DNA from: a virus
DNA length: 39,630 bases
IMG/VR virus record: IMGVR_UViG_3300031227_000147
Location: 1 to 39,630 of that record
Direction: 5' to 3' (one strand)
Part shown: positions 1 to 39,630 of the stretch, in pieces
How positions within the stretch are numbered: position 1 is the stretch's first letter
How the letters are laid out: each line of letters starts with the position of its first letter
Made by a program: the position numbers and the translations under genes
Notes under the pieces: generated by a model
Database searches by the model: none
Told to the model about the DNA's origin: nothing
Seen by the model: only the letters and a program-made list of their open reading frames with translations

Positions 1-126
1 TGCAACCTACTTCGTTCATTAAACTTGGCTCGATTATCCCAGTAATACTTCTTTCTATACTCTGCATCCTTCAGAAGAATACATTCCTTGTGATACTTAG
101 CATGTTTGGCCCGGTTAGTAATAGGT
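1..126. repeat. Left copy of 126-bp terminal direct repeat
   Basis: Identical base for base to 39486-39611. The copies diverge at base 127, where the right copy runs into adapter. A gene (1-182 continued at 39485-39455) reads through the joint in frame, so the repeat reflects a circular or circularly permuted genome that was assembled past its own start, giving a unit of about 39,485 bp. A true short terminal repeat of the virion DNA is less likely but not excluded. Confidence 0.95.
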
Positions 127-182
127 TCATCAGGTCTAACACACTTCTTATACTTACAGTAATTTAAGATTTTGTTACTCAT
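1..182 (-). CDS. Small Cys/His protein spanning the circular junction (5' part)
   Basis: ATG at 182 overlaps the TGA stop of the upstream gene as ATGA, the pattern used throughout this genome. Translation runs to base 1 and, on the circle, continues at 39485 to a TGA at 39455, giving 70 aa. The N-terminal third has C-x4-C followed by a histidine-rich stretch and K-E-C, which suggests a small zinc-binding fold, followed by a very basic, Tyr/Arg-rich helical tail. No family was recognised; nucleic-acid binding is an inference from charge and Cys/His spacing. Its downstream neighbour is the zinc-ribbon gene at 39321-39458, whose start overlaps this stop. Confidence 0.75.
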   Translation of the reverse strand, partial: MSNKILNYCKYKKCVRPDEPITNRAKHAKYHKECILLKDAEYRKKYYWDNRAKFNERSRL

Positions 183-538
183 TTCATACCCCAAATATAC
201 TTCCTACCTGAACACACATTATCAGACTCTTTAACCTCAAGAAACACCAAATCACGTTCATATAATTTTTTACAATCTCTGCGAACAGTCTTTAAACTAC
301 ACAGAATGCCCGCATTATACAAATTATATTTAATCCTATACGTACTAAGTTTAGATTTTTCTTTTAAGATTTTAAGGATTATTTTCTGCCGCATTTCAGA
401 ACTTTTATTGGATCTAAACGTATCAATCTTATCTTGAACAGAACTTGTCACCTTAACATAAACTTTAGATGAATCCATGCGATCTACAAACTCACACAAT
501 TCTTCCATGTTTTCAAAATTTAAATTAACTTTAATCAC
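179..538 (-). CDS. Winged-helix-like DNA-binding protein
   Basis: About 119 aa, basic and largely helical. The central part (from about residue 45) reads like a winged helix: a run of Lys/Glu helices, then a recognition-helix-like segment SLKTVRRDCKKLYERDL followed by a short strand pair. This resembles archaeal wHTH transcription factors, but no specific family is claimed. I chose the GTG at 538 because it overlaps the upstream TGA as GTGA and has a GGGGA sequence about 9 nt upstream. A later ATG at 508 is possible. It lies in the chain of overlapping small genes that crosses the genome joint. Confidence 0.7.
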   Translation of the reverse strand: MIKVNLNFENMEELCEFVDRMDSSKVYVKVTSSVQDKIDTFRSNKSSEMRQKIILKILKEKSKLSTYRIKYNLYNAGILCSLKTVRRDCKKLYERDLVFLEVKESDNVCSGRKYIWGMK

Positions 539-873
539 TTTCTTTTTCCCCACTTTTTAGTTTCATAAACTATTTTCTTCCCACACTTCTCACACACAAA
601 AACTTTTATTACCTGCGTATCTGTAATCTTTATTGAATCCTCATCCAACTTCATCGTCATACCCTGACATTCATTACAATATTCATAATTTCCAAGCAAG
701 TCTTTATTCCTTTTTGGCTTTCCATACTCAAAAATTTTAAACACACACGAACTACACATGATGTGACTCTTATTGTCATCCTCGGTTACAAAACATAAAC
801 AGTGATCGGACTTCCCACAATTCTCACAATTCCTTGGAATACTTCCACTGATCTTAATCTTTGTTTTAGTCAT
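535..873 (-). CDS. Zinc-ribbon protein with several CxxC motifs
   Basis: 112 aa, Lys-rich. Cys pairs occur as CENC near the N-terminus, C-L-C shortly after, CSSC, CNEC and CEKC near the C-terminus. This gives two likely treble-clef or zinc-ribbon units separated by a charged linker. No catalytic motif is visible. Such proteins in archaeal viruses commonly bind nucleic acid or act as transcription factors, but that is family-level expectation. The start at 873 lies 12 nt after the upstream stop, with a weak GAAAGG sequence before it. The stop overlaps the next gene's GTG. Confidence 0.75.
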   Translation of the reverse strand: MTKTKIKISGSIPRNCENCGKSDHCLCFVTEDDNKSHIMCSSCVFKIFEYGKPKRNKDLLGNYEYCNECQGMTMKLDEDSIKITDTQVIKVFVCEKCGKKIVYETKKWGKRK

Positions 874-885
874 AAATACTGCCTT

Positions 886-1068
886 TCATTCTGAATCCTT
901 TTTTTCAGCCATCATTTCATCATGATGTTGTCTGGAATCTTCTATCTTCCTAAGATTTGCACTTGACAACCTTATCTGCTGCATACTCTGATCCGCCCAC
1001 ATTTCTATTAATTTCTTACCATAAGCATACGCTTGGTCTATACATTCCATTAATTCCTTTTTTAACAT
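886..1068 (-). CDS. Small helical protein of unknown function
   Basis: 60 aa, almost entirely predicted amphipathic helix with heptad-like Leu/Ile/Met spacing and a charged C-terminus. No signal peptide or cysteine motif is present. It is preceded by a strong start signal, GAGGTGATACGATG, a variant of the start box shared by the early genes. The ATG overlaps the end of the SWIM-domain gene. Function unknown. Confidence 0.65.
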   Translation of the reverse strand: MLKKELMECIDQAYAYGKKLIEMWADQSMQQIRLSSANLRKIEDSRQHHDEMMAEKKDSE

Positions 1069-1622
1069 CGTATCACCTCTATTTTTATCCCATCAGGGTA
1101 CTCTTGCGCTTTCTTTAAAATACTATTATTACTCTCCGTATTAACTACTTCTATCACAGTAAAAGTATCCAGGCAAAGTATATCGGCACGCCCCCCCTCT
1201 TTAAAGATAGCCTCTGTAATGAAATGTTTACCTTCAGACTGGAGGTGTTTACATATTTCTTCTTTTTTGGCTCGGTGTCTTGGACTTTCTGCTGAAGATA
1301 CTTTTATCTCATTTAGTTGGCGATTGGCCGGTCTCACAAGATTCATACACGTGTTCCGCTTTGCCTGGATCATTTGTTTGCTATCAGACTGGATTCTTAT
1401 ATTTCCTTTATCAAGAATTTCTTCAAAAACTGCGAGAATGTGACTACATATTTTGTTGTTTGCAATTCCTTGCACGCTCATATATCTGCAATCACAACTT
1501 ACTTGAACACTCACATCATGTTTTTCTCCGCTCACTGATTCCACATTAAAAAAGTGGGTTTTACCACTGAATTCGTGAATGACTTTATGTTGTTTAGCTC
1601 TTTTTTTCAGGTATTTTCCCAT
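1062..1622 (-). CDS. SWIM zinc finger protein with PD-(D/E)XK-like C-terminus
   Basis: 186 aa. The N-terminal half has the SWIM pattern C43-x-C45 ... C59-x-H61. The C-terminal part (about residues 120-186) contains a strand-rich segment, EGGRADILCLDTFTVIEVV, with the layout of a PD-(D/E)XK nuclease core (acidic residue, strand, Asp, strand, E-V-x). The Lys expected after the Glu is replaced by Val, so nuclease activity is doubtful. The ATG at 1622 is preceded by AGAGATGATACGA, the shared start box. The first 29 nt overlap the winged-helix gene upstream. A second SWIM gene lies at 6194-6409. Confidence 0.75.
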   Translation of the reverse strand: MGKYLKKRAKQHKVIHEFSGKTHFFNVESVSGEKHDVSVQVSCDCRYMSVQGIANNKICSHILAVFEEILDKGNIRIQSDSKQMIQAKRNTCMNLVRPANRQLNEIKVSSAESPRHRAKKEEICKHLQSEGKHFITEAIFKEGGRADILCLDTFTVIEVVNTESNNSILKKAQEYPDGIKIEVIRC

Positions 1623-1827
1623 TCGTATCATCTCTTTTCCATTGGAACTTCAAAGGTTTTCCTTCCAATTGAATCACTACTTTATCCTGATTAATTAAAT
1701 AATCCAAGTTATCCAAAATTGTAGGATAATTTTGTTTTAATTCATCTCTGAGTTCAGTCCTGGAGAATGCTTTGTCTGCATTCTGTTCCAGGTAGTCTCT
1801 GAGTTCTGTTAAGTGTTTAACTCCCAT
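1594..1827 (-). CDS. Small winged-helix protein
   Basis: 77 aa. Residues 1-60 read as helix-helix-turn-helix followed by a beta wing (KVVIQLEGKPLKFQWK), the layout of an archaeal wHTH regulator. No effector domain is present, so it would act as a DNA-binding subunit. The start at 1827 follows the HNH stop by three bases, with an AGGGGG Shine-Dalgarno-like run about 9 nt upstream. The C-terminus overlaps the SWIM gene's start. Confidence 0.75.
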   Translation of the reverse strand: MGVKHLTELRDYLEQNADKAFSRTELRDELKQNYPTILDNLDYLINQDKVVIQLEGKPLKFQWKRDDTNGKIPEKKS

Positions 1828-1830
1828 TTT

Positions 1831-2304
1831 TTATTGCCCCCTTATAATCTTGTACTTCCTTTTAGATAACTCATCAATCAACTCTTTATCAGAAGAAAGT
1901 CTGATAGTATCTTTTTTTAACTGATTGTTATGCAAAATCATATGCTCTTTTTTATTTTTTAAAAGCAATAAATTCTTTATATCATTGTTTTGTCTGTTGC
2001 CATCAATGTGATGTACTATTTCTTCTTTTTTAAGAATTCTACCTATCAACTCCTCAACTCTTACACGATGTTCCAGGACATAACCATTTTTTGTGGCATT
2101 TGGATGATTAGGTTTCTTCAACATAATGTATCCAGTACCATGCTTAACCTTTCCGCCTTTCCAGTTAGGATTATCATTAAGAACGTTATTAGAAACTCCT
2201 TTTTTGAATTCGGTATTTGGAGAATTGTGCACTCCTTTTCTTCCTTTCATGGGAGATGTGTTTCCAATCATAAAACGTCCTTTTAAATCTCTTTTATTAT
2301 TCAT
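1831..2304 (-). CDS. HNH endonuclease, free-standing homing-type
   Basis: 157 aa. The N-terminal part has glycine- and lysine-rich blocks around PNWKGGK, as in phage HNH proteins that carry an AP2- or NUMOD-like DNA-binding start. The catalytic HNH core follows: EHRVRVEELIGR, then EEIVHHIDGNRQNNDIKNLLLL with the paired His and the Asn, then HMILHNN with the last His. The family cuts double-stranded DNA with Mg2+. It sits between the annealing protein and the winged-helix gene, and its ATG at 2304 overlaps the upstream TAA. It looks like a selfish insertion into the recombination operon. Confidence 0.9.
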   Translation of the reverse strand: MNNKRDLKGRFMIGNTSPMKGRKGVHNSPNTEFKKGVSNNVLNDNPNWKGGKVKHGTGYIMLKKPNHPNATKNGYVLEHRVRVEELIGRILKKEEIVHHIDGNRQNNDIKNLLLLKNKKEHMILHNNQLKKDTIRLSSDKELIDELSKRKYKIIRGQ

Positions 2305-3082
2305 CTTCGAATTCCTTTCCTTTGAACACATAAAGTCCAAGACCATGGTAAGCTATAGCTTTCACAAGAGCTCTCTGTATGTTCTTATTAATTAAAACCA
2401 CATCAAGTTCTGTTCCTTTTGCTGCCTGGTTTTTATTATTCATAACTGGCAAATATACTGTATGTGATAATCCCAATATTTTCACTGAGACCTTTACAAA
2501 CGCTCCCAGTTTTTCATCATTAATAAAAGGCATTCCTGTCTTTTCATCAGTATGCACATGATATTCTGCAGTTGGATGAATTTTCTTTAATGCTCCCCAT
2601 GCTTCAGCCCAAGATGCATATGTCAATTTAAGTGATCCTTTTTTTGCAGTCTCAAGCTCTGTTTTCGCCATCTCTTCGAATGTCTCCGAAGTGTATTTTT
2701 TCGTTTCCAGACTACTCAATATCTTTGTTGCACTTGCCAAATCAGTCAGCGGCCCTGAAACTTGCGGTTCTACAGAATTTGTTTCTTCTTCTTTTGGAGG
2801 GGTCTGGGGAACCTTTTCTTCTTCAGACTCTTCTGGCCCATCAGATTCTTCCTTTTCTTTGGATGTGTCTAATAACACCATACTTGCGAACTTAGTCTTT
2901 TCTCCCTTCACCAACATAATCTCCACTTCCTTACCAATATACTCTTCATCAATCATTTCCTTCGCTTCATCAGTTGCCGGATTAAACCAAGTATCAGGCT
3001 CATCCTCAAACTTACAACCTTTTGCTCCAGTCTGTGCTATATACTTCAGAATTCCTATTTTGCTTTCCTTTTCAGTTGCCAT
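2297..3082 (-). CDS. Single-strand annealing protein, Sak3/DUF1071-like, with N-terminal extension
   Basis: 261 aa. The C-terminal half (about residues 130-261) shows the DUF1071/Sak3 signature: YASWAEAWGALKKIHP, a VKVSVKI strand, LPVMNNKNQA, then NKNIQRALVKAIAYHGLGLYV. Members anneal complementary single strands in Red-like recombination. The first 70 residues form a beta-rich segment that could be an OB-like fold, joined by an acidic, Pro-rich linker. I chose the ATG at 3082 because it has the full start box GGAGATGATACGAATG. Promoter E1 lies about 58 nt upstream. A RecB-type nuclease is encoded just before it, giving an exonuclease-annealase pair. Confidence 0.85.
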   Translation of the reverse strand: MATEKESKIGILKYIAQTGAKGCKFEDEPDTWFNPATDEAKEMIDEEYIGKEVEIMLVKGEKTKFASMVLLDTSKEKEESDGPEESEEEKVPQTPPKEEETNSVEPQVSGPLTDLASATKILSSLETKKYTSETFEEMAKTELETAKKGSLKLTYASWAEAWGALKKIHPTAEYHVHTDEKTGMPFINDEKLGAFVKVSVKILGLSHTVYLPVMNNKNQAAKGTELDVVLINKNIQRALVKAIAYHGLGLYVFKGKEFEDE

Positions 3083-3139
3083 TCGTATCATCTCCATTTT
3101 TTTTGGGTTTGTTCCCATAGTTCTTATTAAAACCTCTAT

Positions 3140-3164
3140 CCTTTATAAAAGTTTCTATTTGTAC
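3140..3164 (-). promoter_or_regulatory. Early-type promoter E1
   Basis: On the minus strand this reads GTACAAATA then GAAACTTTTATAAAGG. It contains a BRE-like GAAAC directly before a TATA-like TTTTATAAA. It matches E2 and E3 at 24 of 25 positions. It drives the annealing-protein gene. The leader contains a TGGG-AACAAA-CCCA mini-hairpin before the start box. Confidence 0.8.
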
Positions 3165-3168
3165 CACT

Positions 3169-3318
3169 CTATTCTTGTTCAATGCTCCACATTTTGTTTA
3201 AAACATCCTTCCACACATGTTTAATAAGATTACAAGCAGGTCCGCCTACCTTTCCTGCCTGTATCTCTTGCTTCTTAGCATGCTCTCTCAACTGCTCCCA
3301 CTTATCTTCATTCGTCAT
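3169..3318 (-). CDS. Small charged protein of unknown function
   Basis: 49 aa, helical, charged, with one Cys and two Trp. ATG at 3318 overlaps the nuclease stop. The TAG stop lies only 5 nt from the conserved promoter element E1, so the gene closes its operon immediately before the next promoter. No homologue recognised. Confidence 0.55.
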   Translation of the reverse strand: MTNEDKWEQLREHAKKQEIQAGKVGGPACNLIKHVWKDVLNKMWSIEQE

Positions 3319-4201
3319 GATCTTCGATCCTCCCAGCTTCCACCAACTCAGTATGCTGATTGCAGAACTTCCTTGCTGCACAGTATCTACATCTTGCTAC
3401 TTTGCCTGGCCTGTGAACTATTTCATAGTCTTCACTTAAAGTTGCGCAGTGTGTTTTAGCTTCAATTTCGACTTTAAACACTTTTGTTGCTCGTTTTGCG
3501 CCCTTCTTCTGAACAGCCCATGCTTCTCCACTTGTCCACAATTCTTCATCAGTACATTCTGGCATGTCATTCTGGTCTTGTTTTGCGGTCTCTTCCAGTA
3601 TTGTTATTCTGTCTCCAATGTATTTAATCGTTTTCTCATCAGTCCACAAGTCTAAGGTCTTAATCATGATCCTGGTTTGTGGATATTCAGGATCCTCTCT
3701 TGCCTTCTTTGCACTCCAATCAGTAAAAATAAACCATATCTTTCCTTCCTGAGACACATCATACCCATTTGCCGCTGCAAGATATCTATAAATGCTCAAC
3801 TGTTTTCTGTAGTCCTCATCTCGACTTCCGAAAATAATTGTCCACACACTGGTTGTTTTAACATCTATAAGTTGCCACTTCTTTTCTGCGATCTCTTTCA
3901 AAATATCATACTTTCCGGTTATGATCTTATTCTTCACTGCCTTCTTGAGTCTCTCTTCTTGTTTGCATCCGGTCAAATTGACCTTTTCTACTGAGTCATG
4001 GATTGCGGTTCCATACCGGCTTGCTATTAAGTCCTCAACATCTATTTCCAGTTCTTCCCAATTCTGTTTTTTTAATGCATATGATCTTGGTGGTTGCATC
4101 AATGTTGTTGCACTCAGTGCGTTCTCATCGTAGTCGTATTCGTCATGTTCCAGCCATTGTACTACAAAGTCCGGGAAATCTCTTTTGTTTGTGTATTTCA
4201 T
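3308..4201 (-). CDS. RecB-family PD-(D/E)XK exonuclease, Cas4-like
   Basis: 297 aa. The full RecB nuclease signature is visible: His68 in GTAIHD, the GxxD motif with Asp99 (GKYD), IDVK with Asp113 and Lys115, and QLSIYRY with Gln134 and Tyr138. Near the C-terminus CRYC and a further Cys five residues on, plus upstream cysteines, resemble the Fe-S cluster ligands of Cas4/AddB-type nucleases. The likely role is resecting double-stranded DNA ends to give single strands for the Sak3-like annealing protein encoded two genes downstream. The start at 4201 overlaps the previous stop (ATGA). Confidence 0.85.
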   Translation of the reverse strand: MKYTNKRDFPDFVVQWLEHDEYDYDENALSATTLMQPPRSYALKKQNWEELEIDVEDLIASRYGTAIHDSVEKVNLTGCKQEERLKKAVKNKIITGKYDILKEIAEKKWQLIDVKTTSVWTIIFGSRDEDYRKQLSIYRYLAAANGYDVSQEGKIWFIFTDWSAKKAREDPEYPQTRIMIKTLDLWTDEKTIKYIGDRITILEETAKQDQNDMPECTDEELWTSGEAWAVQKKGAKRATKVFKVEIEAKTHCATLSEDYEIVHRPGKVARCRYCAARKFCNQHTELVEAGRIEDHDE

Positions 4202-4446
4202 TTCAAATCCCCCTCAGTTAAATTAAACCTTTCCATCCATCTTTTAACATCTGGATGATTGGTACAAGCCAGGGCAATAACTTGAAGGTTTGATTCTTTT
4301 GTTGGACAAAACTGATTTATCTTAATTGAAATCTCTTCTTTTATCCACTTAATCACTTCCAACCTTAACTCATCAGAATCTACTACGCTAAACGAATCAA
4401 TACTACAAGCATCAACACATAAATCCTTTAAAGTTTTTAGTTTCAT
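4198..4446 (-). CDS. Small acidic helical protein
   Basis: 82 aa, soluble, helix-rich, with scattered cysteines not in CxxC pairs. It sits between the ParB-like protein and the RecB-type nuclease, with ATGA overlaps on both sides, so it is co-translated with both. No domain was recognised. Confidence 0.65.
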   Translation of the reverse strand: MKLKTLKDLCVDACSIDSFSVVDSDELRLEVIKWIKEEISIKINQFCPTKESNLQVIALACTNHPDVKRWMERFNLTEGDLK

Positions 4447-5996
4447 TTTGATTTCCTCACTACCTTAGGAACCATTCCCTCCAGCTCATAATCAAGAAAC
4501 TCATCAATCAGTTCTCCCTTCTTTGCATGCTTGCTTGCTTCAATGAAACTTTCTTCCATTTTAAGCTCTTTCGCCAATGTTATCAGTTGATCCTTGCTAT
4601 GTAATTCCAGGAACTCTTTTGTTATCACTGTCTCTTTATCATATTTGAAACCTTCCGCAGTCATCAACATTTCCAGCTCAGCATTCTGATAACTTGACAG
4701 ATAGGCCTTGTTTAATGCCATAATTGCTTCATCCAATTTCTTTGGTGTACATGCAAGAATTTTCTTGACCTGATTAAAATCTTTAATTCCAAGTATCTTC
4801 ATTGCTTCCCGGCCATAAATGTTTGCATTAACTCCCCATCCTATTTGCGCTGCCAGTTGTCCAATTGTTACTACTCTTTGCGCCTTCGTGTTCAACTTCA
4901 GAATGCTTGGTGCTCTCTCCACTAAAAAATCATGTTTGTATATTTTGACTTTTTCCTGCAACCTTTCTTCTCTGTTCAGTTCAAGCATTTTGTCTGCTTC
5001 AGCCCTATTTTCTTCAGTTGTTTCTTTGTTTGCTTCTTTCTGGACTGCCTTCTGTTCTGCTTCAGGTATGAGACAATACACTTCTTTTTCTATATCTCCC
5101 CAATTGCTTATGTCTATCGTTACTGCATAATTTGTGTTATTGGGTAATTTTTTAACTATTTTGTTGTATTGTTCTGTCTCCCATGCGTGCACTTCATATG
5201 CTCCTGGATGCTTCTTGATTAATTCATTCCTACTATTGAATACTGTTATTCCTTTCTTTTTCAGAATCTTACGCTGCGATTCAATGTAAGCTCCCAGTTC
5301 TGCTTTGAACTTATTATTGTTCTTCAGGGTATCAGCTACTTCATTTTTTGGATTAGTTTCGATTCCTATATCATCCAATAAAGTCTTTTGTTTAGACCCG
5401 TCACTTTCTTCAGGCCTGAATTGAATGTCCATGAAATCTATTCCCATCCATCTGATCTGATCTGCAAAATTCTGCACTGTCAAGTCATACTCTTGGATAA
5501 ACTCCAGACTCTCTTTCTGCATTACTTTTGTCATTTGATTCAGTAGTAATGCATGCCCCAATTCTATCTTCTTGTTTTGAAGTGCTTTTTCTACTTCTGG
5601 CGTCAACTCCTTCAGGTTAACTCTTCGTTTCACATAATCAGCAGTTTTTCCAATTGCCTTTGCTAACTGAGGAATTGTTGCATTATTCTTATTCAGATAG
5701 TCTCCGTATGCTTGTGACTCTTCAATTGGATCCAAGTCTTTCCTTTGAATGTTTTCTATCAATTGTATTTCCATCACACTTCCTTCTTTGGTTGTGTCTA
5801 TTACATGCACCGGAACCTCTGTGATTCCTATCTCTTTTGCTGCCTGCAGTCTTCTATGTCCTGCTATTAACAAGTTATCTTTGTCAACCAGTAATGGTTG
5901 AAGAATCCCTTTTTCCTGTATGCTCGCTTTTAATTCTGTTAAGTCACCCAAGTCCTTTCGCACCTGGCCATTTGTTTGTATCTTTTCTGTTTTCAT
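4443..5996 (-). CDS. ParB-like partition/regulatory protein
   Basis: 517 aa. Residues 1-95 form the ParB/Srx fold: LTELKASIQEKGILQPLLV, the nucleotide-binding GHRRLQAA (46-53), and the ENIQRKDLDPIEE box (81-93). A helix-turn-helix follows at about 105-128 (IPQLAKAIGKTADYVKRRV). ParB proteins of this type bind CTP and centromere-like DNA. The long C-terminal half is helical and not recognised. No ParA partner was found, so it may act as a transcription factor, in virus DNA organisation, or with a host ATPase. RBS: a weak GAGGT sequence ahead of the ATG at 5996. Confidence 0.85.
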   Translation of the reverse strand: MKTEKIQTNGQVRKDLGDLTELKASIQEKGILQPLLVDKDNLLIAGHRRLQAAKEIGITEVPVHVIDTTKEGSVMEIQLIENIQRKDLDPIEESQAYGDYLNKNNATIPQLAKAIGKTADYVKRRVNLKELTPEVEKALQNKKIELGHALLLNQMTKVMQKESLEFIQEYDLTVQNFADQIRWMGIDFMDIQFRPEESDGSKQKTLLDDIGIETNPKNEVADTLKNNNKFKAELGAYIESQRKILKKKGITVFNSRNELIKKHPGAYEVHAWETEQYNKIVKKLPNNTNYAVTIDISNWGDIEKEVYCLIPEAEQKAVQKEANKETTEENRAEADKMLELNREERLQEKVKIYKHDFLVERAPSILKLNTKAQRVVTIGQLAAQIGWGVNANIYGREAMKILGIKDFNQVKKILACTPKKLDEAIMALNKAYLSSYQNAELEMLMTAEGFKYDKETVITKEFLELHSKDQLITLAKELKMEESFIEASKHAKKGELIDEFLDYELEGMVPKVVRKSK

Positions 5997-6009
5997 TTGA
6001 TTTACCTCG

Positions 6010-6204
6010 TTAGTTTTTTTGTTCGATTCTTAGTTTCAGTGTATTTATTGTTTTTTCAATATCCTTGTTGTTATGGCACTTCCAATCATTTAAAATACTT
6101 AAAACTTCTTTAAGCATTTCAGCTCTACCACATTTCACTCCACCATCAAACGCATCACTCTGAATGTCTCCTGCCATTTCCGAATCTGCCATCCTATTGT
6201 CCAT
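6010..6204 (-). CDS. Small soluble protein of unknown function
   Basis: 64 aa, with an acidic N-terminal half and a helical C-terminal half including CGRAEMLKEVLSIL. ATG at 6204 is preceded by AGAGGGAAAACA, a good Shine-Dalgarno, and overlaps the end of the SWIM-finger gene. It precedes the ParB-like gene in the same operon. Confidence 0.6.
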   Translation of the reverse strand: MDNRMADSEMAGDIQSDAFDGGVKCGRAEMLKEVLSILNDWKCHNNKDIEKTINTLKLRIEQKN

Positions 6205-6409
6205 TGTTTTCCCTCTGCTCTCTCTGGTAGTCCAATTCTGCTTTAAAAGCCTCAATATGCTTGCATTGAGCCCCTGCCTTTGCATGATGAGGACAAGTGC
6301 ACGTTATTACCCCATTTTCATAAATAACCTTGTAGAAGGCTCCAGGGTTGCTCTCACTCTCAACCAGGCCTGATGTTCTAAATTCCTTCTTAATGTCAGT
6401 TACTTTCAT
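6194..6409 (-). CDS. Small SWIM zinc finger protein
   Basis: 71 aa. The SWIM motif is complete: C37-x-C39, then C49-x-H51, set in a compact strand-strand-helix. SWIM domains bind DNA or protein. In some recombination systems they occur beside Rad51-like factors, but no such partner is seen here. ATG at 6409 is preceded by GGGGTAAAA. It ends with TAG, which shows that amber is a normal stop codon in this genome. Confidence 0.8.
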   Translation of the reverse strand: MKVTDIKKEFRTSGLVESESNPGAFYKVIYENGVITCTCPHHAKAGAQCKHIEAFKAELDYQREQRENNGQ

Positions 6410-6596
6410 TTTTACCCCACGCTAAATCATCGAATTCTTTGTCAACAAAAACTACTTTCTTGTCTGTAAGTTTTAATCCAGCTATCGTTATAAACCGCTC
6501 TATTTGCTCTTTGTTTGCACGAGCCAGGAGCTCATCGTATTCTTTCCATTGTTTTGTTGTTAATCCCATCACACATACTTTTTTTTCTTGTTCCAT
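6396..6596 (-). CDS. Small protein of unknown function
   Basis: 66 aa, helix-rich, with a two-strand end (KVVFVDKEFDDLAW). The start at 6596 carries the full box GGAGATGATACGAATG. The in-frame ATG inside the box (6605) is probably part of the ribosome site, not the start. It overlaps the SWIM gene by 14 nt. Confidence 0.65.
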   Translation of the reverse strand: MEQEKKVCVMGLTTKQWKEYDELLARANKEQIERFITIAGLKLTDKKVVFVDKEFDDLAWGKNESN

Positions 6597-6617
6597 TCGT
6601 ATCATCTCCGTTCTTTT

Positions 6618-6758
6618 TTATTCCCAGTACCCACATTTTGAGCATACTTTGATTTCGATTTCTCTTCCTTCTTCTTGCATTGTACTTTCTTCCCAGTCAT
6701 GTGAGTCCTTTCCATCAAGACAGACTGTTGGACTTGTGTATCCTTTCTTTGATTTCAT
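6618..6758 (-). CDS. 46-aa zinc-binding microprotein
   Basis: Reads M-K-S-K-K-G-Y ... with Cys13, His20-Asp-Trp, and C39-x2-C42 ending GYWE. The Cys/His spacing suggests one zinc site with a beta hairpin. It starts at 6758 with an ATGA overlap to the upstream membrane-protein gene and a GGTAAAGGT sequence before it, and stops with TAA at 6618. Its overlap, RBS and Cys pattern support a real gene. Confidence 0.65.
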   Translation of the reverse strand: MKSKKGYTSPTVCLDGKDSHDWEESTMQEEGREIEIKVCSKCGYWE

Positions 6759-6988
6759 TGTACCTTTACCCCCATCGTGTAGGCTATTGATGTGATCATT
6801 TTAATTGTTCCATTAAAGATTGGTGGTATTCCCATCCATGCGGTTCCGATTGGTAATGCTATAATAACTATAAGTATTGCCTTCAGGACGTTCTTGTTTA
6901 AGATCTTCCAGTAGTTTGGTTCGTAAACCATAGAATTCCACTTGATTCTTTCTTTCCAGTTTGGTTGTTTGTGTTCGTTTCGTTTCAT
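6755..6988 (-). CDS. Small membrane protein
   Basis: 77 aa. A basic, polar N-terminus (about 33 residues, likely cytoplasmic) is followed by two hydrophobic segments, VLKAILIVIIALPIGTAWMG and IFNGTIKMITSIAYTMGV, joined by a Pro-Pro turn. The start at 6988 has the full GGAGATGATACGAATG box, 57 nt below promoter E2. It could remodel the host membrane early in infection; function unknown. Confidence 0.7.
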   Translation of the reverse strand: MKRNEHKQPNWKERIKWNSMVYEPNYWKILNKNVLKAILIVIIALPIGTAWMGIPPIFNGTIKMITSIAYTMGVKVQ

Positions 6989-7044
6989 TCGTATCATCTC
7001 CTTTTTGGGCTTTTTGTTCCCATTATCCTTAGTCAAGGCGTTCA

Positions 7045-7069
7045 CCTTTAAAAAAGTTTCTATTTGTAC
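7045..7069 (-). promoter_or_regulatory. Early-type promoter E2
   Basis: Same 25-bp element as E1 and E3 (identical to E3): GTACAAATA, GAAAC (BRE), TTTTTTAAAGG (TATA region). It drives the run from 6988 towards the ParB-like gene. Its leader shares AATGGGAACAAA ... GCCCAAAAAGGAGATGATACGAATG-type sequence with E1. Confidence 0.8.
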
Positions 7070-7104
7070 TGCCATTTATGGCTAATTATGCGACTATTTA
7101 GTCA

Positions 7105-7356
7105 TTACATCCCACACTTCTTACATTCTCCCCTGCATGCCTTCCTTCTTGTTTTTAATGATTTTAGCCACTTACCCCTGCCATAATTTCGACTTGTGCT
7201 CTTAGTACCTTCCAAAAATTTTACTTTATCCTCTAAAAAATTATTTCTTACTTTAAGGCTCCTGATCTTTCCTTCAGCCATCTCACATTTGTCCTTCCAG
7301 TATTTATGCAGGCCTTTATGTCCATACTTATTAATAATATCTAATCCTTTACTCAT
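7105..7356 (-). CDS. Small basic coiled-coil protein with Cys-rich end
   Basis: 83 aa, strongly basic. Residues 20-50 are a coiled coil (KCEMAEGKIRSLKVRNNFLE). The C-terminus has CRGECKKCGM, three cysteines that could bind metal. ATGA overlap with the RHH gene. Possible nucleic-acid binding; no family assigned. Confidence 0.6.
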   Translation of the reverse strand: MSKGLDIINKYGHKGLHKYWKDKCEMAEGKIRSLKVRNNFLEDKVKFLEGTKSTSRNYGRGKWLKSLKTRRKACRGECKKCGM

Positions 7357-7772
7357 TTCAACTCCAACTTTTTGCCTGTTAAACGCTCTATTATCAACCT
7401 GAATTGCTTCCTGTTAATTTCATGCTTGTTATAAGTATTCACAAAAGATTTATAGACTCCTTCAAACGTTGTTCTCTTGATCCTTCCTGGTGCTTCGTTC
7501 TTAAGCCAGCTTATCTCATGAGGTAGTAACCCTGCGATATCTACACCTTTTGCTTTTTCCTTCTTTAATTCTTTAATCCGATCCTTGCAGTCATTTCCCA
7601 TCTGGAAGTAAGCATCCATTTTTGCTGCGAGAGTTTCCACATCCATAAACTCTTTCTTATAACGATCACATGCCCATTCAGCAAATGACGGAATTAAAGG
7701 ATTCTCTTCAGCATGCTTGATGACTTTCGTCTCAAACCTATAAGTTTTTGTTTCCTTCTTTGCTTCTTTCAT
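7353..7772 (-). CDS. Probable ribbon-helix-helix-type regulator
   Basis: 139 aa. The N-terminus, TYRFETKVIKHAEENPLIPS then FAEWACDRYKKEF, has the strand-helix-helix layout of RHH repressors. The C-terminal two thirds are charged helices. RHH proteins are among the commonest regulators in archaeal viruses and bind DNA as dimers. The start at 7772 has the full box. Immediately upstream, at 7785-7795, a second partial copy of the box (ATACGAATGGAG) sits in tandem. Being second in the first early operon, it is a candidate to control E1-E3. Confidence 0.6.
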   Translation of the reverse strand: MKEAKKETKTYRFETKVIKHAEENPLIPSFAEWACDRYKKEFMDVETLAAKMDAYFQMGNDCKDRIKELKKEKAKGVDIAGLLPHEISWLKNEAPGRIKRTTFEGVYKSFVNTYNKHEINRKQFRLIIERLTGKKLELK

Positions 7773-7968
7773 TCGTATCATCTCCATTCGTATCTACAGT
7801 TCTTCGCTGCATGATTTGTTCTTTCCTAAATTTAAGATTTTCTCCCCTGGTAGTTTTAATAATTACCCAGCCTGGATCGGTCTCATCTGTTTGTAGAATT
7901 CCTGTGTAGTAAAAGGATCCATTGTTCTTGGCAACTTCAATCTTTTCTACTGTTGTTTTTTCGGTCAT
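7738..7968 (-). CDS. First early gene, small beta-rich protein
   Basis: 76 aa. Alternating strands (GSFYYTGILQ, GWVIIKTTRGENLKFRKEQI) suggest a small SH3/OB-like barrel, similar to small nucleic-acid-binding domains, followed by a charged disordered tail. The start at 7968 is set by GAGGAGATGATACGAT. It is the first gene after promoter E3 and overlaps the next gene by 35 nt. Confidence 0.65.
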   Translation of the reverse strand: MTEKTTVEKIEVAKNNGSFYYTGILQTDETDPGWVIIKTTRGENLKFRKEQIMQRRTVDTNGDDTNERSKEGNKNL

Positions 7969-8030
7969 ATCGTATCATCTCCTCTTGTTTTGAGTTATTG
8001 CGCCCTTATTTAATTGACAATAAGTCCTAT

Positions 8031-8055
8031 CCTTTAAAAAAGTTTCTATTTGTAC
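8031..8055 (-). promoter_or_regulatory. Early-type promoter E3
   Basis: Identical to E2. BRE-like GAAAC and TATA-like TTTTTTAAA with a conserved GTACAAATA block upstream. It opens the early region (7968 downwards), right after the AT-rich gap that closes the late operon. Confidence 0.8.
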
Positions 8056-8060
8056 CATTG

Positions 8061-8243
8061 TTTTGCCTTGTTTGTTGTGAATTAAGTAAGCTTTAATTAT
8101 TCTACAACTTTTTAAATGTTTCTTTGTTCTCCCTTTTAGTTGTTAAATAAATAATACATAAATAATAGACATTCATCTATATATATTTATATATGGAAAA
8201 GTTGACGATTACTTAACTTCTAAATAACCCACAACTTTCTCCT
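8061..8243. other. AT-rich non-coding hub between late and early operons
   Basis: No supported gene. Very AT-rich, including an alternating TATATATATTTATATATGG tract at 8177-8196. An inverted repeat, AAAAGTTG (8197-8204) with CAACTTT (8232-8238), lies just after the holin-like gene and could form a long-loop hairpin terminator on the minus strand. Several ACAACTTT-type words recur. It may hold the late terminator, an early control region or a replication origin; the sequence does not decide. Confidence 0.5.
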
Positions 8244-8525
8244 CTATCTTTTCGTGATATTCTTGTTTTCCTTAAATGCAGACAATATCATATCAAAGAT
8301 TACTGCGCTTGCTGCACTCCCAATAACTGTCACATTAATCCCCAATCCTTCCGCTCCGAAGAATATCATTGATCCAATTATTGCAGTTCTTAAGACAGTC
8401 TTTCCAAGTTGCTGAGCCTCAAAACTACTAACTTTCCCATCTGCTAATGCTTTAGTTGCCCAACCCCCAACACTTCTTAATACTGGAATTCCTACTGCTA
8501 CTCCGATTTGTACCCAATCTATCAT
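8244..8525 (-). CDS. Holin-like small membrane protein
   Basis: 93 aa. It has hydrophobic segments near residues 4-18 (VQIGVAVGIPVLRSVGG) and, more strongly, 46-85 (TAIIGSMIFFGAEGLGINVT then SAASAVIFDMIL), with a short basic tail (KENKNITKR). Size, position at the end of the tail operon and topology fit a holin. No wall-degrading enzyme was found beside it, which fits an archaeal host with an S-layer, but lysis function is inference. A GGAGATGATAAA start signal precedes the ATG at 8525. Confidence 0.6.
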   Translation of the reverse strand: MIDWVQIGVAVGIPVLRSVGGWATKALADGKVSSFEAQQLGKTVLRTAIIGSMIFFGAEGLGINVTVIGSAASAVIFDMILSAFKENKNITKR

Positions 8526-8529
8526 TTTA

Positions 8530-8715
8530 TCATCTCCTAAGCACTGGGATCTTGCCCTGATGCTTATTTATTGTTATATTTATTCTTGCTTCTTGCAGAT
8601 GAGCTTCCGGACTTACGAATGATTTCTGACATATTTCACATTCAAGTCCATGCGTCCATCTTGGCAATTGTTTCTTATTACAAATTACCGCCATTATTGC
8701 ATTTATCCAATTCAT
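8530..8715 (-). CDS. Small zinc-finger-like protein
   Basis: 61 aa. CEICQKSFVSPEAHLQEA looks like the start of a C2H2 finger (CxxC, then His), but the second His is not at the usual spacing. Upstream of it are a hydrophobic start (MNWINAIMAVIC) and a WTHGLE segment. ATG at 8715 is preceded by a strong AGAGGGGGAAAAC. Function unknown. Confidence 0.6.
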   Translation of the reverse strand: MNWINAIMAVICNKKQLPRWTHGLECEICQKSFVSPEAHLQEARINITINKHQGKIPVLRR

Positions 8716-8728
8716 GTTTTCCCCCTCT

Positions 8729-8977
8729 TTAAATCTTTTCCAAATCTATTATTTTCCCTACAAAAGGATCATCAATATCTTTCTCAGTTGCAAGTTGTTT
8801 ATCGTATTTACTTTCAAGCAAACTCTTAACTTCAGCCAAATATCTTGGTTTATCAGTTACTGGATCCAAATACTTCTGTCTTAATGAAAGTCCAAGATTA
8901 TCCTTTCCGTACTTACATTCTGTCTCTACACGAAAAATACCATTCTTCTCATATATTCTTAATATTTTTATTTTCAT
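8729..8977 (-). CDS. Small protein at end of tail operon
   Basis: 82 aa, alternating strands and helices, acidic-basic mix, no cysteine pair. The start at 8977 has AAGGGGTAACC upstream. It lies between the tail hub and holin-like genes, so it may be a hub accessory or chaperone, but nothing in its sequence proves this. Confidence 0.6.
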   Translation of the reverse strand: MKIKILRIYEKNGIFRVETECKYGKDNLGLSLRQKYLDPVTDKPRYLAEVKSLLESKYDKQLATEKDIDDPFVGKIIDLEKI

Positions 8978-8986
8978 GGTTACCCC

Positions 8987-11071
8987 TTAATTATCAATTT
9001 TGAATTTTAATCTCACTTTTGCATTCACAAAGTCAGATGTTGCACTATTTGGTATTACTCTTATTCTCCAGTATCCATCCGCATCAGGATAAGTTCCGCT
9101 ATCTGTCATATCAACATTTGTTTTTAATGTATCTGAACCGAATACTCTTGAATGTTTATTGTCCCAAGCACTCGTTCCAGTATTCCAAAAATCCAAGTAT
9201 ATTGTTGCTCCTGTTGCATTAACACTTGCCGCATCTGAAACTGCATCCCCTATCGATATATAACTAAGATCTGCCGCATTAATATCATAACCTCCAGGAG
9301 GGTGATCATGATCAACTGTTGCATAGTTTCCATCATCATGATCATGATCGACTGCCGCATAATTTCCATCACCATGCGTATGTGTTTCGTCAGTTCCATA
9401 AACGGTCATGCTTCCCTGGTAATCCTGATTTCCTACACTATACATTGCAACATCCACCGTTCCTGTTGAAGTTCCAAAAAAAGGAATAGCATAAGTTTTT
9501 TTGAATGGTGACTGTGTGGTAATAAATGATAATTGAATGTCTTGAACATAAACTGTAGAAGCCACTCTTATTCGAATTCCAATCGTGTCTGTTCCACTCC
9601 ATGAATCCTCCTCAATTTCTAAATCTACATAAAGAAAAGAAAAACTACCATCTATAGCTTCATCCAGGACTAAATCCCAGGTTGTTGCAACATTTTCTGA
9701 AAAAGTATCCGATCCTTGATTACTTGTTAAAAGTTGAGATGAACTTGTTCCTGTTACCAGTGGACTGTCTTCTCCCGATAATCCCGTTATTAATGCACTT
9801 TCATCTCCTGAACTATTTTGTACTTGTGGATCCGTTCCTGTAAAACTTGCAGTTCCGAACTGAGAATTGTATGGATCAATATCATAATCAACCTTCATCC
9901 ATATAGTATCAAGACTTCCTGCTTCAGTATCAAATTCTGGAGGCACATAAAATCCTACCTTTGCTGCATGACTCGAATCCGCGTTTATTCCAGTTCCCCA
10001 CTCATTTGTTACTGTGTTTCCTTGCATATAAGTATTATCATCTGTCTGGTCCTTTTTTATTTGAGCCATGATTTTGTTCTTTGTTCTCATCAAAGTCTTT
10101 AATTCCGGATTTGTTGTTTGTAACGTAATATACGCTTGACTCTTGTTTTCTCCTTCTTCAATTCCCACAATTCTCACATCAGTATTTATGACATCCTGAT
10201 CTAATGCGTTTAATGTGATCACATCTCCAAGTACGAACCCAGTCATTTCCGGATTTGTCAAATCAAAATCATAAATGTTAGGAGGATCCTTATTAAGTGC
10301 AAGCTCTGCAGTTGCAAGCTTATTTGCTTCTGCTGTAGTCATAACACTTCTATCAGTTACTATTTTTGTGATTGTTCCATATTCTGCAATACTTGTTGCA
10401 TCTGAATCACTTCCTGTAATCTGATTGTCCCCATCTCCTTTTCCAAAAACTTTTATAGAATTCCCTCTCGGATAACCTTCCGATCTTCGAAGATTTGTGA
10501 TCTCTTTTCCTTCATTCAAAACCATGACACTTGTTGCACTTCCCACATGATCTAACACACTTATTTCAATTGGGCTCGCAGTATAATCTATGCTTATGTC
10601 TTGAGTTGTTTTATTCGCAAGATTGCTGATTGCATTAAATAAGCTTTGACTTGTAGAAAGTCTATAATCAGTATCAAATCCGGTATTAATTGTTCCTGCA
10701 CTTAAATATGAACTCTCTGTAATTATTGCTGCGAAGATTGTTGCACTTGCCGTACTGGTCCATGGACTATTTGTATAAGCTCCATTTTCTTTTGCCAACC
10801 ATACTTCATATCCGCTTGCATGAAACACTACCGTTCCACCCACGAAATAGTCAGTATTATCTATTAATCCAATAAAGTCTATTGTTCCATTTTTATAAAT
10901 TGTAACTGTTGCGCCTATCTTTAGAAGTGCTCTGTTTGTTTCTCCTGTTGCACTGAATTTAAGTTCTGCTTCGTTTACTTGGTTTAATTGTTTAGTATAT
11001 CTCCAAGACACATCTGGAACTACAGTTCCAGTATTTGTTCCCTTTGTTACGTCTATTCTATAAGTTGCCAT
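8987..11071 (-). CDS. Tail hub/tip protein with histidine-rich segment
   Basis: 694 aa. Residues 1-330 read like a baseplate hub (gp27/Tal-type): beta-rich N-terminus with TVTIYKNGTIDFIGLIDNTD, then a second domain ending GDVITLNALDQDVIN. The middle is Ser/Thr/Asp-rich beta structure. At about 555-590 lie tandem H-x-H motifs, HTHGDGNYAAVDHDHDDG and a repeat, which in phage tail needles and spikes bind iron in a trimer. A carbohydrate-binding-like beta domain follows to the C-terminus. It directly follows the distal tail gene (stop and start adjacent). No peptidase motif is seen. Confidence 0.8.
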   Translation of the reverse strand: MATYRIDVTKGTNTGTVVPDVSWRYTKQLNQVNEAELKFSATGETNRALLKIGATVTIYKNGTIDFIGLIDNTDYFVGGTVVFHASGYEVWLAKENGAYTNSPWTSTASATIFAAIITESSYLSAGTINTGFDTDYRLSTSQSLFNAISNLANKTTQDISIDYTASPIEISVLDHVGSATSVMVLNEGKEITNLRRSEGYPRGNSIKVFGKGDGDNQITGSDSDATSIAEYGTITKIVTDRSVMTTAEANKLATAELALNKDPPNIYDFDLTNPEMTGFVLGDVITLNALDQDVINTDVRIVGIEEGENKSQAYITLQTTNPELKTLMRTKNKIMAQIKKDQTDDNTYMQGNTVTNEWGTGINADSSHAAKVGFYVPPEFDTEAGSLDTIWMKVDYDIDPYNSQFGTASFTGTDPQVQNSSGDESALITGLSGEDSPLVTGTSSSQLLTSNQGSDTFSENVATTWDLVLDEAIDGSFSFLYVDLEIEEDSWSGTDTIGIRIRVASTVYVQDIQLSFITTQSPFKKTYAIPFFGTSTGTVDVAMYSVGNQDYQGSMTVYGTDETHTHGDGNYAAVDHDHDDGNYATVDHDHPPGGYDINAADLSYISIGDAVSDAASVNATGATIYLDFWNTGTSAWDNKHSRVFGSDTLKTNVDMTDSGTYPDADGYWRIRVIPNSATSDFVNAKVRLKFKIDN

Positions 11072-11833
11072 TTAATCCACATATCCATCTCTGAATGTTT
11101 TTACTGGATTTGTCAAGTTTGTTGTTGTGACTGTTGTAATATTTGCTGCCGGATCTAATTGTATTATTCCGAATCCATCTATTGTTTGAACATTCTTTGT
11201 TTCAGCTCCATCCAGTGTGCAATAAGCATATTCTGTCACATAAATTCCAGATCCTGAATTTACCATTTTAACCAGGGCATATGTGAATGCATGTCCAGTG
11301 GTTAGTTTTGCGGCTGCAATTGTGATCTCATTGCCAACATCGTCTTTAATAACCAGGTCCGCCGATCCATCCGTTATTGTTCCAGTAATTGATGTGATAA
11401 ACGTCCTTACATTTCCACCATTTGTTCCACTTGTTTTTGCCGTATCACCAAATAATACTGGAATAAAACTCTGAAATGTGGCCACATAATCAATGAAGTT
11501 TGTTCTTCCACCTACTTCAGTTCGTTTGATTTGTTTTCCTATTCCTATATGAAACTTGTCCGATTCAAAATATAATTTTTTGATCTTAATTGTTTCCATA
11601 AAATGTTTACTGCAGTCTTTCCAATGCGTTCTTTTGCTTGCCCCACTAAAGTGCCCAGTTAATAATATACTCTTTGGTGCTACTCCACCACCTGTAACTA
11701 CTATATGATGTCTTTGAAATCTTATGTTTGTCACTTCATGATTGCTGTCAGTTGTGTCATCAAATGCTTGAGGATTATAAGGCCAGGTAAACGTATCTGC
11801 TGTCCCTGTATAATTTTGTATTTTCATTGTCAT
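11072..11833 (-). CDS. Distal tail protein (Dit-like)
   Basis: 253 aa, beta-rich. The N-terminal domain (FTWPYNPQAFDD, TNIRFQRHHIVVTGG) and the position between tape measure and hub match distal tail proteins that form the ring at the tail end. The C-terminal half is Thr/Gly-rich strand structure. The family call rests on gene order and size more than on a diagnostic motif. Confidence 0.7.
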   Translation of the reverse strand: MTMKIQNYTGTADTFTWPYNPQAFDDTTDSNHEVTNIRFQRHHIVVTGGGVAPKSILLTGHFSGASKRTHWKDCSKHFMETIKIKKLYFESDKFHIGIGKQIKRTEVGGRTNFIDYVATFQSFIPVLFGDTAKTSGTNGGNVRTFITSITGTITDGSADLVIKDDVGNEITIAAAKLTTGHAFTYALVKMVNSGSGIYVTEYAYCTLDGAETKNVQTIDGFGIIQLDPAANITTVTTTNLTNPVKTFRDGYVD

Positions 11834-11837
11834 TTAT

Positions 11838-12812
11838 TTAACCCCATGTTGCATCCCACCATTGAAGGAACCATCCTCTTCTATCTTCAGCTGCACTGTA
11901 TGTTCCGCCTGGAGTAGCATTTAATCCCGCGCTTTTAATCTTTTGAAGTGCATTAATATTAGCCGGACTATTTGAAACCAACTCATCTTCCCAAGGTGCC
12001 TGGTTTCCTGTAATACTCGACCACGCCTTTTGTGGAAGTCTATTCAACATAGTATCCCCTGAACCATCACCACCACCTTCCATTAACGGTTTATCTATTC
12101 CAGTATATTTTTGTAATGCCTCAATCATTGCAGTAATTGCTTGATAAGACACATATGCTGCAGCACCAATTAATACGAAATATCCTAAAGCTGTTAATAA
12201 ACTTGCTCCAACTGTAACACCACCCATCAATGTGACCAAACTTGCAACTGACGCAATCCCAGCAAGCACTGCCGGCGCAAGTGCTAACCCTGCAAGAATT
12301 CCCACAAATAAGCCAGGATGTTCTCCTGCCCATTTTCCTATCTTTTCAAGCCAAGGCCACACTTTCTTTCCAAGTGCGATTCCCCAATCAAGAAATTTCA
12401 TTGCTAATTCTCCAATTTTCTCTTTATTACTATCAACCCATACTGCGAGTTTGTCAAGTAATCCAGCCACTTTCTCAAATGCTGGAGCCAATGCCTCCCC
12501 AAGCGATCTCTGAATTTTACCAAATGAAACAGACATTTTTGCCATTGCCGGCGCAACTGCCGGGGCCTTACTTGCAATTCCAACCAGTGCTGCAACTCCT
12601 GCAACACCCATAAACAATAATTTCTTAGCAAGTTTTCCAACTGTACCTGCTACTCGCATCATATCTGAACCGAAGGACTTTCCTTGACCTTTAGTCTTTT
12701 CAAAACCTTGATTAACTCTGGAAAATCCTCGATCTATATTGCCAGTATCTAAAGTTCCTTTAATCTTCATAGAATTACTTGCTGCTCCTGCGACTCCTGC
12801 TGCTGCTACCAT
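11838..12812 (-). CDS. Tail tape measure protein (short)
   Basis: 324 aa. Ala/Gly/Lys-rich helical N-terminus (IDRGFSRVNQGFEKTKGQGKS), followed by long hydrophobic helices (FVGILAGLALAPAVLAGIAS and others) and a conserved WPWLEKIGKWAGEHPG segment. These features and the location directly after the frameshifted chaperone gene identify the tape measure protein. At about 0.15 nm per residue the tail would be near 49 nm, short for a siphovirus. ATG at 12812 overlaps the chaperone extension's TAA (TAATG). Confidence 0.85.
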   Translation of the reverse strand: MVAAAGVAGAASNSMKIKGTLDTGNIDRGFSRVNQGFEKTKGQGKSFGSDMMRVAGTVGKLAKKLLFMGVAGVAALVGIASKAPAVAPAMAKMSVSFGKIQRSLGEALAPAFEKVAGLLDKLAVWVDSNKEKIGELAMKFLDWGIALGKKVWPWLEKIGKWAGEHPGLFVGILAGLALAPAVLAGIASVASLVTLMGGVTVGASLLTALGYFVLIGAAAYVSYQAITAMIEALQKYTGIDKPLMEGGGDGSGDTMLNRLPQKAWSSITGNQAPWEDELVSNSPANINALQKIKSAGLNATPGGTYSAAEDRRGWFLQWWDATWG

Positions 12813-13416
12813 TATTTAAACCTCACTTGATTCATCAAATCCTGAACTTTTTTATTTCTATCTTTTTTCATACTTACCGCACTCTTTACATGCATGATCT
12901 CTCTAAGATCACTTATTCTGCAATTATTAAATTCTCTTGGGCTGATTCCACATTCAAATGCTATGACTTTCCACCATATGAGTTGTTGCTTAGGATCACT
13001 TATTAAAAACCCTTCCGCATTACTATACTCAATCAGCCTTGCAAGTTTTTTGTCGACTTATTATCCGGCTCATCAATTGCCTTCATTGCATTGATAAGTT
13101 TATCAAACAATCCAGGCGTCAATTTACTCAAAAACAGGTATCTTTGATCTGTTGTCAAGTCATCCCATTCTTTTTCGACGCCAATGACCTTATTAATTAT
13201 TACTATCTCGTATGGTACTGATGTAATGTTTTCAAGTTTCTTCTTATTGTACATACTCCAATTAACTTGCGGAACTTTCTTCTCCTGGTCTATTGTCATA
13301 ATGTCCTTCAGCCACTCATTCTCATCTCCACCAGTTGTTGGTTTATACTTAAATTTTCTTCCATCAACATCGATTTCTATTGGTTTTTCATCGACGAAGT
13401 CTGTTTCATATCCCAT
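12812..13416 (-). CDS. Tail assembly chaperone, -1 frameshift fusion (gpGT-like)
   Basis: Predicted 201-aa product. The first 123 codons are those of the 127-aa short form. At 13051-13045 the sequence is A AAA AAC in the correct X-XXY-YYZ phase. A -1 slip opens a frame of 77 codons (13045-12815) with no start codon near its beginning, running to TAA at 12814-12812. The extension contains LIWWKVIAFECGISPREFNN and ends in a basic helix. This is the lambda G/GT arrangement, placed as expected between tail tube and tape measure. The short form alone ends at 13033. Confidence 0.85.
13033..13416 (-). CDS. Tail assembly chaperone, short form (gpG-like)
   Basis: 127 aa read without frameshift, ending ...KSTKNLQG at TGA 13033. 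N-terminus beta (KPIEIDVDGRKFKYKPTT), then helices with WLKDIMTI and DDLTTDQRYLFLSKLTPGLF. It binds the tape measure before tube assembly in the family model. Both forms should be made in a fixed ratio. The start at 13416 follows AGGGGGAAAA. Confidence 0.85.
   Translation of the reverse strand: MGYETDFVDEKPIEIDVDGRKFKYKPTTGGDENEWLKDIMTIDQEKKVPQVNWSMYNKKKLENITSVPYEIVIINKVIGVEKEWDDLTTDQRYLFLSKLTPGLFDKLINAMKAIDEPDNKSTKNLQG
13045..13051 (-). promoter_or_regulatory. A AAA AAC slippery heptamer for -1 frameshifting
   Basis: Zero-frame codons here are ACA AAA AAC, so the heptamer is in the standard phase. The zero-frame stop follows four codons later (13035-13033). CTTGCAAG, a short palindrome, follows directly. 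No strong downstream pseudoknot is obvious by eye. Confidence 0.85.
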
Positions 13417-13425
13417 TTTTTCCCC

Positions 13426-14358
13426 CTAATATGTTGTTATATCATCTCGTGCCACTGCGCTTGTGAATCCATCTGCTGCCCAGACTACATCCACATTTGT
13501 GACTCCTTCAAGATTTGTACTTGCAACTGCTCCAAGCACATAAAACCCTGATGCAAAAGTGAAAAGCATTTGATCGTCTCCACTTCCATCTTTATCAAAT
13601 AATAAAGTGTTTGAACCTGCAACTACGGTTCCTGCATTCCAATGATCAAAGAATGTTTTATCTTTAATATTTACATTCATCCTTCCTGTAATTCTGAATG
13701 TCTTTGGAATCGGTTCTCCCAATAAGTCATCATACGAAGTATTGCAATACCTGGAGTCGTTTTCATCGATTCCATTATCTATTGTGAATTCTCCATTATT
13801 AACTTCTTTAATTTCTGTTCCACCAAGTACCCATTTAACTGACCTATACTGAAATGGTTCTTTAGTAATGTTTCCTGCACTAATTGTTGTTACACTACTT
13901 CCTTGACTTACATCTTGTCCAACACATGAAAGTGCTATTGTTATAAATCCTTCAGTCCCTTCCCCTGTTGCTTTCTGAAAGTTGATCGTTGCTGATTTAA
14001 CTGCATTTCCAATCACTGTCAAAACATTCGAAGTAGTTGCTCGTTTTGCCCATTCAAGTTTATAAGATAGAATAGTGTTTCTCATTGCGAATGTATGAAT
14101 TTTAGGCGTTGTTCCAGTATCTGTTGATGCCATTAAATATTTAAACCATCTCCAATTAACTGGCACAAAAGTCATACTATATGGTAATGTTTGCGGTCCA
14201 ACCACTCTTCCCTGAATTAATCTGTTATCCGCACCTGCAGTTAATTTTTCTTGCCAACCTTTAGCCCAATCCGGTTCTATTGTACAATTAAGTCCTACAA
14301 TTTCTCCACCAGTCATGGTTCCACCAGTTGCCCAAGCTGTTTCAACTATCCAACTCAT
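13426..14358 (-). CDS. Major tail tube protein
   Basis: 310 aa, beta-rich with Gly/Thr-rich loops. The segment after WIVETAWATGG and the FRITGRMNVNIKD strand fit siphovirus tube proteins. It lies directly before the chaperone pair, the standard place for the tube gene. I chose the ATG at 14358 (MSWIVE) because GAGAGCGA precedes it; an in-frame extension towards 14427 would run into the HNH gene end. The stop is TAG. It was probably cotranscribed with the tail terminator before the HNH gene came between them. Confidence 0.8.
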   Translation of the reverse strand: MSWIVETAWATGGTMTGGEIVGLNCTIEPDWAKGWQEKLTAGADNRLIQGRVVGPQTLPYSMTFVPVNWRWFKYLMASTDTGTTPKIHTFAMRNTILSYKLEWAKRATTSNVLTVIGNAVKSATINFQKATGEGTEGFITIALSCVGQDVSQGSSVTTISAGNITKEPFQYRSVKWVLGGTEIKEVNNGEFTIDNGIDENDSRYCNTSYDDLLGEPIPKTFRITGRMNVNIKDKTFFDHWNAGTVVAGSNTLLFDKDGSGDDQMLFTFASGFYVLGAVASTNLEGVTNVDVVWAADGFTSAVARDDITTY

Positions 14359-14402
14359 TCGCTCTCTTTTTCCTAAAAGGAATTCTGAAAAAACTATTTT
14401 AA

Positions 14403-14861
14403 TCACCTCTCCATATTTTTTCCCCATTTACCATCTGGGAAGTGTATTTTATTATGACACTTGTCGCAGATAGCAATGAGATTGTTTGTTTGATTATTTT
14501 TTCTATTTTTGTCTTTATGATGAATGAGTATCCTTTTTTCAGACTCTCCACACATTTCGCATTTATTTGTTTTAATTTTTCCATAGTATCCTCCATCAAT
14601 GTAATTATACGGTTTTTTGCTACTTTCTGACATCTGCTTTTTAGTTTTTTCACTATGCTTTTTTCCGAGCATACCTTTGTGGTTTGCTTTAATTCCTGCG
14701 ATTCTTTTTTGTTCTGTTTCTTCATTGTGTTTATGTCCTTTTTCAAATTGTCCAGCTTTATTGTGCAGTCCTTTGCACTTTTTTGAACAATATTTTCTTT
14801 TTCTCCAGTCTTGAGCTTCAAACTCAATTCCACATCCTTTACATTCGTATTTTTGTATCAT
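14403..14861 (-). CDS. HNH endonuclease with zinc finger and NUMOD3 motif
   Basis: 152 aa. The N-terminal treble-clef finger has CKGCGIEFEAQ then RKYCSKKC. NUMOD3 follows (MLGKKHSEKTKKQMSES), the DNA-binding motif of homing nucleases, and then an HNH core: CEMCG, ILIHHKDKNRKNNQTNNL, CDKCHNKIH. It is inserted between the tail terminator and tail tube genes and has its own promoter. The ATG at 14861 lies 26 nt from the TATA centre with no Shine-Dalgarno, so the mRNA may be leaderless, an archaeal trait. A second HNH is at 1831-2304. Confidence 0.9.
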   Translation of the reverse strand: MIQKYECKGCGIEFEAQDWRKRKYCSKKCKGLHNKAGQFEKGHKHNEETEQKRIAGIKANHKGMLGKKHSEKTKKQMSESSKKPYNYIDGGYYGKIKTNKCEMCGESEKRILIHHKDKNRKNNQTNNLIAICDKCHNKIHFPDGKWGKNMER

Positions 14862-14881
14862 ACGATTGATATAATTTCAAT

Positions 14882-14895
14882 CTTTTTAAAACTTC
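14882..14895 (-). promoter_or_regulatory. Promoter of the HNH gene
   Basis: Minus strand GAAGTTTTAAAAAG: BRE-like GAAG followed by TATA-like TTTTAAAA centred 26 nt upstream of the HNH ATG, which predicts transcription starting at the start codon. Confidence 0.6.
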
Positions 14896-14912
14896 TCTTT
14901 TTCCCATCATAA

Positions 14913-15614
14913 TTAGCTTATTCTCCCTATTGATATGCCCCTGCATAAGAACTCCACGATCTTGTGATGACATTGAAGTTCGTCATCAAACGGCATGTCA
15001 GGAGGCATTCCTACTGGATCATAACCATAAAGAGCAGGGAATAATTCACTCTCACTATTTTCAAATGCTTCTGTAATTTGATATGCCAAATATTCTGCTA
15101 AGTCTCCACCTGTATACTTATTTCCATCAATTGTAAAAATTTGACCATCTTGTTTTTCTTTAGTCCATATATCTATTTGAACTCTTGGAACTGCTTCCAC
15201 TGGCGCTTCATAATTTCCAAGCCTGGTTCCTGGTGATCCAATAATCATGACGTTCATTCTTGGGAAAGATACTGCATTTAATTTAGCATTTGGCTTGTCT
15301 GGATATATCCAATCAGTTGCACCTTCCCCATAAGTTATAATTACAGCATCTGCCAATGATAAACCAGTAAAAAATACTATTTTCTCATTCTTAAAATCTA
15401 TATAATAATCCTGCCACTTAACACTCGCTACCGCATTTACTGTGATTGATGTAATATAACTTAAACTCTTTCCTGTTGTAGGTGTTAATGAGAAATCTGT
15501 TTGTCCTGCTGTCGCAGCAAAGTTTTCCGAATTTGTGGTTATTCTTACTCTGGGATCTGATATGTTCTTTCTTAGAAAGTCTACAAGTATTGTTTTTGGA
15601 CTTAAGTATACCAT
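14913..15614 (-). CDS. Tail terminator-like protein
   Basis: 233 aa. N-terminal helix (SPKTILVDFLRKNI), then beta domain. Central block with RMNVMIIGSPGTR and VQIDIWTKEKQ, C-terminal helix KIVEFLCRGISIGRIS. The position (after the gp10-like gene, before the tail tube) is that of the protein that caps the tail tube. The start at 15614 is set by AAGAGGCGAAAAGAAT. Promoter L2 lies about 90 nt upstream. Confidence 0.65.
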   Translation of the reverse strand: MVYLSPKTILVDFLRKNISDPRVRITTNSENFAATAGQTDFSLTPTTGKSLSYITSITVNAVASVKWQDYYIDFKNEKIVFFTGLSLADAVIITYGEGATDWIYPDKPNAKLNAVSFPRMNVMIIGSPGTRLGNYEAPVEAVPRVQIDIWTKEKQDGQIFTIDGNKYTGGDLAEYLAYQITEAFENSESELFPALYGYDPVGMPPDMPFDDELQCHHKIVEFLCRGISIGRIS

Positions 15615-15698
15615 ATTCTTTTCGCCTCTTGGCTGATACTCCTGCAATAAAGTTTGTGCCTCTTGGCCCTTATCACAGGCTATCTATTCCTATTGTTG

Positions 15699-15727
15699 TA
15701 TTTAAATGTTTTTATGGTTCAGCAATT
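15699..15727 (-). promoter_or_regulatory. Late-type promoter L2 (tail genes)
   Basis: Minus strand TTGCTGAACCATAAAA, then a TTTAAATA TATA box. It shares TGCTGAACCATAAAA with L1 and the TATA word with L1 and L3. It lies in the 120-nt gap ahead of the tail terminator gene. Confidence 0.7.
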
Positions 15728-15734
15728 ATTAGAA

Positions 15735-16169
15735 TTATTTAAAAACGCCATGCGTAAAGATTGGAATCCACTTCTGTTCTACTTCATGCAATGCTGGTCT
15801 AAAAAAAGGTTGAGCAGGCGTGCCAAACTTAGAAATGTTTGCTCTTATAGCATAAGCTGCGTTTTTATCGCCTATGACACGGCCTGCCCACTCTAAAAGG
15901 GGGGAAATTGGAACATGATGAGGTTTTGTACCATACTCAACATAAACCCCATATTCTACTCCATCTGACAATATGTACTCTCTTGCTCCAAGTTGCATCG
16001 GTTCTAGATGAATTCTATTCTTTAAATTTCCTGTATCAACTGGAGCTTTCATCTTAGCAAGTTCTTCCATCTTAACCATAGCCTTCCATAGAACTAGTTT
16101 CATTCCCTTATCTACATTCGTCTTCATGTTATTCATTCTAGGTGTCTGAATACTAAAACCCATTTTCAT
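15735..16169 (-). CDS. HK97 gp10-like tail completion/connector protein
   Basis: 144 aa. APVDTGNLKNRI and GVYVEYGTKPHHVPISPLLEWAG are the diagnostic gp10-type blocks, followed by PAQPFFRPAL. In HK97-like phages this protein completes the head-tail joint or tail end. Start taken as ATG at 16169 (MKMGFSIQ), which lies just past the upstream TAA; ATG at 16163 is equally possible. Confidence 0.85.
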   Translation of the reverse strand: MKMGFSIQTPRMNNMKTNVDKGMKLVLWKAMVKMEELAKMKAPVDTGNLKNRIHLEPMQLGAREYILSDGVEYGVYVEYGTKPHHVPISPLLEWAGRVIGDKNAAYAIRANISKFGTPAQPFFRPALHEVEQKWIPIFTHGVFK

Positions 16170-16171
16170 TT

Positions 16172-16678
16172 TTAAGAACCATCTAAGTTTATACTTTTTA
16201 CAATAGCAACCCTGAACACTTCTGTTCCTGGAAGCCACCACTGTTTCGGAATCTTAACAATACGATATTGTCCAGTACTTGTACCTGCAGAGAACAGTTT
16301 TGCATCCTTAATAATGTCTCCTTCTTTAATCTCATAAGTAGTCGTAACTCCACCGGTTTGACTTGAATAACTTGGCTTAAAATAAAATTTTCTGTTTCCT
16401 GGAATTGCAAGGCCCATTTCATGAATTTGACGATCCTTTATTGTGATATCTTGAAACATTCCATAAAGCACTGCATTTGTTGCAGATATGTTTGTAGTAT
16501 TTCCCATTCCATCAACAGTGTCTGTTTCAGTATATACTGTATAAATGTCCCCATGTGCAAGAAGTATTTCTTGAAAGTCAGCTGCGGCATCTGCAGGGAA
16601 CGTGTCACTATCATATCCGTAGTCAAACGGACTTACATCGAATGTTATATCTTCATATTTGGTGAATTCTATTCCCAT
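16172..16678 (-). CDS. Head closure / stopper protein
   Basis: 168 aa, beta-barrel-like: ILLAHGDIYTVYTETDTVDG with YGMFQDI, then KPSYSSQTGGVTTTYEIKEGDII and RIVKIPKQWWLPG. This order matches SPP1 gp16-type stoppers, and it precedes the gp10-like gene as usual. AGGGGAAAA lies ahead of the ATG at 16678. Confidence 0.7.
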   Translation of the reverse strand: MGIEFTKYEDITFDVSPFDYGYDSDTFPADAAADFQEILLAHGDIYTVYTETDTVDGMGNTTNISATNAVLYGMFQDITIKDRQIHEMGLAIPGNRKFYFKPSYSSQTGGVTTTYEIKEGDIIKDAKLFSAGTSTGQYRIVKIPKQWWLPGTEVFRVAIVKSINLDGS

Positions 16679-16692
16679 CTTTTTCCCCTGTT

Positions 16693-17076
16693 TTAATCAA
16701 TGTTTATAATGCATGCTGCATCAATTTGTAAGGTTCCAGTTGCTCCTGGATCCCCAAGATCACTTGTGTCTATTGTTGCTCCACACCTGGTTGTGCCTAT
16801 TCCTGTAAAACTTAGTTTTCCTGTTCCAAGATCGCAATTATCTATAATATTGCAAGCATCAGCATGATCTATTTCCCAGTCCTGGTTTAATCCTGCGCAA
16901 GTACATGTGTCTGTTATTACATCACTTAAAACTAAATTAATATTATGTGCGTCTGGAGCAGTATAACCAGTATCTAAAACTAAATTAACTTGATGAGAAG
17001 TTGGTGGTGTGTAAGCTGAAACTAAACTTATAGTTATCAAAATTGTAATAACTAAAAAAAGAATTAAGTATTTCAT
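16693..17076 (-). CDS. Small secreted Cys-rich protein
   Basis: 127 aa. Signal peptide at 1-21 (KYLILFLVITILITISLVSA, then YTPP). The mature part carries two similar motifs, HQVNLVLDTGYTAPD and HNINLVLSD, and seven Cys (CTCAG, ACNIIDNC, RCG, AACI), which suggests disulfides outside the cell. TAATG overlap with the large Ig-like gene upstream. It belongs to the secreted fibre module. Confidence 0.75.
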   Translation of the reverse strand: MKYLILFLVITILITISLVSAYTPPTSHQVNLVLDTGYTAPDAHNINLVLSDVITDTCTCAGLNQDWEIDHADACNIIDNCDLGTGKLSFTGIGTTRCGATIDTSDLGDPGATGTLQIDAACIINID

Positions 17077-18371
17077 TAGGATACCTCAACAAAAGGCGTA
17101 CAATCTCCTCTCAATGTTATATTATTAGGATCGTATGCACAAATAGTATATAATCCATAATCAACTAAAACTCTCCATCCACCAGTTGAGTTAGTTGTAA
17201 CATTAGCAACAACTGTATTCGGAGTATTATTTTTCATAATAGACAATAAAGCTCCACTTAATAAGTTATCATCACTATCAGTAACATTGCCTTCCAAATA
17301 TGTTTCTTCCCAAGTATACAAAGTTCTGTTAGAACTCGCATTACAATTTCCACTTGTATCACAAGCTTCTACACTCCAATTATACTCTGATCTACGTTCT
17401 GAAAAAGTAAAAGGCAACGTATAACTTCCATTTATTAATCCTGTTGAATTCGTAAAATTATAAAATCCACCCAATAATAAAGAAACATTATCCAATGCTC
17501 CATCATCTGTAATTGTAGCATTAAAAGTAATTGAATAAGGTGCTAAACTTATATTATGATTATCTGGTGGATTAATTATTGTCACATTTGGATTTACAAT
17601 GTCCGTTATATTCATTTTCCACTCATCATATCCTTTAAGATTCGCAGTTGAATTACACATTGCATATACCGAAGATAATCCATCAGACAATGCTTGTGTT
17701 GATGGAAGTGTCCAAATATGACCAGTTGCATTTGTAGTTGTTGCTCCTGCCCAAGTCGTGTTATCATCTGAAATAAAACATTCTGCTATAATATCTGTTG
17801 TTCCATTAAAAGTTGGAGTTTTATCCGTAGTCACAAATGGTTGCACACAATCATCCGGATCTGAAGAAAGACTACACACATCTGAAATTACTGGTATAGC
17901 ACTATATTCTTTATAAATTGCTCCTTTAATAGTATAAACCCTTGAAGGATTATCAGTTTCACTAAATCCTGCTATTACATTAGCAACTAATTCAGTATCG
18001 TTTAATGGAAATGTTTTATCTGCATAATAAGAATTACTTCCCCCAGTTCCAGTAAGATAATATTCTTGACCTTCAATTAAAAAAACATTTCCTTCAAAAG
18101 TTGTTATTCCACTTGTGATATTTGTTGAACTATCCAAAACCGTCATTGAACCATTTGACAAAAACCCTTCGGTATATGTTGAACCTACTCCATCTATTTG
18201 ATATAAATAAGCACTTTTTAACATCTTTATCTTTATTCCTCTTTCACTTCCTTCGTGTCCACTATCTAAAGATCCACCAGTCCAATAAGACTCATTCCAA
18301 TCAGCACTAACTAAACCACTCATTAATACACACATTATTACAATTCCTAATAAAAAAATTTGCTTTTTCAT
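17076..18371 (-). CDS. Secreted Ig-like surface glycoprotein
   Basis: 431 aa. Signal peptide about 1-23 (KKQIFLLGIVIMCVLMSGLVSA). The mature chain looks like several beta-sandwich domains: a lectin/galactose-binding-like N-terminal part, an Ig-like unit around VNPNVTIINPPDNHNISL, and a C-terminal carboxypeptidase-regulatory-like unit (LEGNVTDSDDNLLSGALLSI). It has more than twenty N-x-S/T sequons. There is no C-terminal anchor, so it may bind the cell surface or join the fibre. It lies in an operon with a signal-peptide fibre. A host-derived origin is plausible. Confidence 0.75.
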   Translation of the reverse strand: MKKQIFLLGIVIMCVLMSGLVSADWNESYWTGGSLDSGHEGSERGIKIKMLKSAYLYQIDGVGSTYTEGFLSNGSMTVLDSSTNITSGITTFEGNVFLIEGQEYYLTGTGGSNSYYADKTFPLNDTELVANVIAGFSETDNPSRVYTIKGAIYKEYSAIPVISDVCSLSSDPDDCVQPFVTTDKTPTFNGTTDIIAECFISDDNTTWAGATTTNATGHIWTLPSTQALSDGLSSVYAMCNSTANLKGYDEWKMNITDIVNPNVTIINPPDNHNISLAPYSITFNATITDDGALDNVSLLLGGFYNFTNSTGLINGSYTLPFTFSERRSEYNWSVEACDTSGNCNASSNRTLYTWEETYLEGNVTDSDDNLLSGALLSIMKNNTPNTVVANVTTNSTGGWRVLVDYGLYTICAYDPNNITLRGDCTPFVEVS

Positions 18372-18502
18372 TTTTTCTTAAAATATTGACATTTGGAACA
18401 ATGAAACTTAATTGCTTCTCCCCCATCAATTCTATGTTTTGTTTTGTTACAATATGATTTATCCAGGTCATAATTATCACAATCGAATGGATTTTGTTTC
18501 AT
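18368..18502 (-). CDS. 44-aa zinc-binding microprotein
   Basis: M-K-Q-N-P-F-D-C ... Y-C-N-K ... H-C-S-K-C-Q-Y-F-K-K-K. Four cysteines (residues 8, 18, 35, 38) and a His give a likely single zinc site. The start overlaps the previous TGA and the stop overlaps the next ATG, both as ATGA, which is strong evidence for a real gene. It has no signal peptide, unlike its neighbours. Confidence 0.75.
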   Translation of the reverse strand: MKQNPFDCDNYDLDKSYCNKTKHRIDGGEAIKFHCSKCQYFKKK

Positions 18503-19191
18503 CTAATTGCCTCTAATTCACTTCTTGATTCTTTTATATTCTCAAGCGATTCATCCTCATTAATCTTAATTATTTGACAATCATCCTCTCCTGATTGACA
18601 CTGGCCATCTCCATTTGAATCAGCACCACCACCATTTGAGTCTTTATATAAATCACAATGAATCTCGTTTTCATGAACTCTACAAAATGAATCTTTATAA
18701 CTTATTATTTCCCCATGAACATTTACTTCTCCTGTATCTTCACATATAACCCTGTTATACTGAGTAATCTCTATTTTATCAAAACAAGTTGAATTATAAT
18801 ATTCAATGATTTCTTTAGACTTACAAGTTGAATTATCTTTTTCATCCATACAATCAAATAATTCAGTCGTTGTATAATTTTTAATACAATCTACATAAAT
18901 ATTCTTTGAAACATTCCAATACTTCGTATTGCACTCCTGAATATTTGAGACTGCTTCTATATGATCTAAAACTTTAACCCAACCACCTTTACAATAATCC
19001 CATGATGACTTTTCTTTATTAAGATAACATCTTGATTGCAATCCTGCACTCACACTCATACATTCCATTAGTTTGTCTGGTTCGTTAGCACAATAATAAG
19101 TATCAGGAGTTACATTATAGTTTAGTGCAACAATTAATACAATCATTGCTAAACCAATTACACTTCCACCTATTGCTTTATAGTTTGCCAT
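18499..19191 (-). CDS. Membrane-anchored Cys-rich extracellular protein
   Basis: 230 aa. One N-terminal membrane segment (VIGLAMIVLIVALN) followed by an extracellular-type region with 14 cysteines and about five N-glycosylation sequons, then an acidic linker with calcium-binding-like DSNGGGADSNGDGQ, ending in a charged helix. The spacing of cysteines suggests several disulfides. Start 19191 overlaps the fibre gene region by ATG just past its stop. It may hold the fibre at the membrane or act in superinfection control; both are inference. Confidence 0.7.
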   Translation of the reverse strand: MANYKAIGGSVIGLAMIVLIVALNYNVTPDTYYCANEPDKLMECMSVSAGLQSRCYLNKEKSSWDYCKGGWVKVLDHIEAVSNIQECNTKYWNVSKNIYVDCIKNYTTTELFDCMDEKDNSTCKSKEIIEYYNSTCFDKIEITQYNRVICEDTGEVNVHGEIISYKDSFCRVHENEIHCDLYKDSNGGGADSNGDGQCQSGEDDCQIIKINEDESLENIKESRSELEAIR

Positions 19192-19193
19192 TT

Positions 19194-21623
19194 TTAACTT
19201 CCTGAACAGATTTTACCACCACTTGCGAATATTATGCAGTCCGTTATTGTTTGATTATTAAAAGTTGGATTGCTCGTTGTTGTTAAAGCCTGGCCAGTAT
19301 CGTACTCAAGTTGTGTGTCCCCAATTGCATCTGCTGTAACACTTAAACCATCAGCATCCTGTGTCAATGCAGTATTTCCTGCTACACTGAATACTGTTGC
19401 TGCTTCAGATATTCCATTTCCTGCAGTATACGTTGTATCACTTACTGGTTCAACATTACAATCTATCTCTCCATTTCCACTATTATAAACACACCATTTT
19501 GCATCTGTTAAAGTTCCAGTAAAATTCACGATATTATCAAAATAACCCACATCATTGCTAAAAGTAGACACTGGCAATGCATCAACCTCAGTAGTATTAT
19601 AAACTTCAGTCTTAGTATAAAATCCTAATGCTTGAACAAAAGATTGAACAACCCTGGTATCTATTAAAGCATTAACCCAAGACGTATTTGAATCAGTGAT
19701 ATAACTCGTCAAATTCAAAAATTTTAAGTAACCAAAAGCTTCAATGTTTCCATCAGTTAAATTCTCATAAGATGTCAAATAAGTACCATCATCAGTAATA
19801 TCCCCCGCACTTATATCGCTTGGACTTCCAAGATCATCCCAATAATCAGAACCATTAACTTTTAAATCAGTTCCTGCCAAAGTTGAATTAAACCCTACTG
19901 TTCCTGATGAAGTAATTGGTCCACCAGTAACATACACGTCATCTGTTGCAACACTTGTAACAGTACCAGCTCCCGCCGCAGCCACACATTCAACACCACT
20001 TATTGTAGTATTCTGAACTATTTCTCCTGCCGGACAATCTCCAGGGGTATGTTTTGATTCAGCTGTTGAATTAACAAGACCAAGTTCTACCGTACTCGCA
20101 AATCCAGTATGGCCAGAAGATGAATAAGCTAAATTTGCTAAGTTTGCATGATCTGCCGCTTCTGCTGCAGTGAACGTAGTTGTGAAAACACTTTGAATCT
20201 CTACTGGAGCATCTGTGTTTTGTTTTATTATAATTCTTCCAATAATAATTCCCCCTTCATACCACATTGTAGGATAAGTATTAGGTATTTCTTCTGCTTC
20301 AGCAAGTGCAGAAGTAGCATAAGTATTTTGTGGGAACATTAAAGATATTTCATCAATTGCTACATTACTCCACGCCCAAATAACTGCATACTGATTGTTT
20401 CCAATTGTTGCTAATGTTCCACTTCCATCATCATAATGAGTAACATTCCATTGTGACCTATTACTTTGTTTAGTATAATTTCCATCCGCAGTTCTATAAT
20501 AATAATCAAAATCATCAGCTCCACTTGCATCAAAAGCAGACATTTCATGTTCTGTTAAACGACTCCATAGTGTTCCTTCAGTCATTGTTGGATTTCTTGT
20601 TCCAGTATATCCCAAAATTAAACCACCCACGTTATCGTCTCTTTCCAAGTGTCCTTCTGCCTGAAATCTTTCAATAATATTTGTTATTCCATCAGTAACC
20701 CACCAAGGATTGTTCAAAACGTATAATTCCCCATTTTGGTTAATTACTGAACCAAGTGGGAATTGTGTATCTAAATCCCAAGTATCAGTAGTCCTGTTTG
20801 TTATTATTGGACTTCCACCATTATAATCAACACCATAATACATAATTGTATTTGTTGGCACCGTAAATCCTGTTGAATCACTCCAATCAAAAGACATAAG
20901 TTCTGCAGTATCATTATCTGTTGCTTTAATAAATCCTGCTCCTGATGTAATATTAATTGTTGCACCATCAACTGTAATAATTCCTCCTGTTGCTCTTCCT
21001 GCTGAACTAAACAAATCCAATACAATTCCAACAGTATTATATGTTGCCCCATTAAGAGACGGAAAACCTATTAAATCTCCCCCTGAATTATAATTTAAAA
21101 CAGTTGAAGCCAATCTTGTCCTATTCCATAAATTTCCTGCTTGGAGAACATCGTTCCCACCCATATCTAAATCTCCAGACATAGTATCCCCAACAGTTTT
21201 AACATAGGTCCCATCATCAGTAATGTCTCCAGCATTAATGTCTCCTGGAGTGTTTAAGTCATCCCAGTAATTACTGCTATTAACATTAAGGTCAGGTTCT
21301 GAACTTGTTATTCTTGCATCTACTGAACTATTAAACCAAGTCATCTTAATACTTAATTCGTTTGCTACATTCTCAAAGATTGTACTACTCCATCCAGTAA
21401 GCGAAGCCCACCAGGTTGTACTATTTGATACTGATGCTGTCACATCTGTCAATCCACTTCCATCTCCTATGAAGTATGTTGCAGTAATATTTGATGCATT
21501 ATAAATATTATTTGTTCCCATATCAAGATTTTCATCTACTCTAAAAGGATCCCCAGCCATAACCAGCCCAACGCATAGTAAGACTGCAAGCATAATTCCG
21601 ATTAAATTAATTGTTAGTTTCAT
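19194..21623 (-). CDS. Fibre-like protein with signal peptide
   Basis: 809 aa. Signal peptide at 1-23 (KLTINLIGIMLAVLLCVGLVMA, then GDPF). Fibre-type repeats follow: DMGTNNIYNASNITA, then SNYWDDLNTPGDINAGDITD and a second copy SDYWDDLGSPSDISAGDITD about 480 residues later. The middle is beta-rich, with Trp/Tyr-rich segments. The C-terminal third has fibre motifs TYTAGNGISEAATVFSVAG. Many N-x-S/T sequons. A tail fibre with an export signal is unusual. Start at 21623 overlaps the small fibre-associated gene (ATGA). Confidence 0.8.
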   Translation of the reverse strand: MKLTINLIGIMLAVLLCVGLVMAGDPFRVDENLDMGTNNIYNASNITATYFIGDGSGLTDVTASVSNSTTWWASLTGWSSTIFENVANELSIKMTWFNSSVDARITSSEPDLNVNSSNYWDDLNTPGDINAGDITDDGTYVKTVGDTMSGDLDMGGNDVLQAGNLWNRTRLASTVLNYNSGGDLIGFPSLNGATYNTVGIVLDLFSSAGRATGGIITVDGATINITSGAGFIKATDNDTAELMSFDWSDSTGFTVPTNTIMYYGVDYNGGSPIITNRTTDTWDLDTQFPLGSVINQNGELYVLNNPWWVTDGITNIIERFQAEGHLERDDNVGGLILGYTGTRNPTMTEGTLWSRLTEHEMSAFDASGADDFDYYYRTADGNYTKQSNRSQWNVTHYDDGSGTLATIGNNQYAVIWAWSNVAIDEISLMFPQNTYATSALAEAEEIPNTYPTMWYEGGIIIGRIIIKQNTDAPVEIQSVFTTTFTAAEAADHANLANLAYSSSGHTGFASTVELGLVNSTAESKHTPGDCPAGEIVQNTTISGVECVAAAGAGTVTSVATDDVYVTGGPITSSGTVGFNSTLAGTDLKVNGSDYWDDLGSPSDISAGDITDDGTYLTSYENLTDGNIEAFGYLKFLNLTSYITDSNTSWVNALIDTRVVQSFVQALGFYTKTEVYNTTEVDALPVSTFSNDVGYFDNIVNFTGTLTDAKWCVYNSGNGEIDCNVEPVSDTTYTAGNGISEAATVFSVAGNTALTQDADGLSVTADAIGDTQLEYDTGQALTTTSNPTFNNQTITDCIIFASGGKICSGS

Positions 21624-21847
21624 TGTGTGATCACCTTCTTCCAGTCAGTTGACGCCGTAATTCCAGCTGCTAAATAAAATTTTGAGTTTGTTGTATCATA
21701 ATAAATTGCACCAATCATTGTCGGAGTACTACTTGGCGCGCCTGCTCCACTTGTAACCATGGATCTTGATTCTTGATCTGTAACCATTGAATTCCAATCT
21801 GCACTTGTGAAGTCATCATTTGCTTCTTTTGTATCATCCCAACTCAT
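21620..21847 (-). CDS. Small fibre-associated protein
   Basis: 75 aa. N-terminal helix (DDTKEANDDFTSADWNSMV), then a beta motif GAIYYDTTNSKFYLAAG, common in fibre C-terminal or attachment domains. No signal peptide, so it stays inside the cell or virion. ATGA overlap with the fibre. Could be an attachment adaptor or chaperone; the sequence does not settle this. Confidence 0.65.
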   Translation of the reverse strand: MSWDDTKEANDDFTSADWNSMVTDQESRSMVTSGAGAPSSTPTMIGAIYYDTTNSKFYLAAGITASTDWKKVITQ

Positions 21848-21848
21848 T

Positions 21849-22676
21849 TTAGTCCACCAATATGGAAGGCCTTATTCTTATTGTTGCCCTTCTCATTTTT
21901 CTTTCATTAATCATTCTTTGAATTACTTCTCTCCACTGAGGATAAGGTTCACCCTTGTTCACTGTTAATTCTCCTAATGAATAACTTGTATTAAAAGTGT
22001 ATGTTCCACCAATCGCATATATTGCAACATAAATTGCTGCTTCGACTTCCATGTATCTTTTTATGTAATAAGGAATTTGAAGTTTTGTAATTGTGCTGTC
22101 TGCCGCATGTGTTTGAACCAATTGATCAACTATAATCACTCCACCTGCAGGAGTTCCACTTATTTGTGCTGCTTCTTTCTTTCCATCCATTCCCAATATT
22201 TCGATCCAGTCTTCATCTGCAAAACCGGTTATACTTGCAACTGTCATGCTTACTGTTGTTCCTGCTACTGTCGCAGTTGATAATGAAGTATTTGTTGTGC
22301 TATCTTCAAGTAATCCAAAAACGTATTTAATAAACGTATTGTTAGTTCCTTGAATAAAACTTCCACCTTCTGCACTATTACTTAATATGATCTTTCCGCT
22401 TTCTTTACTCCAATCAATATATGCAGGAGTGATTGTTGTGCTGTCATTAAGTGTTAATGCTCGCACACTCAATAAAGGATTTTTCATTAAGAACATTCTT
22501 GGCAAACTATTCCCATCTCGATGTTCAATTCTGGTTGTTGGTACAAAAGACGTATTCATCCATCTTTTCATTTCTGCTTCGATTATAGTAATTGCTTGAT
22601 TTATTAAAGTATCAGTTATAAGACTGGTTGGAGCTCCACTTGCCCTTCTCACATCATCTGCAGTTATGTATGTCAT
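21849..22676 (-). CDS. Head-tail adaptor (HK97 gp6-type)
   Basis: 275 aa. N-terminus YITADDVRRASGAPTSLI then DTLINQAITIIEAEMKRWMN is the helical adaptor core, followed by beta domains and a C-terminal helix with PQWREVIQRMINERKMRR. The protein joins the portal ring. The inserted beta domain (about residues 95-190) is larger than in the classic family. ATGA overlap with the coiled-coil membrane gene. Confidence 0.75.
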   Translation of the reverse strand: MTYITADDVRRASGAPTSLITDTLINQAITIIEAEMKRWMNTSFVPTTRIEHRDGNSLPRMFLMKNPLLSVRALTLNDSTTITPAYIDWSKESGKIILSNSAEGGSFIQGTNNTFIKYVFGLLEDSTTNTSLSTATVAGTTVSMTVASITGFADEDWIEILGMDGKKEAAQISGTPAGGVIIVDQLVQTHAADSTITKLQIPYYIKRYMEVEAAIYVAIYAIGGTYTFNTSYSLGELTVNKGEPYPQWREVIQRMINERKMRRATIRIRPSILVD

Positions 22677-22990
22677 CTTTTAATTAACTCCTTAACATCT
22701 GATTTTATCTCAGTAATATCTTCTTGAATTGAAATAATTTTTTCTTGATACTGAATTATTGTTTTGCTATTAAACTCAATCTTTTCTTCCAACTTATTAA
22801 TAACTTCTGTATGTCTTGGTCCGGCTTCATCATATGCTGATTTTAAATGATCAACATCACCTTTAATCGTAACACCATATGCAACAACTGTTGTTACACA
22901 ACTAACCAAAGTTATAAAAATCATAATAAGAGCCATTGCTCCTTTTTGGATTACAAATCCTCCATTTCCGTCTGATTTCATTAATGGCAT
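22673..22990 (-). CDS. Membrane coiled-coil protein, XhlA-like layout
   Basis: 105 aa. Single hydrophobic segment near the start (ALIMIFITLVSCVTTVVAYG), then a long coiled coil (INKLEEKIEFNSKTII, IISIQEDITEIKSDVKELI). This layout occurs in phage XhlA-type lysis accessories, but those have the membrane segment at the other end, so the call is uncertain. Its position among head genes is odd for lysis. Weak AAGGAATA Shine-Dalgarno. Confidence 0.6.
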   Translation of the reverse strand: MPLMKSDGNGGFVIQKGAMALIMIFITLVSCVTTVVAYGVTIKGDVDHLKSAYDEAGPRHTEVINKLEEKIEFNSKTIIQYQEKIISIQEDITEIKSDVKELIKR

Positions 22991-22996
22991 CTGAAT

Positions 22997-23425
22997 TTAT
23001 TCCTTAAACTTCTTTTTAACCACTCTATCCACACCATCATTGTTATGAACTTCCTCACCCTTCTTTACTGCTTTAATTAAGAGTTTTTCTGTGGGATAAT
23101 CTTTGATAATGTCTTCAGCACTCTTCTTACCCACCCCTTTGATGGCGATAAGCTTTTTTTGGTATTCTTTTTTAAGAAACCCCGCATCAACTTTCACATC
23201 AGCCTTTTTAGGATTAACTTTTGCATCAACCTTTTTTACATCCTCAAGTACCAATTCGTCTTCAATGATTTCTTTTGGTTCCTCAACTTTAGTCAATTTA
23301 AAAGCATCCCCTATATGCTCTGGAATGTCTCTTATTTCTCCTGGTCGAATAGTCTTCCATAAATAATTGTTAGGAGTCCCAATCCTATACTTTTGATTTT
23401 TTTCTGTTTCATTCTTAAATTTCAT
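22997..23425 (-). CDS. Head protein with helix-hairpin-helix end
   Basis: 142 aa. The N-terminal beta part (YLWKTIRPGEIRDIPE) resembles small head proteins beside capsid genes. A Lys-rich linker follows. The C-terminal HhH has IAIKGVGKKSAEDIIKDYPT, which binds the DNA backbone in many repair proteins. HhH in a structural module is uncommon; it may contact packaged DNA. TGA and TAA ends and close spacing place it in the capsid operon. Confidence 0.65.
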   Translation of the reverse strand: MKFKNETEKNQKYRIGTPNNYLWKTIRPGEIRDIPEHIGDAFKLTKVEEPKEIIEDELVLEDVKKVDAKVNPKKADVKVDAGFLKKEYQKKLIAIKGVGKKSAEDIIKDYPTEKLLIKAVKKGEEVHNNDGVDRVVKKKFKE

Positions 23426-23426
23426 C

Positions 23427-23864
23427 TTAGTATTCCTCCACCATAATATAAGCAGTTGTTATGTCTCCTGCTGCTGCTGCACTTATTGCAAGGTTTAATG
23501 CTCCAAAAATTACGTACTCAGTTGGAACCACTGCAGTATCTGTTGATAAATAAACCAGACTTGCTGCCGCGTTATCTTGACATGCTTGCCTTGGATAATA
23601 AACAGCATTATCAGCATCCGGATCAGCCCCAAGACCTCCTATATTAAGAATTTCCTGTAATGCATCCCCTACTACTGTTGGATCTTCAGGATTCATCTCA
23701 AAAATGTTGATATCTCTATCACTTGAAGATGAATGCGTTGTGTTAGAATAAATTAGTTTTATTGAGAGAATTTTTCCTCTAATCACTCTTGAAGTAGTGC
23801 TTCCTGTAGTTGCTCCTACAGCAATCGTATTCTGAATTTTGTGCATAGTTATTTTGCTTGGCAT
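23427..23864 (-). CDS. Small structural protein, beta-rich
   Basis: 145 aa. Thr/Ser/Ala-rich strands, starting with HKIQNTIAVGATTGSTTSRVI and ending ITTAYIMVEEY. No signal peptide or cysteine motif. A GAGGTAAAA Shine-Dalgarno precedes the ATG at 23864. The gene follows the terminator of the beta-helix gene. Likely a capsid decoration or head component by position; no family is named. Confidence 0.6.
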   Translation of the reverse strand: MPSKITMHKIQNTIAVGATTGSTTSRVIRGKILSIKLIYSNTTHSSSSDRDINIFEMNPEDPTVVGDALQEILNIGGLGADPDADNAVYYPRQACQDNAAASLVYLSTDTAVVPTEYVIFGALNLAISAAAAGDITTAYIMVEEY

Positions 23865-23925
23865 TTTTACCTCGTTAATTTTTTAGTCCCTGTTATTTTG
23901 GGCTGGTTGTTGTTTATGATCATGA

Positions 23926-23950
23926 AATTAAAAATAAAAAAATAAAAAAA
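23926..23950 (-). terminator. T-rich terminator after beta-helix gene
   Basis: Minus strand has TTTTTTTATTTTTTTATTTT just after the beta-helix stop codon. Runs of T on the coding strand, without a needed hairpin, are the archaeal termination signal. Confidence 0.75.
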
Positions 23951-23955
23951 TTTGT

Positions 23956-25011
23956 TTATGCGTTACTGATCTCGGAAGTTTCTCCTGCCGCTCCAGTCAA
24001 ACCGTAATTAGCCGACAAGTCCATAGTAGTTGGAACTTCTGCTCCTGTACCGCTTGCTTTGAAGGTTATGGTTGTTCCTGTTGCCGAAGTTACACTTCCA
24101 AATCTGCAGTTTGTTATCATTCCTACACATCCAGTTAGATACATGTATCTTACAACTGAACCTGAACCTATCGCAGGTAATGCTGGGAATATACAATCAT
24201 TGATTATTAAACCATTGATTCCTGATCCTGCTCCAGCCAGATATAAGTTACAATCAACACTTGCTGCTGGTCCACTCATATAACAATGCTCAATTACTAC
24301 ATCTTGTGGTACGGTATTGCTTGTTCCTGGAAGTAATACATCACACACATTCTTGTAGAAATGACATCCTGAAATAAGGATTTGCCATGAATTTCCTGTT
24401 GAGGACCATTCAATTGCTGCTCCAGTTCTTGCATCGGTCGCTGTTGATCCTTTACAATTCTTGAAGTGACATCCATATATGGTTGTTCCGAATGCACATT
24501 TTGTTGAATAATCGTCATCAAATAAGATTCCACCGCCAGTGTTACCTGCGCCATTAAATCCTAAATTTGCAATTAAACATCCAGGAGCTCTCACTCTTAG
24601 AATATGTTGTGTAGTATTATCACCATCTTTAAGTTGAGGTAGTCCACCTTGAGTCAATCCCCTACTTACTCCAATGATAGCCAATCCATCATGAGTTGCT
24701 GGAATAGTTATATTTTCTTCATAACTGCTTGGATCTCCTGTGAAATCAGTAATATCTTTAGCTGCTACATAGATTATATCCATTCTTCCTGCTGCTGCGA
24801 TTGCTTCTCCTATCGTTAAGAATGCACCATCCCATGTCTTTCCTTCACCACTTGCTGCCGGATCTGCTTTTGAACCATCAACATACCAAATAGTTGAATC
24901 TTTAGGAACTTGTGGTCCGCCTATTCCGCCTGCTCCTTGAGCAAAAGTGCATTGATCTAAAAAATTTAATTTACCTTTAACATCTCCTGATACTTGTCCT
25001 AATCTTGGCAT
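23956..25011 (-). CDS. Right-handed beta-helix structural protein
   Basis: 351 aa from ATG 25011 (an in-frame ATG at 25050 adds 13 basic residues). The core (about 45-330) is a pectate-lyase-type beta-helix: SIWYVDG-like entry as TIWYVDGSKADP, then repeated short strands with G-x-x-I and N/C-ladder positions (GCHFKNCKG, SGCHFYKN, EHCYMSGP, NDCIFPAL, TNCRFGS). No catalytic residues could be assigned. It is bounded on both sides by T-tract terminators, so it is likely transcribed alone and strongly. A decoration or fibre role is inferred from position. Confidence 0.7.
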   Translation of the reverse strand: MPRLGQVSGDVKGKLNFLDQCTFAQGAGGIGGPQVPKDSTIWYVDGSKADPAASGEGKTWDGAFLTIGEAIAAAGRMDIIYVAAKDITDFTGDPSSYEENITIPATHDGLAIIGVSRGLTQGGLPQLKDGDNTTQHILRVRAPGCLIANLGFNGAGNTGGGILFDDDYSTKCAFGTTIYGCHFKNCKGSTATDARTGAAIEWSSTGNSWQILISGCHFYKNVCDVLLPGTSNTVPQDVVIEHCYMSGPAASVDCNLYLAGAGSGINGLIINDCIFPALPAIGSGSVVRYMYLTGCVGMITNCRFGSVTSATGTTITFKASGTGAEVPTTMDLSANYGLTGAAGETSEISNA

Positions 25012-25061
25012 TTTATTTTTTCCCTTGGGTCCTTTGCTTTCGCATGCCAATCCAAGCTGAC

Positions 25062-25070
25062 ATATTTATT
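25062..25070 (-). promoter_or_regulatory. Possible TATA box of beta-helix gene
   Basis: Minus strand AATAAATAT, in the 70-nt gap after the terminator. A start about 26 nt downstream would leave a leader of some 30 nt before ATG 25011. The BRE is not clear. Confidence 0.35.
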
Positions 25071-25090
25071 CGACTACTTTGTAACCAAAT

Positions 25091-25136
25091 ATTAAAATAA
25101 AAAAATAAAAAAAGTGTTCAACCTATAAAGCTGAAC
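25091..25136 (-). terminator. Hairpin plus T-tract terminator
   Basis: Minus strand GTTCAG-loop-TTGAAC (25136-25116) followed by two T7 runs separated by A. The TAG stop of the decoration-like gene sits inside the loop. It ends the capsid operon ahead of the beta-helix gene. Confidence 0.75.
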
Positions 25137-25452
25137 TTGGGTTTGGTACTGCGAATCCTTTCACGACATAATACCTTTGTTTGTTATCAGTTGAACCAGT
25201 AACCGTCAAGGTTATTGTTCCAGTTGTAACCGAGGTTGTTGGATCTTCTACAGCAACAACACTATTTGCTGTTGTATGTATATATCCTTCAACACCCATT
25301 AATCCAGTTGCGTTAATACCATATTTTGTCAAATCGACATCAATTTCATCTGTATCATCAACTGTATTAATTGTCTTGATAACAATCTCGTTGTATACAT
25401 CTCCTCGCTGTACTCCAACAATCTCATAGTCTGTTCCTTCAATTAGCGCCAT
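25123..25452 (-). CDS. Decoration-like protein, copy B
   Basis: 109 aa, beta-rich. Shares roughly 70% identity with copy A at 25463-25792, including EGTDYEI, RGDVYNEIVIKTINTVD, DLTKYGINATGLMGV and FAVPNPSSAL. Size, duplication and place right after the capsid gene fit a capsid-surface decoration or turret protein. Copies differ mainly in the middle loop (EGYIHTTANS against RGDVQTTANS). Stop TAG lies in the terminator hairpin. Confidence 0.75.
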   Translation of the reverse strand: MALIEGTDYEIVGVQRGDVYNEIVIKTINTVDDTDEIDVDLTKYGINATGLMGVEGYIHTTANSVVAVEDPTTSVTTGTITLTVTGSTDNKQRYYVVKGFAVPNPSSAL

Positions 25453-25462
25453 CTTTTAGCAC

Positions 25463-25792
25463 CTATAAAGCCGAACTTGGGTTTGGAACCGCAAATCCTT
25501 TTACAACAATGTATGTTTGATCATTGGTTGCACCTGTCAAAGTCAACGTAACACTTCCAGATGATACAGTAGTTGATGGATCTCCTTGTGCTACAATTGA
25601 GTTTGCAGTTGTTTGCACATCTCCTCGAACTCCCATTAAACCAGTTGCATTAATTCCGTACTTTGTCAAATCAACTACGATTGTGTCACCAGTGTCTACA
25701 GTATTGATTGTTTTAATAACAATCTCATTATAAACATCTCCACGTTGGACGCCGGTAATCTCATAATCAGTTCCTTCTACTAATAGTCCCAT
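25463..25792 (-). CDS. Decoration-like protein, copy A
   Basis: 109 aa, tandem paralogue of the next gene. Same RGDVYNEIV start and PNPSSAL end. A recent in-place duplication is likely, since flanking sequence and the TAG stop with ATAGGTGC are also alike. It lies 10 nt below the capsid gene, so it would be made at capsid-like levels. Confidence 0.75.
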   Translation of the reverse strand: MGLLVEGTDYEITGVQRGDVYNEIVIKTINTVDTGDTIVVDLTKYGINATGLMGVRGDVQTTANSIVAQGDPSTTVSSGSVTLTLTGATNDQTYIVVKGFAVPNPSSAL

Positions 25793-25802
25793 TTTATTAA
25801 CC

Positions 25803-26942
25803 TCACAGGATGTTGTCTATAAAAGCATTAAAACTTGGTGCTCTCATAACCAGCGCTTCATATATTTTTAACATGAATTTGCTGCTGTCGTTAGTCTTTG
25901 CCAAATCCTCGTATGTCATATCTTGTAATACCCTCATTTCTATGAAGTCTGTATCCAAGAAAAAGATTTGTTTCGCTCCACTGGTGTTACTCAAGTACAT
26001 GCTTGGAATAACTGGAATTGCTCCTACCATTGTTTGAAGTACCAATTGTGGTGGTATTCCGAATGGAAGTTCTACTCCACCAACCAAATCACTTGGTCTA
26101 AAGTTGAAAGTGTCAATCATGATCTTTCTTAAATCAGTAACTACACTTGAACTTGCAACTGCTAATTTTGGCCTTCCGCCATCATCGAATGCACTTTGCA
26201 CAGTTTCTTCTACATCATCCCAGGTTAAAGCTGCACTATCAAGATCATTCTGATTTGTAGTAGACTGTAAAGCCACTATTCCATCATATTGAGTTGCATC
26301 TGTTGATGTTGAACCATTAATGATTAAGTTTTCTTCCAATTCTTTAAGAGCTCTTGCCTTCATTAACACTTCAAGCTGTTTAGCATTTGGTGCTCCTGCA
26401 GGACTAAAAGTTCCTTGTCCCATTCCGTTACCTGTTGGATTGAATCCTTCAACCATATAGCTTGGCATTCCTGCTTGCATTGGTCCAAGTGTTCTTCCGA
26501 CACTGTATAAGAATTTGATAGCCACTGATTGTCTATCATAGGTATCATCAGTTTCTGGAAGTGCTGCATCAGCAAGTGCTGTGTAAGCTCCACCTTTAGC
26601 TGTGATAATATTGTAATCTGCAGTCAATCCTTGATTGGTCACTCTTGGAATTAATTCAACAAGTGGTGTCCACTTTCTTGATTGGTCTGTAATTCTTGCA
26701 TCTACAAAAATTGGTACAAGTGCATAACCTGCAGTTCCTACGCCGCCTGCTGTTGGTCCAAGTGCTTTAGCTTGAACTTGCTTCATACCATTTTCCATAA
26801 CACTCTTTAATTCTCCTCTAATATCCGATCCAGTCCAACCATTAACATAAGTTGTACCAGCTTTTAATAAACCGAATGAGGCTTCATAAGCTCCGACATG
26901 ATCGAAAGCTCCACTTATTTTTCCTGTTCCTGCTCCTTCCAT
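25803..26942 (-). CDS. Major capsid protein, HK97 fold
   Basis: 379 aa. The N-terminal arm (about 1-60) leads to VPIFVDARITDQSRKWTPL, followed by beta strands and the helix around MKARALKELEENLIINGS. The A-domain part has RPSDLVGG and PFGIPPQLVLQTM. The C-terminus is IYEALVMRAPSFNAFI. The order and its position after protease-scaffold fit HK97-type capsid proteins as in Caudoviricetes of archaea. AGAGGTGAA-type RBS precedes the ATG at 26942. It forms the icosahedral shell. Confidence 0.85.
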   Translation of the reverse strand: MEGAGTGKISGAFDHVGAYEASFGLLKAGTTYVNGWTGSDIRGELKSVMENGMKQVQAKALGPTAGGVGTAGYALVPIFVDARITDQSRKWTPLVELIPRVTNQGLTADYNIITAKGGAYTALADAALPETDDTYDRQSVAIKFLYSVGRTLGPMQAGMPSYMVEGFNPTGNGMGQGTFSPAGAPNAKQLEVLMKARALKELEENLIINGSTSTDATQYDGIVALQSTTNQNDLDSAALTWDDVEETVQSAFDDGGRPKLAVASSSVVTDLRKIMIDTFNFRPSDLVGGVELPFGIPPQLVLQTMVGAIPVIPSMYLSNTSGAKQIFFLDTDFIEMRVLQDMTYEDLAKTNDSSKFMLKIYEALVMRAPSFNAFIDNIL

Positions 26943-26957
26943 TTTTCATTCACCTCT

Positions 26958-28055
26958 TTATGCTACCAAGTCAAGTGGACCTTGAGAAGTACTTTCTTCG
27001 GTCTTTTGACTTTTAGCTTCTTGATTTTCTGCGCCTTTAGCCTTTTGTAGAGGTTTCTCCACAATTGCTTTAAGGTCTGCATTCTCTTTTCTCAGTTCAT
27101 CTACACTTTTGGTTAAAGTTTCAACTACTGATTTTAGCTCCATTAGAGTTATACTTTTTCCTTCTGGCGCTTCTGTTGCTTCTGCCGCTTCTGCTGCAGG
27201 TGCTTCAGTTGATTCTTCTGTTGATTCTTCTGCAGGTTTAGCTGCTCCTTCTGCTTCATTCTCTTTCCCTTGATCCACTGGGGTTTCAGGGGATTGAGTG
27301 TTAGCTTCAGGTTCTTTATCTTTTATTTGTTCCATTGGTTTGCACCCCATATTTTCTTTATCGACATTATTGTCGGATAAGTCTGATTTAATATCAGCCA
27401 CTGCTGACTCAATTTGTTTAATCCTATCTTTAATTTCAATATTTTGAATTTCATCTCCCTCTTTTGATTTCATAAATTCCAAACTCTTAGCCATAACAGC
27501 ACTCATCGTTGCCGCAGGATTAATTGGATTTCCTGTTAATGCTACATTTAAAAGATTAAGACTATCAAGCATTCTCACACTCTTTCCTTGCTGTTGCATA
27601 TTTGTAGTTTTAGTTGGTACATAAGCAATACTGAACGCATCATACATTTCTGTTTCAACATTATCCCAAATGTCTTTAAAATCCATAGTTATATTTCCCT
27701 TCTCATCAAACTTCTTCCAATTAGGATTCATCTTCCATCTAATCTTTACACCCTTTGCATCACGATCACGACCAACTGCTTTTCCAAGTGGAATCCTTGA
27801 TTTGTTCGCTTCTGAATCAAGAGCACTCTTTCCCCTCAATGTTTCATGCTCAAAATCTAATTTTATAGACCGACCATCAAATTGTGTAATCATGTCATCC
27901 ATACAAGATTTAGTCACCATATCATTTACGAGGTCAAGATCACCAGTACTAATATATCCCTCTACAAAGAATTCTTTTCCCTTAGCGCCTTCTAAAGTCT
28001 TATAATTTAATTTATCACTATAAAATACAAATTGTTTAGCATTTTCATTTGCCAT
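26958..28055 (-). CDS. Prohead protease with scaffold-like C-terminus
   Basis: 365 aa from ATG 28055. Residues 1-165 are the U35-like protease: VEGYISTGDLDLVNDMV, then KLDFEH with His70 and YDAFSIAYVPT with Ser142, the catalytic pair. The C-terminal half is acidic, Ala/Glu/Pro-rich, then a coiled coil (ITLMELKSVVETLTKSVDEL), as in scaffold domains. It would mature the capsid proteins and be degraded. ATGs at 28067 and 28076 are also in frame; the first would be close to the predicted transcription start of L1. Confidence 0.85.
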   Translation of the reverse strand: MANENAKQFVFYSDKLNYKTLEGAKGKEFFVEGYISTGDLDLVNDMVTKSCMDDMITQFDGRSIKLDFEHETLRGKSALDSEANKSRIPLGKAVGRDRDAKGVKIRWKMNPNWKKFDEKGNITMDFKDIWDNVETEMYDAFSIAYVPTKTTNMQQQGKSVRMLDSLNLLNVALTGNPINPAATMSAVMAKSLEFMKSKEGDEIQNIEIKDRIKQIESAVADIKSDLSDNNVDKENMGCKPMEQIKDKEPEANTQSPETPVDQGKENEAEGAAKPAEESTEESTEAPAAEAAEATEAPEGKSITLMELKSVVETLTKSVDELRKENADLKAIVEKPLQKAKGAENQEAKSQKTEESTSQGPLDLVA

Positions 28056-28090
28056 TGTTTTTCCCATAGTGTTCATTTAGAATAATCATA

Positions 28091-28119
28091 TATTTAAAGT
28101 CTTTTATGGTTCAGCATTA
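28091..28119 (-). promoter_or_regulatory. Late-type promoter L1 (protease-capsid genes)
   Basis: Minus strand TGCTGAACCATAAAA followed by GACTTTAAATA. The TATA box is TTTAAATA (28098-28091). The element overlaps the portal gene's stop codon. Predicted start about 26 nt downstream, at the protease gene's first ATGs. Confidence 0.8.
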
Positions 28120-30609
28120 ATTCATATCCACCGAATCATCCGGATGAAACACCCAACTACTTCTACAATTCACATGCGCCGGAGGCGTTGGCCCACTCCA
28201 TTCTCCCTTTGGATCCACAAAATCAGCATTAATATCTACTTGTTGCCCATCTAATCTCTTACACAATAAACTGGTTCGATCATCAAAGTGTGCAGAGTAT
28301 TCTTTCTTTCCTGGAGTTCCACTCTTTTGAAATCCATGTAATCTTCCCACGTTTGCTGCCCTATTACTTTCAGTCCTGGCAATCATAGTAACTCGATTAT
28401 TTCCTACATCAAAAACTTTAGTAATCTCTGCCTTCAATTCCTCAAGCGGAGTTCCATCCATGAATCCTCTTTGCATTACACCTCTCAACTTTTCTGCAAT
28501 GTCATCATTCATTCCCTTGATGTTATCATAAGTATAATTAGACATATAATCGATTGCGTTTGGATCTGCTTTAATATTAATGTTTAATTTCTTCTCTGCC
28601 TCATCCCAACCCTTCATATAATTATTTTTTATAATAGCTTGAACTAATGGTTTAATTGCCACAATTCCTAATAATGACTTTAACCTTTTTACGATATCAT
28701 TAATTCCTTTAACTTCTTGAATTTGGTTCTTACCCATCTCTGATGCCAAAATCGTCTTTATTTCATCCTCGTTTTGTCTATTAATAAACATCATTGCTTT
28801 CTCAAGTCGGCTATAACCGGTTGGTCTTTCTCCTGGTTTAAGAATTAAAGGATTATCTGTTGGTTGAGCTTTTTTCTCTTTTTTCTTTTTTTTTTTAACT
28901 TCGTCTTCCATTCCTGAACCATCTGCTCTGCCTTTTCCTGGCCCTGCACCCGCCCCCTGTGGTCCAGTCTTATCAGGAACGTGTCCGCCTGGTCCTGCCT
29001 TGTTTTCATCCTCATCCTCATCCTCGTCTTCATCCTCATCTTCTTCCGCATCCGGATCCGGTGTTGGTTTTTCAGGAGGTCCACGAAGTGATTTAGTATC
29101 TTCTTGAGGTTTTTTAGGATTCTCTGCTGCATCCTCTCGCTCCCCATACCTTTCTTCTTGACTATCCATGTTTGGTTGTCCTGGCATTCCACCCATATTA
29201 AAACTATTCTCAGGAGTCATCCAATCCTTTGGCGCATCATCACCCCACTCCAACTCATCCAAGCCCTCATCAATTCTGATTTCATTAATAGTTTTTAATC
29301 CGGATTCTGTTTGTAACTTGTATAATTCGTATTTAGCTTTTTCCTCATCAACATCAAACTTTTTAAACTTAAACACATACTTTGGCTTCTCTATTGTCTT
29401 ACCATCTTTTGTTGCTACAGTTGCAACATACTCAAACTCTGAAATTATGCCCATGTTAAAATTGGCTTCTAAATTTCTTAACATTGGATTAATAGCTTTT
29501 TTCCTAAAAACTTTACTTTGAACGATTTGATTTGCTGCTCCAGCTGCATCCTCAGTATAACCAAGTTCTGTTGCAGTTACTCCAAACGAAGCCCACACCA
29601 TTTTAGTGTACCACTTCTGTTTTTCTATAACTTGCATTTCACTTGAAGAGAATTCTATCCTTTGAAATGTTGGACTCTTATTCACAATTGGAACCTTATT
29701 CATGATCTTCTTCCAACTTCCAAACTCATCCTTTTTCCTTTGAGTTTCAAACCATTGATCCTTAAAAGCTTTTAATTCATCCGCATCTGCTTCATCAAGC
29801 CCTATAATTCCCTTTGGAACATTATTATCATTATAATATTCCAAATCACTTTCTATCATATACATAAGCATCTGCAAACTCTTTGCAAGTGTTTGTACTG
29901 GACTATAACCATAGTGATCATCTGTTCGTTTCATTTGTTCAATCCAGATAATCTCTCGCTTTCCGAATGGTACTGGAATTGGTCCTGCTATCCATCCATA
30001 TTGGAAATAAGCTGCCTTTTCTCTACTACTCATTGCCGTAATTTCAGTATAAGGATTTACTAATTCAATACCCACATTATCATCCACAATCCTGTTAGGC
30101 ATAATAATATCATCTCTAACAGTATACATTCCATGAACATCAGGATTCTTAGTAAATGTTGCACCATCCCTGGCCACAATTTCCACCATTTCCTCTTTCA
30201 TATTAAAAACTTTATTTAATACTCCACTATTCACTTCCAATATATCTCTTACTGGCATTCTAATAAATACTTCCTCAAATGATTCAGCATTAGTATTTGG
30301 ATTTAGAAAAAAGTTTTTGATATGCTCCATTTCTGCTTCATCAGCTTGCTCTTCCATACCATCATTTGGAATAATATCCCACTCAATGCTTGCAAGCTCG
30401 TTTATGATTGTCTTAATGCACATTTCAACATATGGTGTTTGTGCTAAGTATCGCACATATGCCATGTTTGCGAATCTTGGATATCCGAATGGTGGCTTGT
30501 ATAAGAATTTAGGAATGTATGCTTTATTAATTCCATCTCTTGTTGCTTCATTTATAGTGTCTACAGCTATTACAGACTTTTTTTTAAACCAATTATTTAG
30601 TGATGCCAT
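28117..30609 (-). CDS. Portal protein fused to MuF-type head protein
   Basis: 830 aa. The portal fold occupies about 1-480: PYVEMCIKTIINELASIEWD, YSPVQTLAKSLQMLMYMIE, then the C-terminal clip and wing. A long acidic-basic linker follows (about 500-600), with an Asp/Glu run and KKKKKKEKK. The C-terminal 110 residues are MuF: ARTESNRAANVGRLHGFQKSG, HFDDRTSLLCKRLDGQQVD, PPAHVNCRSSW. In most phages these are separate genes. The family role is DNA passage and head maturation. Start 30609, with L3 upstream. Confidence 0.9.
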   Translation of the reverse strand: MASLNNWFKKKSVIAVDTINEATRDGINKAYIPKFLYKPPFGYPRFANMAYVRYLAQTPYVEMCIKTIINELASIEWDIIPNDGMEEQADEAEMEHIKNFFLNPNTNAESFEEVFIRMPVRDILEVNSGVLNKVFNMKEEMVEIVARDGATFTKNPDVHGMYTVRDDIIMPNRIVDDNVGIELVNPYTEITAMSSREKAAYFQYGWIAGPIPVPFGKREIIWIEQMKRTDDHYGYSPVQTLAKSLQMLMYMIESDLEYYNDNNVPKGIIGLDEADADELKAFKDQWFETQRKKDEFGSWKKIMNKVPIVNKSPTFQRIEFSSSEMQVIEKQKWYTKMVWASFGVTATELGYTEDAAGAANQIVQSKVFRKKAINPMLRNLEANFNMGIISEFEYVATVATKDGKTIEKPKYVFKFKKFDVDEEKAKYELYKLQTESGLKTINEIRIDEGLDELEWGDDAPKDWMTPENSFNMGGMPGQPNMDSQEERYGEREDAAENPKKPQEDTKSLRGPPEKPTPDPDAEEDEDEDEDEDEDENKAGPGGHVPDKTGPQGAGAGPGKGRADGSGMEDEVKKKKKKEKKAQPTDNPLILKPGERPTGYSRLEKAMMFINRQNEDEIKTILASEMGKNQIQEVKGINDIVKRLKSLLGIVAIKPLVQAIIKNNYMKGWDEAEKKLNINIKADPNAIDYMSNYTYDNIKGMNDDIAEKLRGVMQRGFMDGTPLEELKAEITKVFDVGNNRVTMIARTESNRAANVGRLHGFQKSGTPGKKEYSAHFDDRTSLLCKRLDGQQVDINADFVDPKGEWSGPTPPAHVNCRSSWVFHPDDSVDMN

Positions 30610-30653
30610 GAATACAAACTTGGGATGGATATTATCTATTTATAACATTATTG

Positions 30654-30682
30654 TATTTAAAGTCTTTTATGTTACACCATAA
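30654..30682 (-). promoter_or_regulatory. Late-type promoter L3 (portal gene)
   Basis: Minus strand CATAAAAGACTTTAAATA, with upstream GGTGTAA replacing the TGCTGAAC of L1/L2. The TATA box, TTTAAATA, predicts a start about 20 nt before the portal ATG. It overlaps the terminase gene's end. Confidence 0.7.
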
Positions 30683-30683
30683 T

Positions 30684-32183
30684 TCAAACAAATCCAAACG
30701 CCAGGCCCGAATTATCTTCCCATACTAAATAAACCAATGCATCGCCCCAATCAGGACTCTTTTCATCCGGATCAATAACTCTCTTCTTGTTTGAACTGGT
30801 TCGCTCCCACGTCTCTGCTATTAACTGATTTCTTATCTTATGATTTTCTGGAATGCTGATCATGTTCTCTCTCATTAAACTTGCTAATCTGAAAAAGTTT
30901 TCTGCCTTCTTATTATAAAATATGTCTTTCTTCAATGCCTTCTCCCCATAATGACACCCAGTAACTGTTATATGCTTAAGCTCCTTTTCTCGGATTACTT
31001 CCTTCAACCTGCTTAATGGCCCACTTCCTATTCCTATCCGATCTAAGTGAATCTTTCCTTTAACCTCTGGTTCTATAAATTGTTCCGCCACATCTATAAT
31101 CTTCCCAACCAACCTCATCGGATCACTCTTTGCCTCACTATAAGTTCCAACTACCTGGTACTTGTTTTCCCATTTAATCCCCCACACTATAACTGACTCA
31201 TCCAATCCCATCTCTGCCGGATCACACGCAACTATCTTCTTAAACGCCCCTACTTTTTGCATTAAATGCTTAAGTTGTACATTGAACTCTGATTCTCCCA
31301 TCGTATTTCTTTTATTTTTTAACCCCTTGATTTCCTGTAGAATATTGTCTAATTGTTTCTGAAAATTGTACTTTGTTTTCTCAGCCATTTGAATCCATTC
31401 AAGACTGAATAAACTATCTTCTGATTGATCAGGAAACTTGCTCTCATATAATACTGTAAATTCCAACGGTGTTAGATTTTTCTTTTGCTGCATTACAAAC
31501 TTCTTTGTTGTTCTTCCTTCTGCAACAGCTTGTTCCCACCCAATATGAATAACTTCCCATTCAGGATCCAATGTGTGTTCATATGCTTTGTTATCTCTCT
31601 TCCAGGGATTATAAGATTCAATCTCAATTGCTTCTTCAGGATTATCCCCAAGCATACGGCTGGACTTAGTATAAGCATCCCTATTAATAAGGCAGGCTTC
31701 ATCCTTGACTAAAATATCACATCCAAATCCCATTAACCTATCTGCATCTCCTTCCCCACTAAACACTCGGTACTCTGCGCCAGTATTGAATGTCATTCTC
31801 TTCCTGCTTGCTTCCTTTCCAATCCTTTCTGCTCCAGTAACAAATATTTGAGCTTTTGCAAGTAGAGACGGATCTGTCACAATCAATTCTGCTAAGTACT
31901 GCCTAATAATTCCAGCCTGTTCTTGTTTTGGCCCAAGAAATGCTATCTTCACTGGTACGCCAAAATCTAAAAGTAATGCAAATCCGAATGCGATGCATTG
32001 AGTCTTTCCCCACCTAGTCGTGGCTGAAATACTTAACTTTTTAACTTCCATAAAAGCTATTTTACGCACTATCTCAATTTGTCCAGGAGATAATATAAAT
32101 CCCCATTTGTGTTCTACTAAGATATCCACTCGTTTGTTCTCAATACACCAGTCAATAAGTTCTTGATCTGTTGATTCATTCAT
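30684..32183 (-). CDS. terL: Terminase large subunit
   Basis: 499 aa. Walker A at 54-62 (ATTRWGKTQ, a variant with Thr-Thr-Arg-Trp), Walker B at about 157-162 (ILVKDE), coupling region SYNPW. The nuclease has Asp321 (ACDPAEMG), a middle acidic strand (IHLDRIGIGSG) and DWGDALVY near the C-terminus. It cuts concatemers and pumps DNA into the prohead through the portal. The ATG at 32183 overlaps the PAPS-type enzyme gene. The start of the genome unit cannot be deduced from this gene alone. Confidence 0.92.
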   Translation of the reverse strand: MNESTDQELIDWCIENKRVDILVEHKWGFILSPGQIEIVRKIAFMEVKKLSISATTRWGKTQCIAFGFALLLDFGVPVKIAFLGPKQEQAGIIRQYLAELIVTDPSLLAKAQIFVTGAERIGKEASRKRMTFNTGAEYRVFSGEGDADRLMGFGCDILVKDEACLINRDAYTKSSRMLGDNPEEAIEIESYNPWKRDNKAYEHTLDPEWEVIHIGWEQAVAEGRTTKKFVMQQKKNLTPLEFTVLYESKFPDQSEDSLFSLEWIQMAEKTKYNFQKQLDNILQEIKGLKNKRNTMGESEFNVQLKHLMQKVGAFKKIVACDPAEMGLDESVIVWGIKWENKYQVVGTYSEAKSDPMRLVGKIIDVAEQFIEPEVKGKIHLDRIGIGSGPLSRLKEVIREKELKHITVTGCHYGEKALKKDIFYNKKAENFFRLASLMRENMISIPENHKIRNQLIAETWERTSSNKKRVIDPDEKSPDWGDALVYLVWEDNSGLAFGFV

Positions 32184-33150
32184 ATTCAGATATCCTCTTT
32201 GGCATTTTAGTGTTGATGTTTGCTTGTTTCATTAACTTCCCCATGTTCCCATTGCACCATTTATTCATGATCACATTGTGCATCCTCGGATTTTCTTCAC
32301 TCATTCTTTGAAATCTATTCGGTTCTTTTTCCATTTGTACTCCAAATCCACACCCTACACATCCTGTTCTGTCTGCCTTAGTTGTTTTCAACTTTCCTTT
32401 TGATGTGATGATGTCCCCATAGGCTTTACAGTAGTCCAACTTGTACTTCTTAATGTATAATAATATGTCTTGTTCAGTCCAGAACCCCAGCGGTATGCAG
32501 ACCTTCTTCTCAAAGTTGATACATCCGTTCTTAAGATAGCCTTTCTTCCTTTCCATACTGTCTGAAGCCATTGTTCCTATGATTGGAACCTCTCCTGTTT
32601 CCTTGTTGTATCTTTGAAATGGTTCTTTCTTAAGATAATAACAGCACTTGTCTGACACTTCAATGTCTGTAGCTATAATGAATTTCCACTTCTCTGCAAC
32701 CTTGAATCTTGTCTTGGATCCGTCTTTCATGAATCCAGTCATTAATCTATTCCTTAAATAGTCTGATTTTGTATGTTTAACTTGATAAATAAAGTGAGCT
32801 TGTTGTTTTGATGGAAATGGCACACCATACTTTTTCCAAACTTGTAACATTGGAATCTTTGGCTTAAGAATAACATCTGCTTTTTTTATGGCATGTCTTC
32901 TTGTATCCAACTCTGTTCCTGTGTCTACAAATACTGCCTTAACATCTTTACAAAATCTTCTTACTAAATGCAGAAGGACTTCTGAGTCTTTACCTCCACT
33001 ATACGCTACATATACTTTTCCTTCAAATGCCTTATAAAATTCTTCTATCCTTCTTCTTGTGAGTTTAATCTTAATATCTAATGATAAACTTTGTTTCTGT
33101 TGTAATTGCCACAAGGTTATCTTTGACTTTGATTTCATTTCTTCTTTCAT
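32176..33150 (-). CDS. PAPS reductase-like PP-loop enzyme
   Basis: 324 aa. The PP-loop SGGKDSEVLLHLV is at 51-63, followed by VDTGTELDTRRHAIKK. Cys-rich blocks (DKCCYYLKKEPF, and later TGCVGCGFG) are in the positions of Fe-S or thiol ligands of phage PAPS-reductase-like and DndC-like proteins. The family activates sulfate or transfers sulfur. In viruses it is often beside methyltransferases or terminase, as here. A role in DNA or tRNA thiolation is inferred. RBS GAGGGGAATTA precedes ATG 33150. Confidence 0.8.
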   Translation of the reverse strand: MKEEMKSKSKITLWQLQQKQSLSLDIKIKLTRRRIEEFYKAFEGKVYVAYSGGKDSEVLLHLVRRFCKDVKAVFVDTGTELDTRRHAIKKADVILKPKIPMLQVWKKYGVPFPSKQQAHFIYQVKHTKSDYLRNRLMTGFMKDGSKTRFKVAEKWKFIIATDIEVSDKCCYYLKKEPFQRYNKETGEVPIIGTMASDSMERKKGYLKNGCINFEKKVCIPLGFWTEQDILLYIKKYKLDYCKAYGDIITSKGKLKTTKADRTGCVGCGFGVQMEKEPNRFQRMSEENPRMHNVIMNKWCNGNMGKLMKQANINTKMPKRISEYE

Positions 33151-33887
33151 TAATTCCCCTCAACTGTCTTTTCAAACTTTGCGCCCTTAAACACAGAACT
33201 AATATGTGAACCTATACTTGATGACTTCTTCATGCTTTGAAATGTACCAGGAGTGCATTCATACTCATAAAACGTTCTTGGTGAACTCTTAAACCATATC
33301 CTAATCTTGTTTTGTTCCTGGTTAAATGAATACTTCAAAACATTAGAACTAATTGCTTCAACTGTCTCCCAAGGCTTAATTTCAAGGGGTTGTTTTATTT
33401 CTTCAACCTTTTTCTCTTTAAGCAAACCAACTTTGTTTTTATTAAACTTCTCCAAAAGTTCCGGATGTTTTCTCCTAATCGAATCAGCTATTGTTGTAAC
33501 TCCTTCTATCATATTATTGTTTTGAATCGCTATCTGTGGTGCTTCCGCAGGTAACAAACCAACAATCTGCTTCCTTTTTATACTCATAAGATCTTCCTGT
33601 TGCAACAATTGAATTGCTTTATTCCGATCTCCTGTCTTCTTTGTTTCATCAAGTGCAATAGTCCACAACTTCTGACATCGCTTCTTTTGTGAAATCTCCA
33701 TCTCAGCCATATGCTCGTCTGCTGTTGCATGCATCTCTTTAATTGCCTCAGCTCTTCTTTCCTTTACATAAGAAACAACACTTCTCAAAGCTATTCCAAG
33801 ATTGTGAGCTGTAGCTCGTTGAGTATATCCTGTCAGTATCATATCCATGACCTGATCCTTCAATTTATCTCTCTCAGCTTTATTCAT
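33150..33887 (-). CDS. terS: Terminase small subunit-like protein with C-terminal KTSC domain
   Basis: 245 aa from ATG 33887. Residues 1-45 hold an HTH (LTGYTQRATAHNLGIALRSVVSYVKE) as in TerS and Mu-type regulators. A helical region with Lys/Glu follows. The C-terminal 65 residues match a KTSC domain: strands LKYSFNQEQNKIRIWFK, FYEYECTPGTFQSMKKSSSIG, then SSVFKGAKFEK. KTSC is usually appended to other enzymes and its role is poorly known. Position next to TerL argues for small terminase. Start overlaps the C5-methyltransferase stop by 8 nt. Confidence 0.7.
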   Translation of the reverse strand: MNKAERDKLKDQVMDMILTGYTQRATAHNLGIALRSVVSYVKERRAEAIKEMHATADEHMAEMEISQKKRCQKLWTIALDETKKTGDRNKAIQLLQQEDLMSIKRKQIVGLLPAEAPQIAIQNNNMIEGVTTIADSIRRKHPELLEKFNKNKVGLLKEKKVEEIKQPLEIKPWETVEAISSNVLKYSFNQEQNKIRIWFKSSPRTFYEYECTPGTFQSMKKSSSIGSHISSVFKGAKFEKTVEGN

Positions 33888-34767
33888 TTTGTAGCAAAAG
33901 CGCAAGTCTAACTTTTTCAGCAACTCTCTCAATCACATGTGTTGTGACTGCATTGCCCATCCTTGCAAATCGTTCCCTCATTGATACTTCATACTTATTT
34001 CCATCTTCATCCATTCCATATTTGGTCCAATCTTTTGGGAATCCTTGAAGTTTTTCTGCTTCATTAATTGTGATTGATCTATCTCTTTCACCTATCAATA
34101 TGTTCTCAGCTGAACTCTTTGTGAGCGTTGGACTCACTCCTGTTTCACTGTAGACCATACTGGTTTGTTGGAACTTTTCATCAGGTTTCTGAACCATTCT
34201 AATAGTTCCTTTTGTTTCTTCCCTAATAGGAAAGATCCAGTTATTGGGTGTTCCTCTAAGATGTCCGATAATGATGATTCTTTCTCGATTTTGTGGGATT
34301 CCGAAATGTTTGCTGTTAAGCACTTGCCATTCTGCATCATACCCCAATTCATCCAAAGTTTGGAGGATAGTGGTAATTGTTCGCCCTTCCTCATGAGAGA
34401 GTAACCCTTTAACGTTCTCAAAGAATAAAATCTTAGGTCTTTTGCATTTAGCAATACGCGCAAGGTCAAAAAAAAGCGTGCCCCTTGTATCTTTAAAGCC
34501 CATTCTTTTTCCAGCAATGCTGAAACTTTGGCAAGGAAATCCGCCACATAAGATGTCGAAGTCTGGTAGTTCTTTTTCATTGATTTTTGTAATATCTCCA
34601 TAGTTTTTTACCCCTTTAAATTTGTATCTTAATATATCACATGCTTGTTTTTGCATTTCTGATTGTCCTACACAGATTGCTCCTGGTATAGCTTTTTGTA
34701 TGCCTAATTCAAATCCACCAACACCTGAAAAGGTGCTCATGTACTTTATTGATTTATTGCTTGCCAT
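33880..34767 (-). CDS. C5-cytosine DNA methyltransferase
   Basis: 295 aa with the ordered m5C motifs: FSGVGGFELG (I), GGFPCQSFS (IV, Cys79), FENVKG (VI), QNRERI (VIII), and MGNAVTTHV (X). Target-recognition region between VIII and X is short. The enzyme adds a methyl group to C5 of cytosine within an unknown site, likely to protect virus DNA from host restriction. No cognate endonuclease gene lies alongside, so it is an orphan. The start overlaps the ParB-MTase stop. Confidence 0.93.
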   Translation of the reverse strand: MASNKSIKYMSTFSGVGGFELGIQKAIPGAICVGQSEMQKQACDILRYKFKGVKNYGDITKINEKELPDFDILCGGFPCQSFSIAGKRMGFKDTRGTLFFDLARIAKCKRPKILFFENVKGLLSHEEGRTITTILQTLDELGYDAEWQVLNSKHFGIPQNRERIIIIGHLRGTPNNWIFPIREETKGTIRMVQKPDEKFQQTSMVYSETGVSPTLTKSSAENILIGERDRSITINEAEKLQGFPKDWTKYGMDEDGNKYEVSMRERFARMGNAVTTHVIERVAEKVRLALLLQNE

Positions 34768-35957
34768 TGTATATCATCTGACTCTCTTACTGGTTGTTTT
34801 TCAGTAAAGTTTGCCCATCTTGTCAGTATTACATCAACATACTTTGGATCTATCTCCATTAAGTTACACTTCCTTCCTGAAATTTCACATGCCATCAAAG
34901 TAGTTCCTGATCCGCCACACGGTTCCAATACAATCTCATTTGGTCTGCTTGAGTTCTTGATCATCCTTTTGCATAATTCCACTGGTTTCTGTGTTACATG
35001 AAGGATGTCCTTACTCTGATCTCTTTTCTCTTTAATTAGATCACTGTCCTTCCTGATCTCTGCAATCATCTGAATCAATTCATCCTTCTTCAAATCATTA
35101 AGGTTCTCAATTGTAGCATTTAATATAATGGTTGTATGACTTCTATCTCCGAACCATCCTGGAGCAACTTTCTTTCCGCAATACAATATTGGTTCATGTG
35201 ATATATGATAATCTGCCATTCCTAAGATATGCCCTTTCTCCCAGATTAATGTTTGTTTTACCTTAAATCCTGCTTCAACAACTTCCAATCCTGCGCTACA
35301 AGTATATAATGCTGAATTCTTAATTGTACATTTGAATACATTTGTAAATATTTGCTTTAGATCAGTATCCCCTGGATCAGTCCAACACATAACTGCAAGA
35401 TCCTTTCCCATTAACTCTTGCATATCTTCTTCTTTAGAACTATCTCCACACATTACTCTATGATCCCCAAGAATATACACTTCCCCTGGTTTACTCTTTG
35501 GAACATCTGGTATCTTTGGAGTTCTATCAATATTCTTTTCCTTTTCTACTACAACATTCCTGGCCAGTATTTCATCAAGGATTGGTTCATCAAATCCGCT
35601 AAGTGTCAAGTCTATTCCCCTTTCTTCTAACTCTTTTAATAAATCCAGTAATTTGTCATCATCCCATTCACCGCTAATTTCGTTTAATGCAATATTCAAA
35701 AGGGACTCTTTCTCCTCAGTCATATCAACATAAGTTACTGGAACTTCCTTTAACTTCAGCTTCTTTGCTGCTTCTACTCTCTGATGCCCACCTACTATAA
35801 TATTATATCTTTCTTTATTCTTATTTACGATAATAGGATCAACAAAACCAAACTCTTTAATACTCCTGGTTAACTTCTGAAGCTCCCTCTTTGTTATCTT
35901 CCTCGGATTCTTCTCGTTCAGTTTCAGGTCCTTTATTGCTATATTTACTATTTCCAT
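34746..35957 (-). CDS. ParB-N6/N4 methyltransferase fusion with lost catalytic motif
   Basis: 403 aa. Residues 1-130 are ParB/Srx: NEKNPRKITKRELQKL, VGGHQRVEAAKKL, LLNIALNEISGEWD. The methyltransferase part starts at GDHRVMCGDS (164-173). Motif I-like LEPCGGSGTTLMACE is at 344-358, with EIDPKYVDVIL after. The usual DPPY is replaced by TDPGD (193-197), and about 25 residues that normally follow it are missing; a helical insert lies at 276-319. Methylation is therefore doubtful. Start set by GGGGGAAAAAAAG before ATG 35957. Phage relatives are beta-class enzymes. Confidence 0.85.
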   Translation of the reverse strand: MEIVNIAIKDLKLNEKNPRKITKRELQKLTRSIKEFGFVDPIIVNKNKERYNIIVGGHQRVEAAKKLKLKEVPVTYVDMTEEKESLLNIALNEISGEWDDDKLLDLLKELEERGIDLTLSGFDEPILDEILARNVVVEKEKNIDRTPKIPDVPKSKPGEVYILGDHRVMCGDSSKEEDMQELMGKDLAVMCWTDPGDTDLKQIFTNVFKCTIKNSALYTCSAGLEVVEAGFKVKQTLIWEKGHILGMADYHISHEPILYCGKKVAPGWFGDRSHTTIILNATIENLNDLKKDELIQMIAEIRKDSDLIKEKRDQSKDILHVTQKPVELCKRMIKNSSRPNEIVLEPCGGSGTTLMACEISGRKCNLMEIDPKYVDVILTRWANFTEKQPVRESDDIQWQAINQ

Positions 35958-36036
35958 CTTTTTTTCCCCCATGTATTAGAAACTCTTCAGCTTGTTCAGA
36001 GTCTTCTTTCCTGTTTTTTGTCTCAACCTTAATCAT
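35857..36036 (-). CDS. Overlapping small acidic protein (uncertain)
   Basis: 59 aa, highly charged (Lys/Glu, then Glu/Asp-rich end). ATG at 36036 overlaps the upstream TGA and has a strong AAGGAGAGCGATCA signal, so initiation is likely. It overlaps the first 101 nt of the ParB-methyltransferase gene in another frame. It may mainly couple translation to that gene. No domain. Confidence 0.45.
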   Translation of the reverse strand: MIKVETKNRKEDSEQAEEFLIHGGKKDGNSKYSNKGPETEREESEEDNKEGASEVNQEY

Positions 36037-36419
36037 TGATCGCTCTCCTTGTAACAAACAATCTCCCTTGAATTCTTCTTTTGTAAACACGTCATCTGCT
36101 GATCTCCCTTAATAACATTCTCCACTCGATTAATCACAGTTGTCTCTTCAGTAATATTATTAATTATTTGCTGCTGCTTGATTACTTCCTTTTGATATAT
36201 AATTTTTGGTTTATCCGCTGATTTGAAAACAGAATAAGTAATCTCCATTGTTGCTGCTATCATAATAAGTACCAAAAACAGTATTATTATTGCCTTTCCT
36301 GCTCTTTTTTGATAGGAAACCGGATTATATAGGAAGTTTCGTGCTTTTTCTCTGTCCGCTCTATTAATTGCTCTTCTTCTTTGTTCTTTGATTCTGTTAA
36401 TTAAATCTGCTTCAGTCAT
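36033..36419 (-). CDS. Membrane-spanning protein with coiled coil
   Basis: 128 aa. Basic N-terminal region with Arg-rich helix (about 1-40), one membrane segment AGKAIIILFLVLIMIAATME, then a charged helical part and a C-terminal pair of Cys. The N-terminus is expected in the cytoplasm. ATG at 36419 has GGGGTGAGG in front and overlaps the 48-aa gene upstream. Function unknown. Confidence 0.65.
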   Translation of the reverse strand: MTEADLINRIKEQRRRAINRADREKARNFLYNPVSYQKRAGKAIIILFLVLIMIAATMEITYSVFKSADKPKIIYQKEVIKQQQIINNITEETTVINRVENVIKGDQQMTCLQKKNSREIVCYKESDQ

Positions 36420-36562
36420 TGTTTCCTCACCCCTGTTAAATGTAATAAATACTTTTCCCAACTTAGTTTCTTTAATCCAAGGTCTGCTGCCAATCTTTCT
36501 TTTGCTTCTTTCATAGCTTGATGATCCTCATCCTTGAATGCTTCATTTAATCTTTTTACCAT
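36416..36562 (-). CDS. 48-aa helical microprotein
   Basis: M-V-K-R-L-N-E-A-F-K ... L-T-G-V-R-K-Q, two amphipathic helices. The stop TGA overlaps the next ATG as ATGA. RBS is weak (GTGAACAAG). Its Lys/Glu-rich helices resemble nothing specific. Confidence 0.5.
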   Translation of the reverse strand: MVKRLNEAFKDEDHQAMKEAKERLAADLGLKKLSWEKYLLHLTGVRKQ

Positions 36563-36591
36563 CTTGTTCACATATTTGCTGTTTTGTTCAT

Positions 36592-36828
36592 TTATTTAGG
36601 AACTTCTCTCCGGACTTTTCCATAAAACCACTCACGCCGCTCAGGACACCTCAAAATGTATTCTTCTCCATCTAATTGAGCAATACAACAAGCAATCCCA
36701 CCAACGTCCTAGAAATAAGTAGGACACACAACACTACCATCTTCCAACCTAATGCCCATTTTATCACCCTGCCTAATCAGAGCTGTGTTAACTAAACTTG
36801 TTACATCTTCATTCATTCTAGTTCTCAT
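36592..36828 (-). pseudogene. Small Cys-rich ORF interrupted by in-frame TAG
   Basis: ATG at 36828 with an AGAGGGATC Shine-Dalgarno. The frame is open for 39 codons to ...VVCPTYF, then TAG (36711-36709), then stays open for 38 more codons (DVGGIACCIAQLDG ... WFYGK) to TAA at 36594-36592. Cysteines on both sides suggest one zinc protein of 78 codons. GTCCTA and TAGGAC flank the TTATTT loop as a perfect inverted repeat that includes the TAG. Either a nonsense mutation or error, or recoding; TAG is an ordinary stop elsewhere here, which favours the first. Confidence 0.6.
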
Positions 36829-36843
36829 TTGATCCCTCTTCTA

Positions 36844-37215
36844 TTATATTTGTAAGTCTATCTCCCCATGATCATAAAAACCAACGAATCTCACATCATA
36901 AATTAATCCATCTGGTTCTTCATCAACATCTAATTCTGATGCATACATATGTCCTTCAATCAAAAACAAGCGATAAGTTTTATTATAATTTAATTTATTT
37001 GGAGAAGCATGATTTGACTCATTCCAGTCAATCCAAAACTCAAGAATTCTAATGCCCTCACTCCATTCATAAACAATAGGTTCTGCAACACATTCTTCTA
37101 CTTCACTTACATCATTATTAATAATTATTGGTCCTGTAATTAATCCCACACATAAAAGAAGTAGGATAATACCAAGTAATTTCAAATTATATTTTTTTAT
37201 CTTATCGTTTTTCAT
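36844..37215 (-). CDS. Secreted or membrane-anchored small protein
   Basis: 123 aa. N-terminal basic start then a hydrophobic segment (LLGIILLLLCVGLITGPIII), followed by a beta-rich, acidic region with two N-x-S/T sequons (NES, NKT). Could be a signal anchor. GATTGATACG, a degraded start box, precedes the ATG at 37215. It lies directly after the tRNA-like gene. Function unknown. Confidence 0.65.
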   Translation of the reverse strand: MKNDKIKKYNLKLLGIILLLLCVGLITGPIIINNDVSEVEECVAEPIVYEWSEGIRILEFWIDWNESNHASPNKLNYNKTYRLFLIEGHMYASELDVDEEPDGLIYDVRFVGFYDHGEIDLQI

Positions 37216-37244
37216 CGTATCAATCCATTGACTTATTTAATTAT

Positions 37245-37389
37245 TGGAGCCAAAAGGGGGACTCGAACCTTGCATATTCCAACGTCGTTTTTCTGCCCAA
37301 CAACAAGCATACTAAACTACAAACAATATCCCATCTTTTCCGATACTCGTTGTCTTTCTCGGATTGTTCTACCATTAAACTATCTCGGC
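37245..37389 (-). tRNA. Interrupted tRNA-like gene
   Basis: Acceptor GCCGAGA (37389-37383) pairs fully with TTTTGGC (two G-U pairs), followed by T and encoded CCA. TA then a D-arm GTTT-AATGGTA-GAAC and a T-loop TTCGAGT with CCCCC are present. The centre is about 70 nt too long. TCCGA pairs with TCGGA as a possible anticodon stem with a 15-nt loop, and GGG|GG would form the T-stem if 37270-37329 were removed as an intron (ends pair ATATT/AATAT). No U33 or anticodon can be assigned; a degenerate tRNA is possible. It fills the intergenic gap exactly. Confidence 0.5.
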
Positions 37390-37419
37390 TGTTGAGTATG
37401 ATTCTTTTTATTGACTTGT

Positions 37420-37653
37420 TCAGCAATAAGCTAAAATATTCCCAGCCATCGCCTTTTCTATTTTCACGATTGCCCGGAGTTCATTAAATGGTTCTTTGGG
37501 TATCAAATTCTTCTCATTATATGCATAACTCTTCTTTTCTCCGTTCCGATAGTCTCTAAATATGCGAATTCCTTTCCCTACATACTTCATCCATAGGTCT
37601 TCCGAGACTTCTGCAAATCCCATATCTTCGAGTTGTTTTCTGCATATTACCAT
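37420..37653 (-). CDS. Small protein of unknown function
   Basis: 77 aa, helix-strand mix: CRKQLEDMGFAEVSEDLW, then KYVGKGIRIFRDYRNGEK, then a helical end. It is preceded by AAGGTAAAGAACA and lies 30 nt upstream of the tRNA-like element. The promoter at 37701-37715 likely drives it and the genes after it. Confidence 0.6.
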   Translation of the reverse strand: MVICRKQLEDMGFAEVSEDLWMKYVGKGIRIFRDYRNGEKKSYAYNEKNLIPKEPFNELRAIVKIEKAMAGNILAYC

Positions 37654-37700
37654 TGTTCTTTACCTTATTATTTCCCATATTACTTATTAATAATTAGTAA

Positions 37701-37715
37701 CTATTTAAAGCTTTC
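37701..37715 (-). promoter_or_regulatory. Promoter with BRE/TATA
   Basis: Minus strand GAAAGCTTTAAATAG: BRE-like GAAAG followed by TATA-like CTTTAAATAG. It lies over the end of the RusA gene. The TATA word matches L1 and L3, but the upstream GCTGAACC is absent. Confidence 0.6.
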
Positions 37716-38088
37716 TAATTATTACCTCAGTTCTTGGCTTATCAGAAAATGCCTTATTACAACATAATTCTACTATTTGTGCATCATCCTGATAAAAAAT
37801 TTTATTCATTGCATCCAAAGTAAGCTTTATAAGATTGTCCAGGTCTGGCCTTTTATCCCAATGAATTATTTTCTTTGAATAACTCTTCGGCTTTAATTTA
37901 AAAAAAGAAATGCTCACACTCAATGGTCCTTCGAGTGGAGTACTTGGTTTGCTTTTGATAGCTTGTGCTATAAAACTATCTTCTGCATCTCTTGTTTTTT
38001 TAGGTGTGTATATTTGAGCAAACCTTCCCATGACTCTGACCTTCGGCCTGCCCTTCGGAACTGGATCCCCATACACTACTATCTTCAT
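37705..38088 (-). CDS. rusA: RusA-family Holliday junction resolvase
   Basis: 127 aa. The start KIVVYGDPVPKGRPKVRV is the RusA signature, and WDKRPDLDNLIKLTLDAMN gives the conserved acidic cluster (DLDN ... D), then DDAQIVEL. RusA dimers cut four-way junctions. It would resolve branched virus DNA before packaging and completes the recombination set with the nuclease and annealing protein. RBS ATGGAGAAAAA is in front of ATG 38088. Confidence 0.9.
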   Translation of the reverse strand: MKIVVYGDPVPKGRPKVRVMGRFAQIYTPKKTRDAEDSFIAQAIKSKPSTPLEGPLSVSISFFKLKPKSYSKKIIHWDKRPDLDNLIKLTLDAMNKIFYQDDAQIVELCCNKAFSDKPRTEVIIRKL

Positions 38089-38158
38089 CTTTTTTCTCCA
38101 TAAACTCTGTTAGTTTCTTGCATCTTTTTTGCGCGTTATAACTAACTGCTGGCTTCAT
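38000..38158 (-). CDS. Possible 52-aa overlapping ORF
   Basis: ATG at 38158 overlaps the preceding TGA (ATGA), as in real pairs here, but most of the frame lies inside the RusA gene in another frame and its second half is low-complexity. It may be a coupling leader for RusA, not a stable protein. Confidence 0.25.
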   Translation of the reverse strand: MKPAVSYNAQKRCKKLTEFMEKKDEDSSVWGSSSEGQAEGQSHGKVCSNIHT

Positions 38159-38664
38159 TGTATCCCTTTTCTTTTAAGTCTCATAACGCATTTGAGAACT
38201 TTCTTCTGTTGTTCCATAGTTAATTCTTTAAAGATTGGATCTCTAACTTCCTTCTTTGTTCTTAACCACACATTTTGAAACCATGCCTCACTCTTCTTTG
38301 GATCCTCAATTGCTGCAATCACACTCTTCTTTATTCCTTCATGCCTTTGCTTCTCATACTCCACCTGAGTCTTTCCTTCAGCATCTTTCATAATAGGCTT
38401 CATTAACTCAATTTCAGCAATAATAGTTTTTTCCTGCTCATGCATTTTCGCTATAAACTCTTCAGAAGTATTGTACTGCGTGTTCTTTAATGCATCTTCA
38501 TTCTGTCGCATTAAACTCAAGAAATCTCTTGCCTTCCACCAACTTATTGTTTCAACTATTTGCTTGATCTTAACATCTCCATTCGCAAGCACTTTATACT
38601 CAGTTACTGGCGTTTTTGGTTCTGTCTTATATGGCGCTGCCTTATTTTGTTGTTCATTCATCAT
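38155..38664 (-). CDS. Helical protein of unknown function
   Basis: 169 aa. Polar start, a beta strand pair (YKVLANGDVKIKQIVE), then long charged helices (HEQEKTIIAEIELMK, RTKKEVRDPIFKELTMEQQKK) and a basic end. No cysteine, no signal peptide. A coiled-coil or DNA-associated role is possible. ATG at 38664 overlaps the upstream stop. Confidence 0.65.
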   Translation of the reverse strand: MMNEQQNKAAPYKTEPKTPVTEYKVLANGDVKIKQIVETISWWKARDFLSLMRQNEDALKNTQYNTSEEFIAKMHEQEKTIIAEIELMKPIMKDAEGKTQVEYEKQRHEGIKKSVIAAIEDPKKSEAWFQNVWLRTKKEVRDPIFKELTMEQQKKVLKCVMRLKRKGIQ

Positions 38665-39029
38665 TTCTTTACCCCTTTTGGCTTATTCACTTTTGTTGAT
38701 TCATCATCTGTCGTTTCTTGCTCTACTGGATCTACTGGATCCGTTGGATCTTCTGGCACTACTGGCTCTTCTTCCCAATTATCTACCAAACTCATAAGTT
38801 CAGCCAACTTAGTTGCTATAGCTTCCCCTTTTTTAGTTAGTTTAATCTGATAATCTCTACCAGGTTTGTTCTTTGTTATTATCTCTTCTTTATGCCATTG
38901 ATCCAAGACTGTTCTCAAATGTCCTGCATTTGCACCGATACTTCTTGCTAAATCATCTATTTGAGATGTTTTTCCTGCCATTTTTACCAGGAGTTTAGCA
39001 TACTTTTGGTTGTACACGAATCTTTTCAT
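38661..39029 (-). CDS. Winged-helix regulator with acidic tail
   Basis: 122 aa. Residues 1-85 form a MarR/ArsR-like wHTH: KTSQIDDLARSIGANAGHLR, then the wing RDYQIKLTKKGEAIATKL. The tail (about 88-122) is acidic and Pro/Asp-rich, likely disordered, as in activators. It is a candidate regulator of one of the two promoter families. ATG at 39029 overlaps the previous stop. Confidence 0.75.
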   Translation of the reverse strand: MKRFVYNQKYAKLLVKMAGKTSQIDDLARSIGANAGHLRTVLDQWHKEEIITKNKPGRDYQIKLTKKGEAIATKLAELMSLVDNWEEEPVVPEDPTDPVDPVEQETTDDESTKVNKPKGVKK

Positions 39030-39319
39030 TTTTTTTTCACGCTCCTTCTTTTTTTGATTTTAATTGATGTATTGGTAAATAGTATTTTTGGCATAGTCCA
39101 TCTCATTTGCTTTCCTGCACCAGAAAATGCATCCCTTACAATCTTTACTTGTTCCATAGTTGCTTCAGGCATTGAACACAAATATACTTTCTCCTGGTCC
39201 AATTCTTCAAGTCTATCCGCCAAATTTTTGCTATGCATATCTATGGCCTTACTTATTCTGATCATCTCATTTACTGTCCTGGTCTTGCTCCAGAACCACA
39301 TTCTCATTTTTTTAAACAT
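39026..39319 (-). CDS. Basic helical protein of unknown function
   Basis: 97 aa. Lys/Arg-rich ends, a coiled-coil segment (IDMHSKNLADRLEELDQEK), no metal motif. Start at 39319 is one nucleotide past the zinc-ribbon stop. Binding to nucleic acid is suggested only by charge. Confidence 0.6.
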   Translation of the reverse strand: MFKKMRMWFWSKTRTVNEMIRISKAIDMHSKNLADRLEELDQEKVYLCSMPEATMEQVKIVRDAFSGAGKQMRWTMPKILFTNTSIKIKKRRSVKKK

Positions 39320-39320
39320 T

Positions 39321-39458
39321 TTAGTTCCCTCCCGGACCGTCAGGCCTTACTCTTTTATCGCACATTTGACAAAATACTATTCCATCCATAACATTTACTA
39401 ACAATTCAGCATCACAAACAGGACATTTAAGCCCTGCTTTTCTAATATTGGAATTCAT
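39321..39458 (-). CDS. 45-aa zinc-ribbon microprotein
   Basis: M-N-S-N-I-R-K-A-G-L-K then CPVC ... CQMC and a short Gly/Pro tail. The two CxxC knuckles 15 residues apart fit a zinc ribbon. ATG at 39458 follows GAGGTGAAA and overlaps the TGA of the junction-spanning gene. Confidence 0.8.
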   Translation of the reverse strand: MNSNIRKAGLKCPVCDAELLVNVMDGIVFCQMCDKRVRPDGPGGN

Positions 39459-39611
39459 TTTTCACCTCTTTTATTTTCTAACCTTTGCAACCTACTTCGT
39501 TCATTAAACTTGGCTCGATTATCCCAGTAATACTTCTTTCTATACTCTGCATCCTTCAGAAGAATACATTCCTTGTGATACTTAGCATGTTTGGCCCGGT
39601 TAGTAATAGGT
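39455..39611 (-). CDS. Junction-spanning small protein (3' part, right copy)
   Basis: The right end repeats the 3' part of the gene that starts at 182. Bases 39485-39455 are unique and give its last residues, ...LENKRGEK, then TGA overlapping the next start. Upstream of 39611 it runs into adapter, so the N-terminus is found only at the left end. Confidence 0.75.
39486..39611. repeat. Right copy of 126-bp terminal repeat
   Basis: Identical to 1-126. See the left copy. Confidence 0.95.
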
Positions 39612-39630
39612 AATGATACGGCGACCACCG
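39612..39630. other. Illumina P5 adapter residue
   Basis: AATGATACGGCGACCACCG is the start of the Illumina P5 adapter. It is an artefact, not virus sequence, and should be trimmed. Confidence 0.97.

Follow-up and report, generated by a model that had tools for sequence, protein, structure and literature searches.

Comparative evidence for a lambda-type −1 frameshift in the tail assembly chaperone gene of a virus with a probable archaeal host

Organization of the tail gene locus

We analysed a stretch of viral DNA of 39,630 nucleotides (IMG/VR record IMGVR_UViG_3300031227_000147), referred to below as the window. The tail genes considered here lie on the minus strand and comprise the following features, with the grounds for each in brackets.

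13426..14427, minus strand: tail tube protein (Phage_tube_2), upstream of G (Pfam 2e-10)
13033..13416, minus strand: zero-frame ORF, G-like tail assembly chaperone, 127 aa (ORF call; predicted fold; dN/dS 0.14)
13045..13051, minus strand: slippery heptamer A AAA AAC (in-phase reading; unchanged across the window and its 11 distinct close relatives)
13033..13035, minus strand: zero-frame stop TGA, the fourth codon past AAC (sequence)
12812..13045, minus strand: T extension in the −1 frame, 77 codons plus TAA stop (dN/dS 0.16; third-position signature in the −1 frame)
12815..13416, minus strand: predicted GT fusion, 201 aa (from a putative −1 slip at 13045-13051; full-length alignment in relatives)
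11838..12812, minus strand: probable short tape measure protein, 324 aa, starting in the T stop as TAATG (position; PHROG 1.1e-5)

The 3′ end of the G ORF reads, in codons, ACA AAA AAC TTG CAA GGC TGA, placing the heptamer in phase with the zero-frame stop four codons on, exactly as the first-pass annotation had described it. The −1 frame entered after a slip runs for 77 codons, CTT...AAA (13045-12815), followed by a TAA that overlaps the ATG of the next ORF as TAATG at 12812. This frame had been described as lacking an early start codon, and its earliest ATG, GTG or TTG indeed lies at codon 51 of 77. It had also been said to end at the start of the tape measure gene; the overlap is exact, while the 324-aa ORF is a probable tape measure protein mainly by position, with a weak match to the PHROG 'lytic tail protein' (1.1e-5). 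The order tail tube, G, T and 324-aa ORF fits the placement of G/GT between tube and tape measure genes.

The motif AAAAAAC occurs 13 times on the minus strand of the window, two of them in phase and at most six codons from the end of a long ORF. The copy at 6013-6019 was considered as a frameshift site and rejected, its −1 frame closing after five codons. From base composition, one open frame of 76 codons would arise by chance with a probability of about 0.002, and we regard the heptamer and open frame shared by 12 of 12 sequences (see below) as more telling than this figure.

Further along, the window encodes an SU10-type capsid protein, a terminase and a portal protein with a Mu F-like domain, the last as a single 830-aa ORF (28117-30609) in which the portal is fused to a Phage_Mu_F domain. 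An HNH/NUMOD3-type homing endonuclease ORF (14403-14861) overlaps the start of the tail tube gene. At 34746-35972, a ParB_N domain is joined to an N6/N4 DNA methylase, adjoining a C5 cytosine methylase and a PAPS reductase-like gene. The first 126 bases recur at 39486-39611, and the genome is therefore probably circular, circularly permuted or terminally redundant, with a length of about 39.5 kb. The last 19 bases, AATGATACGGCGACCACCG, resemble the Illumina P5 adapter, an assembly artefact.

Conservation of the slip site and selection on both frames

With G, the tail tube and the GT fusion as queries, viral contigs yielded 12 distinct close sequences including the window, the 11 relatives being 56-72% identical over the fusion, which aligns over its full length. 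All 12 carry A AAA AAC in phase together with an open, similar −1 frame, and the proposed alignment of relatives thus bore out both elements. The zero-frame stop follows the heptamer directly in nine of the 12 and after three codons in the other three, with all three stop codons represented.

Codon-substitution statistics, likewise proposed as a check, agreed with a coding extension. Median pairwise dN/dS came to about 0.14 in G and about 0.16 in T, values that are rough, as dS is near saturation and finite for about half of the pairs. On these sequence statistics, the T extension is under purifying selection. Read in the −1 frame, T showed mean differences of 0.26, 0.20 and 0.50 at codon positions 1, 2 and 3, and in sliding windows the third-position-like phase moved from the zero frame to the −1 frame at the heptamer.

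The slip site itself showed a further constraint. Among 52 columns of G with at least three types of first two bases, the third base was invariant in one only, namely the first A of the heptamer, which is borne by the codons GTA, ACA, ATA, TTA and GCA; because the sequences are related, this result should be read as a ranking rather than a p-value. At other positions of these genes AAA and AAG occur 180 and 139 times and AAC and AAT 52 and 76 times, whereas AAG and AAT never occur at the slip site.

Structure prediction agreed with the assignment of G. Its AlphaFold model (pLDDT 81) matched viral tail assembly chaperones in BFVD (E 1.6e-4 and 3.4e-4, probability 1.0), and the best solved structure in the PDB was YqbN (3klu; probability 0.98, 13% identity, E 0.04). 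The predicted G model thus matches a tail assembly chaperone fold. For T (pLDDT 78), no significant family or fold match was obtained; its top fold hit, itself not significant, and one of the hits of G are annotated as 'uncultured archaeal virus'.

Distant homologues and a second tail module

Ten distant homologues were assembled: a profile built from 15 fusions recovered seven further viral records, archaeal MAGs contributed two homologues and a capsid locus one. Their slip sites read A AAA AAC in L116, L118, L123 and L125, A AAA AAT in L124, A AAA AAG in L128 and A AAA AAA in L094, L126, L127 and L129, the last being a weak member whose T was placed by eye and whose following ORF is not a tape measure. 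Over all 22 homologues, the zero-frame stop lies directly after the heptamer in 15. The first-pass annotation had named as refuting evidence relatives that keep the chaperone with a closed −1 frame or an altered heptamer; no case of a kept chaperone with a closed −1 frame was found, and last-base changes in the distant homologues always give A AAA AAN. Searches of genome contigs with the GT fusion profile, and of 50,697 phage records by tblastn with the tail tube and the GT fusion, gave no match.

We inspected eight stretches of long capsid-family records without a GT match as possible counterexamples. Six of these eight, and likewise L099, proved to have a second tail module, which brings an A-run site of its own. 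In these seven records of the same capsid family (L099 and L137-L142), a dissimilar G/T pair follows the same plan, with an A-run −1 site before an ORF of 348-417 aa; one G of this module matches a PHROG XkdN-like family at 1e-5. In the other two (L136 and L143), no chaperone pair was found in the stretch examined.

Probable programmed frameshifting and alternative explanations

We interpret the G/T pair as a lambda-type G/GT programmed −1 ribosomal frameshift, with a probability of about 0.9 on the comparative evidence. Such a site in a tail chaperone gene was the central claim of the first-pass annotation, and the conserved heptamer, the coding −1 frame and the chaperone fold uphold it. Under this interpretation, most ribosomes would read G through AAA AAC and terminate at TGA, while a minority, on reaching A AAA AAC, would slip by one base in the −1 direction, the Lys and Asn tRNAs re-pairing on AAA AAA, and would enter the T frame to produce the 201-aa GT fusion. 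By analogy with lambda, G and GT would probably act as chaperones while tail tube subunits assemble around the tape measure protein. The heptamer, its phase, the coding −1 frame, the chaperone fold and the gene order are shown by the comparison, and we infer the ribosomal nature of the slippage, its efficiency, the G:GT ratio, the role in assembly and the archaeal host.

Possible stimulators of the slip were also examined. Among pseudoknot-free folds, RNAalifold on the 12 close sequences found no conserved downstream structure near the site (−1.4 kcal/mol), and no consensus stem-loop was found 5-9 nt after the heptamer. Single-sequence z-scores for the 86 bases downstream ranged from 0.2 to −2.6 in the close clade. 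No Shine-Dalgarno-like stimulator was evident by eye upstream of the heptamer. In the SEA-PHAGES set, the mean distance between frameshift site and stop is 26 nt (PMC10274946).

Transcriptional slippage on the A-run, by which mRNAs with an altered number of A would encode GT and the ribosome would not shift, is improbable. Runs of about nine or more A in L094, L116, L118, L123, L125 and L127 are long enough for polymerase slippage, but in the window and in every close relative the run is exactly six A long and ends at a C. Six A is short for productive transcriptional slippage as known from bacteria, and the in-phase tandem-slip heptamer explains the close relatives without further assumptions. 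Tandem-slip −1 frameshifting is the simplest account.

We consider it highly improbable that T is a separate gene with its own start inside or behind G, reached for example by coupling or reinitiation. T does overlap the end of G, and an early ATG is present in the −1 frame of L116, L118 and L123; the first ATG, GTG or TTG of the window, however, comes only at codon 51 of 77, start positions vary among relatives, and conservation of T residues sets in at the slip site. A separate gene would also leave the invariant wobble A before AAAAAC unexplained. An assembly error or decayed gene, conceivable for a single metagenome contig with an adapter-like end of 19 bases, is already refuted by the relatives, the same arrangement recurring in 22 distinct homologues from many records and in the second tail module, with purifying selection on both frames.

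Host of the viruses

A search of 84,980 genomes with the capsid profile returned four MAG contigs, assigned to Woesearchaeota, Nanoarchaeota, an 'archaeon' of a small-genome phylum and WOR-3. The three archaeal bins contain ribosomal S19e and lack the bacterial RRF, and the WOR-3 bin shows the reverse. Because the Nanoarchaeota contig is a circular virus, it represents a binning link and not a provirus; no integrated provirus was found among the four MAG contigs with capsid relatives. The MCP profile returned only the already-known MAGs from 371 genomes of the phylum of the Nanoarchaeota MAG, 147 of the WOR-3 phylum and 34 of the GLR112 phylum. Tailed proviruses of Woesearchaeales have been described (PMC11705971).

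Among isolates, only the haloarchaeal virus HHTV-2 matches most of the capsid protein, and two records of bacterial type reach slightly better E-values but cover less of it. Haloarchaeal viruses are among the best matches for the portal and terminase. For the Sak annealing protein, the best matches are bacterial (lactococcal) phages. The archaeal host suggested by the first-pass annotation is thus indirectly favoured by three of the four MAG contigs with capsid relatives, and the Sak protein points the other way. We consider an archaeal host probable, and a DPANN host slightly favoured.

The Nanoarchaeota-binned virus (L109) carries two tRNA genes (Thr and Val; 4174-4332), which as host markers gave weak matches in archaeal and bacterial phyla alike. 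Its large ORF upstream of the portal (4388-6358), perhaps a terminase, contains an intein splicing domain (Pfam 8.6e-10).

Relation to known systems and implications

The lambda slip site is G GGA AAG, whereas the sites described here are A AAA AAC or another A AAA AAN. The abutting stop, present in 15 of 22 homologues, also sets these viruses apart from lambda, and no sequence similarity was found. What the two share is a small chaperone gene, flanked by those for tail tube and tape measure, in which a −1 slip near the end gives a C-terminally extended fusion (PMC5009743). Frameshifted tail chaperones are widespread in phages. The YqbN/XkdN-like prophage tail chaperones come close by structure and profile, YqbN being the best solved-structure match of G and the XkdN-like family matching a G of the second module.

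Archaeal precedents are closer. Two reports (PMC5009743, PMC8211752) give predicted −1 sites in the g-t genes of the siphoviruses HVTV-1, HCTV-1, HCTV-2 and HCTV-5, and for HCTV-2 the site A_AAA_AAC, identical to the heptamer of the window. The hosts of these four viruses are cultured haloarchaea, whereas those considered here are uncultured and putatively of DPANN type. Hardycor1 is likewise an archaeal virus with a chaperone pair before the tape measure gene and a classical −1 site, but differs in its G GGA AAT heptamer and halophilic host (PMC7911831). In Saccharolobus solfataricus, −1 frameshifting in fucA1 at the near-identical A AAA AAT was studied experimentally, although this gene encodes a cellular fucosidase and has rare codons as well as a putative stem-loop (PMC8211752). 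The first-pass annotation had presented use of A AAA AAC by an archaeal ribosome as little described; given HCTV-2, the other haloarchaeal −1 sites and the fucosidase A AAA AAT (PMC5009743, PMC8211752, PMC7911831), this novelty was overstated. The arrangement is real, conserved and ordinary in kind, and its value lies in the host group and the comparative set.

We tentatively entertain a broader reading, for which the case falls a little short of balanced, that a large family of DPANN tailed viruses depends on −1 slips at A AAA AAN sites, mostly abutting the stop and without conserved downstream structure, in two tail modules. If this reading is true, programmed −1 frameshifting would be carried out by DPANN ribosomes, with the abutting stop perhaps assisting. 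Through the analysis, comparative evidence for frameshifted tail chaperones, marked by a clear signature at the codon level, now reaches viruses probably infecting uncultured small archaea. It also provides about 29 natural sites that differ in the base closing the heptamer, in how long the A-run is and in how far away the stop lies, a set that may help to examine what archaeal ribosomes require for slipping.

Follow-up and report, generated by a model that had tools for sequence, protein, structure and literature searches.

The fibre slot and its genes

The window (the whole 39,630-base virus contig that was analysed) is of head-tail type and carries portal, protease, capsid, connector and tail genes. 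One slot in it is bordered upstream by the head-tail adaptor or connector gene (21849..22676, minus strand; phrog_442 E 1.2e-5), kept in 45 of the related loci examined at that stage, and downstream by a gene for a head-closure-type protein (16172..16678, minus strand), which is assigned by position, gave no match in family searches and is kept in 11 loci. The original prediction placed here four ORFs, for an 809-aa fibre-like protein with a signal peptide, a membrane-anchored neighbour with 14 Cys, a 431-aa Ig-like protein with over twenty sequons and a 127-aa secreted Cys-rich protein, and all four are indeed present on the minus strand with these features. None of the four proteins has a second hydrophobic segment or an NCBIfam match. 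Signal peptides were called by rule and by eye, with a hydrophobic-core script.

The fibre gene (19194..21623, minus strand) encodes 809 residues with 22 sequons and 7 Cys and matches the phrog_5668 tail fibre family at E 6.1e-34. Its N-terminus reads MKLTINLIGIMLAVLLCVGLVMA followed by GDPF and by rule is a cleavable signal peptide of residues 1-23 (21555..21623, minus strand), having a charged start, a hydrophobic core of 3.15 KD and a cleavage position placed by eye between VMA and G; the same N-terminus is kept in the related loci L012, L010, L018 and L100. The phrog_5668 'tail fiber protein' match covers residues 195-582 (19878..21041, minus strand), so the ancestry of the central domain is that of a phage tail fibre, with 30% to the tail fibre of Stenotrophomonas phage DLP6 and 43-53% to relatives in seven viral contigs (L002-L008). 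A signal peptide is absent from all seven of these relatives. Cytoplasmic assembly is the accepted picture for tail fibres, and judged by its sequence the window fibre departs from two of their defining traits, namely cytoplasmic synthesis and an attachment domain on the same chain, the latter being here the product of a separate gene. A model of the fibre domain has low confidence (mean pLDDT 50.5), and its first four Foldseek matches, to a cyanophage tail fibre and, third and fourth, to the fibre of Haloferax tailed virus 1 (HFTV1), are taken as only supporting. The fibre also contains the repeat VGDTMSGDLDMGGN, of a type characteristic of tail fibres. A large gain of sequons by the shared domain upon transfer found no support, with 7 in the window and 2-8 in the cytoplasmic relatives. 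Apart from the hub, the window has no obvious further fibre gene; replacement of the fibre by the hub in viruses of the exported type was likewise not supported, the hub being kept both in L097, with a fused fibre, and in L098, with an exported one.

Just upstream of the fibre lies a stand-alone 75-aa 'head' domain (21620..21847, minus strand), recognisable by the pattern DDTK..DDF.SADWN.MVTDQ plus a DWKKV fold. Homologues are found as a gene of their own (for example in L010, L012 and L018) and, in L013, L017, L020, L089 and L097, as the N-terminus of cytoplasmic fibres of 449-804 aa, to which they are fused in frame. The start of the window fibre overlaps the stop of the 75-aa gene (ATGA), and a Shine-Dalgarno-like GGTGATC of putative function can be read off within the 75-aa ORF (21629..21635, minus strand). 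Because of this overlap and this site, it follows from the sequence that the fibre would be translationally coupled to the virion-type 75-aa gene.

Next after the fibre comes the membrane-anchored companion (18499..19191, minus strand; 230 aa, 14 Cys), the N-terminal hydrophobic helix of which has no obvious cleavage motif and so reads as a signal anchor, with a predicted transmembrane segment at residues 5-22 (19126..19179, minus strand) and an ectodomain that presumably lies outside. The AlphaFold2 model places a helix at 5-22 and a small beta domain at about residues 30-80 with pLDDT above 90, and Foldseek found no match to the model below E 0.001. The companion family is divergent, with C34, S48 and C67 invariant in its alignment (A4). 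The Ig-like protein (17076..18371, minus strand; 431 aa) matches Big_13, Big_7 and CarboxypepD_reg at E about 1e-4, all under the curated cut-offs, and begins with a signal peptide that is cleavable by rule (18303..18371, minus strand; MKKQIFLLGIVIMCVLMSGLVSA followed by DWN). The 127-aa protein (16693..17076, minus strand) has YTPP...VNL repeats, 6 Cys and again a signal peptide cleavable by rule (17014..17076, minus strand; MKYLILFLVITILITISLVSA followed by YTPP), and a relative with a signal peptide occurs in L098 (13037-13402, 49% over 49 aa).

Two states of the slot in related viruses

About 90 related loci were gathered by capsid and adaptor searches. Looking for the same block in related viruses had been suggested with the original prediction, and an exported fibre is found in 30 loci (window included), of about 200-1360 aa and nearly always between the adaptor and head-closure genes. 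The usual order there is a small virion-type protein, the signal-peptide fibre, an N-anchored protein and, optionally, signal-peptide LamG or Ig proteins. By the script a hydrophobic core above 2.5 is present in 29 of the 30 exported-type fibres (the exception, in L074, combines a long N-region with a hydrophobic stretch), in none of the 5 fused fibres and in 3 of 531 core proteins. The fused fibres (L013, L017, L020, L089, L097) are without a signal peptide and occupy the slot of close relatives. Relatives lacking the hydrophobic start had been named beforehand as evidence that would speak against export, and these five close relatives do lack it, yet what they carry is a different, fused fibre and not the same protein minus its signal.

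An N-anchored protein adjoins the exported fibre downstream, or stands one gene on, in nearly all loci where the next genes are visible, and these companions belong to three unrelated sequence types with a common topology. No membrane-anchored neighbour was seen in the two fused-fibre slots that are fully visible (L020 and L097). Larger anchored ectodomains with many sequons occur in L061, L049, L074 and L079, that of L079 containing the carbohydrate-binding module CBM96; lectin-like domains are found only in some relatives. LamG proteins have a signal peptide in L012 and none in the L020 slot, and one slot LamG protein has a phosphoesterase domain. The arrangement is not invariable: in L093 the main fibre is not directly followed by a companion, L136 and L139 have anchored proteins with no exported fibre just before them, and the slot is empty in L059, L076, L077, L078 and L081. 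In L031 and L133 the cassette has been relocated as a unit, and L133 encodes an exported fibre alongside a cytoplasmic fibre-like protein.

Changes between the exported and the fused state number at least three on well supported branches of the adaptor and capsid trees. The sisters L012 (exported) and L013 (fused) share about 83% DNA identity across capsid and adaptor, and their similarity ends where the 75-aa gene begins; between the window and L097 it likewise breaks, and resumes just after the slot. Since similarity stops at the 75-aa gene and resumes past the slot, what the alignments record is a cassette exchange whose break falls at the docking domain or within it. In loci where both are readable, the class of the mature fibre N-terminus (VDEN or FTPQGD) and the type of the neighbouring virion-type protein go together. 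Tested on the adaptor tree, co-switching of the two gave only two supported independent pairs and no significance, and the association may be simple linkage.

Sequons, cysteines and the host

The sequons were originally said to be dense throughout the group, and against shuffling this stands for the fibre (22 and 13.7 expected, p=0.009, with 10 of the reverse motif) and for the Ig-like protein (24 and 8.1 expected, p=0.0002), is weak for the 230-aa companion (5 and 2.4 expected, p=0.07) and fails for the 127-aa protein, which has 0. Pooled exported fibres (n=30, 20,578 aa) hold 817 N-X-S/T sites against 415 after shuffling and 395 reverse motifs, and with repeated contexts counted once there are still 762 sequons against 381 reverse motifs. 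The fused fibres (n=5, 3,478 aa) stand at chance level, with 55 sequons against 48 expected and 43 reverse motifs, and sequons in the core structural proteins of these viruses are not in excess (1110 against 1048). Cys residues follow the same division at 0.98 per 100 aa in exported and 0.17 in fused fibres, and in the former they often form a C-terminal C..G..C pair. The sequon excess thus goes with the signal peptide, as would be expected if the N-glycosylation sites are used.

The host is very probably a DPANN archaeon, because relatives of the capsid protein sit in Woesearchaeota and Nanoarchaeota MAGs. The five GTDB contigs matched by the capsid-protein profile comprise two from Woesearchaeota, one from Nanoarchaeota, one labelled 'archaeon' and one from a WOR-3 bin, and in the order of the Nanoarchaeota MAG the profile finds relatives in 3 of 193 genomes; a search of a phage collection with the capsid protein gave no match. 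STT3, the archaeal oligosaccharyltransferase, is above cut-off in all five genomes that hold capsid-protein relatives. Among 241 genomes of the host order the anchor family turned up in only 2, adjoining long, sequon-rich proteins there.

A proposed surface-display cassette and its alternatives

Overall the prediction that a tail-fibre-type protein is exported together with glycosylated companions is well supported, since conserved signal peptides, selected sequons, Cys residues, an archaeal host and host STT3/AglB genes all point that way. Judged from the sequence, it is slightly more likely than not that the block serves surface display, as a late-operon cassette with its origin in the fibre module of the virus itself. 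While the DPANN host is being infected, the small virion-type 'head' protein would stay in the cytoplasm, and the fibre coupled to it would enter the Sec pathway and lose its signal peptide, receive N-linked sugars from the host STT3/AglB enzyme and form its disulfides outside. The product of the next gene would become a type II membrane protein with its N-terminus inside and its ectodomain, Cys-rich or lectin-like, facing outward; it would either hold the fibre or sit alongside it on the outer face of the membrane, and the signal-peptide Ig and LamG proteins would supply extra surface domains. The infected cell may then show a glycosylated fibre complex at a late stage, a timing suggested by the position among structural genes. 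The most likely uses of such display would be contact with other cells, or an occupation of receptors that spares progeny from being trapped. What the sequences show directly is which genes are present and how they are conserved, the surplus of sequons, the descent of the central domain from tail fibres and the exchange with a fused cytoplasmic fibre; export as such, glycosylation, binding of fibre to companion, timing and purpose are inferences from these.

The original prediction had offered two outcomes of export, late joining to the virion or display on the infected cell; export itself is strongly supported, and between the two the evidence leans, though not decisively, to display. For late joining the fibre would mature, be glycosylated and trimerise outside, and released virions would pick it up at neck or tail via the 75-aa docking protein. 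This we regard as possible if rather unlikely, and its more particular form, a receptor-binding fibre that is made, glycosylated and folded outside on a virus-encoded anchor before joining the non-enveloped virion through the separate docking protein, as a little more doubtful. The idea stays alive because the docking protein is retained: exported fibres occupy the slot of the fused ones, and the N-terminal domain of the latter is kept as a separate gene beside the former. It gains also from the pairing of mature N-terminal class with neighbouring virion-type protein, although this amounts to two independent supported pairs and may be linkage, and from the want in the window of any obvious fibre gene bar the hub, which both states keep. 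However a non-enveloped tailed particle cannot carry the outward-facing, membrane-fixed partner found with nearly all exported fibres, L133 also encodes a cytoplasmic fibre-like protein, and HFTV1, the archaeal tailed virus that has been solved, has a virion fibre, the candidate gene for which (gp42) is without a signal peptide; the first two of these are why display is preferred. Weighing the other way, the slot is where relatives keep a presumably virion-attached fibre, and the exported module retains the 75-aa domain beside it, which also fits late joining; the fibre itself lacks a membrane segment, and its association with the companion is only proposed. Also counted against display are L093, with its main fibre not directly followed by a companion, the anchored proteins of L136 and L139, and the sequon number of the shared domain, which is not clearly above that of the cytoplasmic relatives.

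Less probable again is that the gap between adaptor and head-closure genes simply gathers cargo, that is host-surface or immunity genes for superinfection exclusion or host adhesion that are unrelated to the virion fibre. Fast turnover of content, slots that are empty in some loci, the Ig, LamG and CBM domains and the LamG-phosphoesterase protein would all suit such a gap, but the fibre holds a phage tail-fibre domain along with repeats of tail-fibre type and overlaps the virion-type 75-aa gene at its start, the order of fibre then anchor is nearly constant, and the anchor family is rare in the host order, where it stands beside long, sequon-rich proteins. That the hydrophobic start is no signal, and the fibre an ordinary cytoplasmic one, seems highly improbable: signal peptides were judged by rule only, yet the hydrophobic start and cleavage motifs are kept in about 30 divergent loci and absent from the fused fibres, as are the twofold sequon excess and the Cys enrichment.

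Relation to known systems

For signal-peptide tail fibres in archaeal viruses the open-access literature searched held no precedent, except the bacterial PblB. A large group of tailed viruses, very probably of the tiny DPANN archaea, repeatedly trades a cytoplasmic fibre for one that is apparently secreted and glycosylated and comes with an anchor protein, in genomes that are otherwise close, and a virus part may have become a surface display system while an ordinary cytoplasmic fibre still sits in the same slot of some relatives. Pairs such as L012 and L013 are natural matched pairs for asking how archaeal tailed viruses use the cell surface, and with episymbiotic hosts the question is raised of whether viruses alter cell-cell contact. 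Late joining with a split docking domain and an exported shaft would, if true, amount to a new way for tailed viruses to assemble.

By analogy the exported fibre would work most like PblB, differing in route, partner and host. PblB, a phage tail protein with homology to tail fibre protein, serves host cells as an adhesin; in pneumococcal PblB a putative signal peptide is reported (PMC4508584). PblA and PblB of Streptococcus mitis phage SM1, and pneumococcal PblB, resemble the window fibre, as proposed, in being tail-type proteins that end on the host-cell surface, and the window fibre gene also lies in a structural gene block, between adaptor and head-closure genes. The S. mitis PblB is freed by phage-induced permeabilisation and binds other cells. 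In the window family, by contrast, about 30 loci show a Sec-type signal, the fibre has a dedicated partner anchored in the membrane, the host is archaeal and N-glycosylation sites are in excess. HFTV1 is, like the window virus, an archaeal head-tail virus, but its fibre is part of the virion and gp42, taken for the fibre by length, has no hydrophobic start. The spike proteins of archaeal pleolipoviruses are exported, glycosylated and set in the envelope of a membrane virus; they share export and glycosylation with the proposed fibre, whereas the window virus is a head-tail virus with no envelope.

Exported fibres, the tail-fibre-type proteins with a signal peptide, end in the window and in L010, L028, L038, L049 and L079 in a short final stretch bounded by two cysteines some 8-13 residues apart, as for example in TDCIIFASGGKICSGS. 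No such C-terminal pair was found in the fused fibres, that is the cytoplasmic ones without a signal peptide to which the 75-aa docking-type domain is joined in frame. In L133 (1303-6330), a single virus combines an 893-aa exported fibre and a companion with a fibre-like protein of 562 aa that is cytoplasmic and a short docking-like protein of 86 aa.

In place of the 75-aa protein, or beside it, a domain with the motif SDC.G...RVLTL occurs in L074, L049, L079 and L090. In L074 (18813-19478) this domain is fused to the head-closure protein, a hint that the docking domains are located at the virion neck.

An exported LamG protein in L012 (9414-12821) additionally has a calcineurin-like phosphoesterase domain (PF00149). 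L009 (2964-13182) encodes a signal-peptide protein of 1553 aa with 96 sequons, accompanied by a 622-aa anchored partner and small pilin-like proteins; within the DNA examined this contig falls outside the window's capsid family.

The gene directly preceding the adaptor gene of the window encodes a 105-aa protein (22673-22990) that has a coiled coil and a single membrane helix; it is kept in 11 loci and is possibly a holin or tether. The cysteine-rich HNH-type protein encoded amid the tail genes (14403-14861) is probably a homing endonuclease that is widespread among these viruses, because L097 has a similar gene (10144-10575) at the equivalent position. Two tandem 109-aa paralogues following the capsid gene (25123-25792) are kept as a pair in L010 and are probably decoration proteins. 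Distant from the fibre block lies the gene of a 123-aa protein (36844-37215) with a hydrophobic N-terminal segment and sequons.
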